From: Acidisoma sp. PAMC 29798
GTDB taxonomy: Bacteria; Pseudomonadota; Alphaproteobacteria; Acetobacterales; Acetobacteraceae
NCBI RefSeq assembly: GCF_030252425.1
Contig: NZ_CP126994.1
Coordinates: 1,364,001-1,428,000, forward strand
DNA length: 64,000 bases
Direction of reading: 5' to 3'
Below are positions 1 to 64,000 of this stretch, one piece after another. A model generated the notes under the pieces. It was given only the letters and a program-made list of their open reading frames with translations, was not told the origin of the DNA and did no database searches. How positions within the stretch are numbered: position 1 is the first letter of the stretch; every line of letters begins with the position of its first letter. A program made the translations under genes and the position numbers.

Positions 1-367
1 CTCCGGCGGTCAACGACAGACCGTCGCGATTGCGCGCTCGCTTCTGCTCGACCCGAAGCTCATCCTGCTTGATGAGCCAACGGCGGCGCTGGGCGTCGCG
101 CAAACGGCAGAAGTTCTCGATCTGATCGAGCGGGTGCGTGAGCGTGGCCTCGGTGTCGTGATGATCAGCCACAATATGGAAGACGTGCGTGCCGTGGCGG
201 ATCGCATCGTCGTGCTTCGGCTCGGGCGCAACAACGGTGTCTTCTATCCTGATACCTCGAACCAGGACCTGGTCAGCGCGATCACCGGGGCCGCAGACAA
301 TGCCGTCTCGCGCCGGTCCGGACGGCGGCAGGCGCCGCGAGAGACTACGGAGGAGGTGCGGCCATGA
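1..367 (+). CDS. Sugar/polyol ABC transporter ATP-binding protein, 3' fragment
   Basis: The 5' part lies outside the window; reading starts inside the ABC signature (SGGQRQ). Walker B (LILLDEP) and the H-loop (VVMISHNM) follow, so this is the last part of one nucleotide-binding domain plus a short tail rich in Arg. The stop overlaps the ATG of the permease gene (ATGA), showing one operon. The ATPase would energise import of a sugar or polyol together with the next gene. The substrate-binding protein is not in the window. Substrate is inferred only from the neighbouring ribitol-dehydrogenase-like gene. Confidence 0.9.
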   Translation, partial: SGGQRQTVAIARSLLLDPKLILLDEPTAALGVAQTAEVLDLIERVRERGLGVVMISHNMEDVRAVADRIVVLRLGRNNGVFYPDTSNQDLVSAITGAADNAVSRRSGRRQAPRETTEEVRP

Positions 368-1614
368 GCGACGACAGCAAAATGGCCACACCCTTGCTCG
401 ACCGCAGTGACGAGCGGGTTACGCATGCGAGCGGCGTGGGTGGCGCGATCCGCGCCTTCCTCGACCGGGTGCGTTCGGGCGAATTGGGGGCTTTGCCGGT
501 CGTCATCGGCTTGGCGATCATCGGGACGGTGTTCGAGAGTCTTAATACGGTCTTTCTGTCCAGCAACAACCTCGTCAATCTGCTCTTCGACTCATCAACG
601 GTCGGTGTCATTTCGCTCGGCATCGTCTGCATCTTGATGGTCGGTGAAATCGACCTCTCGGTCGGCTCCGTCAGCGGCTTCGCCTCGGCCATGGTGGGCG
701 TGCTCTGGGTCAATCAGGGCTTGCCCGTATGGCTCGCGATCATCGCGGCGGTGGTGGCCGGCGGCGTCATCGGCCTGCTGTACGCGCAGTTATTCAATCG
801 GTTCGGAATGCCGAGCTTCGTCTCGACGCTGGCCGGTCTTCTCGCCATTCTTGGCCTGCAGCTCTACATCCTCGGCGAAAGTGGATCGATCAACTTGCCG
901 TATGGCTCGCCCGTGGTGAACTTCGGCCAGTCCTTGTTCATGCCGCATAGCGTCGCCTATGTCATCGCGGCGCTTCCCGGCATCGTCACCTCCGTGATCG
1001 GCTACCGCACGGCCGCCCGTCGCCGTGCGGCGGGGCTGTCGTCGCAGTCGCTCACTGCGCTGCTATTCCGTGCCGTCGTGATCACGGTCGTGTTGGAGCT
1101 GATCGCCTTCTACTTGAACGGCGATCGCGGCGTGCCCTGGATGTTCGGGCTGTTCGTCGGATTGGTGGTCGCGACGGATTACGCCCTGACGCGAACCAAA
1201 TGGGGGCGTTGGGTGACGGCCGTCGGCGGCAATCGCGAAGCTGCGCGCCGTGCGGGCATCAATGTCCGCCTGATCTACACGAGCGCCTTTATGCTGTGCT
1301 CGATGCTCGCCGCTCTTGGCGGTGTCCTGTCATCGGCACGCCTCGCCTCGGCGAGCCAGCAAGCGGGCACCGGCGATGTCAATCTCGATGCCATTGCGGC
1401 GGCTGTGATCGGCGGCACCAGCCTGTTCGGCGGCCGGGGCAGCGCCTATTCGGCCCTGCTCGGCATCATCGTCATCCAATCGATTGCGAGCGGTCTCACT
1501 CTGCTCGATCTGTCATCCTCGCTCCGATACATGATCACCGGCGGTGTTCTCGCCATCGCGGTCATTGTCGATTCGCTCGCCCGCCGGTCGCGCGTATCCC
1601 ACGGCCGAGCCTGA
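364..1614 (+). CDS. Sugar/polyol ABC transporter permease (RbsC/XylH-type)
   Basis: A 416-residue hydrophobic protein of the BPD_transp_2 family, the inner-membrane channel of carbohydrate importers. About ten membrane segments can be picked out, beginning near residue 45. The cytoplasmic loop carrying GGNREAARRAGINV (middle of the second half) matches the ATPase-contact loop of ribose and xylose permeases. It is a little longer than RbsC because of a cytoplasmic insert rich in Arg/Ala (ARRRAAG) near residue 220, as in XylH. It overlaps the ATPase gene upstream and is followed after 36 bases by an SDR gene with its own AGGAAG ribosome site. The exact sugar is not shown by the sequence. Confidence 0.9.
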   Translation: MSDDSKMATPLLDRSDERVTHASGVGGAIRAFLDRVRSGELGALPVVIGLAIIGTVFESLNTVFLSSNNLVNLLFDSSTVGVISLGIVCILMVGEIDLSVGSVSGFASAMVGVLWVNQGLPVWLAIIAAVVAGGVIGLLYAQLFNRFGMPSFVSTLAGLLAILGLQLYILGESGSINLPYGSPVVNFGQSLFMPHSVAYVIAALPGIVTSVIGYRTAARRRAAGLSSQSLTALLFRAVVITVVLELIAFYLNGDRGVPWMFGLFVGLVVATDYALTRTKWGRWVTAVGGNREAARRAGINVRLIYTSAFMLCSMLAALGGVLSSARLASASQQAGTGDVNLDAIAAAVIGGTSLFGGRGSAYSALLGIIVIQSIASGLTLLDLSSSLRYMITGGVLAIAVIVDSLARRSRVSHGRA

Positions 1615-1650
1615 TCGCAGGCACCATGTCGTTTACCGAAAGGAAGCCCA

Positions 1651-2379
1651 ATGGATAACGCATTGTCGGGTCAGGTCGCAGCGGTGACCGGCGCCGCATC
1701 GGGCATCGGCCTCGCCTGCGCGCGGGGTTTCCTCGCCGCAGGGGCGCGGGTGGTGCTGATCGACCGGGACCAGGAGACGCTTGCGCGCCTCTGTGCAGAG
1801 ATGGGTCCGGACGCCATCCCCCTCGTCATCAATCTCACGGACCCTGACAGCGTCAACGGCATGATGCCGCAGATCCTGGCGAAGGCCGGCCAATTGGATA
1901 TCTTTCACGCGAATGCGGGATCCTATGTTGGTGGGGAGGTGGTGGACGGCGACCCTGATGCCTGGGACCGGATGCTCAACCTCAATGTCAATGCCACCTT
2001 CCGTGCGATCCACGCTGTGCTGCCGCATATGGTCGAACGCAAAATGGGGGACATCGTCGTCACCAGTTCAGTCGCCGGCCTCGTGCCCGTGGTGTGGGAG
2101 CCGATCTACACGGCGTCCAAACATGCCGTTCAGGCCTTCATCCATACGGTTCGGCGTCAGGTCTCCAAGCACGGCATTCGCGTCGGTGGCGTGGCACCGG
2201 GTCCCGTGGTCACGGCGCTTCTGAACGATTGGCCCAAGGCCAAGCTCGATGACGCGATCGCGACCGGCAGTGTGATGGAACCGAAGGAAGTGGCGGCGGC
2301 CGTGCTGTTTATGGTGACGAGACCGCGCAATGTCGTCATTCGCGATTTGGTCATCCTGCCGCAGAGCCTCGATCTTTAA
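1651..2379 (+). CDS. SDR-family polyol dehydrogenase, ribitol 2-dehydrogenase-like
   Basis: A 242-residue classical short-chain dehydrogenase. The cofactor motif TGAASGIG is at residues 13-20, Asp38 ends strand 2 (favouring NAD over NADP), NAG is at 88-90, Ser139/140 with Tyr153 and Lys157 form the catalytic set (YTASK). The stretch around [12 protein letters not shown] and the C-terminal end (ILPQSLDL) look like ribitol 2-dehydrogenases, which oxidise ribitol to D-ribulose. It follows an ABC importer in the same direction, so uptake and oxidation of one pentitol or similar polyol is a reasonable inference. Family assignment is firm, substrate less so. Confidence 0.82.
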
Positions 2380-2383
2380 GCGC

Positions 2384-3586
2384 CTAAAGCAGCGACAGCT
2401 GCGCCCCTGCCGCCGCATGCGGCCGAGAGAAGCGTGAGCAGTCGAGGTCCTCGCGGTCCGCGAAGCCGAGCTTCTTCGACGCCACGGCGAAGCGCCGCCT
2501 CAGCAGATCGGCGAAAGCTCCGGTGCCCACGAACCTGTCGCCGAACGCCGAATCGTTCAGGGATCCGCCCCGCGTCTCTCGAATGAGGTTCAGGACGCGT
2601 CGGGCCCGATCGGGATAGTGGGCATGGATCCAATCCTCGAACAGCTTGGCCACCTCCAGCGGAAGCCGCAGCAGCACGTATCCGGCATGACTGGCACCCA
2701 CGCGTGCCGAAGCGGCGAGGATGCTTTCCAACTCGCTATCGTTCAGGCCGGGTATCATCGGCGCCGCGAGCACGGAAACGGGCACCCCCGCTTCGGCCAG
2801 GTGCGACATGGCTTGCAGGCGCAGCGAGGGCGCGGTTGCGCGTGGCTCCATCCGCCGGGCGAGGTCAGCGTCGAGTGTCGTCAGGGAAATATACACCCTG
2901 GCCTGCCGGCGTTCCGCCATGGGTGCGATGATGTCGAGATCGCGAAGAATCCCGCTCGACTTGGTGACGATCGTGAAGGGGTGATGATGCTTCGCCAAGA
3001 CCTCCAGAACCGATCGGGTCAGCCGAAGGGTCCGTTCCACCGGCTGGTAAGGGTCGGTGTTAGATCCTAAGGCGATTGGGCGAGGAACGTATCCGGGCTT
3101 GCCGATCTCGGCCTCCAACAAGCGGGCGACATCTGGCTTGAACAGCAGCTTTGTCTCGAAGTCCGTGCCAGCCGAGTAGACCAGATAGGCATGCGTCGGG
3201 CGCGCAAAACAATAGATGCAGCCGTGTTCACATCCCCTGTAGGCGTTCAGAGAACGATCGAAACCCAGATCGGGGCTGCGATTGTAGCTGATGACGCTGC
3301 GGCTGTTATCGCGAATGAGCTCCGTCGGCAGCGGGGCACCCAGGGGGCTCGCGTCGATCGGCCAGCCATCGTCAAAGGGAGACGTGGCGGCGGCCTCGAA
3401 CCTGTTCTTGGGGTTGGAGATGGCGCCGCGCCCCTTCCGGACATCGGTTTCCTGGCCGAACTGCCGCGCGCGCTCCGCTGCCGCTGGTAGCGGCATTGGC
3501 CGTCCGATCGCGATGGTGGCGCCTGCTGCTCCGTCGATGGCCATTGCTCGCTGCCCCCATGCCTGACACCCAGGCGAACCTGACAT
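2384..3586 (-). CDS. PA0069-family radical SAM protein (SplB-related)
   Basis: A protein of up to 400 residues with the radical SAM cluster motif Cys119-x3-Cys123-x2-Cys126 (RGCEHGCIYCF), which binds a 4Fe-4S cluster and S-adenosylmethionine. The preceding SPDLGFDRSLNAYRGC and later GSNTDPYQPVER blocks are typical of the PA0069 group, distantly related to spore photoproduct lyase SplB. The biochemical role of the group is not established. The first ~50 residues are low in conserved content, so the true start may lie further in. It converges on the SDR gene (stops 4 bases apart) and is divergent from a DNA photolyase. Confidence 0.85.
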   Translation of the reverse strand: MSGSPGCQAWGQRAMAIDGAAGATIAIGRPMPLPAAAERARQFGQETDVRKGRGAISNPKNRFEAAATSPFDDGWPIDASPLGAPLPTELIRDNSRSVISYNRSPDLGFDRSLNAYRGCEHGCIYCFARPTHAYLVYSAGTDFETKLLFKPDVARLLEAEIGKPGYVPRPIALGSNTDPYQPVERTLRLTRSVLEVLAKHHHPFTIVTKSSGILRDLDIIAPMAERRQARVYISLTTLDADLARRMEPRATAPSLRLQAMSHLAEAGVPVSVLAAPMIPGLNDSELESILAASARVGASHAGYVLLRLPLEVAKLFEDWIHAHYPDRARRVLNLIRETRGGSLNDSAFGDRFVGTGAFADLLRRRFAVASKKLGFADREDLDCSRFSRPHAAAGAQLSLL

Positions 3587-3731
3587 CCAGGCGAAAATGC
3601 CCGAAAAGGCCTTCGCGCGTCAAGAACAAAACAGGAACATAGGGCGCGCGGAAGGGTGAGACCCACTACCAACACGTCCGCGCATCAAGCCGTGACGGGC
3701 AATTCACGAGGGCCGTCCTTCCCCGCGTTCC

Positions 3732-5216
3732 ATGTCGCACTACCTCTCTCTCATGGTGACATCGAAAAAAGACTCACGTCCGGCCATCGTGTGGTTTCGG
3801 CGCGACCTGCGCCTGACGGATCAGGCGGCACTTGGCGCCGCGGTCGCCAGTGGGGCACCCGTCCTTCCGGTCTTTGTCCTGGATGATGGCAAAGCCGGTG
3901 CCTGGAAGGCCGGCGGCGCCGCGCGGTGGTGGCTTCACCACAGCCTCACGCAGCTGCACGCGGTCTTGCGACACCACGGCACCGGCCTTGTGCTGCGCCG
4001 TGGTGACAGCGCCGAGGTCATCCTGGCGCTCGCGAAGGAGGTCGATGCTTGCGCCATCCATACCGGCATTCTGCCCGAACCCTGGGAGAGAGCGGCTGAC
4101 GATGCTGTCGCAAAACACCTGAAGGGCACCGACTGCGCCTTCCACCGACACCCGACCGTGCTGCTGCACGACCCGGATACGATCACGACCCAGGCGGGCA
4201 AGCCCTTCGGCGTCTTCACGCCCTTCGCCAATGCTTTCCTGCGCGGCGTTCCGATCGGCACGCCGGTGCCGGCACCGAAGCGGATCAAGGGCGCGGATCT
4301 TCCCGCTTCTGAGGATATCAGTGACTGGGCGCTGCGGCCGACGATCACCTGGGACGCGCAGTTTGCCGACGCCTGGGTTCCGGGCGAGGCCGGCGCTGCC
4401 GCAACGCTCGATCGTTTTCTGGATGAGGCCGTCAATGGGTACGATGTCGGGCGCAATGCAGTGTCGAAGGCGGGCAGTTCGTCACTGTCGCCCTTCCTGC
4501 ATTGGGGAGAGATTTCGCCCACCCAGGTCTGGGCCGCGACCCTCCATACCGATCATCCGCACACTGCCGGCCCGGTCGCCTACCGGCGCGAACTGATCTG
4601 GCGCGAATTCGCCGCCCATGTGCTGTGGCATCATCCGACCGTGCCGGAAGAACCGCTGCGGCCGGAGTTCAAAGCCTTTCGTTGGCGCCGCGACCCGCGC
4701 GCCCTAAAGGCCTGGCAGCGTGGCCAAACGGGCGTGCCCATCGTCGATGCCGGCATGCGTCAGCTGTGGTCGATCGGGTGGATGCATAACCGTGTCCGCA
4801 TGATCACCGCCTCCTACCTCGTGAAACATCTGCTGGTGCCGTGGGAAGACGGTCAGGCCTGGTTTTGGGAGACGTTGGTGGACGCCGATCTCGGGAATAA
4901 CAGCGTCAATTGGCAATGGGTCGCAGGCTGCGGCGCCGATGCCGCGCCCTTTTTCCGCATCTTCAACCCCGTGCTCCAGGGCACCAAGTTCGACCCGGAC
5001 GGCGATTACGTGCGCCGCTGGGTGCCGGAACTGACAAAGCTCGACACGCGCTTCATCCATGAGCCTTGGGCCGCGCCGAACACGGCGCTCGCCGCAGCCG
5101 GCATCATTCTCGGCAAGACCTATCCAAAACCGATGATCGATCTCGCGGAGGGCCGGGCGCGAGCTCTCGCGGCCTTGCGCGACACCGGCGGCAAGCGCGC
5201 TGATCAGCTTGTGTAG
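3732..5216 (+). CDS. phrB: Deoxyribodipyrimidine photolyase (class I CPD photolyase)
   Basis: About 494 residues, the usual length. It begins with the antenna-domain signature IVWFRRDLRLTDQ and contains the FAD-binding block SSLSPFLHWGEIS, then the highly conserved NNSVNWQWVAGCG and FRIFNPVLQG segments. The enzyme uses blue light and reduced FAD to split cyclobutane pyrimidine dimers in DNA. The start is uncertain: ATG at 3732 or the ATG six codons later (MVTSKKD), neither with a strong ribosome site. It is divergent from the radical SAM gene and is followed by a small stress-type CsbD gene. Confidence 0.93.
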   Translation: MSHYLSLMVTSKKDSRPAIVWFRRDLRLTDQAALGAAVASGAPVLPVFVLDDGKAGAWKAGGAARWWLHHSLTQLHAVLRHHGTGLVLRRGDSAEVILALAKEVDACAIHTGILPEPWERAADDAVAKHLKGTDCAFHRHPTVLLHDPDTITTQAGKPFGVFTPFANAFLRGVPIGTPVPAPKRIKGADLPASEDISDWALRPTITWDAQFADAWVPGEAGAAATLDRFLDEAVNGYDVGRNAVSKAGSSSLSPFLHWGEISPTQVWAATLHTDHPHTAGPVAYRRELIWREFAAHVLWHHPTVPEEPLRPEFKAFRWRRDPRALKAWQRGQTGVPIVDAGMRQLWSIGWMHNRVRMITASYLVKHLLVPWEDGQAWFWETLVDADLGNNSVNWQWVAGCGADAAPFFRIFNPVLQGTKFDPDGDYVRRWVPELTKLDTRFIHEPWAAPNTALAAAGIILGKTYPKPMIDLAEGRARALAALRDTGGKRADQLV

Positions 5217-5285
5217 CGAGCGCCGCTTGCGCGCGTGCGGGTCCGACCCACCTGAGGATGGTCTGAATAAAAAGAGGAGCCACAC

Positions 5286-5522
5286 ATGGACCAGAACAAG
5301 TTTACGGGCGCCGCGCGTGAAGCCGCCGGCCGCGTGCAGGATGCCGTCGGTGGGTTTGCCGGCGATGCCGATACGCAGCTTCGCGGCAAGATGAATCAGG
5401 CGCGTGGTCAGGCCGAAGGCTATCTTGGCGAAGCCGGCGACATGATCCGCGAGCAGCCCTTGGTCGCTGGCTTGGCGATCCTCGCCATCGGCTATCTGCT
5501 CGGGCGCATGCGCATTCTCTAA
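5286..5522 (+). CDS. CsbD-like small stress protein with C-terminal membrane segment
   Basis: A 78-residue protein. Residues 1-50 have the CsbD pattern (MDQNKFTGAAREAAGRVQDA, then KMNQARGQAEG), a short, hydrophilic, Gly/Ala-rich helical repeat. Residues 58-74 form one hydrophobic helix (LVAGLAILAIGYLLG), which would tether it to the membrane. A clear AGAGGAG ribosome site stands 8 bases before the ATG. CsbD-like proteins are general-stress induced, but their molecular role is unknown. It follows the photolyase after 69 bases and may share its transcript. Confidence 0.85.
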   Translation: MDQNKFTGAAREAAGRVQDAVGGFAGDADTQLRGKMNQARGQAEGYLGEAGDMIREQPLVAGLAILAIGYLLGRMRIL

Positions 5523-5530
5523 CGCTCTGC

Positions 5531-5560
5531 GGCGGATTACGCTTCGCTTTTCCGCCCTAC
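5531..5560 (+). repeat. Family A intergenic palindrome, single unit
   Basis: A 30-base imperfect palindrome, GGCGGAT...GCTTCGC...TCCGCC, ending CCTAC. It lies between the convergent csbD and amn genes and would form a hairpin in either transcript. It matches the other family A units in this window. Confidence 0.8.
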
Positions 5561-5578
5561 GACGATTGGGCCTTCGGC

Positions 5579-7051
5579 TTACCGGAAGACCGGTTCGTCG
5601 AAGGCCCGAAGCTTGCGTGAATGCAGTGAATGCAATTGCCCGCGCAGCAAGTCGATCGTCTCCAGCCCAATCGCCAGATGCTCACCGACTGCGCGCTGAT
5701 AGAAAGCCGTCGCGGCCCCCGGCAACTTAATCTCGCCATGCAGCGGCTTATCGGACACGCAGAGCAGCGTGCCGTAGGGTACTCGGAGGCGATAGCCTTG
5801 CGCCGCCAGCGTGCCGCTTTCCATATCCACCGCGATGGCGCGGCTCAGATTGATCCGCAGCCGCTCATGCGACCAGCGCAATTCCCAGTTGCGATCGTCG
5901 TAGCTGACGACGGTACCGGTGCGGAGCCGGCGCTTCAGCGCCTCGCCGCGATCCCCCGTGACGCGCGCCGCCGCTTCCTGCAAGGCAAGCTGCACTTCGG
6001 CGAGCGCGGGCACCGGCACCTCCGGTGGCAGCAGATCGTCCAGAATGCGGTCGCGGCGCAGATAGCCGTGGGCGAGCACGTAATCGCCAATCACCTGGCT
6101 CTGCCGCAAGCCACCGCAATGGCCGATCATCAGCCAGCAATTGGGCCGAAGAACGGCCAGATGGTCTGTGATGTTCTTCGCGTTGGAGGGGCCGACGCCG
6201 ATATTGACGATGGTCACGCCCTGGCCGTCTTCCCGCGCCAGGCTATAGGCCGGCATCTGGAAATTCTGCCACGGGGCGTTCGCGACAATGGCCGCCGCCT
6301 CTTCGGGCGATGTCTGCCGCGTGATGCTGCCACCGCCGGGCAGATGCAGGGCGACGAAGGGGCCATCCTGCCGCGCAATCTCCTCCAGCGCATAGCGCAC
6401 GAAGCCATCGACATAGCGCTTGTAGTTGGTCAGCAGAATCCAGGGCTGCACCGTGCGCCAGTCGGTGCCGGAATAATGCTGCAGCCGCTTGAGCGAAAAA
6501 TCCACACGCACGGCGTCGAACAGCGCCAGCGGTCGTGGCTCCGCAGGATTGAAGACCCACAACCCGTCCGCGACCTCATCGCCGACGGAGGACAGCATCG
6601 GCGTTGGAAACAACCGCGCGAGGTCATGCACCTGCACTTCGCCATGCACGAATTCGTCGCCGAGTTCGGTGACATAGGGATAGGGGATTTCGAGGTCGCT
6701 GACGCTGACCGAAAGCGTCGCGCCGAATTCCTCGACCAGCGGTTCAAGCTGTTCCAGCAGGTAGCGCCGGAAGAAGGCCGGCTGTGTGATGGTGGTGCTG
6801 TAAACGCCGGGTTCCTGCAGCTTCGCCCAGGCGCGCGTCGTGTGGCGGATGGGGCCGGTGGGATGCCAGGTCACATGCAGGCGCGGATAGCGGAAGTGCC
6901 GACGCTCGGCCGCCGTCGGCGGCACCCCAGTCTTGACGTAGCGCGACAAGGCCTCACGCAGGGCGGTGCAGGCGTGATCGTAGCTCAACTCCAGCCGGGC
7001 CACCGCCTGTTCGGGGGTCAGATCGTCCATGTCAACGCTCTCCAGCCGCAT
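5579..7051 (-). CDS. amn: AMP nucleosidase
   Basis: A 490-residue protein of the length and sequence of Proteobacterial AMP nucleosidase, which cleaves AMP to adenine and ribose 5-phosphate and so lowers the AMP pool. The N-terminal AMN domain carries YPRLHVTWHPTGP. The C-terminal half is a nucleoside-phosphorylase fold with VNIGVGPSNAKNITDHLAVLRP and the catalytic region MIGHCGGLRQSQ, then DMESGTLAAQGYRLRVPYGTLLCVSDKPLHGE (shown here only by its pieces DMESG and SDKPLHGE). An alternative start is the ATG seven codons in. It is divergent from the FAD oxidase gene 96 bases away. Confidence 0.93.
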   Translation of the reverse strand: MRLESVDMDDLTPEQAVARLELSYDHACTALREALSRYVKTGVPPTAAERRHFRYPRLHVTWHPTGPIRHTTRAWAKLQEPGVYSTTITQPAFFRRYLLEQLEPLVEEFGATLSVSVSDLEIPYPYVTELGDEFVHGEVQVHDLARLFPTPMLSSVGDEVADGLWVFNPAEPRPLALFDAVRVDFSLKRLQHYSGTDWRTVQPWILLTNYKRYVDGFVRYALEEIARQDGPFVALHLPGGGSITRQTSPEEAAAIVANAPWQNFQMPAYSLAREDGQGVTIVNIGVGPSNAKNITDHLAVLRPNCWLMIGHCGGLRQSQVIGDYVLAHGYLRRDRILDDLLPPEVPVPALAEVQLALQEAAARVTGDRGEALKRRLRTGTVVSYDDRNWELRWSHERLRINLSRAIAVDMESGTLAAQGYRLRVPYGTLLCVSDKPLHGEIKLPGAATAFYQRAVGEHLAIGLETIDLLRGQLHSLHSRKLRAFDEPVFR

Positions 7052-7147
7052 CCCGCTCCGGTTAGACGAGAAGAGCGGCAGACACCACCCCGTCCTCGCG
7101 GGGATCGGCCGCTGGGCAAAAAGCCGCCGGTCCTGTAGCTCCGTAAG

Positions 7148-8476
7148 ATGCTCGAAACGCAGTCATCGCCTTTCCAAACGGAAGCGGGCCCACAAGACGG
7201 GCCAGAAGAAGCGGATGTCATCGTCCTTGGCGGCGGCATCGTGGGCGTGTCCATCGCCGTGCATCTCCAAATGCGCGGGCGAAACACGGTGCTGGTCGAT
7301 CGCCAGGGGCCGGGGGAGGGAACCTCCTTCGGCAATGCCGGCCTCATTCAACGGGAAGCGGTGTTTCCGCATCTCTTTCCGCGCAACCTCGGCGACCTGC
7401 TGCGCTACGCGACCAATCGATCGACCGATGCCTATTACCACCCGGCCATGCTGCCGCGCCTGCTGCGGCCCTTCCTCGGCTATTGGCAGAATTCGGAGCA
7501 GGGGCGCTATCGCACCATCGCGCATGCCTATGCGCAGCTCATCGCCCATTGCGTCGATGATCATGTGGCACTGGCCGAAGCCGCCGGGGCGATGGATTTG
7601 CTGCGCCCCGGCGGCTGGACCCAGGCGCATGAGGATCCCAAGGTGCTCGCGGCGGCCCTGGCCGAAGCCGAAGTCATGCGCCGTGAATATGGTGTCGAGC
7701 ATGTCGCCATGGACAGTGCGGCGTTGGCGCGCCACGAGCCGCATATCCGCTCAGGCCTCGCGGGCGGGTTGCACTGGACCCAGCCTGTGGGCGTCATCGA
7801 TCCCCATGCCCTGACCCTCGCCTATACCGCGTTGTTCGAGCGTCTCGGCGGCCGGGTTCGCTTCGGCAATGCGCGCACACTCACTCGCGCGGGCGCGGCA
7901 TGGCGTGTCACCGGCGCGGGTGGCGCCATCGCGGCGCCCATCTCCGCGCCGGAGGTGGTGATCGCCCTGGGTGCCTTCGCGCCAGACGTGACGAAGCCGC
8001 TGGGCTACGCGCCGCCGCTCTTCGTCAAGCGCGGCTACCACATGCATTACCAGCCGGATGTCACTAAGGCGGGCGGCAATGCGCTGCTGACCGGCCCGGT
8101 TCTGGACGTCGCGAACGGCTATATGCTCATCCCCATGCGGCGCGGCATCCGGCTCACGACGGGCGCAGAATTCGCGCATCGGGATGCCGAGCCGACGCCG
8201 GTGCAACTGGCGCGGGCCGAGCCTGCGGCACGGCGGCTGCTCCCGGGGCTCGGCACCCGGATGGACGCCGAACCCTGGATGGGCGCACGCCCTTGCACGC
8301 CCGATATGCTGCCCATCATCGGTGCCGCACCGGGGCAGAAGGGCGCCTGGTATGCCTTCGGTCACGCCCATCAGGGACTGACGCTGGGTCCAACCACGGG
8401 GCGGCTTCTCGCCGCCATGATGACCGGCGACACGCCCTTCACCGACCCGACGCCCTATCGGCCGGAGCGGTTTTGA
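7148..8476 (+). CDS. DadA-like FAD-dependent amino-acid oxidase/dehydrogenase
   Basis: A 442-residue DAO-family protein. The Rossmann dinucleotide motif (VIVLGGGIVGVS) begins near residue 24 after a hydrophilic leader, and an FAD-contact block near the C-terminus (YAFGHAHQGLTLGP) matches D-amino acid dehydrogenases and related glycine/sarcosine oxidases. It probably removes hydrogen from an amine carbon of a D-amino or imino acid and passes electrons to FAD. No signal peptide is seen. Its last 38 bases overlap, tail to tail, the end of the aminomutase-like gene on the other strand. The substrate cannot be read from the sequence. Confidence 0.85.
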   Translation: MLETQSSPFQTEAGPQDGPEEADVIVLGGGIVGVSIAVHLQMRGRNTVLVDRQGPGEGTSFGNAGLIQREAVFPHLFPRNLGDLLRYATNRSTDAYYHPAMLPRLLRPFLGYWQNSEQGRYRTIAHAYAQLIAHCVDDHVALAEAAGAMDLLRPGGWTQAHEDPKVLAAALAEAEVMRREYGVEHVAMDSAALARHEPHIRSGLAGGLHWTQPVGVIDPHALTLAYTALFERLGGRVRFGNARTLTRAGAAWRVTGAGGAIAAPISAPEVVIALGAFAPDVTKPLGYAPPLFVKRGYHMHYQPDVTKAGGNALLTGPVLDVANGYMLIPMRRGIRLTTGAEFAHRDAEPTPVQLARAEPAARRLLPGLGTRMDAEPWMGARPCTPDMLPIIGAAPGQKGAWYAFGHAHQGLTLGPTTGRLLAAMMTGDTPFTDPTPYRPERF

Positions 8477-9584
8477 CTTCGTCGGAGAGCTCGTCCCGCG
8501 CGAGGGAACCGAGATCGCGGTAGGCGTGCCGGTGGCCGTTGAAATCTTCCAACAGCCAGCCATCCTCCCCCTCCACGGCGAAGACCGGGCCGACCGGCAC
8601 CTTGCCGTGTCCGCCCGGCAGGTCGAGCATGTAGCTCGGCTGGCAAAGGCCAGACAGGCGCCCGCGCAGGCCCCTCAGCAAGGCCTGGCCATCGGCGATC
8701 GGCACCCGGAAATGGCTGGTGCCGCGCGCCAGGTCACCGTGATGCAGGTAATGCGGCTTCACCCGCGTCTCCACGAAGGCGCGCATCAGGAGGCCGAGGC
8801 TTTCCGGCGTGTCATTGATGCCGCGCAGAAGAACCGATTGCGACAGCATCGGAATCCCAGCATCGACGAGGCGCGCACAGGCGCCGCGCGCTTCCGGCGT
8901 CAGTTCCCGCGCATGGTTGCAATGGAGCAGCACATAGACCGGTGCCCGCCCGCCCAGCGCCGAGACCAAGGCCGGCGTGATGCGGGCGGGATCGACCACC
9001 GGCACCCGCGTATGGATGCGCAAGACCTTGACGTGCGGAATGGCGTTCAGCCTCTCGATGACCTCCGCCAACCGCCGATCCGACAGCATCAGCGGGTCGC
9101 CGCCGGTCAGGATCACCTCCCAGACCTCCGGATGCGCGCGAATATAGTCCAAGGCGCCCTCCAGCGCCGCCGGCGTCAGCACGCCATCGCCTTGGCCGAC
9201 CTGCTCGCGGCGGAAGCAGAACCGGCAATAGACCGGGCAGGTGAGCAGCAGTTTCAGCAGCACCCGGTCGGGGTAGCGATGCACGATGCCTTCGACCGGG
9301 CTAAAGGCATGGTCGCCGATCGGGTCCGCGCGCTCCTCGGGATGGGTTTCAAGCTCCCGCACACTCGGCACAAACTGCGCGGCGATGGGGTCGGCCGTAT
9401 CGTCGGGATCGATCAGGGCCATCATCGCCGGGGTGACGGAAACCGCGAATTGCGACGCGACGGCCAGCAGGCCGGGCGTCGGCTGGGCCAGCAAGCCGGA
9501 CGAGACCAGGCCTTCCACGGATTTCGCGGAAGAGAGAAACGACATCAAGGCACCTGTGGAAGGATGGGGTCGCGTGTCTAGCAC
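8439..9584 (-). CDS. Lysine-2,3-aminomutase-like radical SAM protein (KamA/EpmB family)
   Basis: Up to 381 residues; the ATG 13 codons in (MSFLSSAKS, at 9545) is a likely alternative start. The radical SAM motif is CPVYCRFCF (Cys116, Cys120, Cys123), followed by REQVG, and the PLP-lysine motif PGGHGKVP is near the C-terminus. These are the marks of lysine 2,3-aminomutase and its shorter relative EpmB, which makes beta-lysine on the way to modified elongation factor P. Length is between the two groups. No efp or epmA gene is in the window, so the choice between catabolism and EF-P modification stays open. Confidence 0.87.
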   Translation of the reverse strand: MLDTRPHPSTGALMSFLSSAKSVEGLVSSGLLAQPTPGLLAVASQFAVSVTPAMMALIDPDDTADPIAAQFVPSVRELETHPEERADPIGDHAFSPVEGIVHRYPDRVLLKLLLTCPVYCRFCFRREQVGQGDGVLTPAALEGALDYIRAHPEVWEVILTGGDPLMLSDRRLAEVIERLNAIPHVKVLRIHTRVPVVDPARITPALVSALGGRAPVYVLLHCNHARELTPEARGACARLVDAGIPMLSQSVLLRGINDTPESLGLLMRAFVETRVKPHYLHHGDLARGTSHFRVPIADGQALLRGLRGRLSGLCQPSYMLDLPGGHGKVPVGPVFAVEGEDGWLLEDFNGHRHAYRDLGSLARDELSDEVKTAPADRASGR

Positions 9585-9673
9585 ACGCGGACGTCAGCAC
9601 ACCTTCCGGTGCGCCATCTTGAGTCTGCCCTGCACGCCCGTAGCTTTGGGAGCCCAGCAAAGGAGTGTGACCC

Positions 9674-10549
9674 ATGCAGGACCCCAATACGAAATACCCC
9701 CGCCCGCCGTTCGCGCCGCAGCCGCAGTCGGTACCCGGCCTTGCGCGGGAGATGAACCCCAAGCCCGATCATGGCGAGACGAGCTACAAGGGCTCGGGCC
9801 GGCTCGCCGGCCTCCGGGCCCTGATCACCGGCGCCGATTCCGGCATCGGCCGTGCCGTCGCCATCGCCTTCGCCCGCGAGGGCGCCGATATCGTGCTCAA
9901 CTATCTGCCCTCCGAGGAAGCAGACGCGCGGGAGGTTGTGGCGCTGATTGAGCAGGCAGGCCGGCGAGCCATCGCGCTGCCCGGCGCCATCAACGACGAA
10001 GCCTTCTGTAACCGGCTGATTGAACAGACGGTCGAGCACCTGGGCGGCTTGGATTCTTTGGTGCTCGTCGCCGGTCATCAGCAGGCCTGCGAAAGCATCG
10101 CCGATCTCACCACCGCGCAATTGGATGAGACCTACAAGACGAACGTCTACAGCATGTTTTGGCTTTGCAAGGCGGCGCTGCCGCATATGAAGCCGGGTGC
10201 GACGATCATCAACACCAGCTCGATCCAGGCCTATCAGCCGTCCCCCACCTTGCTCGATTACGCCGGAACCAAGGCCGCCATCGCGGTCTTCACCAAGGCG
10301 CTGGCGAAGCAGGTTGTGGAGAAGGGCATTCGCGTCAATGCAGTGGCCCCCGGTCCGTTCTGGACCCCGCTTCAGCCCAGCGGCGGTCAGCCGGAGGAGA
10401 AGATCCCGGAGTTCGGATCGAAGTCGATCTTCGGGCGGCCGGGCCAGCCGGCCGAACTGGCGGGCGTCTATGTGCTGCTCGCCTCGGAAGAGTCGAGCTA
10501 CACCACGGGTGAGATCTACGGCGTGACCGGCGGCAATCCGTTGCCGTAG
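9674..10549 (+). CDS. SDR-family oxidoreductase (YghA-type)
   Basis: A 291-residue SDR with an N-terminal extension of about 45 residues ahead of the cofactor motif (ITGADSGIG), as in YghA and glucose/ribitol-type stress dehydrogenases. NTSSIQAYQ supplies the catalytic serine, LLDYAGTKAA the Tyr-x3-Lys pair, and the C-terminus ends YTTGEIYGVTGGNPLP. The extension includes a Pro-rich start and KPDHGETSYKGSGRL. A strong AAAGGAG ribosome site precedes the ATG. Members often act on aldehydes or sugars, but no substrate can be named. It is divergent from the aminomutase-like gene. Confidence 0.88.
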   Translation: MQDPNTKYPRPPFAPQPQSVPGLAREMNPKPDHGETSYKGSGRLAGLRALITGADSGIGRAVAIAFAREGADIVLNYLPSEEADAREVVALIEQAGRRAIALPGAINDEAFCNRLIEQTVEHLGGLDSLVLVAGHQQACESIADLTTAQLDETYKTNVYSMFWLCKAALPHMKPGATIINTSSIQAYQPSPTLLDYAGTKAAIAVFTKALAKQVVEKGIRVNAVAPGPFWTPLQPSGGQPEEKIPEFGSKSIFGRPGQPAELAGVYVLLASEESSYTTGEIYGVTGGNPLP

Positions 10550-10570
10550 GCGCTGGCGGCACATGTGCGC

Positions 10571-10643
10571 GGTGGATAGCGCTTCGCTCATCCACCCTAC
10601 GAGTCTGCGGATCGTAGGGCGGAAAAGCGCAGCGCATTCCGCC
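10571..10643. repeat. Family A palindromes, inverted pair
   Basis: Two 30-base units at 10571-10600 and 10614-10643, facing each other with their CCTAC/GTAGG ends and separated by 13 bases. The pair sits between the convergent YghA-type SDR and MocF-like genes and ends just before the stop codon of the latter. Confidence 0.85.
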
Positions 10644-10645
10644 GA

Positions 10646-11899
10646 TCAGGCCGCGACCGGCTCTGTCGGTAACAACGACTTCAATTTCACGGTCGGATCC
10701 GCCAATAACACCGGATCCGGCCGTGCCCGCTTCTGGATCAGCATCTCGGCCAGGCGAATGTCGCGCGCCACCTTGCCAATTGGCCCAACGGCGCTTGCCC
10801 CCACGAGGCGCCCCGCCTTGAGGTGAAAATACATCGGCGCGCCGCCGAGGTCGCGCACCACGGCGGTGTCGCCCTCATCCGGCAGGCCCGCAATCTGCAA
10901 GGTCTGGTCATGCTGATCGGACCAAAACCACGGCACGCGGTCATACGCCTCCATCGCGCCAAGCATGGACCGCGCGGCGTGGTTGCCCTGGTCCTGCGCG
11001 TTCCGCCAAGCCTCCAGCCGCAACCGTCTTCCGTCGAAGATGGGATGCGGAAAGGAACAGCAATCCCCCGCCGCCAGGATGTCCGGATCGTCCGTCACCA
11101 GTTGCGCATTCACCCGCACGCCGTTCTCGACCGTGAGGCCGGCGATTTCGGCGAGGCCGCATTCAGGAATGGCGCCGACACCCGCGATGATGGCGTCGCA
11201 GACCAGCCGCCGCCCATCCGCCAGCACCACAATCTCGTCCGTGCCGTCACGTTCGATGGCGGTCAGGCCGACGCCCACAATCAATGTCACGCCCGCACGC
11301 GCATGGTGGTCCGCGACCACGGCCGCAATTTCGGCTGGCACGGCGCGCCCCAGAATGCGTGGCGCCATTTCCACCACGATGACCGAGCAACCGCGCGCGA
11401 TGGCACTTGCCGCGATCTCCAGCCCGATGAAGCCGCCGCCGATCACCACCAGCCGGATGCCCGGCTGCAGCCGCGCGCGCATGGCGAGCGCATCGGAGAA
11501 GTTGCGGAGATACAGAACATTCTCCGACCCGGCGCCGGGAATAGCGATCTTGCGCGGTCGCGCACCGGTCGCAATCAGCAGCTTCGCATAAGGCACGCGA
11601 CGGTCATTATCCAGCTGGACCGTATGCCCGATACGATCGATGCTGGTCGCGCGCACGCCGGAGATATGACCGATCCTGTTCGCCGTCAGTCGCTCCTCGT
11701 CGAGGATGAAGGCGGCGGTGGGCTCCGCCACCGACGTCATCGCGGCCTTGGATAAAGGCGGTCGCTCATAGGGCAGGTGACGTTCCTCGCCGATCAGCGT
11801 CACCGTTCCCGTATAGCCATGTTCACGCAGGGCCATGGCGGCGCGTGCGCCGGCCTCACCGGCACCGACAATGACCATGCCGGCGTCTTGCGTGCTCAT
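10646..11899 (-). CDS. Ferredoxin reductase of a Rieske/di-iron oxygenase system (MocF-like)
   Basis: A 417-residue pyridine-nucleotide-disulfide-type flavoprotein. The FAD motif (VIVGAGEAGARAA) is at the N-terminus, the NAD motif (LVVIGGGFIGLEIA) lies near residue 145, and a second FAD block (ILAAGDCCSFPHP) lies near residue 270. This is the layout of rhodocoxin, putidaredoxin and BphA4-type reductases that move electrons from NADH to a small ferredoxin. Its ATG overlaps the stop of the Rieske gene (TGATG), and a desaturase-type oxygenase lies just upstream, so it is the first electron carrier of that set. Confidence 0.9.
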   Translation of the reverse strand: MSTQDAGMVIVGAGEAGARAAMALREHGYTGTVTLIGEERHLPYERPPLSKAAMTSVAEPTAAFILDEERLTANRIGHISGVRATSIDRIGHTVQLDNDRRVPYAKLLIATGARPRKIAIPGAGSENVLYLRNFSDALAMRARLQPGIRLVVIGGGFIGLEIAASAIARGCSVIVVEMAPRILGRAVPAEIAAVVADHHARAGVTLIVGVGLTAIERDGTDEIVVLADGRRLVCDAIIAGVGAIPECGLAEIAGLTVENGVRVNAQLVTDDPDILAAGDCCSFPHPIFDGRRLRLEAWRNAQDQGNHAARSMLGAMEAYDRVPWFWSDQHDQTLQIAGLPDEGDTAVVRDLGGAPMYFHLKAGRLVGASAVGPIGKVARDIRLAEMLIQKRARPDPVLLADPTVKLKSLLPTEPVAA

Positions 11900-12222
11900 C
11901 AGCCGAGATCGACGAAAACGCGTCCGCTTTCGACCTTCACCGGATAGGTCTTGAGATTGACGCAGACTGGCGCACCCTTGGCCTCGCCGGTCGTGACATC
12001 GAAGCGGCCATTATGCTTGGGACATTCGATGATCTTGCCCATCACCAGGCCGTTCGACAGATGCACTTGCTCATGGGTGCAGAAACCGTCCGTCGCGAAA
12101 AAGCGGTCATCCTCCAGCCGATAGAGCGCGAGGCTGACGGTGCCATGGTCGAAGCGAATCACATCCTCTTCGTCGATATCATCCGGTGCGCAGGCATCGA
12201 TCCAGTTCGTCACGGTAGCCAC
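11899..12222 (-). CDS. Rieske 2Fe-2S ferredoxin (MocE-like)
   Basis: A small soluble Rieske protein of about 107 residues. The two cluster motifs are C-T-H (FCTHEQVHL) and C-P-K-H (IECPKHNGRFD), giving the two Cys and two His ligands. It resembles MocE, the ferredoxin of rhizopine catabolism, and the ferredoxins of ring-hydroxylating dioxygenases. The start is either GTG at 12222 or the GTG three codons on, which is better spaced from a GAGGGAG ribosome site. It would carry electrons from the flavoprotein to the desaturase-type oxygenase. Confidence 0.9.
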   Translation of the reverse strand: MATVTNWIDACAPDDIDEEDVIRFDHGTVSLALYRLEDDRFFATDGFCTHEQVHLSNGLVMGKIIECPKHNGRFDVTTGEAKGAPVCVNLKTYPVKVESGRVFVDLG

Positions 12223-12248
12223 TCCCTCAAAGTCTTTTTGCGCGGCGC

Positions 12249-13346
12249 TTACGCCGCGACGGCGATGGTATCCACGGCCGGCACCGTGGCCGAGCCGGGC
12301 AGTTCGCGGACGACGTAATAGTCGGGGTCGCGCGCCTGCCGCAGGATCGCCGGGATGATCTCCTTATACGCGGCCCATAGGCTGGGATAGGGCGTCGGGC
12401 ATTCCGCCTTCATCGCCTCATGCAATGCGGGCAGGGCGTGATAGGGCACCATGGGAAACATGTGGTGCTCCACGTGATAGTTCATGTTCCAATACATGAA
12501 GCGCGAGATCGGATTCATGTAGATGGTGCGGCTATTCAGCCGATGATCGAGGACATTCTCCGAAAGGCCCGCATGCTGCGTGATGCCATACAGAAGCTGC
12601 AGCCATGAGCCGTACAACGTCGGCAGGCCAACCAGCATCGCCGGAATCCAGCTGTGCAGGCCGACCGACAGCACGACCACGATGGCCAGGATGGCGACAT
12701 AGATGCGTGCCATGCCAAAGACCTTCTGGCGCTCCATCTCCGGTATGTAGGTTTCCTCCTCGGCGGTCAGCCGGCCGCCAGCATGCACCAACAGCACGCG
12801 CAGCATCCCCAGCGTATTCTTCAACGCGAAGATGTTGAGCAGGATGGCGAGGAAATCGGGCGGCCGCTTGACGTTGATCTCCGGGTCGCGCCCAACGATG
12901 ACCGTATCGGTATGGTGGCGCGTATGGCTCCAGCGCCAGACCGTCGGTTCGCGCATGATCATGAAGCAGGCAAGTTGATAGACGGCGTCATTCATCCAGC
13001 GCGTCTTGAAGGCCGTGCCATGGCCGCATTCATGCCAGCGTGAGTCCGACGCCGAGCCATACAAGGCGCCATAGACGATGAAGAAGGGCACGGCCGCCCA
13101 GCTGCCCCAAAAGTAGACGCCCAATCCGCCGGTGACCAGAAGCGCACCGATCCAGATTGCGGTATCGCGGATCGCCGGACCGTCTTTGCGCTTCATCAAC
13201 GCCTTGAGTTGCTTGCGCGGAATGGGATGGGAATACCATTCCGCCGAGGCGAGACCGAGTTCCTCCGCGCGGCGGGCATTGACGCCCAGCAGGCTGTAAT
13301 CGCGCACCAGTGCCGCCGTCGTCTCCGTATAGGTGGCGGTTGCCAT
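12249..13346 (-). CDS. Membrane di-iron fatty-acid-desaturase-type oxygenase (MocD-like)
   Basis: About 365 residues from the ATG at 13346, which has a GGAGAG ribosome site 7 bases upstream; an ORF start also exists 11 codons earlier. Three histidine boxes hold the di-iron centre: HECGHGT, HTRHHTDT and YHVEHHMFP. Several hydrophobic segments flank them, so it is an inner-membrane enzyme. With the ferredoxin and reductase behind it the set matches MocDEF, the oxygenase that starts rhizopine (methylated inosamine) breakdown, but the same type of enzyme also hydroxylates or desaturates lipids. The substrate is therefore an inference. Confidence 0.87.
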   Translation of the reverse strand: MATATYTETTAALVRDYSLLGVNARRAEELGLASAEWYSHPIPRKQLKALMKRKDGPAIRDTAIWIGALLVTGGLGVYFWGSWAAVPFFIVYGALYGSASDSRWHECGHGTAFKTRWMNDAVYQLACFMIMREPTVWRWSHTRHHTDTVIVGRDPEINVKRPPDFLAILLNIFALKNTLGMLRVLLVHAGGRLTAEEETYIPEMERQKVFGMARIYVAILAIVVVLSVGLHSWIPAMLVGLPTLYGSWLQLLYGITQHAGLSENVLDHRLNSRTIYMNPISRFMYWNMNYHVEHHMFPMVPYHALPALHEAMKAECPTPYPSLWAAYKEIIPAILRQARDPDYYVVRELPGSATVPAVDTIAVAA

Positions 13347-13400
13347 GACCAGTCTCTCCGCAGTGTTCGGCACCGTCATAGCCCAGGCAGCACCGACGAT

Positions 13401-13412
13401 AAGAGGCCTCTT
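13401..13412. promoter_or_regulatory. Perfect palindrome, candidate LacI-family operator
   Basis: AAGAGGCCTCTT is a perfect 12-base palindrome in the divergent gap between the MocD-like gene and the LacI-type regulator. A second GC-rich inverted repeat (GGGG-GTTT-CCCC) follows at once. Position suggests an operator for the neighbouring regulator. It lacks the usual central CG of many LacI sites, so this is tentative. Confidence 0.35.
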
Positions 13413-13464
13413 TGGGGGTTTCCCCTCATTCTGCTATCACATGGCAAAGAGCGGGTGAGGGCAG

Positions 13465-14481
13465 GTGAGCGGCACAACCGGCAGGCGCCATGGGCTTGAA
13501 GCGGTGGCGGTCCGCGCCGGCGTCGGCCTTGCCACCGTCGATCGGGTGCTCAACGAGCGTGGCAGCGTCTCCCCCCAAACCGCCCGGAAGGTGATTGAGG
13601 CCGCTCGTGCGCTCGGCCTGCGGCGCGTCCTGCCCACGCCCTATACACGCCAGGTGCGGATCGAGGTTCTGCTCGCACGCTCCGACACGCCTTTCCTGGA
13701 TCGCCTGACCCTGGCCATGGAACAGGTCGCGGCGACGCTCGATCGCTCCATCGTCATCCTGCGCAGCACCGTGGACATGACGGATCCGGCCAGCGTCGCG
13801 CCCCGCATCGCCGCCTGTCGGGCCGATGGCATCATCGTCTATTGCGAGGAACATCCCGCCAATGTGGCGGCCATCGCAGCCTCGACCGCCGCGGGGCGGC
13901 CGGTGATCTGCATCGTCACGGATGTGCCAGACGCGCCGCGCCTCGCCTATGTCGGCATCGACCACGCTAAGGCCGGCAGGACCGCGGGCTTCTTCATCGC
14001 CCGCCTGGCCGCCCGCCCGGGCCCCGCCCTGATCCTGGCGACCAGCACGGGCTTTCGCGCCCATAAGCAGCGCATCGATGGGTTCAGGGACGCACTCGCC
14101 CTACACCAGCCGGGCATCCACGTCGCGGACATCTTGCCGACGGGCGATGACGCGGAGCGTGCCTATCATCAGCTCACCCAGGCGCTGCGCCGCATGCCGC
14201 AGGTGGTGGCCGTCTACAATACCGGCGGCGCCAACCCGGCCGTGGCCAGTGCCATCCGCGACAGTGCCGATCCCGCCGCCATCCTCTTCGTCGGCCATGA
14301 ATTGACCGAAACCAGTGCTGGTCTGTTGCGGGATGGCATCATGACCGTGACGATCGATCAGGCGCCGGAACTCCAGGTGCGACGGGCGATCGACCTGATG
14401 TTGAGCCATCTGGGCGTGACGCCCTCCCGCATCGTGGGAAGCGAAATCGCCTTCACCCTCCATACCCGCGAGAACAGTTGA
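13465..14481 (+). CDS. LacI-family transcriptional regulator
   Basis: A 338-residue repressor with a GTG start. The N-terminal helix-turn-helix (AVRAGVGLATVDRVLNERGSVS) is the LacI DNA-binding fold, followed by the hinge and a periplasmic-binding-protein-like sensor domain (IEVLLARSDTPF onward) like that of ribose- and inositol-sensing members. VDRVLN instead of the common VSRVLN is seen in rhizobial relatives. It is divergent from the MocD-like operon, 118 bases from the chosen start of that gene, and probably controls it in response to a sugar- or inositol-like ligand. Confidence 0.88.
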   Translation: MSGTTGRRHGLEAVAVRAGVGLATVDRVLNERGSVSPQTARKVIEAARALGLRRVLPTPYTRQVRIEVLLARSDTPFLDRLTLAMEQVAATLDRSIVILRSTVDMTDPASVAPRIAACRADGIIVYCEEHPANVAAIAASTAAGRPVICIVTDVPDAPRLAYVGIDHAKAGRTAGFFIARLAARPGPALILATSTGFRAHKQRIDGFRDALALHQPGIHVADILPTGDDAERAYHQLTQALRRMPQVVAVYNTGGANPAVASAIRDSADPAAILFVGHELTETSAGLLRDGIMTVTIDQAPELQVRRAIDLMLSHLGVTPSRIVGSEIAFTLHTRENS

Positions 14482-14540
14482 TGCGTGGCCAGGACGTCTT
14501 CTCTCTATGCCCGACCGGCGCGGGCGCGTAAGCTGATGGT

Positions 14541-14855
14541 GTGATCGCAGTCCGCATCTTCTCTGTGCTTGCCGCGGCCGCCCTGGTGGCGGCCTTCGCC
14601 GTGGCTACCTTCTGGCCGCCGGAGATGCCGCTCAAGGTTCTGCTGGCGATGATGGACGACACTTGGGTGCCGACCGCCCAGGCCTTCGTCCAGACCTCCC
14701 TCTCGCCCTGGTGCTGGGCGAATATCGCCCAGCCGCTGCTGGACCGGCCGGGTTGGTTGCTGCCCACAGCCATTGGCCTGATTTTCTTCGGCGGCGCCGT
14801 GAGCTTCTCCGGCCCCCGTGGCAGCCGAACGCGCCCGCGCCGCTGGCGGAGCTGA
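14541..14855 (+). CDS. Small hypothetical membrane protein
   Basis: A 104-residue protein with a GTG start that I do not recognise. Residues 4-26 (IFSVLAAAALVAAFAVATFW) form one membrane helix or a signal anchor, and residues 72-88 (GWLLPTAIGLIFFGGAV) a second, with a short extracytoplasmic loop between. The C-terminus is Arg-rich (RTRPRRWRS), hence cytoplasmic by the positive-inside rule. It ends 24 bases before the DUF779 gene. Coding use fits the region, but the short length and absent family make the call moderate. Confidence 0.55.
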   Translation: MIAVRIFSVLAAAALVAAFAVATFWPPEMPLKVLLAMMDDTWVPTAQAFVQTSLSPWCWANIAQPLLDRPGWLLPTAIGLIFFGGAVSFSGPRGSRTRPRRWRS

Positions 14856-14878
14856 CGATCAAGGGGAGAGTGACGGCA

Positions 14879-15244
14879 ATGGATCCTGTAAGCCGGGTGA
14901 TCGCGACCGAGGCCGCAATTGATCTCGCGGCAGTGCTGGCGGCGGAGAACGGTCCCATCCTGTTCCACCAGTCCGGCGGCTGCTGCGATGGCTCCTCCCC
15001 GATGTGCTACCCGCGCAGCGATTTCATGGTCGGTGACCAGGACGTGTGTCTGGGGGATGTCGGCGGCTCGCCCTTCTATATCAGCCGACCCCAGTTCGAA
15101 TATTGGAAGCACACCCAGATCATCCTGGACGTGGTGCCCGGCAAGGGCGGCATGTTCTCGTTGGAGAATGGGCGCGGCGTGCGGTTCCTGACCCGCTCGC
15201 GCGTTTATACGGACGCGGAAGTCGGTCGCCTCGAAGCCGTCTGA
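14879..15244 (+). CDS. DUF779 domain protein
   Basis: A 121-residue protein from the ATG at 14879, 10 bases after GGGGAG. The cysteine-rich block QSGGCCDGSSPMCY near residue 30 and the ending pattern RFLTRSRVYTDAEV mark DUF779. Members of this family often sit beside aldehyde dehydrogenase or alcohol-oxidation genes and may help them, possibly by binding metal or a thiol. No aldehyde dehydrogenase is adjacent here. It is followed after 2 bases by the PaiB-like gene, so the two are probably co-translated. Confidence 0.85.
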   Translation: MDPVSRVIATEAAIDLAAVLAAENGPILFHQSGGCCDGSSPMCYPRSDFMVGDQDVCLGDVGGSPFYISRPQFEYWKHTQIILDVVPGKGGMFSLENGRGVRFLTRSRVYTDAEVGRLEAV

Positions 15245-15246
15245 GC

Positions 15247-15876
15247 ATGTATGTGCCGCCGCATTTCCGCGAAGACCGGCTCGACGTTCTGCATGAAGCG
15301 ATGGCAGCGGCGCCCTTCGCCAGCCTCGTGACCATCGGCACGGATGGGCTGGACGCCACACCGCTCCCTTTGTTGCTGGACCCTGACGCGGGGCCTTACG
15401 GTACGCTCATCGGTCATGTCGCCCGCGGCAATCCGCAATGGCGCACCGCTTCGGCCGAGCATGAGGCGCTGGCCATCTTCGGCGGCCCGGACAGCTACAT
15501 CACGCCCTCCTGGTATGAGACCAAGCGCCTCACCGGCAAGGTCGTGCCGACCTGGAACTATGTCGCCATCCATGCGCGCGGCCGGCTGACCTTCTTCGAG
15601 GAGGCGGCGCCGCTGCTGGAGGTGGTGCGGCGGCTGACCGAGCGGCATGAGAGTCCGCGCGCCGCGCCTTGGGCGGTGTCGGACGCGCCGGCCGATTTCA
15701 TCGCCGGCCAGTTGCGCGGCATCGTCGGGTTGCGGCTGGAGATCACGGCCCTGACGGGCAAGTGGAAGATGAGCCAGAACCGCGCGCCGGCGGATCGCGC
15801 CGGTGTCGTCGCGGGCCTGCGCGCCGACGACGACCCCTTGGCCGCCGCTGTGGCGGATGCGGTGGAGCGGGGGTAA
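15247..15876 (+). CDS. FMN-binding negative regulator-like protein (PaiB family)
   Basis: About 209 residues starting MYVPPHFRED, the typical PaiB opening. The split-barrel flavin-binding fold follows, with FGGPDSYITPSWY and the strongly conserved VPTWNYVAIHARG. KWKMSQNR near the C-terminus is also typical. PaiB-type proteins bind FMN or heme-like ligands and in Bacillus repress protease and sporulation genes, but in Proteobacteria the role is unclear. The start codon comes 2 bases after the DUF779 stop. Family assignment is firm. Confidence 0.9.
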   Translation: MYVPPHFREDRLDVLHEAMAAAPFASLVTIGTDGLDATPLPLLLDPDAGPYGTLIGHVARGNPQWRTASAEHEALAIFGGPDSYITPSWYETKRLTGKVVPTWNYVAIHARGRLTFFEEAAPLLEVVRRLTERHESPRAAPWAVSDAPADFIAGQLRGIVGLRLEITALTGKWKMSQNRAPADRAGVVAGLRADDDPLAAAVADAVERG

Positions 15877-15943
15877 GACCATTGCGAGGTTAAAAGTAAG
15901 GCGGTTTTGCCTTGCTTTATCGTCGTCATGGAGGAGGTTGCGC

Positions 15944-16198
15944 ATGAGCAGCACACTGACCGTCACGGCGAAGGGGCAAGTCACGCTTCGTAAGGATGTC
16001 CTGCGGCACTTGGGCATTCAGCCGGGCGAGAAGATCACCGTGGAAAAGCTTCCCGATGGGCGGGTCGAGGTGAAGGCCGCGCGCCCAACGGGGCATATCT
16101 CTGACATCTTTGGCTTCTTCAAGAACGAAGAAGGTATTTCATTGTCGATTGACGATATGAACCAGGTTATCGCGGACGGGTGGGCCGGCAAGCGGTGA
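15944..16198 (+). CDS. vapB: AbrB/MazE-type antitoxin of a VapBC pair
   Basis: An 84-residue protein with an N-terminal AbrB swapped-hairpin DNA-binding domain (LTVTAKGQVTLRKDVLRHLG, then KITVEKLPDGRVEV). The C-terminal part (HISDIFGFF to the end) would wrap around the toxin. A GAGGAGG ribosome site is 6 bases before the ATG. The stop overlaps the start of the PIN-domain toxin (GTGA), which ties the two in translation. It would bind and neutralise VapC and repress its own promoter. Confidence 0.9.
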   Translation: MSSTLTVTAKGQVTLRKDVLRHLGIQPGEKITVEKLPDGRVEVKAARPTGHISDIFGFFKNEEGISLSIDDMNQVIADGWAGKR

Positions 16199-16593
16199 AG
16201 ATCGCCGCCGATACGAATGTCCTCGTGAGAGCCATGGTGATCGATGATGTCAGGCAGAGCCGCATCGCCGAACAGGCCTTGGCGGGTGCGGACATGGTCG
16301 CGCTTTCGATGTCGGCGCTGTGTGAGGTCGTTTGGGTCCTGTCGGCAGGGCACAAACGCAGGCCAACGGATATTGTAGAGGCGCTCCGTCGTTTGATCGA
16401 TAACCCGAGCGTCGTTCTCAATCGCCCCGCTGCCGCCGCAGGACTTACTGTGCTGGAGATGGGCGGCGATTTCGCGGATGGCGTCATCGCCTATGACGGC
16501 ACTTGGCTGGGTGCCGACGTCTTCCTGTCCTTCGACCGCAAGGCTGTGAAACTGCTTGAAGATCAGGGGATCTCGTCGCGACTGCTCGCGTAG
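16195..16593 (+). CDS. vapC: VapC-type PIN-domain ribonuclease toxin
   Basis: About 132 residues from the GTG at 16195, which overlaps the antitoxin stop; a further GTG lies five codons upstream. The PIN-domain acidic residues are visible: the Asp of AADTNVLVR at the start, the Glu of SALCEVVWVL in the middle, and Asp residues in FADGVIAYD and LSFDRKAV near the end. VapC toxins are Mg-dependent ribonucleases that cut tRNA or rRNA and stop translation when freed from VapB. An inverted pair of family A repeats follows. Confidence 0.92.
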   Translation: MKIAADTNVLVRAMVIDDVRQSRIAEQALAGADMVALSMSALCEVVWVLSAGHKRRPTDIVEALRRLIDNPSVVLNRPAAAAGLTVLEMGGDFADGVIAYDGTWLGADVFLSFDRKAVKLLEDQGISSRLLA

Positions 16594-16632
16594 CGACACA
16601 ATACTGACGCCGTGGAGCGGTGATAGCCCTGT

Positions 16633-16700
16633 GGCGGAATACGCTCCGCTCTTTCGCCCTACGATGTCTTGTAGGGCGGAAAAGCGAAGCGTATTCCGCC
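16633..16700. repeat. Family A palindromes, inverted pair
   Basis: Units at 16633-16662 and 16671-16700 face each other across 8 bases. They fill most of the 124-base gap between the convergent vapC and permease genes. The left unit differs slightly from the consensus (GCTCCGC for GCTTCGC). Confidence 0.85.
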
Positions 16701-16717
16701 GGCTCGGCTGAAAAGGA

Positions 16718-18124
16718 TCAGCCTTCCATGTCGTTGGCGATGCGCATCAGCACCTCCGGCGACCGGCTCTTCAGCACGGCGAACCAGACGAAGCCGATCA
16801 GCATGAAGATCACGAAGGCCGGCGGCAGGTAGTTGTACGGATAGGCCGGGTAAGGCACCACGCTGCTGAACAGCACGAAGGCCATCAATGCCGCGCCTGC
16901 CACGCCGTAGATGACGTGCTGAATCTGCAGCCGTCCGGCCCGATACATATCCACCGGCGCCGTGACGCAGACGCCGAGATAGACGACCACGAAGCCATAG
17001 GTCGCGATCGTGCCGGTCAGGCCGAACCCGTTCAGCAGACCCTGCGGCAGCAACAGCAGCAGCAGCACCAGCGTGATCAGCGCAGAGGCGATGACCGCGC
17101 GATACGGCGTGCGATGGACGTGATGCACGAGGCCCATGGAGCGATGCAGGAACTGGTAGCGGCCCATGGAATACAGCATCCGCGAACTCGCATTGATGCA
17201 GGCCAAGGCGCAGGCGAAGGCGCTGATCATGGCCGCGAAATACACCACGCCAGCGGCCCAAGGCAGGCCCGCCTTGTTGGTCATGTCTGCGAAGGGCGAA
17301 GCGCTGCCGCCGATGGCGCCCGCATCGTCGCTCATGCCTAGGATCATGAAGTAGCTGAGAATAACGAAGAAGATGCCGGCGATGGCGGCGCTGCCGATGA
17401 CCGCAACCGGCACGCTGCGATGCGGGTTGGCGGTTTCCTTCGCCAAGGTCGCGGCACTCTCGAAGCCGACGAAGCTGAACACGGCGAAGGTCAGCGCCGA
17501 CATCACGCCGCCCAGCTTCAGATGCGAAATGTCGAGCTGCTTGTGGTCCACAATGGTGCCGTGCTTGCCGACCACGATCGCGGTGATGATGATGATGATG
17601 CCGATCGAAATCGTTTCCAGAACAAGGCCGACCCGCGAGGACATCTGGATATCGCGGAAGGCGGCATAGGTCACCAGGGCGAGGAACACCACCGCGAAGA
17701 CCACCAGCATCGGCATCGACAGCGTGATGTGGAAGACCGCCAGGAAGTTGCCGAGGAAGATCGGAAAGCCGAAGACCACCGCGACCGCCGTGGTGATATA
17801 GGCCAGGATCATGGCCCAGCCGGCGAGGGCGCCTGTCATCGGGCCGAAGTTACGGCCGATATAGACGAAGTAGGACCCCGCTTCGGGATGGCGCTTCGCC
17901 AAAGTGGCGATGCAGGCGCCCACGAAGACAAGGCCGATGGTGGCGATGAGGTAGGACAGCCAGGATCCCACACCGGCGAGACCGGCAACGACCGAAATGT
18001 TGAGCGCGGGCGTCAGGGTCGGGGCGATATTCGCGATGGACTGCCCGATCGTTTCCGGGAGGCTGAGGGCGCCGTGCTTTAATTGCGCGGATGGTGGGGC
18101 GATGACATCAGTAGCGGCAACCAT
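16718..18124 (-). CDS. APC-superfamily amino acid/amine permease
   Basis: A 468-residue integral membrane protein with about twelve hydrophobic segments. The N-terminal region LPETIGQSIANIAPTL, the following GVGSWLSYLIATIG and the CINASSRMLYSMGRY segment near residue 315 are typical of APC-family transporters (YbaT/PuuP-like). A GGAGAT ribosome site precedes the ATG. It lies 61 bases downstream of the copper amine oxidase gene in the same direction, so import of the amine that the oxidase consumes is the likely role. Confidence 0.88.
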   Translation of the reverse strand: MVAATDVIAPPSAQLKHGALSLPETIGQSIANIAPTLTPALNISVVAGLAGVGSWLSYLIATIGLVFVGACIATLAKRHPEAGSYFVYIGRNFGPMTGALAGWAMILAYITTAVAVVFGFPIFLGNFLAVFHITLSMPMLVVFAVVFLALVTYAAFRDIQMSSRVGLVLETISIGIIIIITAIVVGKHGTIVDHKQLDISHLKLGGVMSALTFAVFSFVGFESAATLAKETANPHRSVPVAVIGSAAIAGIFFVILSYFMILGMSDDAGAIGGSASPFADMTNKAGLPWAAGVVYFAAMISAFACALACINASSRMLYSMGRYQFLHRSMGLVHHVHRTPYRAVIASALITLVLLLLLLPQGLLNGFGLTGTIATYGFVVVYLGVCVTAPVDMYRAGRLQIQHVIYGVAGAALMAFVLFSSVVPYPAYPYNYLPPAFVIFMLIGFVWFAVLKSRSPEVLMRIANDMEG

Positions 18125-18185
18125 GTTTTAATATCTCCGTTAGAAGCGCGGTCAGAAAGACGTCGTTACCGGGGCCGGTTCCCGA

Positions 18186-20144
18186 TCATGAGGCGCAGCA
18201 GGACGGCGCGGCATCTCGGCTGGCGGTATTCATCGTCTCCGCCACCGCGATACCGGGATTGCTGTCGAAAAATCCGCTCGGCATGAGGGTGAATCCCGTG
18301 GTGATGCAGGGCTGCACGGGAAAATCCTCGGTGCGGACGGAATGATGCAGGCCGAAGACATGCCATAGCGTAACGCTTGCATTGTCGATCGGCCGATCTT
18401 GCTTGACGAAGTCGGACACGCCGCCGTTTCCGTCGGAATGGTTCATGAACTCGCCGGCCGGATAACGCTCCTCGGCCTCATGCGCCGTCACCCAGAGGTG
18501 ATTCTCGACGAAATTCGAACGCTTGCCGGACGGTCCTTGCGGCAGCAGAAAGGAGTTGACGCAGTTCGTCGGCAGCAGCTTGTAGCCGACGGCGGTGCCG
18601 ACATGGTTGGTCTTGTTCGGATTGACGACCTTCCAATAGCGCTGGCTGGCGAGGTTGGCGCGGCGGCAGGCTTCCGTCTCGGTCTTGAATACCGTCTCGC
18701 TTTCAAAGAAGGCATTGCCCCAGGGGTTGGACGGGCCTTCGGGCTCGGCGGCCGTATTGCACTCCACCACGGAATTGCCGATGCCATCGACGGCCATGTC
18801 GAGCCGCGCGCAGAAGATGTGCTGGTGGATCTGCCCCGCAACACCGGGGGAGACTTCGCGCTCGTATTTGCTGGGGCTGCCCGGCACGCAGCCCACCGTA
18901 TTGATGATGCCCGTGGCCTTCATCTGAAAGCTGATGTCGCCGCTCTGGTTGAAGGTCCAGTATTGGGCATATTCGTAATTGCCCACGGTCGCGATGCAGG
19001 ACACGACCAGCTTGCGGGCGCGGCGAAGCTGGGTGCGCTCGGTGCGGAAATCCCAATGCTTCCACAGGATGCCGTCATCCTCCTCATGAATGCAGATCGC
19101 CTTGCGGATCGTGTAGATCTCGCCGGACATCGTATTGAGGTTGACGTCGAGATACTGGATGGCGCCCAAGCAGTCGCAGCCGAGTTCCAGGGAATTCGTC
19201 AGCTTGCCGAGGCCGTATTCCCCGATGTCGAAGACGTTCTTGCGGTAATGGCCACGATCGGGCGAGCCGTACGGCACGACCATCTCGACCAGGGACGCCC
19301 GGTTGATGACGGGGCGGCCGGTGAAGCGCATATCGTGGAGGGTCAGCCCCTCCCGCGCATTGAAGCCGATAGCCAGCGACCAACGCTCCCAGGTCAGCGC
19401 ATTGCCGTCGAGCGTGAAGCTCACGCCGTCCGGCTGCTCGATATTGAGCGTCTTGAGAGGCGGCAACGTGTCGGTGATGAACTTGCTGTCGTAATTGACT
19501 TCGCGCATCGGAATCGGCGGCCCGCCGTAGTCGTCGACACGCAGCACGACGCCGCTCTTGATATCGACGACGGCATTCAGACCCTCGACCGGATGGGCAT
19601 AGAAGGCCTCATCGGCGTAGAGGCGCACCCAGATGAAGGTATGGGACAGATGCTCGCCTTCCTCATCCGCTCTGCCGAAATTTCCGGCAGACCAGGGATC
19701 GACGCAGACCGTGTCCATATCCGTGATGCCGCGGCGGGCGCAGGCTTCAACGAAGCGCGGATCGGCCTTCACATAGGCTTCGATGGCCATGAACTGTTCA
19801 AGCTGGATCATCGGTCGCGCACTGGGGAAGTGCTGACTGGTGAGAATACGCCGGTCATCGAGCGACAGCGTCAGCTTCCAGACGCCGGGCTCGTCGGCGC
19901 GAAAGACATTGGCGCGCGCCTGTCGCGGGAGGGCCAGTCCGGCTGTGGGATCGACGATCGCGGCCTTGGGCGGCTCCATCAATTCGATCGTCTCGAATAG
20001 GATGGCCGGGCCGAAGGCAGGATCGGCCTTGACGATCGCCACGCTTGCTCGAATTTCGGCGGGCGAGAGCGGCGCCAAGGCATGGCGTTGCGCGGACAGA
20101 GGGCGGTGAGCCATTGGGTCGATGACGCGGGCGATGTCGTCCAT
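18186..20144 (-). CDS. Copper-containing primary-amine oxidase
   Basis: A 652-residue copper amine oxidase. Tyr390 in the motif NYEY (GNYEYAQYW) is the residue that becomes topaquinone. The copper ligands are the HxH of QIHQHIFCARLD and the later histidine in GLHHSVRTEDFP, and the C-terminal MPSGFFDSNPG is the family ending. The probable catalytic base lies in YADEAFYAHPVEGLN. It oxidises primary amines such as phenethylamine or tyramine to aldehyde, ammonia and peroxide. No signal peptide is seen, so it is probably cytoplasmic as in Arthrobacter-type enzymes. A strong AGGAGAGG ribosome site is present, and a permease gene follows. Confidence 0.95.
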   Translation of the reverse strand: MDDIARVIDPMAHRPLSAQRHALAPLSPAEIRASVAIVKADPAFGPAILFETIELMEPPKAAIVDPTAGLALPRQARANVFRADEPGVWKLTLSLDDRRILTSQHFPSARPMIQLEQFMAIEAYVKADPRFVEACARRGITDMDTVCVDPWSAGNFGRADEEGEHLSHTFIWVRLYADEAFYAHPVEGLNAVVDIKSGVVLRVDDYGGPPIPMREVNYDSKFITDTLPPLKTLNIEQPDGVSFTLDGNALTWERWSLAIGFNAREGLTLHDMRFTGRPVINRASLVEMVVPYGSPDRGHYRKNVFDIGEYGLGKLTNSLELGCDCLGAIQYLDVNLNTMSGEIYTIRKAICIHEEDDGILWKHWDFRTERTQLRRARKLVVSCIATVGNYEYAQYWTFNQSGDISFQMKATGIINTVGCVPGSPSKYEREVSPGVAGQIHQHIFCARLDMAVDGIGNSVVECNTAAEPEGPSNPWGNAFFESETVFKTETEACRRANLASQRYWKVVNPNKTNHVGTAVGYKLLPTNCVNSFLLPQGPSGKRSNFVENHLWVTAHEAEERYPAGEFMNHSDGNGGVSDFVKQDRPIDNASVTLWHVFGLHHSVRTEDFPVQPCITTGFTLMPSGFFDSNPGIAVAETMNTASRDAAPSCCAS

Positions 20145-20302
20145 GAACCTCTCCTAAGGTCGTCCTGTCCGGACGTCGTTGTTTCGGTTAATGCAATGGT
20201 CATGCCACGCAACTGTCACGTCTGCAGAGTGGGGGTGTTTTCGGCCGCGGCGGCTGGTAAGCTCCGCGACCACCACCACGTTCTGTTCGCAGTTTGGGAG
20301 GC

Positions 20303-20473
20303 ATGAGAATGAGCAAGAAATCGCCGCCGGCCGCCGAATCGGTGGACCGCGAACCGTCTGACGAGCCGACGCCGAAGGGCGAGGCGCCCCCGGTCTCACC
20401 AGATGACGAGCCCAAGGGCCACCCGACCAGCGATCGGTTTCGGACCGAGTCCGCGAAACCGACGCAGACATAG
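20303..20473 (+). CDS. Small hydrophilic hypothetical protein, 56 residues
   Basis: Starts ATG at 20303 (or two codons on) after a GGGAGG ribosome site. The product is short and Pro/Glu/Asp/Lys-rich, with no hydrophobic segment (for example SDEPTPKGEAPP), and is probably disordered. I do not recognise a family. Its stop is 11 bases before the likely start of the first CheW gene, which has no good ribosome site of its own, so it may serve as a leader whose translation feeds that gene. Coding is plausible but unproven. Confidence 0.5.
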   Translation: MRMSKKSPPAAESVDREPSDEPTPKGEAPPVSPDDEPKGHPTSDRFRTESAKPTQT

Positions 20474-20483
20474 CGTCAGGAGC

Positions 20484-20960
20484 TTGACCGGGCCGATCGC
20501 CATTCTATCGCTGCGCGTCTCGGGGCAGTCGCTCGCGATCGCGCAGACTGAGGTGATCGAGGTGCTGCCGGTGCCGAGGCTCGCGACGGTGCCCGAGGCA
20601 CCGGAAATGGTCACTGGCGCCTTTCGGCTGGGCGCGGAAACGGTCTTGGTGATCCGCCTCGCGACCTTGCTGGGTCTGACGGCCCAACCCGAGGGGGATG
20701 CGCTCTATCATCATCTCTTGCTGCTGCCCGCCCGCGATGGCGCCGCGCGGCTGGCGCTGTTGGTCGATCGTGTCACCAACCTACATCGCATCGAGCCCAC
20801 GCTGCTGCCGGCGGGTCATAGCTTCAATGACTGCGTGACGGGCGATGTGCAGATCGACGGCGCGGTGGTGCCCTTGCTGGCCGTGGCCCGGCTGCTGACG
20901 GCGAAGGATCTCGCCTTCGCCGAGGCCTTCGCGCTTCGGGCGGAGGCGCGCGGCGTATGA
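20484..20960 (+). CDS. CheW-like adaptor protein (first)
   Basis: About 158 residues of CheW fold, from ILSLRVSGQSLAIAQTEVIEV through the conserved middle ALLVDRVTNLHRIEP to VVPLLAVARLL. CheW proteins join chemoreceptors to CheA. There is no ATG at a suitable place: TTG at 20484 is the best candidate, with AGGAG too close to it, so the start is uncertain and coupling to the small upstream gene is likely. The frame is open back to 20403. The stop overlaps the CheR start (ATGA). It is the first recognisable gene of the chemosensory operon. Confidence 0.82.
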   Translation: MTGPIAILSLRVSGQSLAIAQTEVIEVLPVPRLATVPEAPEMVTGAFRLGAETVLVIRLATLLGLTAQPEGDALYHHLLLLPARDGAARLALLVDRVTNLHRIEPTLLPAGHSFNDCVTGDVQIDGAVVPLLAVARLLTAKDLAFAEAFALRAEARGV

Positions 20961-22321
20961 CCGCGCCAGACGGATCCTTCGCGGCTCTCAAGCAGGCGAT
21001 CATCGCCCGCACCGGCCACGACTATTATGCCGACAAGGACCGCTTGCTGCGCGACCGCCTGGAACGACGGCTGACCGTCACCCGTGCGGCCGGACTGCCG
21101 GATTATGCGCGCCTGCTGCACGATCCGGTGGCAGGCGCCGCCGAATGGGCGGAGCTGGAAGCCGAGATCACGATCGGGGAGACGTTCTTCTTCCGCCACG
21201 CGGAACAATTCGCTGCGCTGAAGGACGTGATCCTCCCCGCGATCATTGCCGAGAACCAGGCAACCCGCCGCATCCGCATCTGGAGCGCCGGCTGTGCGGT
21301 CGGCGCCGAGCCCTATTCGGTCGCCATCCTGATGGAGCGCATCTTGGGGGAGGCGCTGGCTGATTGGACCATCGAGATCATCGGCAGCGATATCAACCAC
21401 CGCTGCCTGACCCAGGCCCGTGAGGGACGTTTCAGCGGCTGGGCGCTGCGCGGCATGACGGAGGCCGAGAAAACGCGGGATTTTCTGCCGAGCCCCGATG
21501 GCCGCCACTGGCATATCGATCCACGCCACCAGCCGCGCACCCGGTTCATGCGGCACAATCTGCTCAGCCTGCTCGATGGCACTTCTCCGCCAGACGTCTC
21601 CGATTTCGACCTCATCCTCTGCCGCAACGTGCTGATCTATTTCGGGCCTGATCAGGTGCCGGGGATGCTGTCCGCGCTGGCAGACTGCCTGAAACCCTCT
21701 GGCTGGCTGATGGTCGGTCATTCGGACGCCGTCGTCGGCGTACCGGCGGCTCTGGGCGTCGTGCAGCTTCCAGGCACCCTGGCATTCCGCCCGCCCGGCT
21801 GCGGCACGCCGGCGCCGCTAGCAAACCCGCCCCCGCCTGTCGAATGGCCGGCCTTCACCGTCGAAAAGCCCGCTCGCCGCGTTCCTGCGCGACTGCCTCA
21901 GCCCGAACCCGTCGCGGTCGATCCGGTGCCGATACCGGCGATCCGGGCGCTTGCGGATCTCGGCGCGCTGGACGAGGCCACCGCCGCCTGCGCCGCGGCC
22001 ATCGTTGTGCATCCGCTGGACCATCGTCTGCACTTCTATGACGGTGTCATCGCCCAGGCGCGGGGCGATATTGCGAGGGCCGAGGCCGCCTTGCGCCGCG
22101 CCATCTATCTCCGTAACGACATGGTCATGGCCTATTACCATCTCGGTCTGCTGCTGATCGACGGCACGGCGCGTGAGGCCGGACGTCGGATGATGGAGCA
22201 GGTCATCACCCTGTGCGCCGCGCTTCCGCCGTCTGCGATCCTGCCCGAGAGCGATCATCTGCGGCCCGGCGATCTGCGCGGGCTGGTCGGTCAGCGCCTG
22301 CGCCCGGTCGGTATGCCCTGA
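20957..22321 (+). CDS. CheR-type receptor methyltransferase with TPR-like tail
   Basis: A 454-residue protein. Residues 1-275 are a CheR methyltransferase: ITIGETFFFRH in the N-terminal lobe, IWSAGCAVGAEPYSVA as the S-adenosylmethionine site and FDLILCRNVLIYF in the core. After a Pro-rich linker, residues about 315-440 form helical TPR-like repeats (DHRLHFYDGVIAQARGDI). This is the layout of WspC and FrzF rather than of flagellar CheR. It would methylate glutamates of the neighbouring MCP. Its stop overlaps the next ATG by one base. Confidence 0.92.
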   Translation: MTAPDGSFAALKQAIIARTGHDYYADKDRLLRDRLERRLTVTRAAGLPDYARLLHDPVAGAAEWAELEAEITIGETFFFRHAEQFAALKDVILPAIIAENQATRRIRIWSAGCAVGAEPYSVAILMERILGEALADWTIEIIGSDINHRCLTQAREGRFSGWALRGMTEAEKTRDFLPSPDGRHWHIDPRHQPRTRFMRHNLLSLLDGTSPPDVSDFDLILCRNVLIYFGPDQVPGMLSALADCLKPSGWLMVGHSDAVVGVPAALGVVQLPGTLAFRPPGCGTPAPLANPPPPVEWPAFTVEKPARRVPARLPQPEPVAVDPVPIPAIRALADLGALDEATAACAAAIVVHPLDHRLHFYDGVIAQARGDIARAEAALRRAIYLRNDMVMAYYHLGLLLIDGTAREAGRRMMEQVITLCAALPPSAILPESDHLRPGDLRGLVGQRLRPVGMP

Positions 22322-22800
22322 TGGACGCGGCGCGCCTCCAAGTGCTCGATCGTCGCACGGCGGCCCTTGCCGGACGTTTGGCCGATGCGATCGTCGTCGA
22401 GTCTCGGCCCAAAATCATCTGGTGCCTCGGAGAGTCGCTGTTCGGCATCGACCCGGAGATGGTGTCGGCCGTTATTCCCTATCCCGGCTGCACCGCCGTG
22501 CCCGGCCGCCAGTCGGCGGTGCTCGGCGTGATGAGCCGCAGGGGCCGTTTCTACAGCGTGATCGGCCTGCGGCGGCTGATGGCCATGGCCGAGGATGTCG
22601 CGCCCAGCCACCTGCTGCTTCTACGCGGGCCCGCGCCTTATCTCGCTTTGGCGGTCGATCGTGTGCTGGGTCGGCTTGATGTCGCGGTGCCCCCATCGCC
22701 CGATGCCCCCGCCGTGATCCTCGGCACAGCGGGTGAGGGGCGTCTCGTCACGCTGTTCGACCCACGACAGATACTGCGGCGGCTGGGTCACGCCGGATGA
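22321..22800 (+). CDS. CheW-like adaptor protein (second)
   Basis: About 159 residues from the ATG that overlaps the CheR stop. The CheW fold begins near residue 25 (KIIWCLGESLFGIDPEMV) and includes VLGVMSRRGRFYSVIGLRRLM and LALAVDRVLGRLDV. The N-terminal 25 residues are an extra helix-like extension. Two different CheW proteins flanking CheR is the same arrangement as WspB-WspC-WspD. It probably links the MCP encoded just downstream to CheA, alone or in competition with the first CheW. Confidence 0.85.
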   Translation: MDAARLQVLDRRTAALAGRLADAIVVESRPKIIWCLGESLFGIDPEMVSAVIPYPGCTAVPGRQSAVLGVMSRRGRFYSVIGLRRLMAMAEDVAPSHLLLLRGPAPYLALAVDRVLGRLDVAVPPSPDAPAVILGTAGEGRLVTLFDPRQILRRLGHAG

Positions 22801-22822
22801 GTTTTTCAGGAGTTGATACCAG

Positions 22823-24511
22823 GTGACGATCGCCGCCCGCCTTTTTCTCGGTTTCCTGCTCAGCGTCCTGATGTTGGTGGGTGTCGGCTTGCTCAGCCTC
22901 AACCTCGTCGGCCGCTTGCGCGACACCACACAGGCCATCGCCGCCCATGACATCTGGGCCTATCGCGTTGTGCAGCGCATCCTCCAAAGCCAGATCACCT
23001 TGATCGACGCCCGCCGGGCTGCCGTGGTCGAGTTCATGATGCCAAGCCCCGTCCTCCCGGGCGCCCCGCCGAAAGGCGTCGACCCGGCCGTGACCCGCTG
23101 GCGCGCGGAGGCGGACCGCGCGGCAGCGGCTTTGGCGGATGCCATCGCGGTCGCCAGTGGGTTCGAGCAGCAGTCGATCACCCTCGACGTTCCAGGTCGC
23201 GCGGCGACCTGGCATGAGGTCGTGCGCCTGTTCCAGCAGGCGCAACTCCAATTCACGTCCCTCCGCGCCGATTCCGAGACGCAGTTCGATTCCATTTCCA
23301 CGGGTGACACCAAGTCGGTCGTGGCGTCCGAGCCCAAGCTGCTCAGCGAAAACGTCGCTTTCGGCCAGACGATGCTTCAGGCCGAGGACGCCTTGCAGAC
23401 CGGCGACAAGGCCGGCCAGCAACGCGTGGATGATCTCACCGCCCAGGTGCGCATGATTCTGGTGACGTCGGTGGTGGTCGCACTTCTTGCCTCGCTGCTG
23501 ATCGCTTGGAGTGTGCGGCGCTCGATCATGCGGTCGCTCGATGCTTTTGCGGGTTTCGCCGAACAGGTCGGTAGCGGGGACCTGGGTGGTCAGCCTTTGA
23601 CCGTGGGCCGCGACGAGCTTGGCCGGTTGGCCGCTGCGTTGAACCATATGGTCGAAAGCCTGCGGCAGATCGGCCGCAAGAGCCAGGAGATCACCAGCAC
23701 GCTGAATGCCTCGGCGGCGCAGATCCGCGCCTCGACCCAGCAACAGGCCGCGAGCGTCGAGGAGCAGTTGGCCGCCATCCAGGAAACGGCCGCGACGGCG
23801 GATGAGATCACCCATTCCGGCGCCCGCATCGCCAGCCGCGCGCAGGAAGTGATCCAGGCGGCCCAGGCGTCGGTCGCGACCAGCGCGAATGGCCTGCGCG
23901 CTGTCGCCGAAGCCGCCCGCGCCATGGACGCCATTCGCGACCAGGGCGAGATGGTCGCGTCCAATATCGTGGCCCTGAGTGAAAAGACCCAGGCGATCGG
24001 TGAGATCATCATGACCGTCAACGACATCTCCGAGCGGTCGCATCTGCTGGCGCTGAATGCCGCGATCGAAGCGGCGGCGGCCGGGGAAAGCGGTCGCAGC
24101 TTCGCGGTCGTCGCGTCCGAGCTGAAGGTGCTGGCCGATCAGGCCAAGGACGCCACCATCCAGGTGCGATCGATCCTGGGTGAGATCCAGCGCGGCATCA
24201 ATACCTCGGTCATGTTGACGGAGGAGGCGGTCAAGCGCGTCGCCGTCGGGCGTGAGCGGTCCGACATCACCGAGCGCGCGATCGAGGAGATCACCGCCAG
24301 CGTGCAGGAAAGCGTGCAGACCTTCCAGCAGATCGTCGCCTCCACCAATCAGCAGCAGATCGGCATCGAACAGGTCATGGGCGCGTTGCAGAGCATTCGG
24401 CAGGCGAGCCAGCAGACGGCATCCGGCACGCGGGAACTGGAAACGGCGGCGGCCAGTTTGTCCGAGCTTTCGGGGCAGCTGTTGGCGCTGTCCGATCGCT
24501 ACCGGACTTAG
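22823..24511 (+). CDS. Methyl-accepting chemotaxis protein
   Basis: A 562-residue receptor with a GTG start. Membrane helix 1 is at about residues 7-29 and helix 2 at 209-231, enclosing a helical periplasmic domain of about 180 residues with no family that I recognise. A HAMP domain (RSIMRSLDAFAGFAEQV to about residue 280) and a long coiled-coil signalling domain follow. The tip reads ISERSHLLALNAAIEAAAAG, close to the standard but with RSH where QTN is usual and Ala for Arg. No C-terminal CheR/CheB tether pentapeptide is present. It would report to the hybrid CheA of this operon. Confidence 0.93.
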   Translation: MTIAARLFLGFLLSVLMLVGVGLLSLNLVGRLRDTTQAIAAHDIWAYRVVQRILQSQITLIDARRAAVVEFMMPSPVLPGAPPKGVDPAVTRWRAEADRAAAALADAIAVASGFEQQSITLDVPGRAATWHEVVRLFQQAQLQFTSLRADSETQFDSISTGDTKSVVASEPKLLSENVAFGQTMLQAEDALQTGDKAGQQRVDDLTAQVRMILVTSVVVALLASLLIAWSVRRSIMRSLDAFAGFAEQVGSGDLGGQPLTVGRDELGRLAAALNHMVESLRQIGRKSQEITSTLNASAAQIRASTQQQAASVEEQLAAIQETAATADEITHSGARIASRAQEVIQAAQASVATSANGLRAVAEAARAMDAIRDQGEMVASNIVALSEKTQAIGEIIMTVNDISERSHLLALNAAIEAAAAGESGRSFAVVASELKVLADQAKDATIQVRSILGEIQRGINTSVMLTEEAVKRVAVGRERSDITERAIEEITASVQESVQTFQQIVASTNQQQIGIEQVMGALQSIRQASQQTASGTRELETAAASLSELSGQLLALSDRYRT

Positions 24512-24530
24512 TGGTGGTGCCCGTATATAC

Positions 24531-24606
24531 CCTCGTCATCCACAGGCTTGACCCGCGGATCCATACGCGCCCATGGATCCGCGCATCAAGTGCGCGGATG
24601 ACGAGG
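24531..24606. repeat. Family B intergenic palindrome, full-length copy
   Basis: Outer arms CCTCGTCATCC (24531-24541) and GGATGACGAGG (24596-24606) are perfect inverted repeats, and inner arms CGCGGATCCAT (24554-24564) and ATGGATCCGCG (24573-24583) are too. It lies between the MCP and CheA genes, inside the chemosensory operon, and could lower transcription or stabilise the upstream message. Confidence 0.8.
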
Positions 24607-24630
24607 GGAAGCGGTGGCGGCGCGTAATCC

Positions 24631-26724
24631 ATGTCCGACTTCCGGCAGGAACTGCTCGCGGCCTTCGACGCCGAATACCGCGACCACCTCGCTGTGGTCC
24701 GCGCGGCGCTCGGTGTCGCGCGGCGCGGTGGTGCTGCCGATCGGCAGGACATCTTCCGCCGTATCCACTCCCTCAAGGGCGCCGCCCGTGCCGTCGATCT
24801 GCCCGCCGTCGCCAGCCTGTCGCATGACCTCGAAGCCTTCCTCGCCGGCTTGATCGAAAACGGCGAAACGCTCGATCGCGCGCGGATTGATGTCATCGAG
24901 CGGGGTCTCGATGACATCGAAAGCACCATCACCGGCGCCTCCGCCGAACCGGATGCACCCGCTGACGAACCCGCCCTCGGCTATGTCCGCGTCGAGCAGG
25001 CGCAGGTCGCCGATCTTGCTGCGGCCGCTGTCCAACTCGCCCAGGCGGTCGAACGGCATGACGGTCTCGGCGCGCGTTTGCTGGCGATCGAGCAATCGGC
25101 CCGCCGCGCCCGCCGCGCCCTCGAACCGCTGCTGCACGCGGCCAATGCGCCGCCCGCGCTTGTGGAGGTCGCTGCCGAACTCACCGTCACGGCGCGCGAC
25201 AGTGCCGGCGCCCGCCATGCCTTCCGGGACTCAGCCTGGGCCTTGGACGGCGCCTTGCGCCGCGTGCGCGAGGATGTAGATCGCATCGGCCTTGTCGCCG
25301 CCGAGACGGTCTTCGGGCCGATGGCACGCATGCTGCGCGATCTGGCACGCGACGAAGGTGTGGAGATCGATGCCGATTTCCGGGGGCTGGAGCTTCAGGC
25401 GGATCGCCGTGTCCTCCAAGGTCTGAAGGATGCCGTCCTGCAATTGCTGCGCAATGCCGTTAGTCACGGCACGGCCTCGGCCGCTTATCGGCGCGGCCGG
25501 GGCCTGCCTGCCGCCACCCGCATCACCCTGATGGTGAAGACCATCAACGGCCGGCTGATCGTGACCGTTTCGGATGATGGACCGGGCCCGGATCTTGAGG
25601 CCATTCGCGCCCGTGCCCTGGCAAGGGGCCTTCTCACGCCGCGCACCGCGCCTGAGGCGACGCCCGAGCAACTGATGGCCTTGGTCTTCGAGCCCGGCTT
25701 TTCGACCCGGCCGGATGTCGGCCAGCTCTCAGGTCGGGGCATGGGCCTGTCCATCGTCGCGGAAGCCGCCCGCAGCCTGCACGGCACCACCCAGATGCTG
25801 CGCCGCTCTGGTGGCGGCACGGCGGTCGAAATCGCTGTGCCGCTGTCCGTTGCCCAGCAATCTGCGATCCTGATGTCCTACGGCGATCAGATCGCCGCCG
25901 TGCCCTCGGCGGCGGTCGCAGGCCTGCTGCGCGTGCGGTTAGACCGGATCGAACCGGTGGGCGGCCGCATGTGTGTGCGCCCGGATGGCCCCGGTACGGC
26001 GCGCGCCGCGCCGGTCGCGCTGCTGTCGGACTTGCTCGGACACACAGGCGCCGGCCTGCCGTCATCGGACGGCTATGTGAAACTCGCGATCCTGCGCGGC
26101 AGCCATGGCGGCGCGGATCTCGCCATCGCCGTCGATCACTTTCAGGATGTGCGCACCTTCCTCGTCCATACCGCCGAGATCGTCGGCCTCGACACCGACC
26201 TCGTCTCGGGCTTTGTGTTGCTGGAGAACGAGATCGTCGCGCCCTTGCTCTCGCCGGACGGGCTGAGTGCCGCCGCCCATCGGCACGGTGGCTGGGCGGG
26301 CGATACGCGCGCGGTGACGCAGGTCGCTGGGCCACCGCGACCCCATAAGATCCTGGTGGTCGATGACTCCCTCACCAGCCGCACGCTGGAAAAGAGCATC
26401 TTGGAGGCCCAGGGCTACCGCGTCGTCACGGCGGTGGATGGGCTGGCGGCACTAGACTTGTTGCGATCCCTGATCGGTCATGGGCCGGAGGGTGCGGTTG
26501 ACATGGTCCTCGCGGATGTCGAGATGCCGCGCATGGATGGATTTTCCCTTCTGGAAGCCATGAAGAGTGACCCGGCACTCGCCGGCATTCCCGTCATCAT
26601 GATGACGTCGCGGGAAGCCCCCGCCGATGTGCGCCGTGGGCTCGACCTGGGCGCCAGCGCCTATATCGCTAAACAGACCTTTGATCAGCGCGACCTTCTG
26701 GGCGCGATCGGGCGGCTGCTGTGA
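24631..26724 (+). CDS. Hybrid CheA histidine kinase with C-terminal receiver
   Basis: A 697-residue kinase. The Hpt domain has phospho-acceptor His46 (RIHSLKGAARAVDL). The ATPase domain shows an N-box (LLRNAVSHG), G1 (VSDDGPGPD) and G2 (GRGMGLSIV). A CheW-like domain follows (AILMSYGDQIAAVPSAAVAG), and residues 572-697 are a receiver with acceptor Asp629 (VLADVEMPRMDG). This is the WspE/FrzE/CheA3-type hybrid. The attached receiver may act as a phosphate sink or select the output partner. The family B repeat separates it from the MCP, and its stop overlaps the cheB start. Confidence 0.95.
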   Translation: MSDFRQELLAAFDAEYRDHLAVVRAALGVARRGGAADRQDIFRRIHSLKGAARAVDLPAVASLSHDLEAFLAGLIENGETLDRARIDVIERGLDDIESTITGASAEPDAPADEPALGYVRVEQAQVADLAAAAVQLAQAVERHDGLGARLLAIEQSARRARRALEPLLHAANAPPALVEVAAELTVTARDSAGARHAFRDSAWALDGALRRVREDVDRIGLVAAETVFGPMARMLRDLARDEGVEIDADFRGLELQADRRVLQGLKDAVLQLLRNAVSHGTASAAYRRGRGLPAATRITLMVKTINGRLIVTVSDDGPGPDLEAIRARALARGLLTPRTAPEATPEQLMALVFEPGFSTRPDVGQLSGRGMGLSIVAEAARSLHGTTQMLRRSGGGTAVEIAVPLSVAQQSAILMSYGDQIAAVPSAAVAGLLRVRLDRIEPVGGRMCVRPDGPGTARAAPVALLSDLLGHTGAGLPSSDGYVKLAILRGSHGGADLAIAVDHFQDVRTFLVHTAEIVGLDTDLVSGFVLLENEIVAPLLSPDGLSAAAHRHGGWAGDTRAVTQVAGPPRPHKILVVDDSLTSRTLEKSILEAQGYRVVTAVDGLAALDLLRSLIGHGPEGAVDMVLADVEMPRMDGFSLLEAMKSDPALAGIPVIMMTSREAPADVRRGLDLGASAYIAKQTFDQRDLLGAIGRLL

Positions 26725-27806
26725 ATGCCACGCCACCCGCGGCCGGCCGCGCGCCACGCCGCGTGCGGGTCATGGTGGTGGAAGACTCTGCCGTCGTGCG
26801 CAGCCTCCTGTCCCATATCATCGCCTCCGACCCACGGCTCGAAGTCGTTTCAACAGTGCCATCGGCGGAGGAGGCGATCGCCGCCATTCCACGCGTCAAG
26901 CCCGATGTCATTTCCATGGACATCCGGCTGCCCGGCATGGATGGGCTGGAGGCGACGCGCCACATCATGTCCCACCACCCGACGCCGATCGTGGTGATCG
27001 CCGATGCGGTGGGGGATCGGTCGCTTGCCATTTCGATGAATGCGTTGCGCGCCGGGGCCCTCTCTGTGGTCGAGAAGCCGGCCGGGTTTGCCCATCAGAA
27101 CCATGCGGCGATCGCCGAGACGATCCGCACACAGCTCTATATCATGAGCCAGGTTCCGGTCATTCGCAGGCGGACGATTGGCGTGCGCCTCCACCCCGCA
27201 GATGTCGCGGGCATCGATCGGCTCCCCGGTCGGCCGCAGATGGCCGCGATCGTCGCCTCCACCGGTGGGCCGCCCGCGCTTGCCCGGCTGCTGGGCGCGC
27301 TGCCGGCCGATGTCCCTGTGCCCATTTTGATCGTGCAGCATATGGGCGCGCCCTTCATGCATGGCTTCGCCACATGGTTGAACGGCATCGTGCCCCAGAC
27401 CGTCAGCCTCGCCGTCGCGGGCGAGGTGCCGCTGCCGGGCCATGTCTATGTCGCGCCCGGCGACCAGCATCTGACCGTGGCGGCGGATGGCACCCTGCAC
27501 CTTGGCCATGGCAAGCCGGTCGCCGGCCAAAGACCCTCCGGCAGCGTGTTGTTCCAGTCCCTCGCCACCGTCCTTGGGGCACGGGCCATCGGTGTGCTGC
27601 TGACGGGCATGGGCGATGATGGCGCCCAGGGCCTGCTCGCCATGCGCCGCGCCGGGGCGATCACCATCACCGAGGATGAGAGCAGTGCCGTGGTCTATGG
27701 CATGCCGGCTTCCGCCGTGAAGATCGGGGCGTCCGGCGCCAGCCTGCCGCTCGATCGGATCGGGCATAGCGTGTTGCGCGCGATCACCGCAGGCGCACCC
27801 TCATGA
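26721..27806 (+). CDS. CheB-type methylesterase response regulator
   Basis: A 361-residue protein with a GTG start overlapping the CheA stop. Residues 15-135 are a receiver (VMVVEDSAVVRS) with acceptor Asp67 (VISMDIRLPGMDG). The esterase domain shows the catalytic serine region IVASTGGPPAL, the histidine region IVQHMGAPF and the aspartate region LLTGMGDDGAQG, all intact. It would remove methyl groups added by the CheR protein and reset the receptor, under phosphorylation by the hybrid CheA. Confidence 0.94.
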   Translation: MNATPPAAGRAPRRVRVMVVEDSAVVRSLLSHIIASDPRLEVVSTVPSAEEAIAAIPRVKPDVISMDIRLPGMDGLEATRHIMSHHPTPIVVIADAVGDRSLAISMNALRAGALSVVEKPAGFAHQNHAAIAETIRTQLYIMSQVPVIRRRTIGVRLHPADVAGIDRLPGRPQMAAIVASTGGPPALARLLGALPADVPVPILIVQHMGAPFMHGFATWLNGIVPQTVSLAVAGEVPLPGHVYVAPGDQHLTVAADGTLHLGHGKPVAGQRPSGSVLFQSLATVLGARAIGVLLTGMGDDGAQGLLAMRRAGAITITEDESSAVVYGMPASAVKIGASGASLPLDRIGHSVLRAITAGAPS

Positions 27807-27819
27807 GGAACACAGCCTG

Positions 27820-29544
27820 ATGGCCGAGGGAAGCGTGCCGCGCATGCCCAGCCTGCTGGTTGTCGAGGATTCCGAAACCCAGGCTCTCGTCATTCGCCGC
27901 ACCTTGGAGCGGCATGGGTTTCAGGTCGATCGTGCGGCCTCGGCCGAGGCGGCGCTCGATCATCTCAACCGCAAGCTGCCCGATCTCGTCATCGCCGATT
28001 ACCACCTGCCGGGCATGAATGGTGGCGAGTTGTCGCGCCAGATCCGGCTGAACGGCCGCACCCGTTCCATCCCGCTTCTCATGCTGACCGAGGCCGCCGA
28101 AGCGGATACCGAGCGTGAGGGGCTGGAAAGCGGCGCCGACGCCTATGTGTCCAAGTCGGCCGACATGGACTTCATGATCCTGCGCATTCGCGCCTTGCTG
28201 CGGCAACGGCCTGCGGTGCAGAGCGCGGGCGATGAAAGCCAAACGGTGGAAACGCCCCACTTCCGGCGCATCCGCTTCCTGGTCGTGGATGATCAAGCCG
28301 GCAGCAGCGTGGCACTGCGGCGCTTGCTCGAAAAGGATGGCTATCTGGTCGATGACGTCGCGTCCCTTGACGCGGCAAAGGTCGCTCTTACGGATGCCGC
28401 CAATCCGGTCGATTGCGTGCTCGTCACGCTGCATGCCACCCGGTTCGACAGCGTGGAGCTGTGCCGCAGGCTCGACGTATTGCGCCAGGCGGAGATCGCC
28501 GAACGCGGCGCATCCCGTTTCCTACTCGTCGGCATCGAGCGCGATGGCGACGAACCGAAGGAGCTTCTGGCCCGCGCCTTCGATGCGGGGTTGGACGAGT
28601 TCATTCCGCCCGCGCTGGATGAGGGTGTCGTGCGAGTACGCCTGCGCGCCATCGTGCGGCGGAAGCTGCTGCAGGATGAGATGCAGCAGGCGGAAGTCGA
28701 TCGTCGCAATCGGGCGGTCACGCTGGAACGCGCGCGGATGGCCGAGGCCCTGAGTCAGGCCAATATCGAACTGGGCGCCATCAACACCAAGCTGGTCGAA
28801 ACCCAGGCGAAGCTGGTGCAGGCGGCGAAAATGGCCTCGCTGGGTGAGCTGGTGGCCGGCATTGCGCATGAAATCAACAATCCGCTCGCCTTCATCCTGG
28901 CCCATCAAGGCACGGTGGAGCGGCTGCTCGCCAAGGTCGGCGCTGGGGAAGGCACCGATGAGGCGGCGCGCGCCGTCATCGCCAAGGCCCGGGACCGCAC
29001 CATGGCCATGGGCACGGGCCTCAAGCGCATTCAGGACCTGGTGCTCAACCTTCGCCGCTTTTCGCGCATGGATGAGGGCGGCTTTCAGAACGTCGATATC
29101 TTCGAAGCGATCGATACGGTATTGACGCTATTGAGCCCGAAACTGGGTGACCGCGTGACCATCAGCCGGCGTTATGACGGGCCGTCCGTGCTGTGGTGCT
29201 CACCCGCCTTGCTCAATCATGTGGTCATGAACATCGTCAGCAACGCGGCGGATGCGATCGCGGGACCAGGCCGGATCGCGATCGCGACGGAGGTGGGGCA
29301 GGGTGGCTACATCATCCAGATCGACGATTCTGGGCCCGGCGTGCCGGATGCGTTGCAGGAGCGTGTCTTCGAACCCTTCTTCACCACGAAGGACATCGGC
29401 GCCGGCACTGGCCTTGGCCTCGCAATCGCCTATACCGTTGTGCAGGCCCATAAGGGCACCATAACGGTCGGGCGCTCCGCGCTCGGCGGCGCATCCTTCA
29501 GGATCGTGGTGCCCACGGCATCGCAGGCGGCAACGGGAGAATGA
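27820..29544 (+). CDS. Soluble histidine kinase with two N-terminal receivers (CheS3-like)
   Basis: A 574-residue protein without membrane segments. Receiver 1 (residues 10-130) has VVEDSETQ and acceptor Asp60 (VIADYHLPGMNG). Receiver 2 (about 147-270) keeps VVDDQAGSS but has Thr203 where the acceptor Asp should be (CVLVTLHATRF). A coiled coil at about 285-335 leads to HisKA with His350 (GIAHEINNPLAF) and an ATPase domain with GTGLGLAIAYT. The layout is that of CheS3, the kinase controlled by a chemosensory CheA in Rhodospirillum centenum, as I recall it. It lies directly behind cheB, 13 bases on. Confidence 0.9.
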   Translation: MAEGSVPRMPSLLVVEDSETQALVIRRTLERHGFQVDRAASAEAALDHLNRKLPDLVIADYHLPGMNGGELSRQIRLNGRTRSIPLLMLTEAAEADTEREGLESGADAYVSKSADMDFMILRIRALLRQRPAVQSAGDESQTVETPHFRRIRFLVVDDQAGSSVALRRLLEKDGYLVDDVASLDAAKVALTDAANPVDCVLVTLHATRFDSVELCRRLDVLRQAEIAERGASRFLLVGIERDGDEPKELLARAFDAGLDEFIPPALDEGVVRVRLRAIVRRKLLQDEMQQAEVDRRNRAVTLERARMAEALSQANIELGAINTKLVETQAKLVQAAKMASLGELVAGIAHEINNPLAFILAHQGTVERLLAKVGAGEGTDEAARAVIAKARDRTMAMGTGLKRIQDLVLNLRRFSRMDEGGFQNVDIFEAIDTVLTLLSPKLGDRVTISRRYDGPSVLWCSPALLNHVVMNIVSNAADAIAGPGRIAIATEVGQGGYIIQIDDSGPGVPDALQERVFEPFFTTKDIGAGTGLGLAIAYTVVQAHKGTITVGRSALGGASFRIVVPTASQAATGE

Positions 29545-31058
29545 CGGCGACGATGGCGACGAGCAGCGGGGGTGCCATGAGCAGCGGGGAGCGCGGCACG
29601 ATCCTGATCGTGGACGATGAACCCGAAATCCTCACAGCCCTTCGCGATCTTCTGGAGGATGAGTTCGACGTCTGGAGCGCCGTCTCACCGCTGACCGCCT
29701 TGGAGATTTTGGCAGACGAGCCGAGCATTTCCGTCGTCGTCTCCGATCAGCGGATGCCGGAGATGACCGGTGACGTGCTGCTCACCAAGGTCCGCGAGAT
29801 CTCCGATGCGCAGACAATCCTTCTGACCGGCTACGCGGATCTCGATGCCGTGGTCAGCGCGATCAATAATGGTCGCATCTCAGCCTATGCGCAAAAGCCG
29901 TGGGAGCCGACGCTGCTGATGAGCATGGTCGCCAATGCCCATGAGCAATGCCATTTGCGGCGCGCGCTGCGGCTGGAACAGGCTCTGCTGCGTGGCTTGA
30001 TGGATGGCAGCCAGGATCCGGTCTCCTTCAAGGACAGCCAGGGCCGTTTCGTCCGTCTCAATGCCGCCAAGGCTGCGTCCCTCGGTCATCCGGTGGAGGC
30101 GTGTCTGCATCATCGGGAGCCGGAGCTGATCGGCGTCGTGGAGGAGGCGGCAGGCATCGCGGCTGCGGAAGCCGAGGCTTTCGCCCTTGGCCATGGCATT
30201 GAAAAGATCGAGGAACGGACGGGGCCGAACGGCACGCGGTTCATCCAGGTCAGCCGGGTGCCGATTGTCGGGCAGGACGGCGCGCCGGCCCGGATCGCGA
30301 TCTTGGAGCATGACATCACCGATCGCCGGTTGATGGAAAACCGCCTGTATCAAGCGGAGAAGATGCAGGCCCTCGGCACCATGGCCGGCGGCGTCGCGCA
30401 TGACTTCAACAATCTGCTGACGGCCATTCTTGGTAGTCTGGAACTGGCGCTTCGGCGTAATGATGGCGATGCACGGCTGGAGCGGCTGTTGCAGAACGCG
30501 ACCATGGCGGCCGAACGCGGAACGACACTGACGCAAAGATTGCTGACCTTCAGCCGGCAACGCGACCTGTCCCTGCGCTCGGTCGATGCGCGCCAACTCA
30601 TCCATGAAATGCAGGATCTCATCCTGCGCAGCATCGGGTCGGGCATCACGGTCGAGGAGGATTTGGCGCCGGACCTTTGGCTCGCGCATGTCGATCCGGA
30701 TCAGCTCGAACTCGCACTCCTAAATCTCTGCATCAATGCGCGGGATGCGATGCCGGACGGCGGCCACCTTGTGCTCGCAACGCGTAACGTGGTCGTGCGT
30801 GAGACGGATGGGTTTGATCTATCGCCTGGCGATTACGTGGCGATCGGCGTGCGCGACACGGGCACAGGCATTCCAGCCGATGTCATCACGCGCGTGTTCG
30901 AGCCGTTTTTCACCACCAAGCCCATCGGCAAGGGCACCGGCCTCGGCCTGTCGATGGTCTATGGTCTGGCACAGCAGGCGGGTGGCGTCGCGCGCGTCAT
31001 CAGCCCGCCGGGCGGCGGGACGACGGTCGAGATTTTGCTGCCACGGGCGAGTGCTTAG
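29541..31058 (+). CDS. Soluble receiver-PAS-histidine kinase
   Basis: A 505-residue protein without membrane segments whose ATG overlaps the previous stop (ATGA); later ATGs at codons 5 and 13 are possible starts. Receiver with acceptor Asp69 ([12 protein letters not shown]) and the [16 protein letters not shown] pattern of RpfG-like receivers. A PAS domain (residues about 150-275) is followed by HisKA with His287 ([14 protein letters not shown]) and an ATPase domain ([13 protein letters not shown]). There is no C-terminal receiver, so it must hand its phosphate to another protein not encoded here. It is the last gene of the operon. Confidence 0.9.
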
Positions 31059-31072
31059 GCACAGCTAAGTTT

Positions 31073-31143
31073 GGTGGATGACGCTTCGCTCATCCACCCT
31101 ACACCGCCACATCGTAGGCCGGAAAAGCGCAGCGCCTTCCGCC
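31073..31143. repeat. Family A palindromes, inverted pair
   Basis: Units at 31073-31102 and 31114-31143, facing each other across 11 bases, fill the gap between the end of the chemosensory operon and the convergent glycosyltransferase gene. Confidence 0.85.
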
Positions 31144-31165
31144 ATCCTCGGCGAGACCGGATAGG

Positions 31166-31930
31166 TTACCTCAGAAAAGAACCACTGAGGTTCATTTCCT
31201 CGCGGAGCATTTTCATTTCTGTCTCGTTTTGGGCGCCGCCCCTGAAGCTGCCATCCTGAAGAAGTTCGTTGCACAGAAGCCGGTTGCGCTCGATAGCCTC
31301 TGGATTGCTGTGGCTGTGGGTATCGCCGACTACGATGGGCGCCTTCAACAGATAGTAAATCGGGCGATTATTCTCATAGCGTCCACCATAGCCAAGGCGC
31401 ATGAGGCGCAAGGAATGTTCGACATGCCCAAAGCCAAAGCCCTTAAAGCGAGTGTCTAGAAAACCGCCGAATAGCACTGCCTCGCGGGAGAAGCAGCTGC
31501 ATTGTCCTGATACCATCGCGCAGCGGATCGGATCGTCCACAGTCCCGGTACCATCGAGATAATAGTTCTTGAACCAGTCGCCGGCCAAATTGAGGTGGCC
31601 GTATTTGGCGGCGCCATCGATCCACGGTTTCTCCCACCCGGCGTCCTGGGGGGCGGCATCATCTTCCAACAGGATGATGACGTCACATTTCTTGATATGC
31701 GCTAGCCAAAATAGCGCGCGGTTCTTGTTCCAGGCCACGCCGCGATTTGAACCGGAGACACAGGGAATGCCACTGCTCAGCATCGCTTCGCGCGTGCCAT
31801 CGGTCGAGCCATCATCAGCGACGACCAGAGTAAACGGGTATCGCGTATGCCGAATGACGGCCCCGATCGTTTCATTCAATAGGGTGCTACGATTGAATGT
31901 GATGATGCCAATGCCAAGAACAAGCGACAT
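31166..31930 (-). CDS. Family 2 glycosyltransferase
   Basis: A 254-residue GT-A fold enzyme. The nucleotide-sugar site begins GIITFNRSTLLNETIGAVIRH, the strand VVADDGSTDGTR matches GT2, and IILLEDDAAPQ holds the metal-binding acidic motif. An exported polysaccharide or protein glycan is the usual target of such enzymes, but acceptor and sugar are unknown. By eye the gene is less G+C-rich than its neighbours and uses codons such as ATA and AAT more often, which suggests recent acquisition. It has no sugar-related neighbours. A GAGGGG ribosome site is present. Confidence 0.85.
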   Translation of the reverse strand: MSLVLGIGIITFNRSTLLNETIGAVIRHTRYPFTLVVADDGSTDGTREAMLSSGIPCVSGSNRGVAWNKNRALFWLAHIKKCDVIILLEDDAAPQDAGWEKPWIDGAAKYGHLNLAGDWFKNYYLDGTGTVDDPIRCAMVSGQCSCFSREAVLFGGFLDTRFKGFGFGHVEHSLRLMRLGYGGRYENNRPIYYLLKAPIVVGDTHSHSNPEAIERNRLLCNELLQDGSFRGGAQNETEMKMLREEMNLSGSFLR

Positions 31931-31971
31931 AGATTTGCCCCTCGGAACACCGCCGCCCTGAACGGACGTTT

Positions 31972-31992
31972 CGTTCCGCCTTAAGCGGAACG
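31972..31992. other. Perfect 8-base inverted repeat (hairpin)
   Basis: CGTTCCGC, a CTTAA loop, then GCGGAACG. It lies between the msrA stop and the glycosyltransferase start on the minus strand. No T-run follows on that strand, so a regulatory or weak terminator role is only possible. Confidence 0.45.
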
Positions 31993-32046
31993 ATCGGTGA
32001 TCGAAAAGGCCTTGTCAATTCCAACCTACGGCCCCTGGAAAAGGAC

Positions 32047-32595
32047 CTAAGCCACGGCCTTCCGCCGTAGCCGATCCGTAAACTCCTTGCGGACCTTCGC
32101 GACCTTCGGCGCTACGATCACCCGGCAATACCCGGCAAACGGGTTGCGGGCGTAATAATTGTCGTGCTCGGGCTCGGCGGGATAGAAGACCGTCAGCGGT
32201 TCGATAGTGGTCACGATCCGGCCACCCCAAATGCCCCGCGCATCGATTTCCGCCAATACCTCATGCGCGACCGTCGCCTGCTCCTCTGACTCCGTCAGGA
32301 TCGTCGAGCGATATTGCGTGCCCACATCATTGCCCTGGCGGTTCAGCGTCGTCGGGTCATGGGTCGCGAAGAAGACCCGCAGCAGATCGGCGTAGGAAAT
32401 CACCTCTGGGTCGTAGGTGATCTGGATGACCTCGGCATGACCGGTGCGCCCGGTGCAGACCTGTTCATAGGTAGGATTCGGAACCGCGCCACCGGCATAG
32501 CCGGATTGGACGCCGCTCACCCCTTCCAGTTCCAGGAACACCGCTTCGGTGCACCAGAAGCAGCCGCCGCCGACCGTCGCCGTGCTCGTTGCCAT
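32047..32595 (-). CDS. msrA: Peptide methionine sulfoxide reductase A
   Basis: A 182-residue enzyme from the ATG at 32595. The catalytic GCFWC motif is at residues 10-14, and GYAGGAVPNPTYEQVCTG, TLNRQGNDVGTQYRS and QHDN-like HDNYYARNP follow as in MsrA. It reduces methionine-S-sulfoxide in proteins with thioredoxin. The C-terminus carries extra Cys (GYCRVIV) that could resolve the disulfide. The ORF runs further upstream but without conserved content. It is divergent from the kinase-aldolase fusion gene 94 bases away. Confidence 0.95.
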   Translation of the reverse strand: MATSTATVGGGCFWCTEAVFLELEGVSGVQSGYAGGAVPNPTYEQVCTGRTGHAEVIQITYDPEVISYADLLRVFFATHDPTTLNRQGNDVGTQYRSTILTESEEQATVAHEVLAEIDARGIWGGRIVTTIEPLTVFYPAEPEHDNYYARNPFAGYCRVIVAPKVAKVRKEFTDRLRRKAVA

Positions 32596-32689
32596 CGTTT
32601 GTCCCCTGCTTTGACCAAATGCTCGCCAAGGCATATCGGCATCCGGGCGCGACCGCAAAAGGGTTTGCGCGGGGCCAGGGGAAGCAGAC

Positions 32690-34942
32690 ATGGTATTCGG
32701 TGACGGCAGGGCGGCGCAGGGTGGCATCGTGACCATCGGTGAAATCCTGGTCGAGATCATGGCGACCGAGCCTGGCCTCGGCTTCCGGGCGCCGATCGAC
32801 CTCGTCGGCCCCTTTCCTAGCGGCGCCACCGCCATCTTCATCGATCAGGTCGGCAAGCTGGGCTATCCCTGCGGCATCGTGAGCTGCGTCGGCAACGATG
32901 ACTTTGCGACCGTCAATGTCGAGCGCCTGCGCGCCGATGGCGTCGATGTCAGCGCCATCGAAATCGACCCCAACCAGGTCACCGGCAGCGCGTTCGTGCG
33001 TTATCGGCCGGATGGCAACCGCGACTTCGTCTACAACATCCGCAATAGCGCCTGCGGCCAGACGCGCCTAACCGAGGCCGGCTACGCCTTGCTGGAGCGC
33101 AGCGCCCATCTGCATGTCATGGGCTCGTCTTTGGCCTCCGAGCGGATCATCGCCGACACCAAGGCTGCCATCGCGTTGATCAAGGCGAAGGGCGGCACGG
33201 TGTCCTTCGATCCTAACCTGCGCAAGGAAATCCTCGGTGCGCCCGGCATGCGCGAGGCTTTGGTCGAGATGCTCGCCGCCTGCGACATCTTCCTGCCGAG
33301 CGGCGATGAACTCACGCTGCTCACCGAGGCGAAGACAGATGGCGGCGCCATCGCCGAGATCCTCGGCATGGGCGTCTCGGCCATTGTCGTGAAGCGCGGC
33401 GCTGGCGGTGCCAGCTATTATGACGGGCGGGATACGCTCTCCGTCCCGGCTTTCACGGTGACGGAGATCGACCCGACCGGCGCGGGGGACTGTTTCGGCG
33501 CCACCTTCATCACCTGTCGCCTGCAAGGGCGCGGCCCGATCGAATGCCTGCGTTACGCGGCGGCCTCCGGCGCGCTGGCCGTGACGCGGCGCGGCCCGAT
33601 GGAGGGCACCGCGACCTTCGCGGAACTGGACGCGCTGATCGCGGCCCAAAAGCCGGGTGCCGGCGGTGGCAATATCCTGGCCGAATTGGCGCCGGCCCGC
33701 GCCATGGGCCGGCCCTTCGGCATCACCTCGGTTTGCTCCGCGCATCCCCTGGTGATCGAGGCCGCGCTGATCCAATCCGCTGAGGACGGCACCACGGCGT
33801 TGATTGAGGCGACGTGCAATCAGGTCAATCAGCACGGCGGCTATACCGGCATGACGCCGGCGATGTTCCGCGACTATGTCTATGGCATTGCGGCCAAGGT
33901 CGGCTTCCCGATCGCGCGCATCCTGCTAGGCGGTGACCATCTCGGCCCCAATCCCTGGAAATCCTTGCCCGCCGAGGAAGCCTTTGCCGAAGCCGATATC
34001 ATGGTGGAGGCCTTCATCCGCGCCGGCTTCATCAAGATCCATCTCGATTGCAGCATGGGCTGCGCCGGGGAGCCTGTGGCGCTGGCCGATCAGGTAACGG
34101 CCGAACGCGCCGCGCGCCTGGCACTGATCGCCGAGCGGGTCGCGGCGGAGGTCGGCACCAAGCCGTATTACATCATCGGAACCGAGGTCCCGACGCCGGG
34201 CGGCGCCCTTGAAGCCAATCCGGAAACCGAGGTCACCGCGCCCGAGGCGCCGCTCGCGACCTATGCCATACATACACATATATTTATGTCTAATGGGCTT
34301 GGCGCGGTGCTCGACCGTGTTGTCGCCCTCGTCGTGCAGCCCGGCGTAGAGCACGGCAATGAAAGCGTATCGCGTTACGACTCCGTCGCCGCCAGGTCTC
34401 TGACGGCGGCGCTGACCCATCTGCCCGGCCTGATCTTCGAGGCGCATGCCACCGACTACCAGACGCCCAAGGCCCTGGCCGAACTGGTGCGGGACGGTTT
34501 TCCGATCCTGAAGGTCGGCCCCTCACTGTCCTTCGCCCTGCGCGAAGCCTTCTACGGCCTGGATGCCATTGCGGCGGTCCTCAAGCCCGAACCGGGCGTC
34601 GAGCCGCTGGCGTCGGTGATGGAGCGGTTGATGCTCCGTAACCCCAAGCATTGGGCGACGCATTACCATGGCGATGCCGCCGCCCTGAAGATTCTGCGCC
34701 ACTACAGCTATAGCGATCGCATTCGCTACTATTGGCCGGAGCCAGAGGCCGTCGCGGCGGTAGACGGGCTATTCGCTCGGCTGCAAGGCGTGACGATCCC
34801 CGAGCCGCTGGTTAGCCAATACCTGCCGCGCCTCTATGATCGCGTCGCCACCGGCGTTTTTGAAGCCACCGCCCACCGTCTGGCGATCGAAGCGGTGCGG
34901 GACGCATTGCGGCCCTATTCAGCGGCCTGCGCGCCTCGATAG
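32690..34942 (+). CDS. PfkB sugar kinase fused to GatZ/KbaZ-like aldolase subunit
   Basis: A 750-residue two-part protein. Residues 1-325 are a PfkB/ribokinase-type kinase: GPFPSGATAIFIDQVGKLGY near the start and the catalytic DPTGAGDCFGATF near residue 265. Residues 335-745 match GatZ/KbaZ, the non-catalytic subunit of class II tagatose-1,6-bisphosphate aldolase (LLGGDHLGPNPWK, VQPGVEHGNESV, EAHATDYQT, SDRIRYYWP). One protein could thus phosphorylate tagatose-6-phosphate or a similar ketose and support its cleavage. No GatY/KbaY catalytic partner is in the window. A short AT-rich patch lies at 34262-34296. Confidence 0.88.
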   Translation: MVFGDGRAAQGGIVTIGEILVEIMATEPGLGFRAPIDLVGPFPSGATAIFIDQVGKLGYPCGIVSCVGNDDFATVNVERLRADGVDVSAIEIDPNQVTGSAFVRYRPDGNRDFVYNIRNSACGQTRLTEAGYALLERSAHLHVMGSSLASERIIADTKAAIALIKAKGGTVSFDPNLRKEILGAPGMREALVEMLAACDIFLPSGDELTLLTEAKTDGGAIAEILGMGVSAIVVKRGAGGASYYDGRDTLSVPAFTVTEIDPTGAGDCFGATFITCRLQGRGPIECLRYAAASGALAVTRRGPMEGTATFAELDALIAAQKPGAGGGNILAELAPARAMGRPFGITSVCSAHPLVIEAALIQSAEDGTTALIEATCNQVNQHGGYTGMTPAMFRDYVYGIAAKVGFPIARILLGGDHLGPNPWKSLPAEEAFAEADIMVEAFIRAGFIKIHLDCSMGCAGEPVALADQVTAERAARLALIAERVAAEVGTKPYYIIGTEVPTPGGALEANPETEVTAPEAPLATYAIHTHIFMSNGLGAVLDRVVALVVQPGVEHGNESVSRYDSVAARSLTAALTHLPGLIFEAHATDYQTPKALAELVRDGFPILKVGPSLSFALREAFYGLDAIAAVLKPEPGVEPLASVMERLMLRNPKHWATHYHGDAAALKILRHYSYSDRIRYYWPEPEAVAAVDGLFARLQGVTIPEPLVSQYLPRLYDRVATGVFEATAHRLAIEAVRDALRPYSAACAPR

Positions 34943-35034
34943 GGCGCGTAATGGGTGCGGTGCAGCAAAAGCTCTGGCAAGCTGCGCCCAGCCGCATTAC
35001 TTCGGAGTCTTCGACGTCCAGAGGCGAGTGAGCG

Positions 35035-35808
35035 ATGGCTGCTTTCAATACCGAGACCGTCACCAAGGTGCATCACTGGACGGACCGTCTGTTCAGCTTC
35101 CAGACCACCCGTGACCCTGCCTTTCGGTTCCTGAACGGCCAGTTCACGATGATAGGCCTGGAAGTGGAAGGCCGCCCGCTGATGCGGGCCTATAGCCTCG
35201 CCAGCGCAAATTACGAGGAAGGGCTGGAGTTTCTGAGCATCAAGGTGCCGGACGGCCCGCTGACCTCGCGCCTCCAGAATATCAAAGAAGGCGACACCAT
35301 CCTGGTCGGCCGCAAGCCGGTCGGCACGCTGGTCGCTGACAGTCTGCTGCCGGGCAAGACGCTGTATCTGCTCGGCACCGGCACCGGGCTCGCGCCGTTC
35401 ATGGCGATCATCAAGGACCCGGATATCTATGAGCGGTTCGAGCGCGTGGTGCTGGTGCATGGCGTGCGCCAGGTCGCGGAACTCGCCTATGCCGACTACA
35501 TCCAGAAAGACCTGCCGTCCGACGAACTGATCGGCGACGTCGTCAATGGCCGCTTGCTCTATTATCCCACTGTGACGCGTGAACCCTTCCGCAACCGGGG
35601 ACGTCTGACGGATCTGATCGTCAGCGGCACGCTCGCCGCCGACCTCGGGCTGCCCAAGATTTCCAAGGAAGACGATCGGTTCATGCTCTGCGGCAGTCCC
35701 GAAATGCTGGTGGACATGACCGCCTGGCTGCGCGCCGAGGGCTTCTCGGAAGGCAGCCATACGACACCGGCCGAATTCGTGGTCGAGAAGGCATTCGTGG
35801 AGAAGTAG
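35035..35808 (+). CDS. fpr: Ferredoxin-NADP reductase
   Basis: A 257-residue bacterial-type Fpr. The FAD-binding motif RAYSLASAN is near residue 50, and the NADP site LGTGTGLAPFMAI near residue 115; the protein ends in the usual aromatic-free bacterial tail (VEKAFVEK). It exchanges electrons between NADPH and ferredoxin or flavodoxin and is often part of the oxidative-stress response. A GAGGCGAG ribosome-site-like stretch precedes the ATG. It is followed closely by an MFS gene in the same direction. Confidence 0.93.
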   Translation: MAAFNTETVTKVHHWTDRLFSFQTTRDPAFRFLNGQFTMIGLEVEGRPLMRAYSLASANYEEGLEFLSIKVPDGPLTSRLQNIKEGDTILVGRKPVGTLVADSLLPGKTLYLLGTGTGLAPFMAIIKDPDIYERFERVVLVHGVRQVAELAYADYIQKDLPSDELIGDVVNGRLLYYPTVTREPFRNRGRLTDLIVSGTLAADLGLPKISKEDDRFMLCGSPEMLVDMTAWLRAEGFSEGSHTTPAEFVVEKAFVEK

Positions 35809-35818
35809 GAAGGCGGGG

Positions 35819-37066
35819 GTGGATCAGAGCCGGCCAGAGAGCGTCACCGCCACGGTTCGCGAGGCGGTCGCGCTGATCGAGCACGGATCGCCGGCCTTCA
35901 TTCGCACCACCTTGGCGCTGTTCACCGCCGGCTTTTCCACCTTCGCCCTGCTTTATTCCATCCAGCCACTGCTGCCGGTCTTTACCCGAACCTTCCATGT
36001 CTCCGCCGCCGGCTCCAGCCTCGCCCTGTCACTCACAGCCTGCCTCATGGCCGTCTCCTTGCTCGGTGCGGGCGCCATTTCCGAGACCTTCGGTCGCAAG
36101 CCGATCATGGTCGCCTCGGTGTTCTTATCCTCCGTCTTGATGGTGATTTCGTCCTTGGTTCCGACCTGGGGCGAGTTCTTGTTCGTGCGCGCCCTGATGG
36201 GCCTCACGCTGAGCGGCCTTCCGGCGGTGGGAATGGCCTATGTCGCGGAGGAGATGCATCCGCGCTCGATCGGCCTGTCGATGGGCCTCTATATCGGCGG
36301 CAACGCCCTCGGCGGCATGACGGCGCGGCTGCTGATCGGCGTGCTGGCCGACCATGGTGGCTGGCGCATCGGCATCTTCGCGATCGGCATTTTCTCGCTC
36401 CTCGGCAGCCTCCTCTTCTGGCGCATCCTGCCGCCGTCGCGGAACTTTCGCAGCCGTCGCTTCTCGGTCTCGGCCCTGGCAGAAGCTTTCGCGGGCCATC
36501 TGCGCGATGAGGGGCTGCTGCTGCTGTTTGCGGAGGGGTTCCTGCTGATGGGCGGCTTCGTCGCCATCTATAATTACCTCGGCTATCGGCTGCTCGCGCC
36601 GCCCTTCAGCCTGAGCCAAGCCGAGGTCGGGCTGATCTTCTGCGCCTATATCGTTGGCATCTTCAGTTCGGCCTGGATGGGCAATCTGGGTAACAAGCTC
36701 GGCCGCCGTCGCGTGCTGTGGGTGGGGTTCGCCATCATGGCGCTGGGCACCGGCTTGACGGAGACGCAGAGCCTGACGCTCGTCATCCTGGGTGTCTTGC
36801 TCGTGACCTTCGGGTTTTTTGGCGCCCATTCCATTGCCAGTGGCTGGATCGGCCAGCGTGCGCGCCATGCCAAGGCGCAGGCTTCGTCGCTGTATCTGTT
36901 CTTCTATTATCTCGGGTCCAGCGTCGTCGGCACCTTAGGGGGCGTCTTCTGGGGCCATTTCGGCTGGACGGGCGTCACCGGCATGACCGGGACGCTGATC
37001 CTCATCGGTCTGCTGATCTCCATCCGGCTGAGCTATATCCAGCCCTTGGCGCCGGTCGCCCGTTAG
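35819..37066 (+). CDS. MFS transporter (YnfM-like drug efflux family)
   Basis: A 415-residue membrane protein with a GTG start 10 bases after the fpr stop and an AGGAAGG site. About twelve membrane segments are visible. The loop 2-3 motif is present as ISETFGRKPIM, and the second-half equivalent as GNLGNKLGRRRVL. The overall pattern (YSIQPLLPVFTRTF at the start, SIASGWIGQRA in the second half) resembles YnfM and related exporters. The cargo is unknown; the link with fpr may be only shared transcription. Confidence 0.88.
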   Translation: MDQSRPESVTATVREAVALIEHGSPAFIRTTLALFTAGFSTFALLYSIQPLLPVFTRTFHVSAAGSSLALSLTACLMAVSLLGAGAISETFGRKPIMVASVFLSSVLMVISSLVPTWGEFLFVRALMGLTLSGLPAVGMAYVAEEMHPRSIGLSMGLYIGGNALGGMTARLLIGVLADHGGWRIGIFAIGIFSLLGSLLFWRILPPSRNFRSRRFSVSALAEAFAGHLRDEGLLLLFAEGFLLMGGFVAIYNYLGYRLLAPPFSLSQAEVGLIFCAYIVGIFSSAWMGNLGNKLGRRRVLWVGFAIMALGTGLTETQSLTLVILGVLLVTFGFFGAHSIASGWIGQRARHAKAQASSLYLFFYYLGSSVVGTLGGVFWGHFGWTGVTGMTGTLILIGLLISIRLSYIQPLAPVAR

Positions 37067-37080
37067 GATGATCGTTGTGC

Positions 37081-37127
37081 CGGGACTTGATCCGCGCACC
37101 ATTGCGAAGGTGCGCGGATCAAACCCG
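37081..37127. repeat. Family B palindrome, short copy between convergent genes
   Basis: TTGATCCGCGCACC (37087-37100) and GGTGCGCGGATCAA (37109-37122) form a perfect 14-base stem with an 8-base loop, lengthened by CGGG/CCCG outside. It lies between the convergent MFS and ilvC genes and could end transcription from both sides, although no T-run is attached. Confidence 0.75.
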
Positions 37128-37135
37128 ATCGCCGC

Positions 37136-38194
<1,059 letters not shown>

Positions 38195-38710
38195 TTAAAT
38201 AATCGTGCGGGTGCCGCGCGCGATGGCGGCGGCGCCGCTGCGCGAAATCTCCAATAGACCAAGCGGTCGCATGAGGTCCAAGAAGGCGTCGATCTTGTCC
38301 GTGGCGCCCGTCAGTTCAAAGACGAAGCTTTCGACTGTGGTATCCACGATCTTGGCGCGGAAGGCGTCTGCGATGCGCAGCGCTTCCATCCGCGCGTCGC
38401 CCCGGCCACCGACCTTGATCAGGGCCAGCTCCCGCGAGACATGCGGACCCTCATTCGTCAAATCCGACACGCGATGCACCGGCACGATGCGATTGAGCTG
38501 GGCCTTGATCTGCTCGATCACCTGTTCGGTGCCGCGCGTCACCACGGTAATGCGGCTGCGCCCTTCCTCATCTACCGGCGCGACGGTGAGGCTGTCGATA
38601 TTGTAGCCACGGCCTGAGAACAGGCCGATGACGCGGGCGAGCACGCCAGCCTCGTTCTCCACCAGCACGGCAATGGTCGCCGAGCGCATGGTTCCGGTCT
38701 CGCCGCTCAT
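38195..38710 (-). CDS. ilvN: Acetolactate synthase small (regulatory) subunit
   Basis: A 171-residue protein with an N-terminal ACT domain (IAVLVENEAGVLARVIGLFSGRGYNI) that senses valine and a C-terminal half ending in the usual PLGLLEISRSG region. It activates and confers feedback control on the large subunit encoded just upstream. Its ATG lies at the end of the ilvB coding region (overlap by one base), so the two subunits are translated together. The ilvH name is also used for this type. Confidence 0.96.
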   Translation of the reverse strand: MSGETGTMRSATIAVLVENEAGVLARVIGLFSGRGYNIDSLTVAPVDEEGRSRITVVTRGTEQVIEQIKAQLNRIVPVHRVSDLTNEGPHVSRELALIKVGGRGDARMEALRIADAFRAKIVDTTVESFVFELTGATDKIDAFLDLMRPLGLLEISRSGAAAIARGTRTII

Positions 38711-40506
38711 TACACCAGCACCATACCGGCATTGGTGACTTCCGCATTGTCGCGGTTCTTGTCTGGACCGAGCAGCATTTCATTATGCGCGGCGCCGGAG
38801 GGGATCATGGGATAGACGTTCTCGCCCTGATCGACGGAGATATCGGCGATCACCGGCTTGTCGCTGGCGATCATCTCCAGAATGACACGGTCGAGGTCAT
38901 CGATCGTCTGGGCGCGCAAGCCAACGCCATGGAAGCTTTCAGCAAGCTTCACGAAATCCGGCAGGGACTGGCTGTAGCTTTCCGAATAGCGGCTGCCGTG
39001 CAGCAACTCCTGCCACTGGCGAACCATGCCCATATATTGGTTGTTCAGGATGAACACCTTCACCGGCAGGCGATATTGCGCCAGCGTGCCCATTTCCTGA
39101 ATGTTCATCAGGATGGAGGCTTCGCCCGCGATATCGATCACCAGCGCATCTGGATGGGCGATCTGCACGCCCATGGCGGCGGGCAGGCCATAGCCCATGG
39201 TGCCGAGGCCACCGCTGGTCATCCAGTGGTTCGGCTCTTCGAAGCCGAAATGCTGGGCGGCCCACATCTGGTGCTGGCCGACTTCCGTGGTGATGAAGGT
39301 CTCGCGTCCGCTCTGCCGCGTCAGCTCATACAGGCGCTTGACGGCATGCTGCGGCTTAATGATGCCGCCGCGCTCGCGCGTCTGCACGAACGCGAGGCTC
39401 TTCTTCTCGCGCCAAGTGTCGATCTGCCGCCACCAGGTGGTCAGTGCCGCGCGATCGGGATGGGCCGTCTCGGCGCGGATCAGGTCCAGCATGGCGCGCA
39501 TGGCGAGGCCTGCATCACCCACCACGGGCACATCGACCAGGATGTTCTTGTTGATGTTGGAGGCGTCGATATCGACGTGGATCTTCTTCGAGTGCGGGCT
39601 GAAGGCATTGAGGCGACCGGTCACCCGGTCATCGAAGCGGGCACCGATATTGATGAGCAGGTCGCAGCCGTGCATCGCCATATTGGCTTCGTAGGTGCCG
39701 TGCATGCCCAGCATCCCGAGGAAATGCGGGTCGCTGGCGGGCAGCGCGCCGAGGCCCATCAGCGTATTGGTGCAGGGGATATTCGTCTCAGCGACCAGTT
39801 CGCGCAGCGCGGCCGAGGCATCGGGACCCGCGTTGATGATGCCGCCGCCGGTATACAGCACGGGCCGCTTGGCAGCGCGGATGAGGGCGACGGCCTTGGC
39901 GATCTGCGCGCCATCCGGCGTGCTTGCGGGCCGGTAGCTGCGATGCGGCGTCGTCGCTGCCGCCACATAGGGCGCCGGCTTGATGAGGATGTCCTTGGGC
40001 AGGTCGATCACCACTGGCCCAGGGCGGCCGCTGCGCGCGACATAGAAGCCCTCATGCACGATGCGGGCGAGATCCTCGGACTTTTTGACCAGGTAATTGT
40101 GCTTGGTCGCGGGGCGGGTGATGCCGACCGTATCCGCTTCCTGAAAGGCGTCGTTGCCGATCAAATGGGTCGGCACCTGGCCCGTCAGGCACACCACGGG
40201 AATGGAGTCCATCAGCGCATCGACCAAGCCGGTGACGGCATTGGTGGCGCCGGGGCCGCTCGTCACCAGAACCACGCCGACGCGGCCGGTGCTGCGGGCA
40301 TAGCCCTCGGCGGCATGAACCGCCGCCTGCTCATGGCGGACGAGGATGTGGCGAATGGCATTCTGCTGAAACAGGGCGTCATAAATCGGCAGGACGGCAC
40401 CGCCCGGATAGCCGAAGATAACCTCTACGCCCTGCTCCTTGAGTGCGCGCAAAAGAACCTGCGCGCCGGAGGCGGGGAGTTCGGTCGTCGGGATCGGGGC
40501 GTTCAT
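38710..40506 (-). CDS. ilvB: Acetolactate synthase large (catalytic) subunit
   Basis: About 598 residues from the ATG at 40506; the ORF runs 27 codons further up into the miaA end, which I judge not translated. The thiamine-diphosphate glutamate lies in VRHEQAAVHAAEGYAR, the FAD-binding middle domain starts near residue 190, and the cofactor motif GEASILMNIQE with NNQYMGMVRQWQ is near the C-terminus. It joins pyruvate to pyruvate or 2-ketobutyrate in the first common step of branched-chain amino acid synthesis. It follows miaA after 77 bases; no leader peptide rich in branched residues is seen there. Confidence 0.97.
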   Translation of the reverse strand: MNAPIPTTELPASGAQVLLRALKEQGVEVIFGYPGGAVLPIYDALFQQNAIRHILVRHEQAAVHAAEGYARSTGRVGVVLVTSGPGATNAVTGLVDALMDSIPVVCLTGQVPTHLIGNDAFQEADTVGITRPATKHNYLVKKSEDLARIVHEGFYVARSGRPGPVVIDLPKDILIKPAPYVAAATTPHRSYRPASTPDGAQIAKAVALIRAAKRPVLYTGGGIINAGPDASAALRELVAETNIPCTNTLMGLGALPASDPHFLGMLGMHGTYEANMAMHGCDLLINIGARFDDRVTGRLNAFSPHSKKIHVDIDASNINKNILVDVPVVGDAGLAMRAMLDLIRAETAHPDRAALTTWWRQIDTWREKKSLAFVQTRERGGIIKPQHAVKRLYELTRQSGRETFITTEVGQHQMWAAQHFGFEEPNHWMTSGGLGTMGYGLPAAMGVQIAHPDALVIDIAGEASILMNIQEMGTLAQYRLPVKVFILNNQYMGMVRQWQELLHGSRYSESYSQSLPDFVKLAESFHGVGLRAQTIDDLDRVILEMIASDKPVIADISVDQGENVYPMIPSGAAHNEMLLGPDKNRDNAEVTNAGMVLV

Positions 40507-40583
40507 GATCACGTCCTCGGGTTCTGCCAAATCAGGATTGGCGGGGATAACGGGGGCGGTAATGACCCCGCTAAACCCAGGCG

Positions 40584-41591
40584 TCAACCGGGTTCGCGAA
40601 TAAACCGTGTCAGATCTGCTATTCCGCTTTCCGAAAGTTGCGCGGGACCCGCGATTTGCGCATGGATCATATGCAACTGGTCCGTTTCGGCCAGTTCATG
40701 GTGACGAAACCAGGTCGTCTGCCGCTTGATGTAGTGGCTGGTATTGGCGATGGCGCGTGAGCGGGCAGTATCGAGCGTCATCTCCCCGCGCAGATGCGCC
40801 GCGAGTTCCGGCACGCCATGCGCCCGCATCGCGGGCAGGCTCTCGTCCAACCCCTGTTCGACCAGGGCCGCGACCTCATCCAGCGCGCCGGTCATCAGCA
40901 TCGTGTCGAAGCGCTGCGTCGCCGCGGCCTGAAGGGCTGCGCGTGGGGGATCGATGTGGATGGCGCGGAAACGCCAGGGCGGGGGCGGCAGGCTGCTGAG
41001 GCGCCGCCATTCGTCCAAGCCGCGCCCGGTGCTGAGCCACACCTCATAGGCGCGTGCGATGCGCTGCCCATCCGTGGGCGCGATCAAGGCGGCTGTTTCA
41101 GGGTCATGGGCCGCGAGTTCCGCATGCAATCCTTCCGGCCCGAGGGTAACGAGGGCCGCCCGCGCTTCGGTGCGCGCCGCCGGATCGATCGGCGGAATAT
41201 CGGACAGGCCGTGGCGTAGTGCCGAAAAATAGAGGCCGGTGCCGCCGCACAGGATCGGCAGTAAGCCGCTCGCATGGGCTTCCGCCATGGCGGTCAGCGC
41301 CGCCTCCCGCCACCAAGCGACATGGCCCGGCTCGCGGGCCGGGCGAATGCCATACAGGGCGTGCGGAACACGGGCTTCGTCTTCCTCGGTCGGCCGCGCC
41401 GTGAGCACGCGCAGCTCGTGATAGATCTGCATCGAATCCGTATTGATCACCATGCCGCCGATGCGCTCGGCGAGGATGAGCGCGAGGGCGGATTTGCCGC
41501 TGCAGGTGGGGCCGGCGAGAAACAGCGCCAGCGGAAGCTGCGACCTCAGCGGTGTGGACAATGCCCCGTCAGGATCAACGGTCTCCTGCAT
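40584..41591 (-). CDS. miaA: tRNA dimethylallyltransferase
   Basis: A 335-residue enzyme. The P-loop LAGPTCSGKSALA lies near residue 27, followed by VINTDSMQIYHELRVLTARP and the conserved PILCGGTGLYFSAL. The KRQTTWFRH motif near the C-terminus is also typical. It adds a dimethylallyl group to adenosine 37 of tRNAs that read codons starting with U. It is divergent from serB, 92 bases apart, and is followed by the ilv genes on the same strand. Confidence 0.96.
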   Translation of the reverse strand: MQETVDPDGALSTPLRSQLPLALFLAGPTCSGKSALALILAERIGGMVINTDSMQIYHELRVLTARPTEEDEARVPHALYGIRPAREPGHVAWWREAALTAMAEAHASGLLPILCGGTGLYFSALRHGLSDIPPIDPAARTEARAALVTLGPEGLHAELAAHDPETAALIAPTDGQRIARAYEVWLSTGRGLDEWRRLSSLPPPPWRFRAIHIDPPRAALQAAATQRFDTMLMTGALDEVAALVEQGLDESLPAMRAHGVPELAAHLRGEMTLDTARSRAIANTSHYIKRQTTWFRHHELAETDQLHMIHAQIAGPAQLSESGIADLTRFIREPG

Positions 41592-41683
41592 AGTGGATGG
41601 TCTCCTTCACTCCGGCGCCGATAGGCGGCCCTGCGCCGCGTGGCCTTGCTTTGAAGGGGCCGCGCGGCCAGTCTGCGCGCCCC

Positions 41684-42559
41684 ATGCGCTATGTCCTCAC
41701 CCTCGTTGCCGCCCGGTCCTCAACAAGCCTCACCCCTGCCATGATCCGCAGGGTAGGGGAAGCCGTGCGCGGCGACCCCTTCATAAGCTTAAATGATGGG
41801 GAGGCTGCGGATATCCCGTGCGCCGACCCGCCCGATTCCATCGCCATTCAGCAGGCGCTCGAAAATGCGCCGGTGGATTGGATCGTCACCAAAGCGCGCG
41901 GTCGTCGCAAGGGACTTCTGGTGGCGGACATGGACAGCACGATCGTGTCGAGTGAGACGCTGGATGAGTTGGCCGCCTTCGCCGGCGTCAAAGCCGAGAT
42001 CGAGGCGATCACCCAACGCAGCATGAATGGCGAGATCGATTTCGCGGAGGCTTTGCGCGCGCGCGTGTCGATGCTGCGCGGCCTCAACCTCGATGCTTTG
42101 GAGAAGACCTGGAAGCAGACGCGCCTGACGCCGGGTGCGATGGAACTGGTGGCGACCATGCGCGCCCATAACGCGCTGACGGCTCTCGTTTCCGGCGGGT
42201 TCACGTTCTTCACCGCCAAGGTCGCGGCGCTGGTGGGTTTCGATCAGCACCACGCGAATGTTCTGCTCGATGATGGCACGGCGCTGACCGGTGAGGTCGG
42301 CGAGCCCATCCTCGACCGCGACGCTAAGAAGCACACCTTGGTTCGTCTGGCGGAGGAGCGTGGCCTTAAGCCGCATGCGACGCTCGCGGTGGGCGACGGT
42401 GCCAATGATCTGGCGATGTTGCGCGTGGCAGGGTTGGGCGTGGCCTTCCACGCTAAGCCGATCGTCGCGCGGGAAGTGAAGGCGCGTGTCGATCATGGTA
42501 ATCTTCGCGCATTACTCTTCGCCCAGGGCTACCCCGCGAGCGCCTTCGCGAAACAGTAA
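41684..42559 (+). CDS. serB: Phosphoserine phosphatase
   Basis: About 291 residues from the ATG at 41684 (MRYVLTLVAAR); the frame is open further up without conserved residues. An N-terminal ACT-like part is followed by the HAD catalytic motif VADMDSTIVSSETLDE near residue 85, motif II in TALVSGGFTFF and motif III/IV in LAVGDGANDLAML. It makes L-serine from phosphoserine. The next gene starts 12 bases downstream. Confidence 0.96.
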   Translation: MRYVLTLVAARSSTSLTPAMIRRVGEAVRGDPFISLNDGEAADIPCADPPDSIAIQQALENAPVDWIVTKARGRRKGLLVADMDSTIVSSETLDELAAFAGVKAEIEAITQRSMNGEIDFAEALRARVSMLRGLNLDALEKTWKQTRLTPGAMELVATMRAHNALTALVSGGFTFFTAKVAALVGFDQHHANVLLDDGTALTGEVGEPILDRDAKKHTLVRLAEERGLKPHATLAVGDGANDLAMLRVAGLGVAFHAKPIVAREVKARVDHGNLRALLFAQGYPASAFAKQ

Positions 42560-42571
42560 GGAGCCTCCGCC

Positions 42572-42838
42572 ATGAGCAGCACGCCGGTACGCGATTGGGT
42601 CCATCCGCGCCTGACCGCTATGGTGGCGGAAGCTGTGGCCGGCGGCATGGACCGCCTGGCCGTGGTGGCGGTGATCACCGACCTGATCGCGGGTGGCGAG
42701 TTCAACACGGTGGCTTTGGCGGAAGATCCGGTGAACACGCCCGTCTCCGACATCGCGCATGAGCCGATTGCCGAGTCCGCTTTGCCGATTGATCGCGGCA
42801 GTTGGTTTCAGGGCGGCTTTTCAGCCGAAGGGCAGTAA
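42572..42838 (+). CDS. Hypothetical protein, 88 residues
   Basis: A small protein that I do not recognise. It starts after an AAGGAG ribosome site 12 bases beyond serB, so it is probably co-translated. Residues 1-50 look helical (LTAMVAEAVAGGMDRLAVVAVITDLIAG), and the rest is acidic and loop-like with aromatic residues at the end (GSWFQGGF). No membrane segment or metal motif is seen. Position suggests only a shared transcript with serB. Coding use matches the region. Confidence 0.75.
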   Translation: MSSTPVRDWVHPRLTAMVAEAVAGGMDRLAVVAVITDLIAGGEFNTVALAEDPVNTPVSDIAHEPIAESALPIDRGSWFQGGFSAEGQ

Positions 42839-42855
42839 TCACACCATCGTCTCAC

Positions 42856-42885
42856 GGCGGATGACGCTTCGCTTAGCCGCCCTAC
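42856..42885 (+). repeat. Family A intergenic palindrome, single unit
   Basis: GGCGGATGACGCTTCGC followed by TTAGCCGCCCTAC. It lies between the convergent small hypothetical gene and truA, in the same orientation as the unit at 5531. Confidence 0.8.
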
Positions 42886-42893
42886 AGGGTTAG

Positions 42894-43658
42894 CTAGCCG
42901 AACAGCGGCGGCTCGTAATCGACGGCCATGAAGGTCAGCCCGTCCGGCGGGGCGGTGGGGCCGCCGGCGGCCCGGGCGCGGGCGGCTAATGCCTCCGCCA
43001 CACGGGTCGGCGGCCAGCTTCCATCCCCCACGAGCTTGAGCGTGCCGACGATGTTGCGAATCTGGTGGTGCAGGAAACTGCGCGCCTCGGCCTCAATCAC
43101 CACATGCTCACCCTCGCGCCGAACCTCCAGCCGTTCCAGCGTGCGGATCGGTGACTTCGCTTGGCAACTGCCCGCCCGGAAGGTCGTGAAGTCGTGCCGC
43201 CCGAGCAGATGGGTCGCGCCTTCTGCCATCGCTACCGCATCCAGCGCATGCGGCAATTGCCACACGCGGCCGGCTTCCAGCGCCGGTCGGGCGCGGCGAT
43301 TGAGGATGACGTAGCGATAGTGGCGGCGGATGGCCGTGAAACGCGGGTGCCAGCCCTCGGGCGCGATCCGCGCCTCGATCACTGCGAGGGCGTATTGCTT
43401 GGTGTAGAAGTTGAGCGCCTCGCGCACCCGCAGCGGATCGAACGAACCGGGCAGGTCGATCATTGCGACCTGACCCGCCGCGTGAACGCCAGAATCCGTC
43501 CGCCCCGCGCCCGTGCAGGCGACGGGCGCGCCTTGGGCGAGATGCGAGGCCGCTTCCTCCAAAGCCTGCTGCACCGACATGCCGTTCTTCTGGCGCTGCC
43601 AGCCCACGAAGCCGCCGCCGTCATATTCGACGAGCAGCGCGTAGCGAGTCGTCGTCAC
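42894..43658 (-). CDS. truA: tRNA pseudouridine(38-40) synthase
   Basis: A 254-residue enzyme. The catalytic aspartate is in the signature ACTGAGRTDSGVHA near residue 50, preceded by YDGGGFVGWQRQ and followed by the family-typical NYFTK-like FYTKQYALAV and SFLHHQIRNIVGTL. It isomerises uridines 38-40 in the anticodon arm of many tRNAs. Its ATG overlaps the fmt stop by a few bases, so it is coupled to fmt and def upstream. Confidence 0.97.
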   Translation of the reverse strand: MTTTRYALLVEYDGGGFVGWQRQKNGMSVQQALEEAASHLAQGAPVACTGAGRTDSGVHAAGQVAMIDLPGSFDPLRVREALNFYTKQYALAVIEARIAPEGWHPRFTAIRRHYRYVILNRRARPALEAGRVWQLPHALDAVAMAEGATHLLGRHDFTTFRAGSCQAKSPIRTLERLEVRREGEHVVIEAEARSFLHHQIRNIVGTLKLVGDGSWPPTRVAEALAARARAAGGPTAPPDGLTFMAVDYEPPLFG

Positions 43659-44566
43659 GTCGTGCCGAGGACGGTGCCCACCGGCACCGCAAAGCCGCGC
43701 AGGAAATCGCCCGCGATGACGGGGCCGCGCCCGGCGCGTTGCAGGCGCAGGATACGCAAGGCGCCGTCTCCGGTCGCAATCGTCAGCCTGTCGTCCAGCA
43801 CCGTGCCCGGCTCGCCCATGCCGACGCTGATCTCGGCCTCCAGCATCTTCAGCACATCGGTGCCGAGGGTCGTGAAGGCGCCGGGCCAGGGATCGAAGGC
43901 GCGCGTCTGTCGCTCGATCCGCTGGGCGGTCTGGGTCCAGTCGATGCGGCCGTCCGCGCGGGTGAGGCGCGGGGCATAGGTGCTGCCCTCGTCCGGTTGC
44001 GGCACTGCCGGCGGATCTTCCGCCAGGGCGCGGAGAATGAGCCGACCGCCGAGGGCTGCCAGGGCGTCATGCATCTCCCCCAACCGCGCCTTGGGCCCGA
44101 TGGGGAGCGCTTCGCGCAGCAGCATGGGTCCGGTGTCGAGGCCCGCATCCATGCGCATGATGGTGATGCCGGTTTCCGCATCGCCTGCCAGGATCGCGGC
44201 ATGGATCGGCGCCGCGCCGCGCCAGCGCGGCAGCAGGCTCGCATGGATATTGATGCAGCCCCGGCGCGGTGCCTCTAGCCAATCCCGCGGCAGGATCAGG
44301 CCGTAAGCCGCGACGACGGCGGCATCGAGATCGAGGGCGCGGAAGCTGTCCAGCTCGGCGGCATTGCCGCGTAGCTTGGCCGGATGATGGACGGCAATGC
44401 CCAGGCGATCCGCCGCGCGATGCGCCGGGCAGGCTTGCAGCGCCTGTCCGCGCCCCGAGGGTCGCGGCGGCTGGCAATAGACGGCGCGCATCTCATGGCC
44501 CGCCGCCACCAGCGCTTCGAGCGCCGGTACCGCGAAGTCCGGGCTGCCCATGAAGGCGAGTTTCAT
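43655..44566 (-). CDS. fmt: Methionyl-tRNA formyltransferase
   Basis: About 303 residues from MKLAFMGSPDFAVPALEAL at 44566; an ATG four codons earlier also exists. The active-site block INIHASLLPRWRGAAPIHAAI with the family's Asn-His-...-Asp set and LPRDWLEAPRRGCIN are clear. It formylates initiator Met-tRNA using 10-formyltetrahydrofolate. It lies between def and truA on the same strand, the standard def-fmt order, with a family A repeat in the def-fmt gap. Confidence 0.97.
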   Translation of the reverse strand: MKLAFMGSPDFAVPALEALVAAGHEMRAVYCQPPRPSGRGQALQACPAHRAADRLGIAVHHPAKLRGNAAELDSFRALDLDAAVVAAYGLILPRDWLEAPRRGCINIHASLLPRWRGAAPIHAAILAGDAETGITIMRMDAGLDTGPMLLREALPIGPKARLGEMHDALAALGGRLILRALAEDPPAVPQPDEGSTYAPRLTRADGRIDWTQTAQRIERQTRAFDPWPGAFTTLGTDVLKMLEAEISVGMGEPGTVLDDRLTIATGDGALRILRLQRAGRGPVIAGDFLRGFAVPVGTVLGTT

Positions 44567-44580
44567 CGGCGTCAGCAATC

Positions 44581-44610
44581 GTAGGGCGGAAGAGCGGGGC
44601 GTATTCCGCC
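44581..44610 (-). repeat. Family A intergenic palindrome, single unit
   Basis: GTAGGGCGGAAGAGCGGGGC followed by GTATTCCGCC, the reverse orientation of the consensus. It lies between the co-directional def and fmt genes, inside the operon. The loop part is diverged (GCGGGGC). Confidence 0.75.
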
Positions 44611-44639
44611 ATGAGACGATGGGGTTATCACCATCGCCG

Positions 44640-45173
44640 TCAGCCGGCCCGCTTGAGTCGCTGTTCCTTGACCATCTTGCGCAGGATCATGTTGCGCTTG
44701 AGCGCTGAGAGGTGATCGACGAACAGCACCCCGTCCAGATGGTCGATCTCATGTTGAAGGCAGGTCGCGAGCAGCCCATCGGCGTCGAGCGTCCGTGGCT
44801 TGCCGTCGATATCCTCATAGGACACGGTGATCTTCTCCGGCCGCGTCACCTCGGCGTAATGGCCGGGCAGGGACAGGCAGCCTTCCTCCCGCGTCGCTTC
44901 CTCACGGCTCATGCGCTCGATCTTCGGATTGATCAGCGTGATCGGCTCAGGCTTGCCGTCCGCCATCAGGTCGATCACCGCAAACCGCAGGTCGCTGCCG
45001 ACCTGTGGCGCGGCGAGGCCGATGCCGGGCGCCGCATACATCGTCGCCATCATCTGCGGCAGCAGGGCGGCGATGGTCGCGCGGTCCCGCTCCGTCACGC
45101 GGCGGGTCTTCGCCTTCAGGCGTGCGTCGGGCGCGAGGATAATCGGCAGCGTGACTGATTTCGGGGCGGTCAT
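44640..45173 (-). CDS. def: Peptide deformylase
   Basis: A 177-residue metalloenzyme with all three motifs: GIGLAAPQVG, EEGCLSLPG and QHEIDHLDGVLF, giving the Cys and two His metal ligands and the catalytic Glu. It removes the formyl group from new proteins. A short C-terminal tail is basic (KEQRLKRAG). It is the first gene of the def-fmt-truA set and is divergent from the heat-shock gene. Confidence 0.97.
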   Translation of the reverse strand: MTAPKSVTLPIILAPDARLKAKTRRVTERDRATIAALLPQMMATMYAAPGIGLAAPQVGSDLRFAVIDLMADGKPEPITLINPKIERMSREEATREEGCLSLPGHYAEVTRPEKITVSYEDIDGKPRTLDADGLLATCLQHEIDHLDGVLFVDHLSALKRNMILRKMVKEQRLKRAG

Positions 45174-45257
45174 CCGGCCGATTTAGCCGGTGCCTTGCTG
45201 TGGATCAACGCATGCGATGCAGAAGCGTCCCAGAAGCGGGGCTGAGGGGCCGGCCGC

Positions 45258-45289
45258 TTGCAACATACGGGCGTGAGACCCACTATACT
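45258..45289 (+). promoter_or_regulatory. Candidate promoter of the hsp20 gene
   Basis: TATACT at 45284-45289 is a good -10 box. TTGCAA at 45258-45263 is the best -35 but lies 20 bases away, longer than ideal. It could also be read as a CTTG-type heat-shock element. The ROSE hairpin begins 32 bases downstream. Confidence 0.35.
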
Positions 45290-45320
45290 GTCAGCGAGTG
45301 CCGCTTTTGGGCTCGTTCAT

Positions 45321-45343
45321 GCTTCGCTCTACGAAGAGGAGGC
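45321..45343 (+). promoter_or_regulatory. ROSE-type RNA thermometer hairpin hiding the hsp20 ribosome site
   Basis: GCTTCGCTCT (45321-45330), an ACGA loop, then AGAGGAGGC (45335-45343) pair base for base with a single bulged G opposite the ribosome site AGGAGG. This T(T/C)GCT strand with a bulged G is the hallmark of ROSE elements, which melt on heating and allow translation of small heat-shock genes. The site is 9 bases before the ATG at 45352. Confidence 0.75.
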
Positions 45344-45351
45344 TTCTGCGT

Positions 45352-45885
45352 ATGACGACTCGCGTCTTTACCTCGCCGCTGTTCCTGGGTTTCGACCATC
45401 TGGAGCAGATTCTGGAACGGGCCTCCAAAACCCAGTCCGAGGGGTATCCCCCCTATAATATCGAACAGACCGGTCCATCCGGCCTGCGGATCAGCTTGGC
45501 CGTGGCTGGGTTCAGCATGGAAGAGCTTCAGATCACCCATGAGGATAACCAGTTGGTCATCCGGGGGCGTCAAAGCGAAGACACCCAAGGACGCACCTTC
45601 CTCTACCGCGGGATCGCATCGCGCCAGTTCCAGCGTGCCTTCGTTCTCGCCGAAGGGATCGAGATCAAGGGCGCTTGGCTGAATAACGGTTTGCTCCATA
45701 TCGATCTGATCCGTCCGCAGCCGGAAAGCCGGGTGCGCACGATCCCGATCGACACTGTCGCCAAGTCGGGCGGTGTGAGTGCGGCCGTGCCGCCCCGACC
45801 CCGCCGGGATGTGCGGGAAGTGGCCGAGGTGCGGCACGATGCCGGCCCTCAGGTCGGAATAGCCAGGATCGTTGGCGAACAGTGA
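45352..45885 (+). CDS. Small heat-shock protein, Hsp20/IbpA family
   Basis: About 177 residues from the ATG at 45352 (MTTRVFTSPLFLGFDHLEQIL), an opening typical of alphaproteobacterial Hsp20. The alpha-crystallin domain runs from about residue 35 (YNIEQTGPSGLRISLAVAGF) to LHIDLIRP near residue 125. A Pro/Arg-rich tail follows. It holds unfolded proteins during heat stress. A ROSE thermometer covers its ribosome site. The ORF continues upstream, but that part is the RNA element and not protein. A DUF1150 gene follows. Confidence 0.95.
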   Translation: MTTRVFTSPLFLGFDHLEQILERASKTQSEGYPPYNIEQTGPSGLRISLAVAGFSMEELQITHEDNQLVIRGRQSEDTQGRTFLYRGIASRQFQRAFVLAEGIEIKGAWLNNGLLHIDLIRPQPESRVRTIPIDTVAKSGGVSAAVPPRPRRDVREVAEVRHDAGPQVGIARIVGEQ

Positions 45886-45943
45886 CGATCTGCTGCGCCT
45901 GGGTGGGCCGATGCGCCGCCCGTTGAGAAAAGGACGACACAGG

Positions 45944-46201
45944 ATGCGTAACTGGAATGGCGACGGCGAGGACGAGTCCACGGATACGGTCCGTATTCTC
46001 GACATCCGCCAGATCACGACCGATCAGCTTGCCCAGCTCGGCGTGTCTCAATTGGCCTATATCAAGCCCGTCACCGTCGGCGGAGAGGACGTCTTCGCCA
46101 TTCATGCGGCGGACGGCACGCCCATGGCGGTGGCCCCGAATCGTGATCTCGCCTGGGGTGCGATCCTGGAGCACGAGATGGTGCCGGCTTTCGTCAACTA
46201 A
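45944..46201 (+). CDS. DUF1150 family protein
   Basis: An 85-residue protein (MRNWNGDGEDE...) with the DUF1150 pattern ITTDQLAQLGVSQLAYIKPV and HAADGTPMAVAPNRDLA. The family is confined to alphaproteobacteria as far as I know and often follows an hsp20 gene, as here. Its role is not known. An AAAAGGA site stands ahead of the ATG. An upstream TTG in frame overlaps the hsp20 stop but is a poorer start. Confidence 0.9.
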   Translation: MRNWNGDGEDESTDTVRILDIRQITTDQLAQLGVSQLAYIKPVTVGGEDVFAIHAADGTPMAVAPNRDLAWGAILEHEMVPAFVN

Positions 46202-46255
46202 ACCGGGTGCGGGTTTCGCTTTCGTCCGACTCGCGACATCGGGCATGTCTCGCTG

Positions 46256-47716
46256 ATGGCTAAATCGACCTCCCGCTACGTGTGCCAAAGCTGCGGTGCG
46301 GTTCATCCCAAATGGGGTGGCCGCTGCGAAAGCTGTGGCGCCTGGAATAGCATCGTCGAAGAGGTTCTGCCGGCGACGACCGGCGCCCGCGCGCCCGCGC
46401 AATCGGGCCGGCGGATCACGCTGTTCGGACTCGAGGGCGCCTCGGAGCCCCCGCCGCGCCGGCAGACCGGCTTGCCGGAACTGGACCGTGTGCTCGGTGG
46501 CGGCTTGGTGGCAGCCTCTGCCATTCTGGTCGGCGGTGATCCCGGCATCGGCAAATCCACCCTCATGCTCCAGGCGGCCGCGAGCCTGGCGCGCGCCGGT
46601 GGCCGCGCCGTCTATGTCTCCGGCGAAGAATCGATTGATCAATTGCGCATGCGCGCTCGCCGGCTCGGCCTCGCGGATGCGCCGGTGGAGTTGGCCGCCG
46701 CGACCGGCGTGCAGGATATCGCCGCGACCATGCAGGCCGCCGGGCGAGGCGAGGGGCGGCCGGTGTCCCTCCTCGTCATCGATTCGATCCAGACCATGGT
46801 GCATGACGGCCTGGATTCCGCGCCCGGCACGGTGGCGCAGGTGCGGGCCTGCGCACTGGAACTCATCCGCCTCGCCAAGACTGAGGGTTTCGCGCTGGTC
46901 CTGGTCGGGCATGTGACGAAGGACGGCGCGCTCGCAGGCCCCCGCGTCATGGAGCACATGGTCGATGCCGTGCTCTATTTCGAAGGCGATCGCGGCCACC
47001 AATTCCGCATTCTGCGCGGCGTCAAAAACCGCTTCGGCGCGACCGACGAAATCGGCGTCTTCGAGATGACCGAGCAGGGCCTGGCTGAGGTCGCGAACCC
47101 CTCTGCCCTGTTCCTGGCCGAGCGGCGCGGCAATATCGCGGGCAGCGCCGTTTTCGCGGGCATCGAGGGCACGCGGCCGGTGCTGATGGAAATCCAGGCG
47201 CTGCTTTCGCCCAATCCCGGCGGCTCCCCGCGTCGTTCCGTGCTGGGCTGGGACGGTGGCCGGCTCGGTATGCTGCTCGCCGTGTTGGAAAGCCGAGGCG
47301 GGCTGCGCCTTGCCCAGCAGGACGTTTATCTGAATGTCGCCGGCGGCTTGCGCATCACCGAGCCTGCCGCCGATCTGGCGGTCGCCGCCGCCATCGCGTC
47401 CGCCGCCGCCGGCCAGCCGACCGACCCCAGCCTCGCCTTCTTCGGTGAAATCGGCCTGTCCGGCGAAGTGCGGCAGGTCGCGCAGGCCGAGTTGCGGCTG
47501 AAGGAAATGGCCAAGCTCGGCTTCACTGCCGCCGCCATGCCGCGTCGCCTCGGCGGTGGCACGCGCCGACCCATCGCGCCGCCGCCCGGTCTGACCCTGG
47601 CGGAAATTGGCCATGTGAGCGATCTTCTGGTGCGGTTCCGCGACAAGCCCGAGGCTCCCAAGGCTTCGGCGAGCGCGCGCGGGAAAGCAGTGCCCGCCCT
47701 GGAAGGCTCGGAATGA
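46256..47716 (+). CDS. radA: DNA repair protein RadA
   Basis: A 486-residue protein. The N-terminal zinc finger is YVCQSCGAVHPKWGGRCESC, the Walker A box is GGDPGIGKST near residue 98, and the RadA-specific KNRFG motif lies near residue 258. The C-terminal third is the Lon-like domain (DVYLNVAGGLRI). It drives branch migration in recombinational repair. It ends by overlapping the cvpA start (ATGA). Confidence 0.97.
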   Translation: MAKSTSRYVCQSCGAVHPKWGGRCESCGAWNSIVEEVLPATTGARAPAQSGRRITLFGLEGASEPPPRRQTGLPELDRVLGGGLVAASAILVGGDPGIGKSTLMLQAAASLARAGGRAVYVSGEESIDQLRMRARRLGLADAPVELAAATGVQDIAATMQAAGRGEGRPVSLLVIDSIQTMVHDGLDSAPGTVAQVRACALELIRLAKTEGFALVLVGHVTKDGALAGPRVMEHMVDAVLYFEGDRGHQFRILRGVKNRFGATDEIGVFEMTEQGLAEVANPSALFLAERRGNIAGSAVFAGIEGTRPVLMEIQALLSPNPGGSPRRSVLGWDGGRLGMLLAVLESRGGLRLAQQDVYLNVAGGLRITEPAADLAVAAAIASAAAGQPTDPSLAFFGEIGLSGEVRQVAQAELRLKEMAKLGFTAAAMPRRLGGGTRRPIAPPPGLTLAEIGHVSDLLVRFRDKPEAPKASASARGKAVPALEGSE

Positions 47717-48291
47717 CCTGGTTCGATCTCGCCATGCTCGGCGTCCTGGCGGTGTCGGCGCTGCTCGCTTTCTTTCGAGGATTCGTGCGCGAGGTTCTGG
47801 GCATCGGCGCCTGGATCGGCGCCATCCTGCTCGGCTTCTGGTTCTTCCCCTTCGTCAGCCCAAAGTTCGAGGGCTGGATCCACGCCAAGGAATTCGCCGA
47901 TCCGGCGGCCTTCGCGGCGGTCTTCCTGGTGTCGCTGATCGTGCTGTCGGTCATCAGCAGTTGGGCCGGCGCCCTGGTGCGCGGCTCGGCCTTGGGCGGC
48001 GTGGACCGCACCCTTGGCCTGGTCTTCGGTCTTGCGCGCGGTGCGGCCGTGCTCATTTTCGCCTATGTCGCGGCCGGACTGGTGACGGTTCCGCAGGACT
48101 GGCCCGAGCCGATACGGGATGCACGCTTCCTTCCCTATGTGTATGAAGGCGCCCAACAGGCGGTCACATTGTTACCGGACGGTTACCACCCGCATCTCGC
48201 GGCGCCGCCGTCCACGCAGCCGCCCAGCTTGAATGATTTGCTGCAGCCTCAGCCGAAAGGCTCGGCTTTAGCGCCGACTCAAAAGCAGTAG
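47713..48291 (+). CDS. cvpA: CvpA family membrane protein
   Basis: A 192-residue protein with four hydrophobic segments starting TWFDLAMLGVLAVSALLAFF, the CvpA pattern, with the conserved GFVREVL after the first helix. The C-terminal 50 residues are Pro/Gln-rich and hydrophilic. CvpA is linked to colicin V production and, more generally, envelope homeostasis, and its gene commonly sits just before purF, as it does here. Its start overlaps the radA stop. Confidence 0.92.
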   Translation: MTWFDLAMLGVLAVSALLAFFRGFVREVLGIGAWIGAILLGFWFFPFVSPKFEGWIHAKEFADPAAFAAVFLVSLIVLSVISSWAGALVRGSALGGVDRTLGLVFGLARGAAVLIFAYVAAGLVTVPQDWPEPIRDARFLPYVYEGAQQAVTLLPDGYHPHLAAPPSTQPPSLNDLLQPQPKGSALAPTQKQ

Positions 48292-48347
48292 AGACCGCCC
48301 ATCGCTCACCGCGACGCGGGATCAGGATTTTCGGGGATGCTCATCTG

Positions 48348-49832
48348 ATGGATGTTTACGGCGAGGACCGCCCCGAAGAGCCCGGTGATGACGACAAGAT
48401 GCACGAGGAATGCGGCGTCTTCGGCGTCTGGCATGCCGTGGACGCGGCGGCGATTACCGCCCTCGGCCTCCATGCCCTGCAGCATCGTGGCCAGGAAGCC
48501 ACCGGCATCGCGAGTTACGACGGCGAGCGCTTCCATGTTCATAAGGGCCTCGGCCTGGTCGGCGACAATTTCAGCGACGCCAAGATCATCGGCCGGCTGC
48601 CAGGTCCGCATGCCATAGGCCACAACCGCTATGCGACCACCGGCGAGACGGTGCTCCGCAACGTCCAGCCTCTGTACGCGGATTTCGAGTTCGGTGGCTT
48701 TGCTGTCGGCCATAACGGCAACCTGACCAATGCCCTGGCGCTCCGCCGGCAACTGGTCCGTCGTGGCTGCCTGTTCCAGTCCACCACCGACTCGGAAGTC
48801 TTCATCCACCTCATTGCCATAAGCCTGTATTCCACCGTCCTCGATCGCCTCATCGATGCGCTGAAGCAGGTGGTCGGCGCCTATTCCCTGGTCGCCCTGT
48901 CGCAAGACGGGCTGATCGGCGTGCGCGACCCGCAGGGGGTGCGCCCGCTGATCCTGGGCAAGCTGCCCCATGCCGATGGGCGGGATGGCTGGGTGCTGGC
49001 GAGCGAGACCTGCGCGCTGGAGATCGTCGGCGCTGAATTCGTGCGCGACATTGAGCCGGGTGAGATCGTGGTCATCAACGACCAGGGTGTGCGGAGCATC
49101 AAGCCCTTCCACACCACGACCTCGCGCTTCTGCATCTTCGAATACGTCTATTTCGCGCGGCCGGACTCGGTGATGGAGGGGAAGCCCGTCTATGGCGCCC
49201 GCAAGGAAATCGGTCGCGCTTTGGCCCGCGAGTCCGGCGTCGAGGCGGATGTCATCGTGCCGGTGCCCGATTCGGGCGTGCCCTCCGCGATGGGCTATGC
49301 CGCCGAAAGCGGCATTCCCTATGAGCTGGGCATCATCCGCAACCATTATGTCGGCCGCACCTTCATCGAGCCGACGGACCAGATCCGCAACCTCGGCGTT
49401 CGTCTGAAGCATTCCGGCAATCGTGCCGTGCTGGAAGGCAAGCGGGTCATCCTGGTGGACGATTCCATCGTTCGCGGCACGACCAGCCGCAAGATCGTCG
49501 AAATGGTCCGCGCCGCCGGCGCGACGGAGGTGCATATGCGCATCTCCTCACCGCCGACGACGCATTCCTGCTTCTACGGCATCGACACGCCGGAGCGCGG
49601 CAAGCTGCTCGCCGCCCGGCATGACGTGGCCGAGATGGCGGCGCTGATCGGCGCCGACAGCCTCGCCTTCATTTCCATCGACGGTTTGTATACGGCGTTG
49701 GGTAAGGCGAACCGCGATGCAGTGAACCCGCAGTTCTGCGACGCCTGTTTCACAGGCGACTACCCGATCGCACTGCACGATCTGGACGTGGTGTCCGACC
49801 GCCAATTGTCGTTCTTGCCGAAGGCCTCGTAG
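48348..49832 (+). CDS. purF: Amidophosphoribosyltransferase
   Basis: A 494-residue enzyme of the type with a propeptide: Cys22 in EECGVFGVW is the N-terminal nucleophile after removal of the first 21 residues. The PRPP-binding loop VILVDDSIVRGTTS lies near residue 370, and the C-terminal FCDACFTGDYP supplies iron-sulfur cluster cysteines, as in Bacillus-type PurF. It makes 5-phosphoribosylamine, the first committed step of purine synthesis. It follows cvpA after 56 bases. Confidence 0.97.
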   Translation: MDVYGEDRPEEPGDDDKMHEECGVFGVWHAVDAAAITALGLHALQHRGQEATGIASYDGERFHVHKGLGLVGDNFSDAKIIGRLPGPHAIGHNRYATTGETVLRNVQPLYADFEFGGFAVGHNGNLTNALALRRQLVRRGCLFQSTTDSEVFIHLIAISLYSTVLDRLIDALKQVVGAYSLVALSQDGLIGVRDPQGVRPLILGKLPHADGRDGWVLASETCALEIVGAEFVRDIEPGEIVVINDQGVRSIKPFHTTTSRFCIFEYVYFARPDSVMEGKPVYGARKEIGRALARESGVEADVIVPVPDSGVPSAMGYAAESGIPYELGIIRNHYVGRTFIEPTDQIRNLGVRLKHSGNRAVLEGKRVILVDDSIVRGTTSRKIVEMVRAAGATEVHMRISSPPTTHSCFYGIDTPERGKLLAARHDVAEMAALIGADSLAFISIDGLYTALGKANRDAVNPQFCDACFTGDYPIALHDLDVVSDRQLSFLPKAS

Positions 49833-49843
49833 AGAAAACGTAG

Positions 49844-49873
49844 AGCGGAATGCGCTGCGCTTTTCCGCCCTAC
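49844..49873 (+). repeat. Family A intergenic palindrome, single unit
   Basis: AGCGGAATGCGCTGCGC followed by TTTTCCGCCCTAC, slightly diverged in the first arm. It fills the 48-base gap between the convergent purF and ABC-F genes. Confidence 0.75.
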
Positions 49874-49880
49874 ACCTGCG

Positions 49881-51689
49881 CTAGCTCGCTAGCGCCTCGC
49901 GCTGCATTTCCAAGGTCATCCACCGCTCTTCCGCTTCCGCGATGTCGGTCTCGACCTTCTTGAGCGCGGCCGTCGTCGCGCCGAAGCGCTTGGGGTCTTT
50001 CTTGTAGAGGTCGGGATCGGACAGGAAGCGTTGCAGCTTGGCGATCTCGGCCTGCCATGTCGCGATCTGCTTGGGCAGCTTCTCCAAGGCGTCGATATCC
50101 TTGAAGCTCATCTTCTTGGGCTTCGCCGGCGCGCTAGACGTCTTGCCTGAGCCGTTACGGCCCGCAGGCGCGGCACCGCCCACCGTCGCGCGGCCTGGCA
50201 GGTCGGACTGCCGCTGCGCCATCATATCCGAATAGCCGCCGGCATATTCCGTCCAGCGCCCATCGCCTTCGGCGGCGAGGGTCGAGGTCACGACACGATC
50301 AAGGAAGTCTCGGTCATGGCTGACGAGCAGCACGGTGCCACTATATTCGGTCAGCATCTCCTGCAGCAGATCCAGCGTCTCGAAGTCCAGATCGTTGGTC
50401 GGCTCATCGAGCACCAGCAGGTTGGACGGCCGGGCGAGGGCGCAGGCCAGCAGCAACCGGCCACGCTCACCGCCCGACAGCGTGCCCACGGGGGTGCGCG
50501 CCTGTTCCGGCTTGAACATGAATTCCTTCATATAGCCGATGACATGGCGGCTCTCCGCGCCGACCTGCACCATGTCGCCATGACCGCCGGTCAGCGTATC
50601 CGCCAGGGTGGTGTTGGGGTCGAGCGTCGCGCGCTGCTGGTCCAGCGTCACCATTTCCAGATTGGTGCCGATGCGGATGCTGCCCGTATCGGGCATCTCA
50701 GCGCCAGTCAGCAGCTTGAGCAAGGTGGATTTGCCGGCGCCGTTCGGCCCGATGATGCCGAGGCGGTCGCCCCGGATGACCCGCAGATCGAGGCCGCGCA
50801 CGATCGGCCGGTCATAGGTCTTCGACACGCCCTCGGCCACGAAGACCAGCTTGCCTGAGCCCTCAGCCTCGCTCGCCGCCATCTTATTGCCGGTCGTGAC
50901 GCCGTTGCGGTCGCGGTATTTCTGGCGGAGGTCGGCGAGTTCCCCCACGCGGCGCACATTGCGCTTGCGCCGGGCCGTGACGCCGTAGCGCATCCAGTCT
51001 TCCTCGCGCGCGATCTCGCGGCTGAGCTTGTGATGCTCGGCCTCCTCCTGCGCCAGGATCTCCTCTCGCCAGTCGTCATACCCTTCGAAGCTGCGATCGA
51101 CCCGGCGCGTCACGCCACGGTCAAGCCATATGAGGGAGCGCGAAAGGGTGTTGAGCAACCGGCGATCATGGCTGATCAGCACCATGCCGGCACGAAGGCG
51201 TTGCAGCTCCTTTTCCAGCCACTCGATGGCGGGAAGGTCGAGATGGTTGGTCGGCTCGTCCAGCAGCAGCAGATCGGGCTCCGGCGCCAGGGCACGGGCA
51301 AGTGCCGCGCGGCGACCTTCGCCACCAGACAGGTTCAGGGGTGATTCCTCGCCGGTTAGGCCGAGGGCGGAGAGCAGGCTGGCGGCGCGATAGGGGTCGT
51401 CCCCCGGCCCCATGCCATCTTCGACATAGGCGAGGGTGGTCTTGAAGCCGGACAGGTCAGGCTCCTGCGGCAGGTAGCGGATGGTGGCGCCGGGCTGGAT
51501 GAAGCGCGTGCCGCCATCGATCTGCATCAGGCCGGCCGCGATCTTCAGCAGCGTGGACTTGCCCGAGCCGTTGCGGCCAATGAGGCAGATGCGGTCGCCT
51601 GCGCCGACATTCAGCTCCGCCCCGTCGAGCAGCGCCGTGGTGCCGAGGTTGATGCGGATATTCTGGAGAGAAAGCAAAGGTGGGGCCAT
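49881..51689 (-). CDS. ABC-F family ATPase (Uup-like)
   Basis: About 602 residues from the ATG at 51689 (MAPPLLSLQNIRI). Two ABC domains are present: Walker A GRNGSGKST and signature LSGGEGRR in the first, GPNGAGKST and LSGGERGR in the second. The linker between them is charged, and a C-terminal coiled coil (LEKLPKQIATWQAEIAKLQ to the end) is as in Uup. ABC-F proteins act on the ribosome or on DNA-related processes and have no membrane part. The ORF runs 35 codons further up without conserved residues. It is divergent from lepB. Confidence 0.92.
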   Translation of the reverse strand: MAPPLLSLQNIRINLGTTALLDGAELNVGAGDRICLIGRNGSGKSTLLKIAAGLMQIDGGTRFIQPGATIRYLPQEPDLSGFKTTLAYVEDGMGPGDDPYRAASLLSALGLTGEESPLNLSGGEGRRAALARALAPEPDLLLLDEPTNHLDLPAIEWLEKELQRLRAGMVLISHDRRLLNTLSRSLIWLDRGVTRRVDRSFEGYDDWREEILAQEEAEHHKLSREIAREEDWMRYGVTARRKRNVRRVGELADLRQKYRDRNGVTTGNKMAASEAEGSGKLVFVAEGVSKTYDRPIVRGLDLRVIRGDRLGIIGPNGAGKSTLLKLLTGAEMPDTGSIRIGTNLEMVTLDQQRATLDPNTTLADTLTGGHGDMVQVGAESRHVIGYMKEFMFKPEQARTPVGTLSGGERGRLLLACALARPSNLLVLDEPTNDLDFETLDLLQEMLTEYSGTVLLVSHDRDFLDRVVTSTLAAEGDGRWTEYAGGYSDMMAQRQSDLPGRATVGGAAPAGRNGSGKTSSAPAKPKKMSFKDIDALEKLPKQIATWQAEIAKLQRFLSDPDLYKKDPKRFGATTAALKKVETDIAEAEERWMTLEMQREALAS

Positions 51690-51792
51690 GGGCGGGTTGT
51701 GACCGATCGCATACCCTGTCCGCAACCCACATTGCTTGACAGGCAGAACCCTTTCCGCGACATCCCGCACGCTCTCAAGGATTCGGCAGTAC

Positions 51793-52530
51793 ATGACTCA
51801 GCGTAAGTCTGGTGGCTGGGGTGATAGCCTCAAAACGGTCATCTACGCCGCCCTGATCGCCATCTTTATCCGAACCTTCCTCTACGAACCGTTCAATATC
51901 CCGTCCGGCAGCATGATCCCGACGCTGCTGGTGGGTGATTACCTGTTCGTCTCGAAATTCAGCTACGGCTATTCGAATTACTCGCTGCCGCTGTCGCCGA
52001 ACCTGTTCTCCGGCCGGATTTTCGGCAGCCTGCCGCAGCGTGGCGATGTCGCGGTCTTCCGCCTGCCGCGCGACCCGAGCATCGACTATATCAAGCGCAT
52101 CGTGGGCCTGCCGGGCGACACCATCCAGATGAAGGCCGGTCATCTGTACATCAATGACAAGGAACTGCCGCGCGATCCCGACGGCACCTATACCGCCGAG
52201 GGCGACGGGCCGCCGATGGTGCTGACGCAGTATCAGGAAACGATGCCGGACGGCCTGAAGCACCCGATCCTCAAGGCGTCGGATGACGGGCCGCTGGACA
52301 ATACCGACGTCTATCACGTGCCGCCCGGCTATGTGTTCGGCATGGGTGACAACCGCGACGACAGCCTCGACTCCCGTGTCCTCGATGCGGTCGGATATAT
52401 TCCGGTCGCGAATTTGGTCGGCCATGCGGAAATTATCTTTTTCTCGATTGATGCGCGCTATCCTTGGTGGGAGGTGTGGGAATGGCCGTTCGAGATCCGT
52501 TGGAATCGCCTTCTGCAATCGGTGCATTGA
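51793..52530 (+). CDS. lepB: Signal peptidase I
   Basis: About 245 residues from the ATG at 51793. One N-terminal membrane helix (VIYAALIAIFIRTFLYEPF) leads to the catalytic Ser40 in IPSGSMIPTLL, and the catalytic lysine lies in IDYIKRIVGLPGD. GMGDNRDDSLDSR near residue 195 completes box E. It cuts signal peptides from secreted proteins at the inner membrane. It is the first gene of the lepB-rnc-era set; the rnc start lies inside its 3' end. Confidence 0.97.
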   Translation: MTQRKSGGWGDSLKTVIYAALIAIFIRTFLYEPFNIPSGSMIPTLLVGDYLFVSKFSYGYSNYSLPLSPNLFSGRIFGSLPQRGDVAVFRLPRDPSIDYIKRIVGLPGDTIQMKAGHLYINDKELPRDPDGTYTAEGDGPPMVLTQYQETMPDGLKHPILKASDDGPLDNTDVYHVPPGYVFGMGDNRDDSLDSRVLDAVGYIPVANLVGHAEIIFFSIDARYPWWEVWEWPFEIRWNRLLQSVH

Positions 52531-53240
52531 CCGCCCCTCTGGGTATGGCTCTGGCGCCGTCCGGCGCCGATACGGCGGCGTCTGACGTTGAGCGCATCCT
52601 CGGCCATCAGTTCCGCAATCAGCGCCTGCTTGAGGAGGCGCTGACCCATCGTTCCGCCGCTGGTGCCGGTCGCGGCTCGAATGAGCGGCTGGAATTCGTG
52701 GGTGATCGCGTCCTTGGCCTCGCCGTCGCGGTCTGGCTCGCCGAGCATTATCCGCGTGAGCAGGAGGGCGCCCTCGGTCGCCGCCTCGCGCATCTCGTGT
52801 CCCAACCCGTCCTTGCCAGCATCGCCGAAGAACTCGGCCTGCCGGCCTTGCTGTCCGTCGCACCCGGTGAGGCACGCGCCGGTGTGCGCCTGCGCGCCTC
52901 GGTGCTGGCCGACGCGGTTGAGGCGCTGCTCGGCGCGATGTTCCTCGACGGCGGGCTTGAGCCTGTGCAGCGCTTCGTGCGCGCGAAATTCGGCGTGACG
53001 ATGCTGGCCGAGGCTGAGCCGCCCAAGGATGCCAAGACCGCCTTGCAGGAATGGGGTCAGGCGCGCGGCATGGGCTTGCCCGTTTATGACATCGAATCCC
53101 AGGCCGGCCCGTCCCACGCGCCGCTTTTCGTCGTGCGCGTCCGCATCGGCGGAGAAGTCGGGCTTGGCCAGGCCGGCACGCGCCGCGCGGCCGAGCAGGC
53201 TGCGGCCCGCGCCCTCCTCACACGATTGAACGTCTCATGA
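52482..53240 (+). CDS. rnc: Ribonuclease III
   Basis: About 252 residues from ATG 52482, which has GGGAGG 7 bases upstream and overlaps the lepB end by 49 bases; the ATG at 52545 is an alternative. The endonuclease signature NERLEFVGDRVLG lies near residue 65, DAVEALLGAMFLDGG near residue 145, and a double-stranded-RNA-binding domain (TALQEWGQARGMGLP to the end) closes the protein. It processes rRNA and cuts structured RNAs. The stop overlaps the era start. Confidence 0.96.
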   Translation: MAVRDPLESPSAIGALTAPLGMALAPSGADTAASDVERILGHQFRNQRLLEEALTHRSAAGAGRGSNERLEFVGDRVLGLAVAVWLAEHYPREQEGALGRRLAHLVSQPVLASIAEELGLPALLSVAPGEARAGVRLRASVLADAVEALLGAMFLDGGLEPVQRFVRAKFGVTMLAEAEPPKDAKTALQEWGQARGMGLPVYDIESQAGPSHAPLFVVRVRIGGEVGLGQAGTRRAAEQAAARALLTRLNVS

Positions 53241-54136
53241 CCGAAACCACCCCCACCCGCTGCGGATTCGTCGCCATCATCGGTGCGCCGAATGCTGGAA
53301 AGTCCACGCTTCTGAACCGCGTGGCGGGCGTGAAGCTGTCCATTGTCAGCCCCAAGGCGCAGACGACGCGCTTCCGCATCATGGGCGTGCTGATGCGCGG
53401 CACGTCCCAAATCCTGCTGGTCGATACGCCGGGCATCTTCCAGCCCAAGCGCCGGCTGGACCGCGCCATGGTCGCGGCCGCCTGGACCGGCATGCAGGAC
53501 GCCGATCTCACGGTGCTGCTGGTCGATGCCAAGGCCGGCGTGTCTGATCTCACGGATGCCATCATCACCAAGCTCGCCAAGGCGCATCGCGAGGTGTGGC
53601 TGGTGCTGAACAAGATCGACCTGGTCGAGCCCGCGCGCCTGCTGCCGCTGATCGCCAAGATTAACGATCGCCTCACCTGCACCCAGACCTTCATGGTCAG
53701 CGCCACGACCGGGGAGGGTGTGGCCGAGCTGCGCGATGCCTTGGCCGAGGCGGTGCCCGAGGGGCCGCATCTTTACCCCGACGACGACCTGACCGATCTG
53801 CCGGACCGGCTGCTGGCGGCCGAGATCGTGCGCGAGCAGATCCTGCTCCAGACGCATCAGGAAGTGCCGCATGAGACGACGGTCGAGACCGAGAGCTTTC
53901 AGGAGCGGAAAGACGGCTCGGTGCGGATCGACGCCAATGTCACGGTGTCGCGCGCCGGCCATAAGGCGATCCTGATCGGCGCCGGCGGGGCGCGCATCAA
54001 GGAAATCGGCGCCCGCGCGCGGCTGGAACTGACCAAGCTGTTCGACCGCAAGGTGCATCTGTTCCTGACGGTCAAGGAACGCGCGAATTGGGACGAGAAG
54101 ACCCAGCATCTTCGCGCGCTGGGATTGGACGATTAA
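53237..54136 (+). CDS. era: GTPase Era
   Basis: A 299-residue GTPase. G1 is GAPNAGKST near residue 16, G3 is VDTPGIF near residue 65 and G4 is NKID near residue 124. The C-terminal KH domain holds the KxxKxxGxxxR-type stretch (KAILIGAGGARIKEIGARAR). Era binds the 3' end of 16S rRNA during 30S assembly. Its ATG overlaps the rnc stop. A family A repeat follows. Confidence 0.97.
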   Translation: MTETTPTRCGFVAIIGAPNAGKSTLLNRVAGVKLSIVSPKAQTTRFRIMGVLMRGTSQILLVDTPGIFQPKRRLDRAMVAAAWTGMQDADLTVLLVDAKAGVSDLTDAIITKLAKAHREVWLVLNKIDLVEPARLLPLIAKINDRLTCTQTFMVSATTGEGVAELRDALAEAVPEGPHLYPDDDLTDLPDRLLAAEIVREQILLQTHQEVPHETTVETESFQERKDGSVRIDANVTVSRAGHKAILIGAGGARIKEIGARARLELTKLFDRKVHLFLTVKERANWDEKTQHLRALGLDD

Positions 54137-54143
54137 GTTGGAC

Positions 54144-54173
54144 GGCGGATAGCGCTTCGCTCATCCGCCAAAC
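54144..54173 (+). repeat. Family A intergenic palindrome, degenerate tail
   Basis: GGCGGATAGCGCTTCGC followed by TCATCCGCCAAAC. The usual CCTAC end is changed to CAAAC. It lies between the co-directional era and transaminase genes. Confidence 0.7.
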
Positions 54174-54194
54174 CTCGGATGGCGCGAAATCCCC

Positions 54195-55064
54195 ATGAGC
54201 CGCATTGCCTATGTGAATGGCCGCTACCTTCCCCTGGCCGAGGCGGCCGTCAGCGCCGAGGATCGCGGCTTCCAATTCGGTGACGGGGTCTATGAGGTCG
54301 TCCACCTCCATCGTGGCCGCTTTACCGATGAGGACCGGCATCTCGCCCGCTTGGACCGCTCGCTCGGCGAGTTGCGCATCCCCTGGCCGATCGGCCGTGC
54401 CGTTCTGCCCGGCGTGATCCGGGAGGTGGTGTCCCGCAACCGCCTCCGCGCCAATGGCCTCATCTATATCCAGGTCACCCGTGGCGCCGCCCGCCGCGAA
54501 CATTATTTCCCGGCCGCGATCAGCCCGACCCTGGTGGTCATGGCCCGCGCCCTGCCGGCCTATCCCAAGGATGTCGATGCCTGGGCCACCGGCATCATCA
54601 CCGGGCCGGACCAGCGTTGGGCGCGCCGCGACATCAAATCGGTCAATCTGCTGGCGAATGTCCTCGCCAAGCAGGCCGCGAAGGAGGCCGGCGCCTTCGA
54701 GATGGCGCTGGTCGATGGCGATGGCATGATCACGGAATGCGCCTCCTCCAATCTCTGGATCGTGGATGAGGTGGGTGTCCTGCGCACGCGGGCGCTTGGC
54801 CACGAGATCCTGCCCGGCTGCACGCGCGCGGCGCTTGCGGATATGCTGGCGCCGGAGCGGATCACGCTCGCCGAACGCGCCTTCAGCCTGGACGAGTTGC
54901 TGCGAGCGCGCGAAGTGTTTCTGACGAGCGCCACCAGCTTCGTGCGGCCCGTGATCAAGATCAACGGCGCGGCGGTCGCCGATGGTAAGGTGGGCGACAT
55001 CACCCGCCGGCTCTTTGCCGCCTTTTCCCGCCACGTGCAGGGCGATCTTTCGAACGCCGCCTGA
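54195..55064 (+). CDS. dat: D-amino-acid transaminase (class IV PLP enzyme)
   Basis: A 289-residue fold type IV aminotransferase. FGDGVYEVV near residue 28, the cofactor-binding lysine in RRDIKSVNLL near residue 145 and the TECASSNLWIV block match D-alanine transaminase rather than the branched-chain enzyme. It moves amino groups between D-amino acids and 2-oxo acids, for instance to make D-glutamate. A CurA-like gene follows 12 bases on. Aminodeoxychorismate lyase is a less likely reading. Confidence 0.88.
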   Translation: MSRIAYVNGRYLPLAEAAVSAEDRGFQFGDGVYEVVHLHRGRFTDEDRHLARLDRSLGELRIPWPIGRAVLPGVIREVVSRNRLRANGLIYIQVTRGAARREHYFPAAISPTLVVMARALPAYPKDVDAWATGIITGPDQRWARRDIKSVNLLANVLAKQAAKEAGAFEMALVDGDGMITECASSNLWIVDEVGVLRTRALGHEILPGCTRAALADMLAPERITLAERAFSLDELLRAREVFLTSATSFVRPVIKINGAAVADGKVGDITRRLFAAFSRHVQGDLSNAA

Positions 55065-55076
55065 AAGGACATCACC

Positions 55077-56096
55077 ATGAGCACCCTCCGCCGCTCGATC
55101 ATGCTGGCCAGCCGCCCCAAGGGCGCGCCGTCGCCCGAGAACTTCTCGCTTGAGGAGGATGTCATGCCGGAGCCGGGTGAGGGCGAGGTGCTGACCCGCA
55201 CCCTGTGGCTGTCCCTCGACCCCTATATGCGCGGCCGGATGAGCGACGCCGCCTCTTACGCCACACCGATCGCGGTCGGCGCGGCGATGATGGGCGAGAC
55301 TGTGGGGGAGGTGGTCGCCTCGCGCGATCCGCGTTTCGCGCCGGGCCAGATCGTGGTCGGCGCCTGGGGCTGGCAGAGCCATATCGTGACGCCCGGTGAC
55401 AAGCTCGTCGTCGTCCCGCCGGGGGCGCCGTCCTGCGCCTATCTCGGTGTGCTCGGCATGCCAGGGACCACCGCCTATGTCGGCATGAAGGATATCGGCA
55501 AGCCGAAGGCGGGGGAGACGGTGGTGATTTCGGCGGCCTCCGGCGCGGTCGGCTCGGTCGCCGGGCAACTCGCCAAACGGGCTGGCGCGCGGGTCGTCGG
55601 TATCGCAGGAAACTCCGACAAGTCTTTGTTCGTGCAGGATACCCTTGGCTTTGATGATTGCATCGATCATCGCGATGTGATGGATTTGTCGGGCGCCTTG
55701 AAGGACGCGTGCCCGAACGGCATCGACGTCTATTTCGAGAATGTTGGCGGCGATCTGCAGCAGGCGGTGTTCCCGCTCATGAACGATTTCGGGCGCATCA
55801 TCATGTGCGGCATGGTGGCCGAGTATAACGACACCAAGCCGCGTCCCGGCCCGAACCTGATGGCCGTGGTGCGCAAGCGCCTGCATATCCAGGGCTTCAT
55901 CGTCAGTGACAAACCGGAGCATTTCGCCGAGTGGCGCGCCCTCGCGGCGCCTTGGATTGCCGAAGGCTCATTGCGGTACCGTGAACATGTCGTGGATGGG
56001 CTGGAGAATGCGCCGGGGGCCTTCATTGACCTGCTGCGGGGGCATAACTTCGGCAAGCTGGTGATCCGTGTCGCCGAACCCACCAAAGGGGCCTGA
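55077..56096 (+). CDS. NADP-dependent MDR-family oxidoreductase (CurA-like)
   Basis: A 339-residue zinc-free medium-chain reductase of the leukotriene B4 dehydrogenase/CurA type. The Rossmann motif SAASGAVGSVAGQLAK lies near residue 150, LSLDPYMRGRM near residue 45 and VYFENVGGDLQQAV near residue 220. Such enzymes reduce the double bond of alpha,beta-unsaturated ketones with NADPH. An AAGGACATCACC stretch precedes the ATG. It is followed after 4 bases by rpiA. Confidence 0.9.
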   Translation: MSTLRRSIMLASRPKGAPSPENFSLEEDVMPEPGEGEVLTRTLWLSLDPYMRGRMSDAASYATPIAVGAAMMGETVGEVVASRDPRFAPGQIVVGAWGWQSHIVTPGDKLVVVPPGAPSCAYLGVLGMPGTTAYVGMKDIGKPKAGETVVISAASGAVGSVAGQLAKRAGARVVGIAGNSDKSLFVQDTLGFDDCIDHRDVMDLSGALKDACPNGIDVYFENVGGDLQQAVFPLMNDFGRIIMCGMVAEYNDTKPRPGPNLMAVVRKRLHIQGFIVSDKPEHFAEWRALAAPWIAEGSLRYREHVVDGLENAPGAFIDLLRGHNFGKLVIRVAEPTKGA

Positions 56097-56100
56097 CATC

Positions 56101-56820
56101 ATGAGTGCCGAGAGGAGTTCACAGGACCGCGCGAAGCAGGCGGCGGCCGATGCGGCGGCGGATCTCGTCCAGAACGGCATGCTGGTGGGCCTGGGTTCGG
56201 GTACGACCTTGCGGATGTTCGTCCGCAGCCTCGGCCTGCGCGTCAGCCAAGGGCTGACGATGACGGGGGTCTCGACCTCAGAATCCACGCGCGCACTTGC
56301 GATCGAGCTTGGCATCCCGGTCGCGGATTTGGATGACGTGGGCGAATTGGACGTCGCGATCGACGGCGCGGACGAGATCGATCCCGCCGGGCAGATGATC
56401 AAGGGCGGCGGCGGCAATCTGTTGTGGGAGAAGATGGTGGCGACGGCGGCGAAAAGCTTCGTCGCGGTCATCGACGGCAGCAAGACCGTGGCGCAACTCG
56501 GCCGCTTTCCCTTGCCGGTCGAGGTTGTGCGCTTCGGCTGGCGTTCGACCGCGCGGCAAATCCGGGGCTTGTTCGTCGAGAGCGGCTATTTGGATGTCGC
56601 CATCACCCTGCGTGGCGGTGAGGCGGCGCCCTTCGTGACCGATAGCGGCCATTTCATTCTGGATTGCCAGCTGGACGCCATCACGCATCCCGAGGCGCTG
56701 GCCATCGGTCTGGATAGCATTGCGGGCGTGGTCGAAAACGGCTTGTTCATTAACATCGCCCGTTCGGCGATCATCGGCCGGCCGGATGGATCCGTGGAGC
56801 GGATTTCGTACGAGGGGTAG
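56101..56820 (+). CDS. rpiA: Ribose-5-phosphate isomerase A
   Basis: About 239 residues from the ATG at 56101; an in-frame start within the previous gene is less likely. The phosphate and substrate motifs are GLGSGTT near residue 29, IDGADEID near residue 85 and KGGGGNLLWEK near residue 100, with ENGLFIN near the end. It interconverts ribose 5-phosphate and ribulose 5-phosphate. A hairpin with a T-run follows at 56851-56881. Confidence 0.95.
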   Translation: MSAERSSQDRAKQAAADAAADLVQNGMLVGLGSGTTLRMFVRSLGLRVSQGLTMTGVSTSESTRALAIELGIPVADLDDVGELDVAIDGADEIDPAGQMIKGGGGNLLWEKMVATAAKSFVAVIDGSKTVAQLGRFPLPVEVVRFGWRSTARQIRGLFVESGYLDVAITLRGGEAAPFVTDSGHFILDCQLDAITHPEALAIGLDSIAGVVENGLFINIARSAIIGRPDGSVERISYEG

Positions 56821-56850
56821 GGCGGCGTCCCGGCACCGCGAGGGGTGGGT

Positions 56851-56881
56851 CCCCGGATCAAGTCCGGGGATGAGATTTTTT
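56851..56881 (+). terminator. Rho-independent-like terminator after rpiA, built on a family B repeat
   Basis: CCCCGGA (56851-56857), a TCAAG loop and TCCGGGG (56863-56869) form a strong hairpin, followed after six bases by six T. The hairpin sequence (GGATCAAGTCC) is a short member of family B. It lies between the convergent rpiA and LLM genes. Confidence 0.65.
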
Positions 56882-57929
56882 AAACCGACACCGTCCTTCT
56901 TGCCACCTCCGCCCGCACGATGGGGGCGACGCGGGTGCCGAACAGTTCGATGGCGCGCATGATCTTGGCATGGGGCATCGGTCCGATGCTGATTTGCAGC
57001 AAAAACCGCTGATGGCGGAAGATCGCGTGCTGGAACAGGATCTTCTCCGCGACCTCCTCCGGCGTGCCGACCAGCAGGGCGCCGCGCGGGCCGCGCATCT
57101 CGTCATACTGCGCCCGTGTCATCGGCGGCCAGCCGCGCTCGGCGCCGATGCGGTTCATGACCCCCGAGAGCGGTGGGTAGAACAGCTCCACCGCCGCCTC
57201 CGTCGTGTCGGCAATGAAACCGTGGCTGTTGATGCCGATCGCGAGGCCGGAGGGATCGTGGCCGGCACGGATGGCCTGGTCTCGGTAATAGTCGAGCAGT
57301 GAGGCGAACCGCGCGGGCTCACCGCCGATGATCGCCACCGCCATCGGCAGGCCGAGCTTCGCGGCCCGCGCCGCCGAAGCTGGCGTGCCGCCGACCGCGA
57401 CCCAGATCGGCAGCAGCGCCCGATCGGGCCGAGGATAGACCGGCTGATCGTTCAATGCTGCCCGATGGCGGCCTGACCACGTGACGCGGTCGGAGGCGCG
57501 CAGCTTCAGCAGCAGGTCGAGCTTTTCGGTGAACAGGTCGTCGTAATCATCGAGGTCGTAGCCGAAGAGCGGGAAGGATTCGATGAAGGAGCCGCGCCCC
57601 GCCATGATCTCGGCGCGACCGCCGGACAGCAGGTCGAGGGTCGCGAAATCCTGGAAGACCCGCACCGGATCATCCGAACTCAGCACCGTCACCGCGCTGG
57701 TTAGTGTGATGCGTTTGGTGCGCGATGCGGCGGCGGCGAGCACGACGGCGGGGGAGGAGATGGCGTAGTCGGACCTGTGGTGCTCGCCGAGGCCGAAGAC
57801 GTCGAGCCCGACTTCGTCGGCCAGCGCGATCTCCTCGATCAGGTCTCGCAGACGCTCCCCGGCATTGAGGGCGCGGCCGGTGGCGGGATCGACCGTGGTC
57901 TCCCCAAAGGTATAGACGCCGAGTTGCAT
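56880..57929 (-). CDS. LLM-class flavin-dependent oxidoreductase
   Basis: About 349 residues from [12 protein letters not shown] at 57929; an earlier ATG lies 11 codons up. The luciferase-like pattern is clear: [11 protein letters not shown] near residue 45, [12 protein letters not shown] near residue 100 and [13 protein letters not shown] near residue 175, the F420/FMN-type barrel. Members oxidise varied substrates with reduced flavin; the substrate here is unknown. A family B repeat stands upstream. Confidence 0.88.
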
Positions 57930-57956
57930 CAGACGAACGCCTCGCTCTCTACCACC

Positions 57957-58023
57957 CGTCATCCACGGGCTTGACCCCCAAGCGGGGCGCCCATGGGCCC
58001 GCGCATCAAGTGTGCGGGTGACG
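57957..58023. repeat. Family B intergenic palindrome
   Basis: CGTCATCC...GGGCTTGACCCCC...GCGCCCATGGGCCC...CATCAAG...GGGTGACG, clearly related to the copy at 24531-24606, with one wobble in the outer arms. It lies between the LLM gene and the amidohydrolase gene on the minus strand. Confidence 0.75.
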
Positions 58024-58058
58024 CGTGTACTGTGTGAATGACGGTCGTCCCATGGGAA

Positions 58059-58898
58059 TCAGACGAACCCCTCCGTCGTCATGAACGCGATGAGGTCCGT
58101 CATGTTCTGCTGCAAGCGGACAAAACCCCCATTCGGTTCGATCCGCCGCTCGTCCATATACAGGCCGCGCGCAATTTCGATCTGCAGGGCGTGAACGTTC
58201 TCACGCGGGCGGCCGTATTGGCGCGTAACATAGCCGCCGGCATAGGGGTCGTTGCGCTTCACGCTATAGCCCAGGCGGCGCAGGCAGGTTTCCGTCTTGC
58301 TCACGATCTCGGCGCCGCAGGCGGTGCCATGGGCGTCGCCGAGCACGAAATCAACGCCGGTCAACTGCCCGACCGAGGGCATGGAGTGGCAGTCGATCAG
58401 CAGGCAGACGCCGAATCGGGCGACGGTCGCCTGAATGGTCGCACGTAAGGCGGCGTGATACGGCTCCCAACAACGGCGCACCCGGTCCTCCGCCTCCGCG
58501 AAGCGGAGTTTATGGGCGTAGATGGCCTCCCCCGAGGCGACGATGCGCGGAATAGTGCCGAGGCCGGCGCCAATGCGGGGGCTGCTGGTATTGACCCAAG
58601 GCGGCAGCGCATCCTCGAACATGCCAGGGTCGAGTTCCCAGGCCTCCCGGTTCACATCGCAATAGGCGCGCGGAAACGTCGCTTTCAGGAAAGGCGCGCC
58701 ATAGTGCGGAGCGGCGGCGAACAGCCGGTCCACGAAGCAGTCTTCGCTGCGACGCAGGGCATGCGGCTCCAGCCGCGCCTCAGCCAGGAAGGCGCTGGTG
58801 TAATCTGCGCCGGAATGGGGGGAGGCGAAGATCACCGGCGCCGTCTGCTGCAACGGCGCGACGAGGCTCAACGGCGGGGAAACTTCATGGACATCCAT
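58059..58898 (-). CDS. N-formylglutamate amidohydrolase family protein
   Basis: About 279 residues from MDVHEVSPP at 58898. ASPHSGADY near residue 27, the block RAYCDVNREAWELDP near residue 75 and LLIDCHSMPS near residue 165 mark the family, which has a zinc-dependent hydrolase fold. The typical reaction is N-formyl-L-glutamate to glutamate and formate, the last step of one histidine route, but no hut gene is near. It lies just downstream of psuG on the same strand. Confidence 0.88.
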   Translation of the reverse strand: MDVHEVSPPLSLVAPLQQTAPVIFASPHSGADYTSAFLAEARLEPHALRRSEDCFVDRLFAAAPHYGAPFLKATFPRAYCDVNREAWELDPGMFEDALPPWVNTSSPRIGAGLGTIPRIVASGEAIYAHKLRFAEAEDRVRRCWEPYHAALRATIQATVARFGVCLLIDCHSMPSVGQLTGVDFVLGDAHGTACGAEIVSKTETCLRRLGYSVKRNDPYAGGYVTRQYGRPRENVHALQIEIARGLYMDERRIEPNGGFVRLQQNMTDLIAFMTTEGFV

Positions 58899-58930
58899 GA
58901 CGGATATTGAAGCGCCGACAGCCGCCGCTG

Positions 58931-59872
58931 TCATGCGGCAATCGCTGTCGCAATGCGTGCCGCGAGCTGCACGTTGTTGCGAACGAGGGCGATGTTGGCC
59001 GTCAGGCTCGCGCCATCGCTCAGCGTCAGCAGCCGGGACAACAGAAACGGCGTCACAGCCTTGCCCTCGATCCCGGCCTCGCGCGCATCCGCCAGCGCCT
59101 GCTCGACCAGCAGCGCCATCCGGTCGTAGGGAATTTCGTCCGCGGCGGGGATCGGGTTGGTGACGAGCACGCCGCCGCCGAGGCCAAGCGCTTGGCGGGC
59201 AGCCATCAGCCGGGCAATCTCCTCGGGCGAGTCCAGGCGCAGCGGCACCCGCCACGGGCTCTCGCGGCTCCAGAAGGCGGGCAGGCGGTCGGTGCCGAAG
59301 CCCACCACGGGCACGCCGCGCGTTTCGAGGTATTCCAGCGTGCGCGGCAGATCGAGAATCGCCTTGGCGCCGGCGCAGACCACCGTCACCGTCGTGCGGC
59401 ATAGCTCCTCAAGATCGGCGGAGACGTCCATGCTGGCCTCGCCGCCACGATGCACCCCGCCGATGCCACCCGTCGCGAAGACCGCGATTCCGGTCAGGGC
59501 CGCGCAGATCATGGTGGCCGATACGGTGGTGCCGCCGGTGCGGCCCATGGCGACCGCAAAGCCCAAATCGGCGCGGCTGAGCTTCATAGGCGCCGAGGCT
59601 TTCGCCAGCGCCGTGAGCTGGTCGGGCGACATCCCGACGAGAATGGCACCGTCCAGCACGGCGATCGTTGCAGGAACCACTTTATGGTCGCGGCAATCCT
59701 GTTCAACCTGCCGTGCCATGGCCATGTTGTCAGGATAGGGCATGCCATGGGTGATAATGGTCGATTCCAGCGCCACCACAGGCCGTCCGGCCCGCAACGC
59801 TTCCGCGACGTCCTCGGACAGCGTAAGGGGAGGCTGAGACGTCGTGGTTGGTCTGTGCGAAGTGCCGATCAT
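58931..59872 (-). CDS. psuG: Pseudouridine-5'-phosphate glycosidase
   Basis: A 313-residue enzyme. VALESTIITHGMPYPDN near residue 34, ATMICAALTGIAVFATGGIGGVHRG pieces (VFATGGIGGVHRG) near residue 130 and the conserved SADLEEL follow the PsuG pattern. It splits pseudouridine 5'-phosphate into uracil and ribose 5-phosphate. The usual kinase partner PsuK is not next to it, so pseudouridine phosphate must come from elsewhere. The amidohydrolase follows 32 bases downstream. Confidence 0.95.
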   Translation of the reverse strand: MIGTSHRPTTTSQPPLTLSEDVAEALRAGRPVVALESTIITHGMPYPDNMAMARQVEQDCRDHKVVPATIAVLDGAILVGMSPDQLTALAKASAPMKLSRADLGFAVAMGRTGGTTVSATMICAALTGIAVFATGGIGGVHRGGEASMDVSADLEELCRTTVTVVCAGAKAILDLPRTLEYLETRGVPVVGFGTDRLPAFWSRESPWRVPLRLDSPEEIARLMAARQALGLGGGVLVTNPIPAADEIPYDRMALLVEQALADAREAGIEGKAVTPFLLSRLLTLSDGASLTANIALVRNNVQLAARIATAIAA

Positions 59873-59962
59873 AGGTTACAGGACCATGACGCCACGGCGC
59901 GTCAAGTCCCGTCTGGGTGCATCTGTGCCGCAGGACATCGCGTAAGAGTTTAAGAGTGACCG

Positions 59963-59978
59963 GCGCGGCTTGCCGCGC
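59963..59978 (+). other. GC-rich hairpin in the leader of the nitronate-monooxygenase-like gene
   Basis: GCGCGGC, TT, GCCGCGC: a 7-base perfect inverted repeat about 15 bases before the ATG at 59993. It would form a tight hairpin in the leader. No regulator can be named. Confidence 0.4.
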
Positions 59979-59992
59979 GCATCGGGAATGGA

Positions 59993-61408
59993 ATGATGAA
60001 GGCGCTGAATGCTATCCGGATGGGCGGAGTTGACGTGCTCCCCATCGTCGAGGGCGGAAAAGGTGTCGCCGTATCCGATGGGCTGACCTGTGGCCATTGG
60101 GCCGCAGGCGGTGGCGTGGGCACGTTCAGTGCCGTCAACGCCGACAGCTACGATGCTCTGGGACAGCGCATTCCCCAGATCTATCACGGCCGCACGCGGC
60201 GCGATCGGCATGAGGAATTGGTGGATTATGCGATCCGGGGCGGCATCGCCCAGGCGCAGCAGGCCCATGACATCAACGGCGGCGCAGGCCGCATCCACGC
60301 CAATATCCTGTGGGAGATGGGCGGGGCGGAGCGGGTGATCACCGGGGTCCTGGAAGGCGCCAAGGGGCTGATCAACGGCCTGACCTGCGGCGCCGGCATG
60401 CCGTATCGCCTGTCCGATATCGCCATGAAATTCGGCGTCCACTACTACCCCATCGTGTCCTCCGCGCGCGCCTTCAGTGCCTTGTGGAAGCGCGCCTATC
60501 ACAAGGCGTCGAACCTGCTCGGCGGCGTCGTCTATGAAGACCCCTGGCTGGCCGGCGGCCATAACGGCCTGTCCAACAGCGAAGATCCGGCCCGGCCGGA
60601 AGACCCGTTCCCGCGCGTCCTGGCGTTGCGCAAGCAGATGCGCGACTTCGGCCTTGGCGACACGCCCATCATCATGGCTGGCGGCGTCTGGTGGCTGGAG
60701 GAGTGGGAGGATTGGATCGACAATCCCGAACTCGGGCCCATCGCCTTTCAGTTCGGCACGCGTCCGCTGCTGACGCATGAAAGCCCGATTGGGGATAGCT
60801 GGAAGCAGAAGCTGCTGACGCTGAAGAAGGGGGATGTGTTCCTCAACCGTTTCAGCCCGACTGGCTTCTATTCCAGTGCCGTCAATAACGGCTTCATCCA
60901 GGAACTGCGCGGCCGCAGCGACCGTCAGGTTGCCTATACGACCGAGGTCGTGGGCGATCATACGGCTGAGTTTGGCGTCGGCCCGCGTAAGCGCATCGTG
61001 TATTTGACCAAGCCTGATCTGGTGCGCGTGCGCCAATGGCTCGTCCAAGGCTTTACCGAGGCGCTGCGGACCCCCGATACCACACTGATCTTCGTGACGC
61101 CGGAAAGCGCCGCGCAGATCTACCAGGACCAGGTCGATTGCATGGGCTGCCTCAGCCAATGCCGCTTCTCGAACTGGAGCCAGGAAGCGCCTGACTATTC
61201 CAACGGCAAGAAGGCCGATCCGCGCAGCTTCTGCATTCAGAAGACCTTGCAGACCATTGGGCATGAGACGGCGGGCGAGAAGTCGCCCGAGGACAACCTC
61301 ATGTTCAGCGGCCATAACGGATTCCGCTTCGCGCTTGATCCCTTCTATTCCAATGGCTTCATCCCGACGGTGCGGCAGCTTTTCGAGCGGATCACCACAG
61401 GTCGGTAA
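59993..61408 (+). CDS. Nitronate-monooxygenase-like flavoprotein with cysteine cluster
   Basis: A 471-residue barrel protein of the 2-nitropropane dioxygenase group, longer than the usual ~320-370. GLTCGAGMPYRLSD near residue 130, PIIMAGGVWW near residue 222 and AFQFGTRPLLT near residue 250 form the FMN site. A C-terminal part adds CMGCLSQCRFSNW near residue 383 and a further Cys (SFCIQ), a pattern like an iron-sulfur or zinc ligand set. The starts MM differ by one codon. The role of this longer group is not known to me. Confidence 0.82.
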   Translation: MMKALNAIRMGGVDVLPIVEGGKGVAVSDGLTCGHWAAGGGVGTFSAVNADSYDALGQRIPQIYHGRTRRDRHEELVDYAIRGGIAQAQQAHDINGGAGRIHANILWEMGGAERVITGVLEGAKGLINGLTCGAGMPYRLSDIAMKFGVHYYPIVSSARAFSALWKRAYHKASNLLGGVVYEDPWLAGGHNGLSNSEDPARPEDPFPRVLALRKQMRDFGLGDTPIIMAGGVWWLEEWEDWIDNPELGPIAFQFGTRPLLTHESPIGDSWKQKLLTLKKGDVFLNRFSPTGFYSSAVNNGFIQELRGRSDRQVAYTTEVVGDHTAEFGVGPRKRIVYLTKPDLVRVRQWLVQGFTEALRTPDTTLIFVTPESAAQIYQDQVDCMGCLSQCRFSNWSQEAPDYSNGKKADPRSFCIQKTLQTIGHETAGEKSPEDNLMFSGHNGFRFALDPFYSNGFIPTVRQLFERITTGR

Positions 61409-61471
61409 CTGTCGCTTGAACGTCGCGCCACACGGGGGCACAGTCCTCGGTGATGGCGCAACGATCCCCTC

Positions 61472-62173
61472 ATGCCTGACCTGGCCCGTGAGACGCTGGC
61501 CCTTCGGGGCGGCAGCGCCGATGTGATCTGGCGGCGGAGCGACCGCGCGCGCCGCATCAGCCTGCGCATCGATATGCGCAGCGGCTCTGTGGTCGTGACC
61601 TTGCCGCCACGTTCCTCCAAGCGCGCCGGCATGGCGCTGCTCATGGAAAACGATGGCTGGGTTTCCAGCCGCCTCGCAGCCCTGCCGGAGGGCGTGTCCT
61701 TCGTCGATGGCGCCCGCGTGCCGATCCACGGCATTCCGCACAGCATCCGCCATCAGCCGGATGGCGTGGGTGGCGCCTGGGTCGAGGGGCGCGATCTGCG
61801 TGTCACGGGGGATGCCGCCTTCATTCAGCGCCGGGTGACCGACTACCTCCGCTGCGCGGCCCGCCAGCGGATGACGACCCTTGTGTGGGAGACGGCGGCC
61901 GAGGCCCGGCTTAGGCCCCGCCGCGTGGTGATCAAGGATACCAGGAGCCGCTGGGGCAGTTGCGCGCCGGACGGCACGCTCGCCTTTAGCTGGCGGCTGG
62001 TCATGGCGCCGCCCTTCGTGCAGGCCTATGTCGCGGCGCATGAGGCGGCGCATCTGCGTCACCTCAACCACGGGCCGGCCTTCTGGGCATTGGTGGAGGT
62101 TCTGTGCCCCGATTGGCGGCTGGCGTCCGACTGGCTGCGGGACGAGGGGCCGCGCTTGCTGCGGATCGGCTAG
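61472..62173 (+). CDS. YgjP-like zinc metallopeptidase (M48/DUF45 group)
   Basis: A 233-residue protein. The metal site is YVAAHEAAHLRHLNHGPAFW near residue 185, that is HExxH with the third His in NHG, and IKDTRSRWGSC near residue 150 is the family's other mark. Proteins of this group (formerly DUF45/YgjP) look like small cytoplasmic metallopeptidases; the target is unknown. It follows the flavoprotein gene after 63 bases and is convergent with the last gene. Confidence 0.9.
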   Translation: MPDLARETLALRGGSADVIWRRSDRARRISLRIDMRSGSVVVTLPPRSSKRAGMALLMENDGWVSSRLAALPEGVSFVDGARVPIHGIPHSIRHQPDGVGGAWVEGRDLRVTGDAAFIQRRVTDYLRCAARQRMTTLVWETAAEARLRPRRVVIKDTRSRWGSCAPDGTLAFSWRLVMAPPFVQAYVAAHEAAHLRHLNHGPAFWALVEVLCPDWRLASDWLRDEGPRLLRIG

Positions 62174-62175
62174 CC

Positions 62176-62256
62176 GGTGGACTGCGCTTCGCTTTTCCAC
62201 CCTACGAAGGGCTGGACGGCGGACTTGTAGGGCGGAAAAGCGCAGCGCATTCCGCC
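62176..62256. repeat. Family A palindromes, inverted pair
   Basis: Units at 62176-62205 and 62227-62256 face each other across 21 bases, the widest spacing in the window. They lie between the convergent metallopeptidase and dimethylglycine-dehydrogenase-like genes. Confidence 0.85.
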
Positions 62257-62262
62257 GAACCG

Positions 62263-64000
62263 TCAGCTCCGCAGCGCGTCGTTGGCGGGGTCGAAGGGGC
62301 TGTCGGCGATGACCGTCGCGCGGTGGCGATGACCCAAAATCGTCACCTCCAGCGCTTGTCCCATCACCGCCAGATCCGGCCGGACCATGGCGAGCGCGAG
62401 GGACTTGCCGACACGCCAGCCGAAACCGCCGGAGGTCGTGCGACCCACCAGTTCGCTGCCGATATGGATCGGCTCGGAGCCGCGCGCATCCGCGTCCGTC
62501 ACGTCATGCACCTCGAGCGTGACGAAGGCATTGGCGAGGCCACGGTCTTTCCAGGCGAGCAGCGCATCTTTCCCAAGGAAGTCGCCCTTCTTGAGGGAGA
62601 TGAAACGGTCGAGGCCCGATTCATGCGCCGAATATTCAATCGACATTTCGCGCGGAATAATCTTGTAGGATTTCTCCAGCCGCAAGGCGTCCATCGCCTT
62701 AATGCCGAAGGGCTTCAGCTCGAATTCGACACCCGCCTCGAACAAAAGATCGAACAGGTAGTTCTGCATTTCAATCGGATGATGCAGTTCCCAGCCCAAT
62801 TCACCCACATAGTTGACGCGCATGGCGAGCGCGGTCGCTGCCCCGACCGAGATCATCTTGCCGGTCAGCCAGGGGAAAGCGGCGTTCGACAGATCGGTAT
62901 CCGTCAGCGTGGCGAGCAGCGCGCGGGCGCGTGGCCCGGCGAGCACGAAGACACCATATTGCGTCGTCACCTTCTGCATGGTGACGCTTCCGTCGGTCGG
63001 CAGCAGCTTGAACAGATAGTCGCTGTCATGCCGCTCCAAAGCGCCGGCGGAGACGAGATAGAAGCTGGTCGCACCCATGCCGAAGACGGTGAATTCCGAG
63101 CGCACGCCGCCGCGCTTGGTCAGCAGGTAAGATAGCGACACGCGGCCGGTTTTAGGCACCTTGTTGGTCAGGATGCTGTCAAGCCAAGCGGCGGCCCCGG
63201 GGCCCGAGACTTCCAGCTTGGCAAAGGCGGTCATGTCGAGCAGACCGACCTTCTCATGCACATGCCGCGCTTCGGCGCCGACATAGGCGAAGGCGTTGGA
63301 GCGGCGGAAGCTCCATTTTTCGCGAATGCGACCGTCCGTCTCGGGCGCGGCGTGATTCTCGTTCATCAGCACGTCCGGCTTGGCGAGTTCCGCCTCGCTC
63401 AAGGCGTAGTTGGGCGGCGCGAACCAGCCCGGACGCTCCCAGCCATAGACGGTGCCGAAGACCGCGCCGAGGGCGGCCATCCGGTCGTAGCAGGGCGCGC
63501 GCTTGAGGCCACGGGCGGCGCCACGCTCCTCCTCGGGGTAATGGACGCTGAAGACCTTGGCATAGGCTTCTTCGGTCTTCTCGCGCAGGTAGCCGCGCCC
63601 GGCATAGGGGCCGAAGCGGCGGGGATCGACGCCCATCATATCGACCGAGGGCTCGCCCTCGGTGATCCATTCGGCGAGCTGCCAGCCGGCGCCGCCGGCG
63701 GCGGTGATGCCGAAGCTGTGGCCCTCATTCAGCCAGAAGTTCTTGAGGTGCCAGGCCGGCCCCACGATCGGGCTGCCGTCCGGCGTATAGGCGATGGCGC
63801 CGTTATAGACCTTCTTGACGCCGACTTCGCCGAAGGCGGGCACGCGTTCGATCGCCGTCTCGATATAAGGCGCGAGCCGGTCTAGATCTTCCTGGAACAG
63901 CTCGTATTCCGACTGCGGGGAGGGGCCGTCGACATAGCAGCAGGGCGCGCCGACTTCATACGGCCCAAGCAGCAACCCGCCGGCTTCCTCACGCATGTAC
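62263..64000 (-). CDS. Dimethylglycine/sarcosine dehydrogenase-like FAD protein, C-terminal part
   Basis: At least 577 residues; the frame is open at the window end, so the N-terminal part with the FAD Rossmann motif is missing. The visible part begins in the oxidase domain (AIAYTPDGSPIVGP, EGHSFGITAAGGAGWQLAEWI pieces) and continues into a GcvT-like folate-binding domain (LLDMTAFAKLEVSGPGA, then VNYVGELGWELHHP). Such proteins demethylate dimethylglycine or sarcosine and pass the carbon to tetrahydrofolate. The substrate is not certain. Confidence 0.88.
   Translation of the reverse strand, partial: YMREEAGGLLLGPYEVGAPCCYVDGPSPQSEYELFQEDLDRLAPYIETAIERVPAFGEVGVKKVYNGAIAYTPDGSPIVGPAWHLKNFWLNEGHSFGITAAGGAGWQLAEWITEGEPSVDMMGVDPRRFGPYAGRGYLREKTEEAYAKVFSVHYPEEERGAARGLKRAPCYDRMAALGAVFGTVYGWERPGWFAPPNYALSEAELAKPDVLMNENHAAPETDGRIREKWSFRRSNAFAYVGAEARHVHEKVGLLDMTAFAKLEVSGPGAAAWLDSILTNKVPKTGRVSLSYLLTKRGGVRSEFTVFGMGATSFYLVSAGALERHDSDYLFKLLPTDGSVTMQKVTTQYGVFVLAGPRARALLATLTDTDLSNAAFPWLTGKMISVGAATALAMRVNYVGELGWELHHPIEMQNYLFDLLFEAGVEFELKPFGIKAMDALRLEKSYKIIPREMSIEYSAHESGLDRFISLKKGDFLGKDALLAWKDRGLANAFVTLEVHDVTDADARGSEPIHIGSELVGRTTSGGFGWRVGKSLALAMVRPDLAVMGQALEVTILGHRHRATVIADSPFDPANDALRS

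Follow-up and report, generated by a model that had tools for sequence, protein, structure and literature searches.

A chemosensory operon of Acidisoma sp. PAMC 29798 ending in two receiver-bearing kinases, and the fate of these receivers in relatives without its CheA

Analysis of a 64-kb stretch of DNA from Acidisoma sp. PAMC 29798 (the window) revealed an eight-gene che/kinase operon at 20403-31058, all on the + strand, in the order CheW, CheR-TPR, CheW, MCP, CheA-REC, CheB, HK1 and HK2, where HK1 and HK2 denote two kinases of REC-REC'-HisKA and REC-PAS-HisKA architecture, respectively. Most of the genes overlap or are closely spaced, the widest gap being the 119 bases between MCP and CheA. 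The Pfam matches bore out the one-direction operon with the genes and domains named in the initial annotation; its start, given there as 20303, had to be moved, as the CheW frame opens at 20403 and the ATG at 20303 belongs to a 56-codon ORF in another frame. The features are as follows.

20403..20960, + strand: CheW1 (Pfam CheW, 61 bits); the real start may lie further downstream
20957..22321, + strand: CheR methyltransferase with a C-terminal TPR-like part (Pfam CheR_N and CheR, the latter 149 bits; TPR by eye only)
22321..22800, + strand: CheW2 (Pfam CheW, 54 bits)
22823..24511, + strand: membrane chemoreceptor (MCP) with HAMP (Pfam HAMP and MCPsignal)
24631..26724, + strand: CheA with a C-terminal receiver; P1 His46, REC Asp629 (Pfam Hpt, HATPase_c and Response_reg)
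26721..27806, + strand: CheB methylesterase with a receiver (Pfam Response_reg and CheB_methylest; NCBIfam CheB above cut-off)
27820..29544, + strand: HK1, with REC1 (Asp60), pseudo-REC2 (Thr203), a long helix, HisKA (His350) and HATPase (Pfam, AlphaFold, NCBIfam)
29541..31058, + strand: HK2, with REC (Asp69), PAS_4, HisKA (His287) and HATPase (Pfam, NCBIfam)

For CheW2, a GTG at 22213 opens the frame and the ATG at 22321 was judged the likelier start. With Pfam, CheA showed no CheW domain and CheR no TPR, and a single receiver was detected in HK1. The P1 histidine of CheA is present in 43 of 45 homologues, the remaining two being without that region, and its REC aspartate is found in all 45.

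The reading of HK1 as a receiver-receiver-kinase was upheld by the AlphaFold model, which supports a second receiver, and by the alignment of residues 11-299 to both PleD receivers (NCBIfam, 101 bits, below the model cut-off of 474); in REC2, Thr203 stands where the phospho-Asp is expected. The Pfam REC, HisKA and HATPase_c matches together with the AlphaFold helix (268-375, with residues 331-360 at low confidence, pLDDT about 50-56) place the N-terminal receiver ahead of a long helix leading to the DHp and CA parts, the layout of a receiver-controlled histidine kinase of the LvrB type, and Pfam found neither PAS nor HWE_HK in this protein. Comparison of the model with the PDB returned LvrB chains at the top by E-value, but with a TM-score of 0.25 and an rmsd of 28 Å, so that this likeness holds domain by domain only, while 2wb4 (PleD) gave 3.2 Å over 296 columns. 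The receiver pair of HK1 thus resembles that of PleD (REC-REC'-GGDEF), whose effector is a diguanylate cyclase, whereas that of HK1 is a kinase. For HK2, the best NCBIfam match was CckA (332 bits, best stretch 165-503), far under the cut-off of 1000.

A separate CheY is missing from the window, its four receiver matches belonging to CheA, CheB, HK1 and HK2, and a Pfam scan of 54 ORFs of the window brought up no flagellar family. The operon likewise holds no diguanylate-cyclase-type output of the WspR kind (REC-GGDEF), and the final response regulator is, as proposed at the outset along with these three absences, encoded outside the window. The Wsp system of Pseudomonas consists of CheR-TPR, two CheW, MCP, CheA-REC and CheB, with the MCP first in order. 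The suggestion that the operon follows the Wsp order therefore stands for the set of proteins, all of which it holds (the TPR by eye), and fails for the arrangement, as its MCP lies elsewhere and the WspR output is absent.

The initial analogy with CheA3 and CheS3 of R. centenum proved apt. In the available part of the source (PMC3868531), Che3 comprises a CheA with a C-terminal REC, two CheW, CheR, CheB and an MCP, and CheS3 is a soluble kinase of the cluster with an Asp in REC1 and none in REC2, as in HK1. According to the same text, CheS3 is a PAS-HWE kinase, whereas HK1 is of the HisKA type with no PAS found, and the Che3 cluster includes CheY3, which is absent from the window operon, while HK2 is an additional second kinase here. 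The operon is a variant of the Che3/CheS3 kind, and a search of the open-licence PMC literature found no paper on this two-kinase form. Further relatives share the che core. In Indioceanicola (Azospirillaceae), CheR-MCP-CheA-CheB occur in the same order, although no CheW was matched. This genus also has a kinase of REC-REC'-PAS-HWE architecture that aligns with HK1 at 37% over the receiver part and helix. The large-plasmid che cluster of Azospirillum ramasamyi is annotated as CheW-CheR-CheW-MCP-CheA-CheB, the order of the window operon, and that of Azospirillum brasilense Sp 7 reads CheW-CheR-MCP-CheA-CheB by matches; in Azospirillum, however, the core is followed by a protein with two receivers, the first of which escapes Pfam, and by a HisKA kinase that ends in a REC domain. 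Output modules have thus been exchanged behind one conserved che core.

The gene-neighbourhood search recommended in the initial annotation was carried out on 299 family genomes, with CheA orthologues scored at a threshold of at least 250 bits, and supported the grouping. HK1 was found in 81 genomes, with HK2 next in order in every one; a CheA orthologue was present in 44, all of them among these 81, and in 42 genomes CheA and the two kinases shared a single stretch. Among the matches listed, the full operon also occurs in records bearing the names Komagataeibacter, Methylobacterium and Pseudoroseomonas. Given the 42 of 299 genomes and these named records, the association of CheA with the kinases is not due to chance. 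Two weaker CheA matches, in G164 (188 bits, 33% identity) and the second one of G007 (174 bits), were left out of the orthologue count; G316, with no CheA match and a CheB piece at a contig edge, was counted as che+ for residues only. The che status of A. oeni and other named loci refers to their own stretch rather than the whole genome.

A tree of 84 rows was built without REC1, excluding G153 (broken genes; retained in the HK1-residue set of 37, HK2 unreadable) and using a Polyangiaceae record as outgroup only. The best tree requires three changes of che status, and the starred branches force three. We read these as losses in which both kinases were retained, one of them resting on the long branch of G017, an oddly composed row of unsure placement. 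Independent losses are few, with a median p of 0.25 in a sign test. Of the 37 che- stretches, 22 have HslV or HslU next to the kinases, compared with 24 of the 48 che+ stretches; both HslV/U and FtsE/X are nearby in 17 and 16, respectively. As this neighbourhood is common to both groups, the kinases have, at least in part, kept their location. In two che- cases, A. oeni and G318, the stretches carry a diverged CheB-like frame beside HK1, which in A. oeni reads without the SxGG motif and is, judging by its sequence, a relic.

The receivers of the two kinases behaved differently with respect to CheA. We defined an intact REC1 site as an acidic residue 16 with Asp17, Asp60 and Lys112. Glu16, Asp17, Asp60, Thr90 and Lys112 of HK1 are invariant in all 48 che+ sequences, and the site is intact in 48/48 che+ vs 2/37 che- sequences (the two being G026 and G106). 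The commonest loss concerns Asp17, kept in 2/37 and replaced by Glu in eight cases, a change that may not abolish function; Asp60 is kept in 15/37 and Lys112 in 21/37. REC1 is also intact in G076, where the stretch read gave matches to MCP and CheA and none to CheR or CheB. In contrast, His350 of HK1 is present in all 85 sequences (48/48 and 37/37), and Asp25, Asp26, Asp69 and Lys119 of the HK2 receiver in all 84 readable ones (48/48 che+ and 36/36 che-). Among pairs at 50-60% HK2-kinase identity, REC1 identity was 0.66 in che+ vs 0.49 in che-, compared with 0.60 vs 0.62 for the HK2 receiver and 0.63 vs 0.61 for the HK1 kinase. The drop in REC1 was smaller in the remaining identity bins (0.71/0.69, 0.84/0.78 and 0.91/0.87), and REC1 identity was below that of the HK1 kinase in every che- bin and above it in every che+ bin.

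As REC1 is intact with CheA and mostly decayed without it, the most likely entry point for CheA is REC1 of HK1, by analogy with CheA3 and CheS3. The HK2 receiver site stays intact without CheA and would thus have another donor, most simply HK1, which makes a place for HK2 below HK1 in the pathway the better reading. The earlier view of the kinases as outputs of the operon accordingly stands as likely in its general form, but not as two parallel CheA outputs, because only REC1 of HK1 tracks CheA.

These data are consistent with a non-flagellar (alternative cellular function) chemosensory array with a serial kinase cascade as its output, a reading to which we give about even weight. The membrane MCP, CheW and CheA would form the sensor, CheR and CheB would serve adaptation, and the C-terminal receiver of CheA would probably be a phosphate sink. 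Phosphorylated CheA would donate to Asp60 of REC1, which together with pseudo-REC2 may make up an input module of the PleD kind. Through the long helix this module would act on the HK1 dimer and set its kinase activity, more likely by braking it than by serving as an indispensable switch. From HK1 the phosphate would go to the HK2 receiver, and from HK2 (or from both kinases together) to a response regulator encoded at a distance, for which a CenR-like orphan is the best candidate. The model draws on the gene content, conservation, co-occurrence and loss pattern described above, from which we infer every phosphotransfer step, the sign of the brake and the CenR-like target; it does not account for the higher conservation of REC2 among che- pairs than among che+ ones. 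Against it also weigh the small number of independent losses, the che- sequences that keep Asp60, Lys112 or the full site, the smaller REC1 drop outside the 50-60% bin and the absence of co-variation between the CenR-like regulator and the pair. In the accessible text on R. centenum, CheA3 phosphorylates REC1 of CheS3 and brakes this kinase (PMC3868531). The Leptospira Lvr system, as far as the available parts of its two reports describe it (PMC5863495; PMC13269768), likewise controls one kinase through a receiver phosphorylated by another: LvrA acts in this way on the LvrB receiver (PMC5863495), and phosphorylation there activates LvrB, the opposite sign to the proposed brake (PMC13269768). 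It differs in that the first donor here would be the CheA of a chemoreceptor array and in the PleD-like double receiver of HK1.

Conservation of the HK2 receiver requires HK2 alone, and its own kinase could therefore phosphorylate it, with CheA-HK1 as a separate branch converging later on the same regulator. Self-phosphorylation of this kind has a precedent in CheA3, which phosphorylates its own receiver according to the available text (PMC3868531); we nevertheless hold this arrangement to be rather unlikely, as HK1 and HK2 adjoin in 81/81 genomes, even without che genes. A direct role of CheA in phosphorylating both kinases, each with its own response regulator, would fit the intact N-terminal receivers of both proteins and their position next to CheA, but seems unlikely to a slightly stronger degree, given that the HK2 receiver site persists in the CheA-less sequences in which REC1 decays. 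A single intact orphan regulator common to three small genomes also speaks against it, although this is a partial test, all three being without this CheA. The few losses, and the size of the che-less genomes (1.9-3.7 Mb), would agree with a link that is operonic only, the che genes controlling another target and REC1 decaying as a by-product of genome reduction. However, active sites in the other domains of HK1 and HK2 are preserved in these genomes, REC1 is retained by che+ genomes as small as 3.3-3.7 Mb, and REC1 is intact in G025 despite che genes on another contig, which leaves this explanation quite improbable. A role of this CheA in flagellar motility, by way of a CheY from another locus, would fit a further che cluster that lies about 1.06 Mb off in the same genome and includes CheA, CheB, CheR, CheY-like receivers and CheX. 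We hold it to be very improbable, since that cluster has its own CheA, and the window has no separate CheY receiver and, in the 54 ORFs scanned, no flagellar family.

For the serial model, elimination in three small genomes (G060, G162 and G097), in which HK-RR pairs were judged by distance, left one intact orphan OmpR-type regulator common to all three, also present in the genome of the window. G162 has, in addition, an unpaired single-receiver protein of 128 aa. We call the regulator CenR-like on sequence resemblance, and the NCBIfam matches listed include none of this name; elsewhere, the known kinase of CenR is CenK. The regulator occurs in 278/299 genomes and does not co-vary with the kinase pair, being present in 80 of the 81 HK1 genomes, with G025 having the pair but no match. 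Its role as the final regulator is thus put forward tentatively, as a doubtful candidate.

Many non-flagellar chemotaxis-like systems are without a known output. Here the loss of CheA serves as a natural deletion-like experiment, in which one receiver decays and the other stays, and the decay pattern points to the site of signal entry, predicts the order of the kinases and offers a candidate regulator in an operon that occurs in culturable bacteria (Komagataeibacter, Methylobacterium). In its fullest form, a three-tier chain CheA -> HK1 -> HK2, the array would be a detachable input on a pair that controls a CenR-like envelope regulator and stands alone after array loss; we consider this complete version unlikely, though worth stating. 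If it were true, ordinary two-component systems could shed, and perhaps also acquire, a chemoreceptor array as their front end, and in Komagataeibacter and other acetic acid bacteria such an array would serve to adjust the expression of envelope or exopolysaccharide genes.

Two other routes from HK2 were considered. A phosphorelay via ChpT to CtrA, suggested by the CckA-like kinase part, was rejected for now because ChpT (PF10090) is scarce: it was above cut-off in one of 12 genomes searched (G020) and absent from that of the window, the only other match (G013) being below cut-off and within HK2 itself. The CtrA-like proteins of the three small genomes carry, by eye, Glu or Ala at the phospho-Asp position. 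A response regulator adjoining HK2 was also rejected, as the extra receiver found after HK2 is its own C-terminal domain in 38 of 48 che+ sequences; many relatives have this C-terminal REC, and the genus of the window is without it. The exception is G017, where the extra receiver is a separate protein of 166 aa.

Pfam matches placed eight genes on the forward strand of the window (C1:1364001-1428000 of the 4.99 Mb genome) in the following order:

20403-31058, + strand: CheW1, CheR (C-terminal part TPR-like), CheW2, MCP, CheA (receiver at its C terminus), CheB, and the two soluble kinases HK1 and HK2

This gene set agrees with the eight-gene chemosensory operon of the initial annotation, but the start proposed there at 20303 did not hold, as the ATG at this position opens a 56-codon ORF in a frame other than that of CheW1 and the operon runs from 20403. 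The Pro/Glu/Asp-rich ORF (20303-20473) overlaps the 5' end of the CheW1 frame, and a similar stretch (DEPKGHPTSDRF or near) lies just upstream of CheW1 in the four other genomes searched from the genus. Of 57 receiver matches genome-wide, the four within the window belong to CheA, CheB, HK1 and HK2, which bears out that the operon has no separate CheY and that the final response regulator is encoded outside it; likewise, no flagellar family was found among the 54 window ORFs scanned with Pfam, as had been claimed. Most of the closest neighbours have metabolic functions (copper amine oxidase, amino acid permease, glycosyltransferase, MsrA, PfkB-GatZ), and ~1.06 Mb away lies another che cluster, which encodes CheA, CheB, CheR, CheY-like receivers and CheX. 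Elsewhere in the window's genome, at G000:C1:1646884-1649162 (locus L003), a gene encodes a protein that combines an Hpt match, receivers and, judged by eye, a GGDEF domain; further receiver genes adjoin it.

HK1 comprises REC1 (Glu16, Asp17, Asp60, Lys112), the pseudo-receiver REC2, which has Thr203 at the Asp position and escaped Pfam detection, a long helix and a HisKA-HATPase module (His350). Its AlphaFold model, computed from 14 input sequences (mean pLDDT 77, pTM 0.51, residues 331-360 about 50-56), predicts both receivers and a helix at 268-375. Foldseek comparison of the model with the PDB gave LvrB and PleD as the best matches by E-value, the former with a TM-score of 0.25 and thus alike domain by domain only, the latter over 296 columns at 3.2 Å; NCBIfam aligned residues 11-299 to both PleD receivers. 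HK2 consists of a receiver (Asp69), PAS_4, HisKA (His287) and HATPase, and its top NCBIfam match, CckA, scored under the cut-off. An extra C-terminal receiver occurs on HK2 in 38 of 48 sequences with the operon's CheA type (che+), is absent from the window's genus and some others, and forms a separate protein in one genome without that CheA (che-).

Among 60 relatives, a near full-length HK1 with adjoining HK2 was present in 14 genomes of a single family, including the window's own. A gene-neighbourhood search with both kinases, as suggested initially, found HK1 in 81 of 299 family genomes, with HK2 next to it in all 81. The CheA orthologue occurs in 44 of the 299, every one an HK1 carrier, and shares a stretch with HK1 in 42 of these 44; in G025 it lies on a separate contig, even though the sequence reaches 10 kb upstream of HK1, and in G013 the break between the two genes coincides with the ends of both contigs. 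Among the matches listed, the full operon is carried by Komagataeibacter sp. FXV3, by three Methylobacterium and by Pseudoroseomonas cervicalis, which makes Acetobacteraceae the most likely identity of the family. In a Polyangiaceae MAG, whose locus begins shortly upstream, an HK1-like kinase adjoins an HK2-like kinase.

The REC1 site was intact in 48/48 che+ sequences (44 genomes, G316 and three named) versus 2/37 che- sequences (36 and Acetobacter oeni), the two being those of G026 and G106. Residues kept in the che- set were Asp17 (2/37), Asp60 (15/37), Thr90 (32/37) and Lys112 (21/37). His350 of HK1 was present in 85/85, the HK2 receiver site was intact in 48/48 che+ and 36/36 readable che- sequences, and CheA retained its P1 His in 43/43 readable homologues and its receiver Asp in 45/45. 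At 50-60% HK2-kinase identity, REC1 identity was 0.66 in che+ versus 0.49 in che- pairs, while the HK2 receiver gave 0.60 and 0.62; the REC1 gap was smaller in the three higher identity bins. REC2 (window 28273-28674) was better conserved among che- than among che+ pairs of equal HK2 divergence (identity 0.50 versus 0.35, same bin); its phospho-position is often Asp or Glu, its Lys is mostly missing in all rows, and its acidic pair mostly missing in che- rows.

A tree of HK1 kinase and HK2 columns, with REC1 left out, requires three changes of che status, each forced by starred branches: G017, a long row of unsure placement, a clade of 7 with A. oeni among its members, and one of 28. The che-less clade of 28 is sister to G076, whose stretch (L187) holds a CheW-like frame, MCP, CheA, HK1 and HK2, gave no CheR or CheB match, and is apparently intermediate between the complete operon and absence of che. 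In Komagataeibacter the operon lies between genes which, from their sequences, we take to be FtsE/FtsX-like and HslV/HslU-like. A search with the four flank proteins found HslV or HslU beside the kinases in 22/37 che- and 24/48 che+ stretches; both flanks are there in 17 of the che- and 16 of the che+ set. In the others, A. oeni included, the surroundings differ or lie outside coverage. Diverged CheB-like frames (28-31% identity) adjoin HK1 in A. oeni (L072 8964-9896, without the SxGG motif) and G318 (L205 10928-11908), neither locus with a CheA match of the operon type. The tree by itself does not distinguish loss from gain of che, but the relics and the che+ state of basal groups make loss the simpler reading. 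As the independent losses number three at most, a sign test (median p 0.25) puts significance out of reach, and the case rests on internal controls, namely the other domains of these proteins in the genomes concerned.

In genomes without CheA, REC1 decays and the HK2 receiver does not. This asymmetry turns the earlier guess of two kinase outputs, which was partly right, into an ordered, testable chain, and favours a serial order, CheA to HK1 to HK2. CheA~P would most likely act on REC1 of HK1, as in R. centenum, where CheA3 acts on CheS3 and brakes that kinase (PMC3868531). Since the HK1 kinase is conserved where the REC1 site is lost, HK1 probably does not depend on phosphorylation of REC1 in order to function, and a role as brake would fit the HK1 data. 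The HK2 receiver outlives CheA, which argues for another donor, and as HK1 is its partner in every case, we propose phosphotransfer from HK1 to this receiver; kinase-to-kinase transfer has a precedent in LvrA to LvrB (PMC5863495). Phosphorylation of the receiver by HK2 itself remains a rival to transfer from HK1.

For the final regulator, all receivers, HisKA and HATPase domains were listed in three small genomes (G060, G162, G097), each with six kinases, namely HK1, HK2 and four with an adjoining regulator; the remaining four HATPase frames per genome were taken, by length alone, as gyrase, topoisomerase, MutL and HtpG. Left unpaired were, in all three, an OmpR-type, CenR-like protein with intact Asp and a CtrA-like regulator without phospho-Asp (truncated frame in G060) and, in G162 only, a single-domain receiver; ChpT was not found in the three genomes. 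By eye, the CtrA-like regulators (L235, L234 and L240 in G097, G162 and G060) have their phospho-Asp replaced by Glu or Ala. The window's genome encodes the CenR-like regulator with its Asp kept (C1:1896146-1896829), but we regard it as a rather doubtful final target. It is present in 278/299 genomes, so its kinase is not always the HK1-HK2 pair, and no match was found in G025 despite the pair. CenR elsewhere in alphaproteobacteria governs envelope and division genes, under CenK in those named, with no clear CenK found in Brucella (PMC9275681, PMC10746171).

No description of the two-kinase variant was found in the open-licence PMC literature. Azospirillaceae share much the same che core with other outputs behind it: a REC-REC'-PAS-HWE kinase of the CheS3 type in Indioceanicola, and a two-receiver protein plus a HisKA-REC kinase in Azospirillum, whereas the window has REC-REC'-HisKA and REC-PAS-HisKA. 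The operon is thus read as a Che3/CheS3-like variant in which the kinase has been exchanged and one tier added, and the analogy drawn earlier is apt; as it has neither an HWE kinase nor CheY3, and no output of the Wsp type, it is filed under neither Che3 nor Wsp, the latter having also been invoked. In the Azospirillum two-receiver protein, encoded after cheB (L263 10540-11337, L262 10531-11295), Pfam detects the second receiver and not the first, the opposite of HK1.
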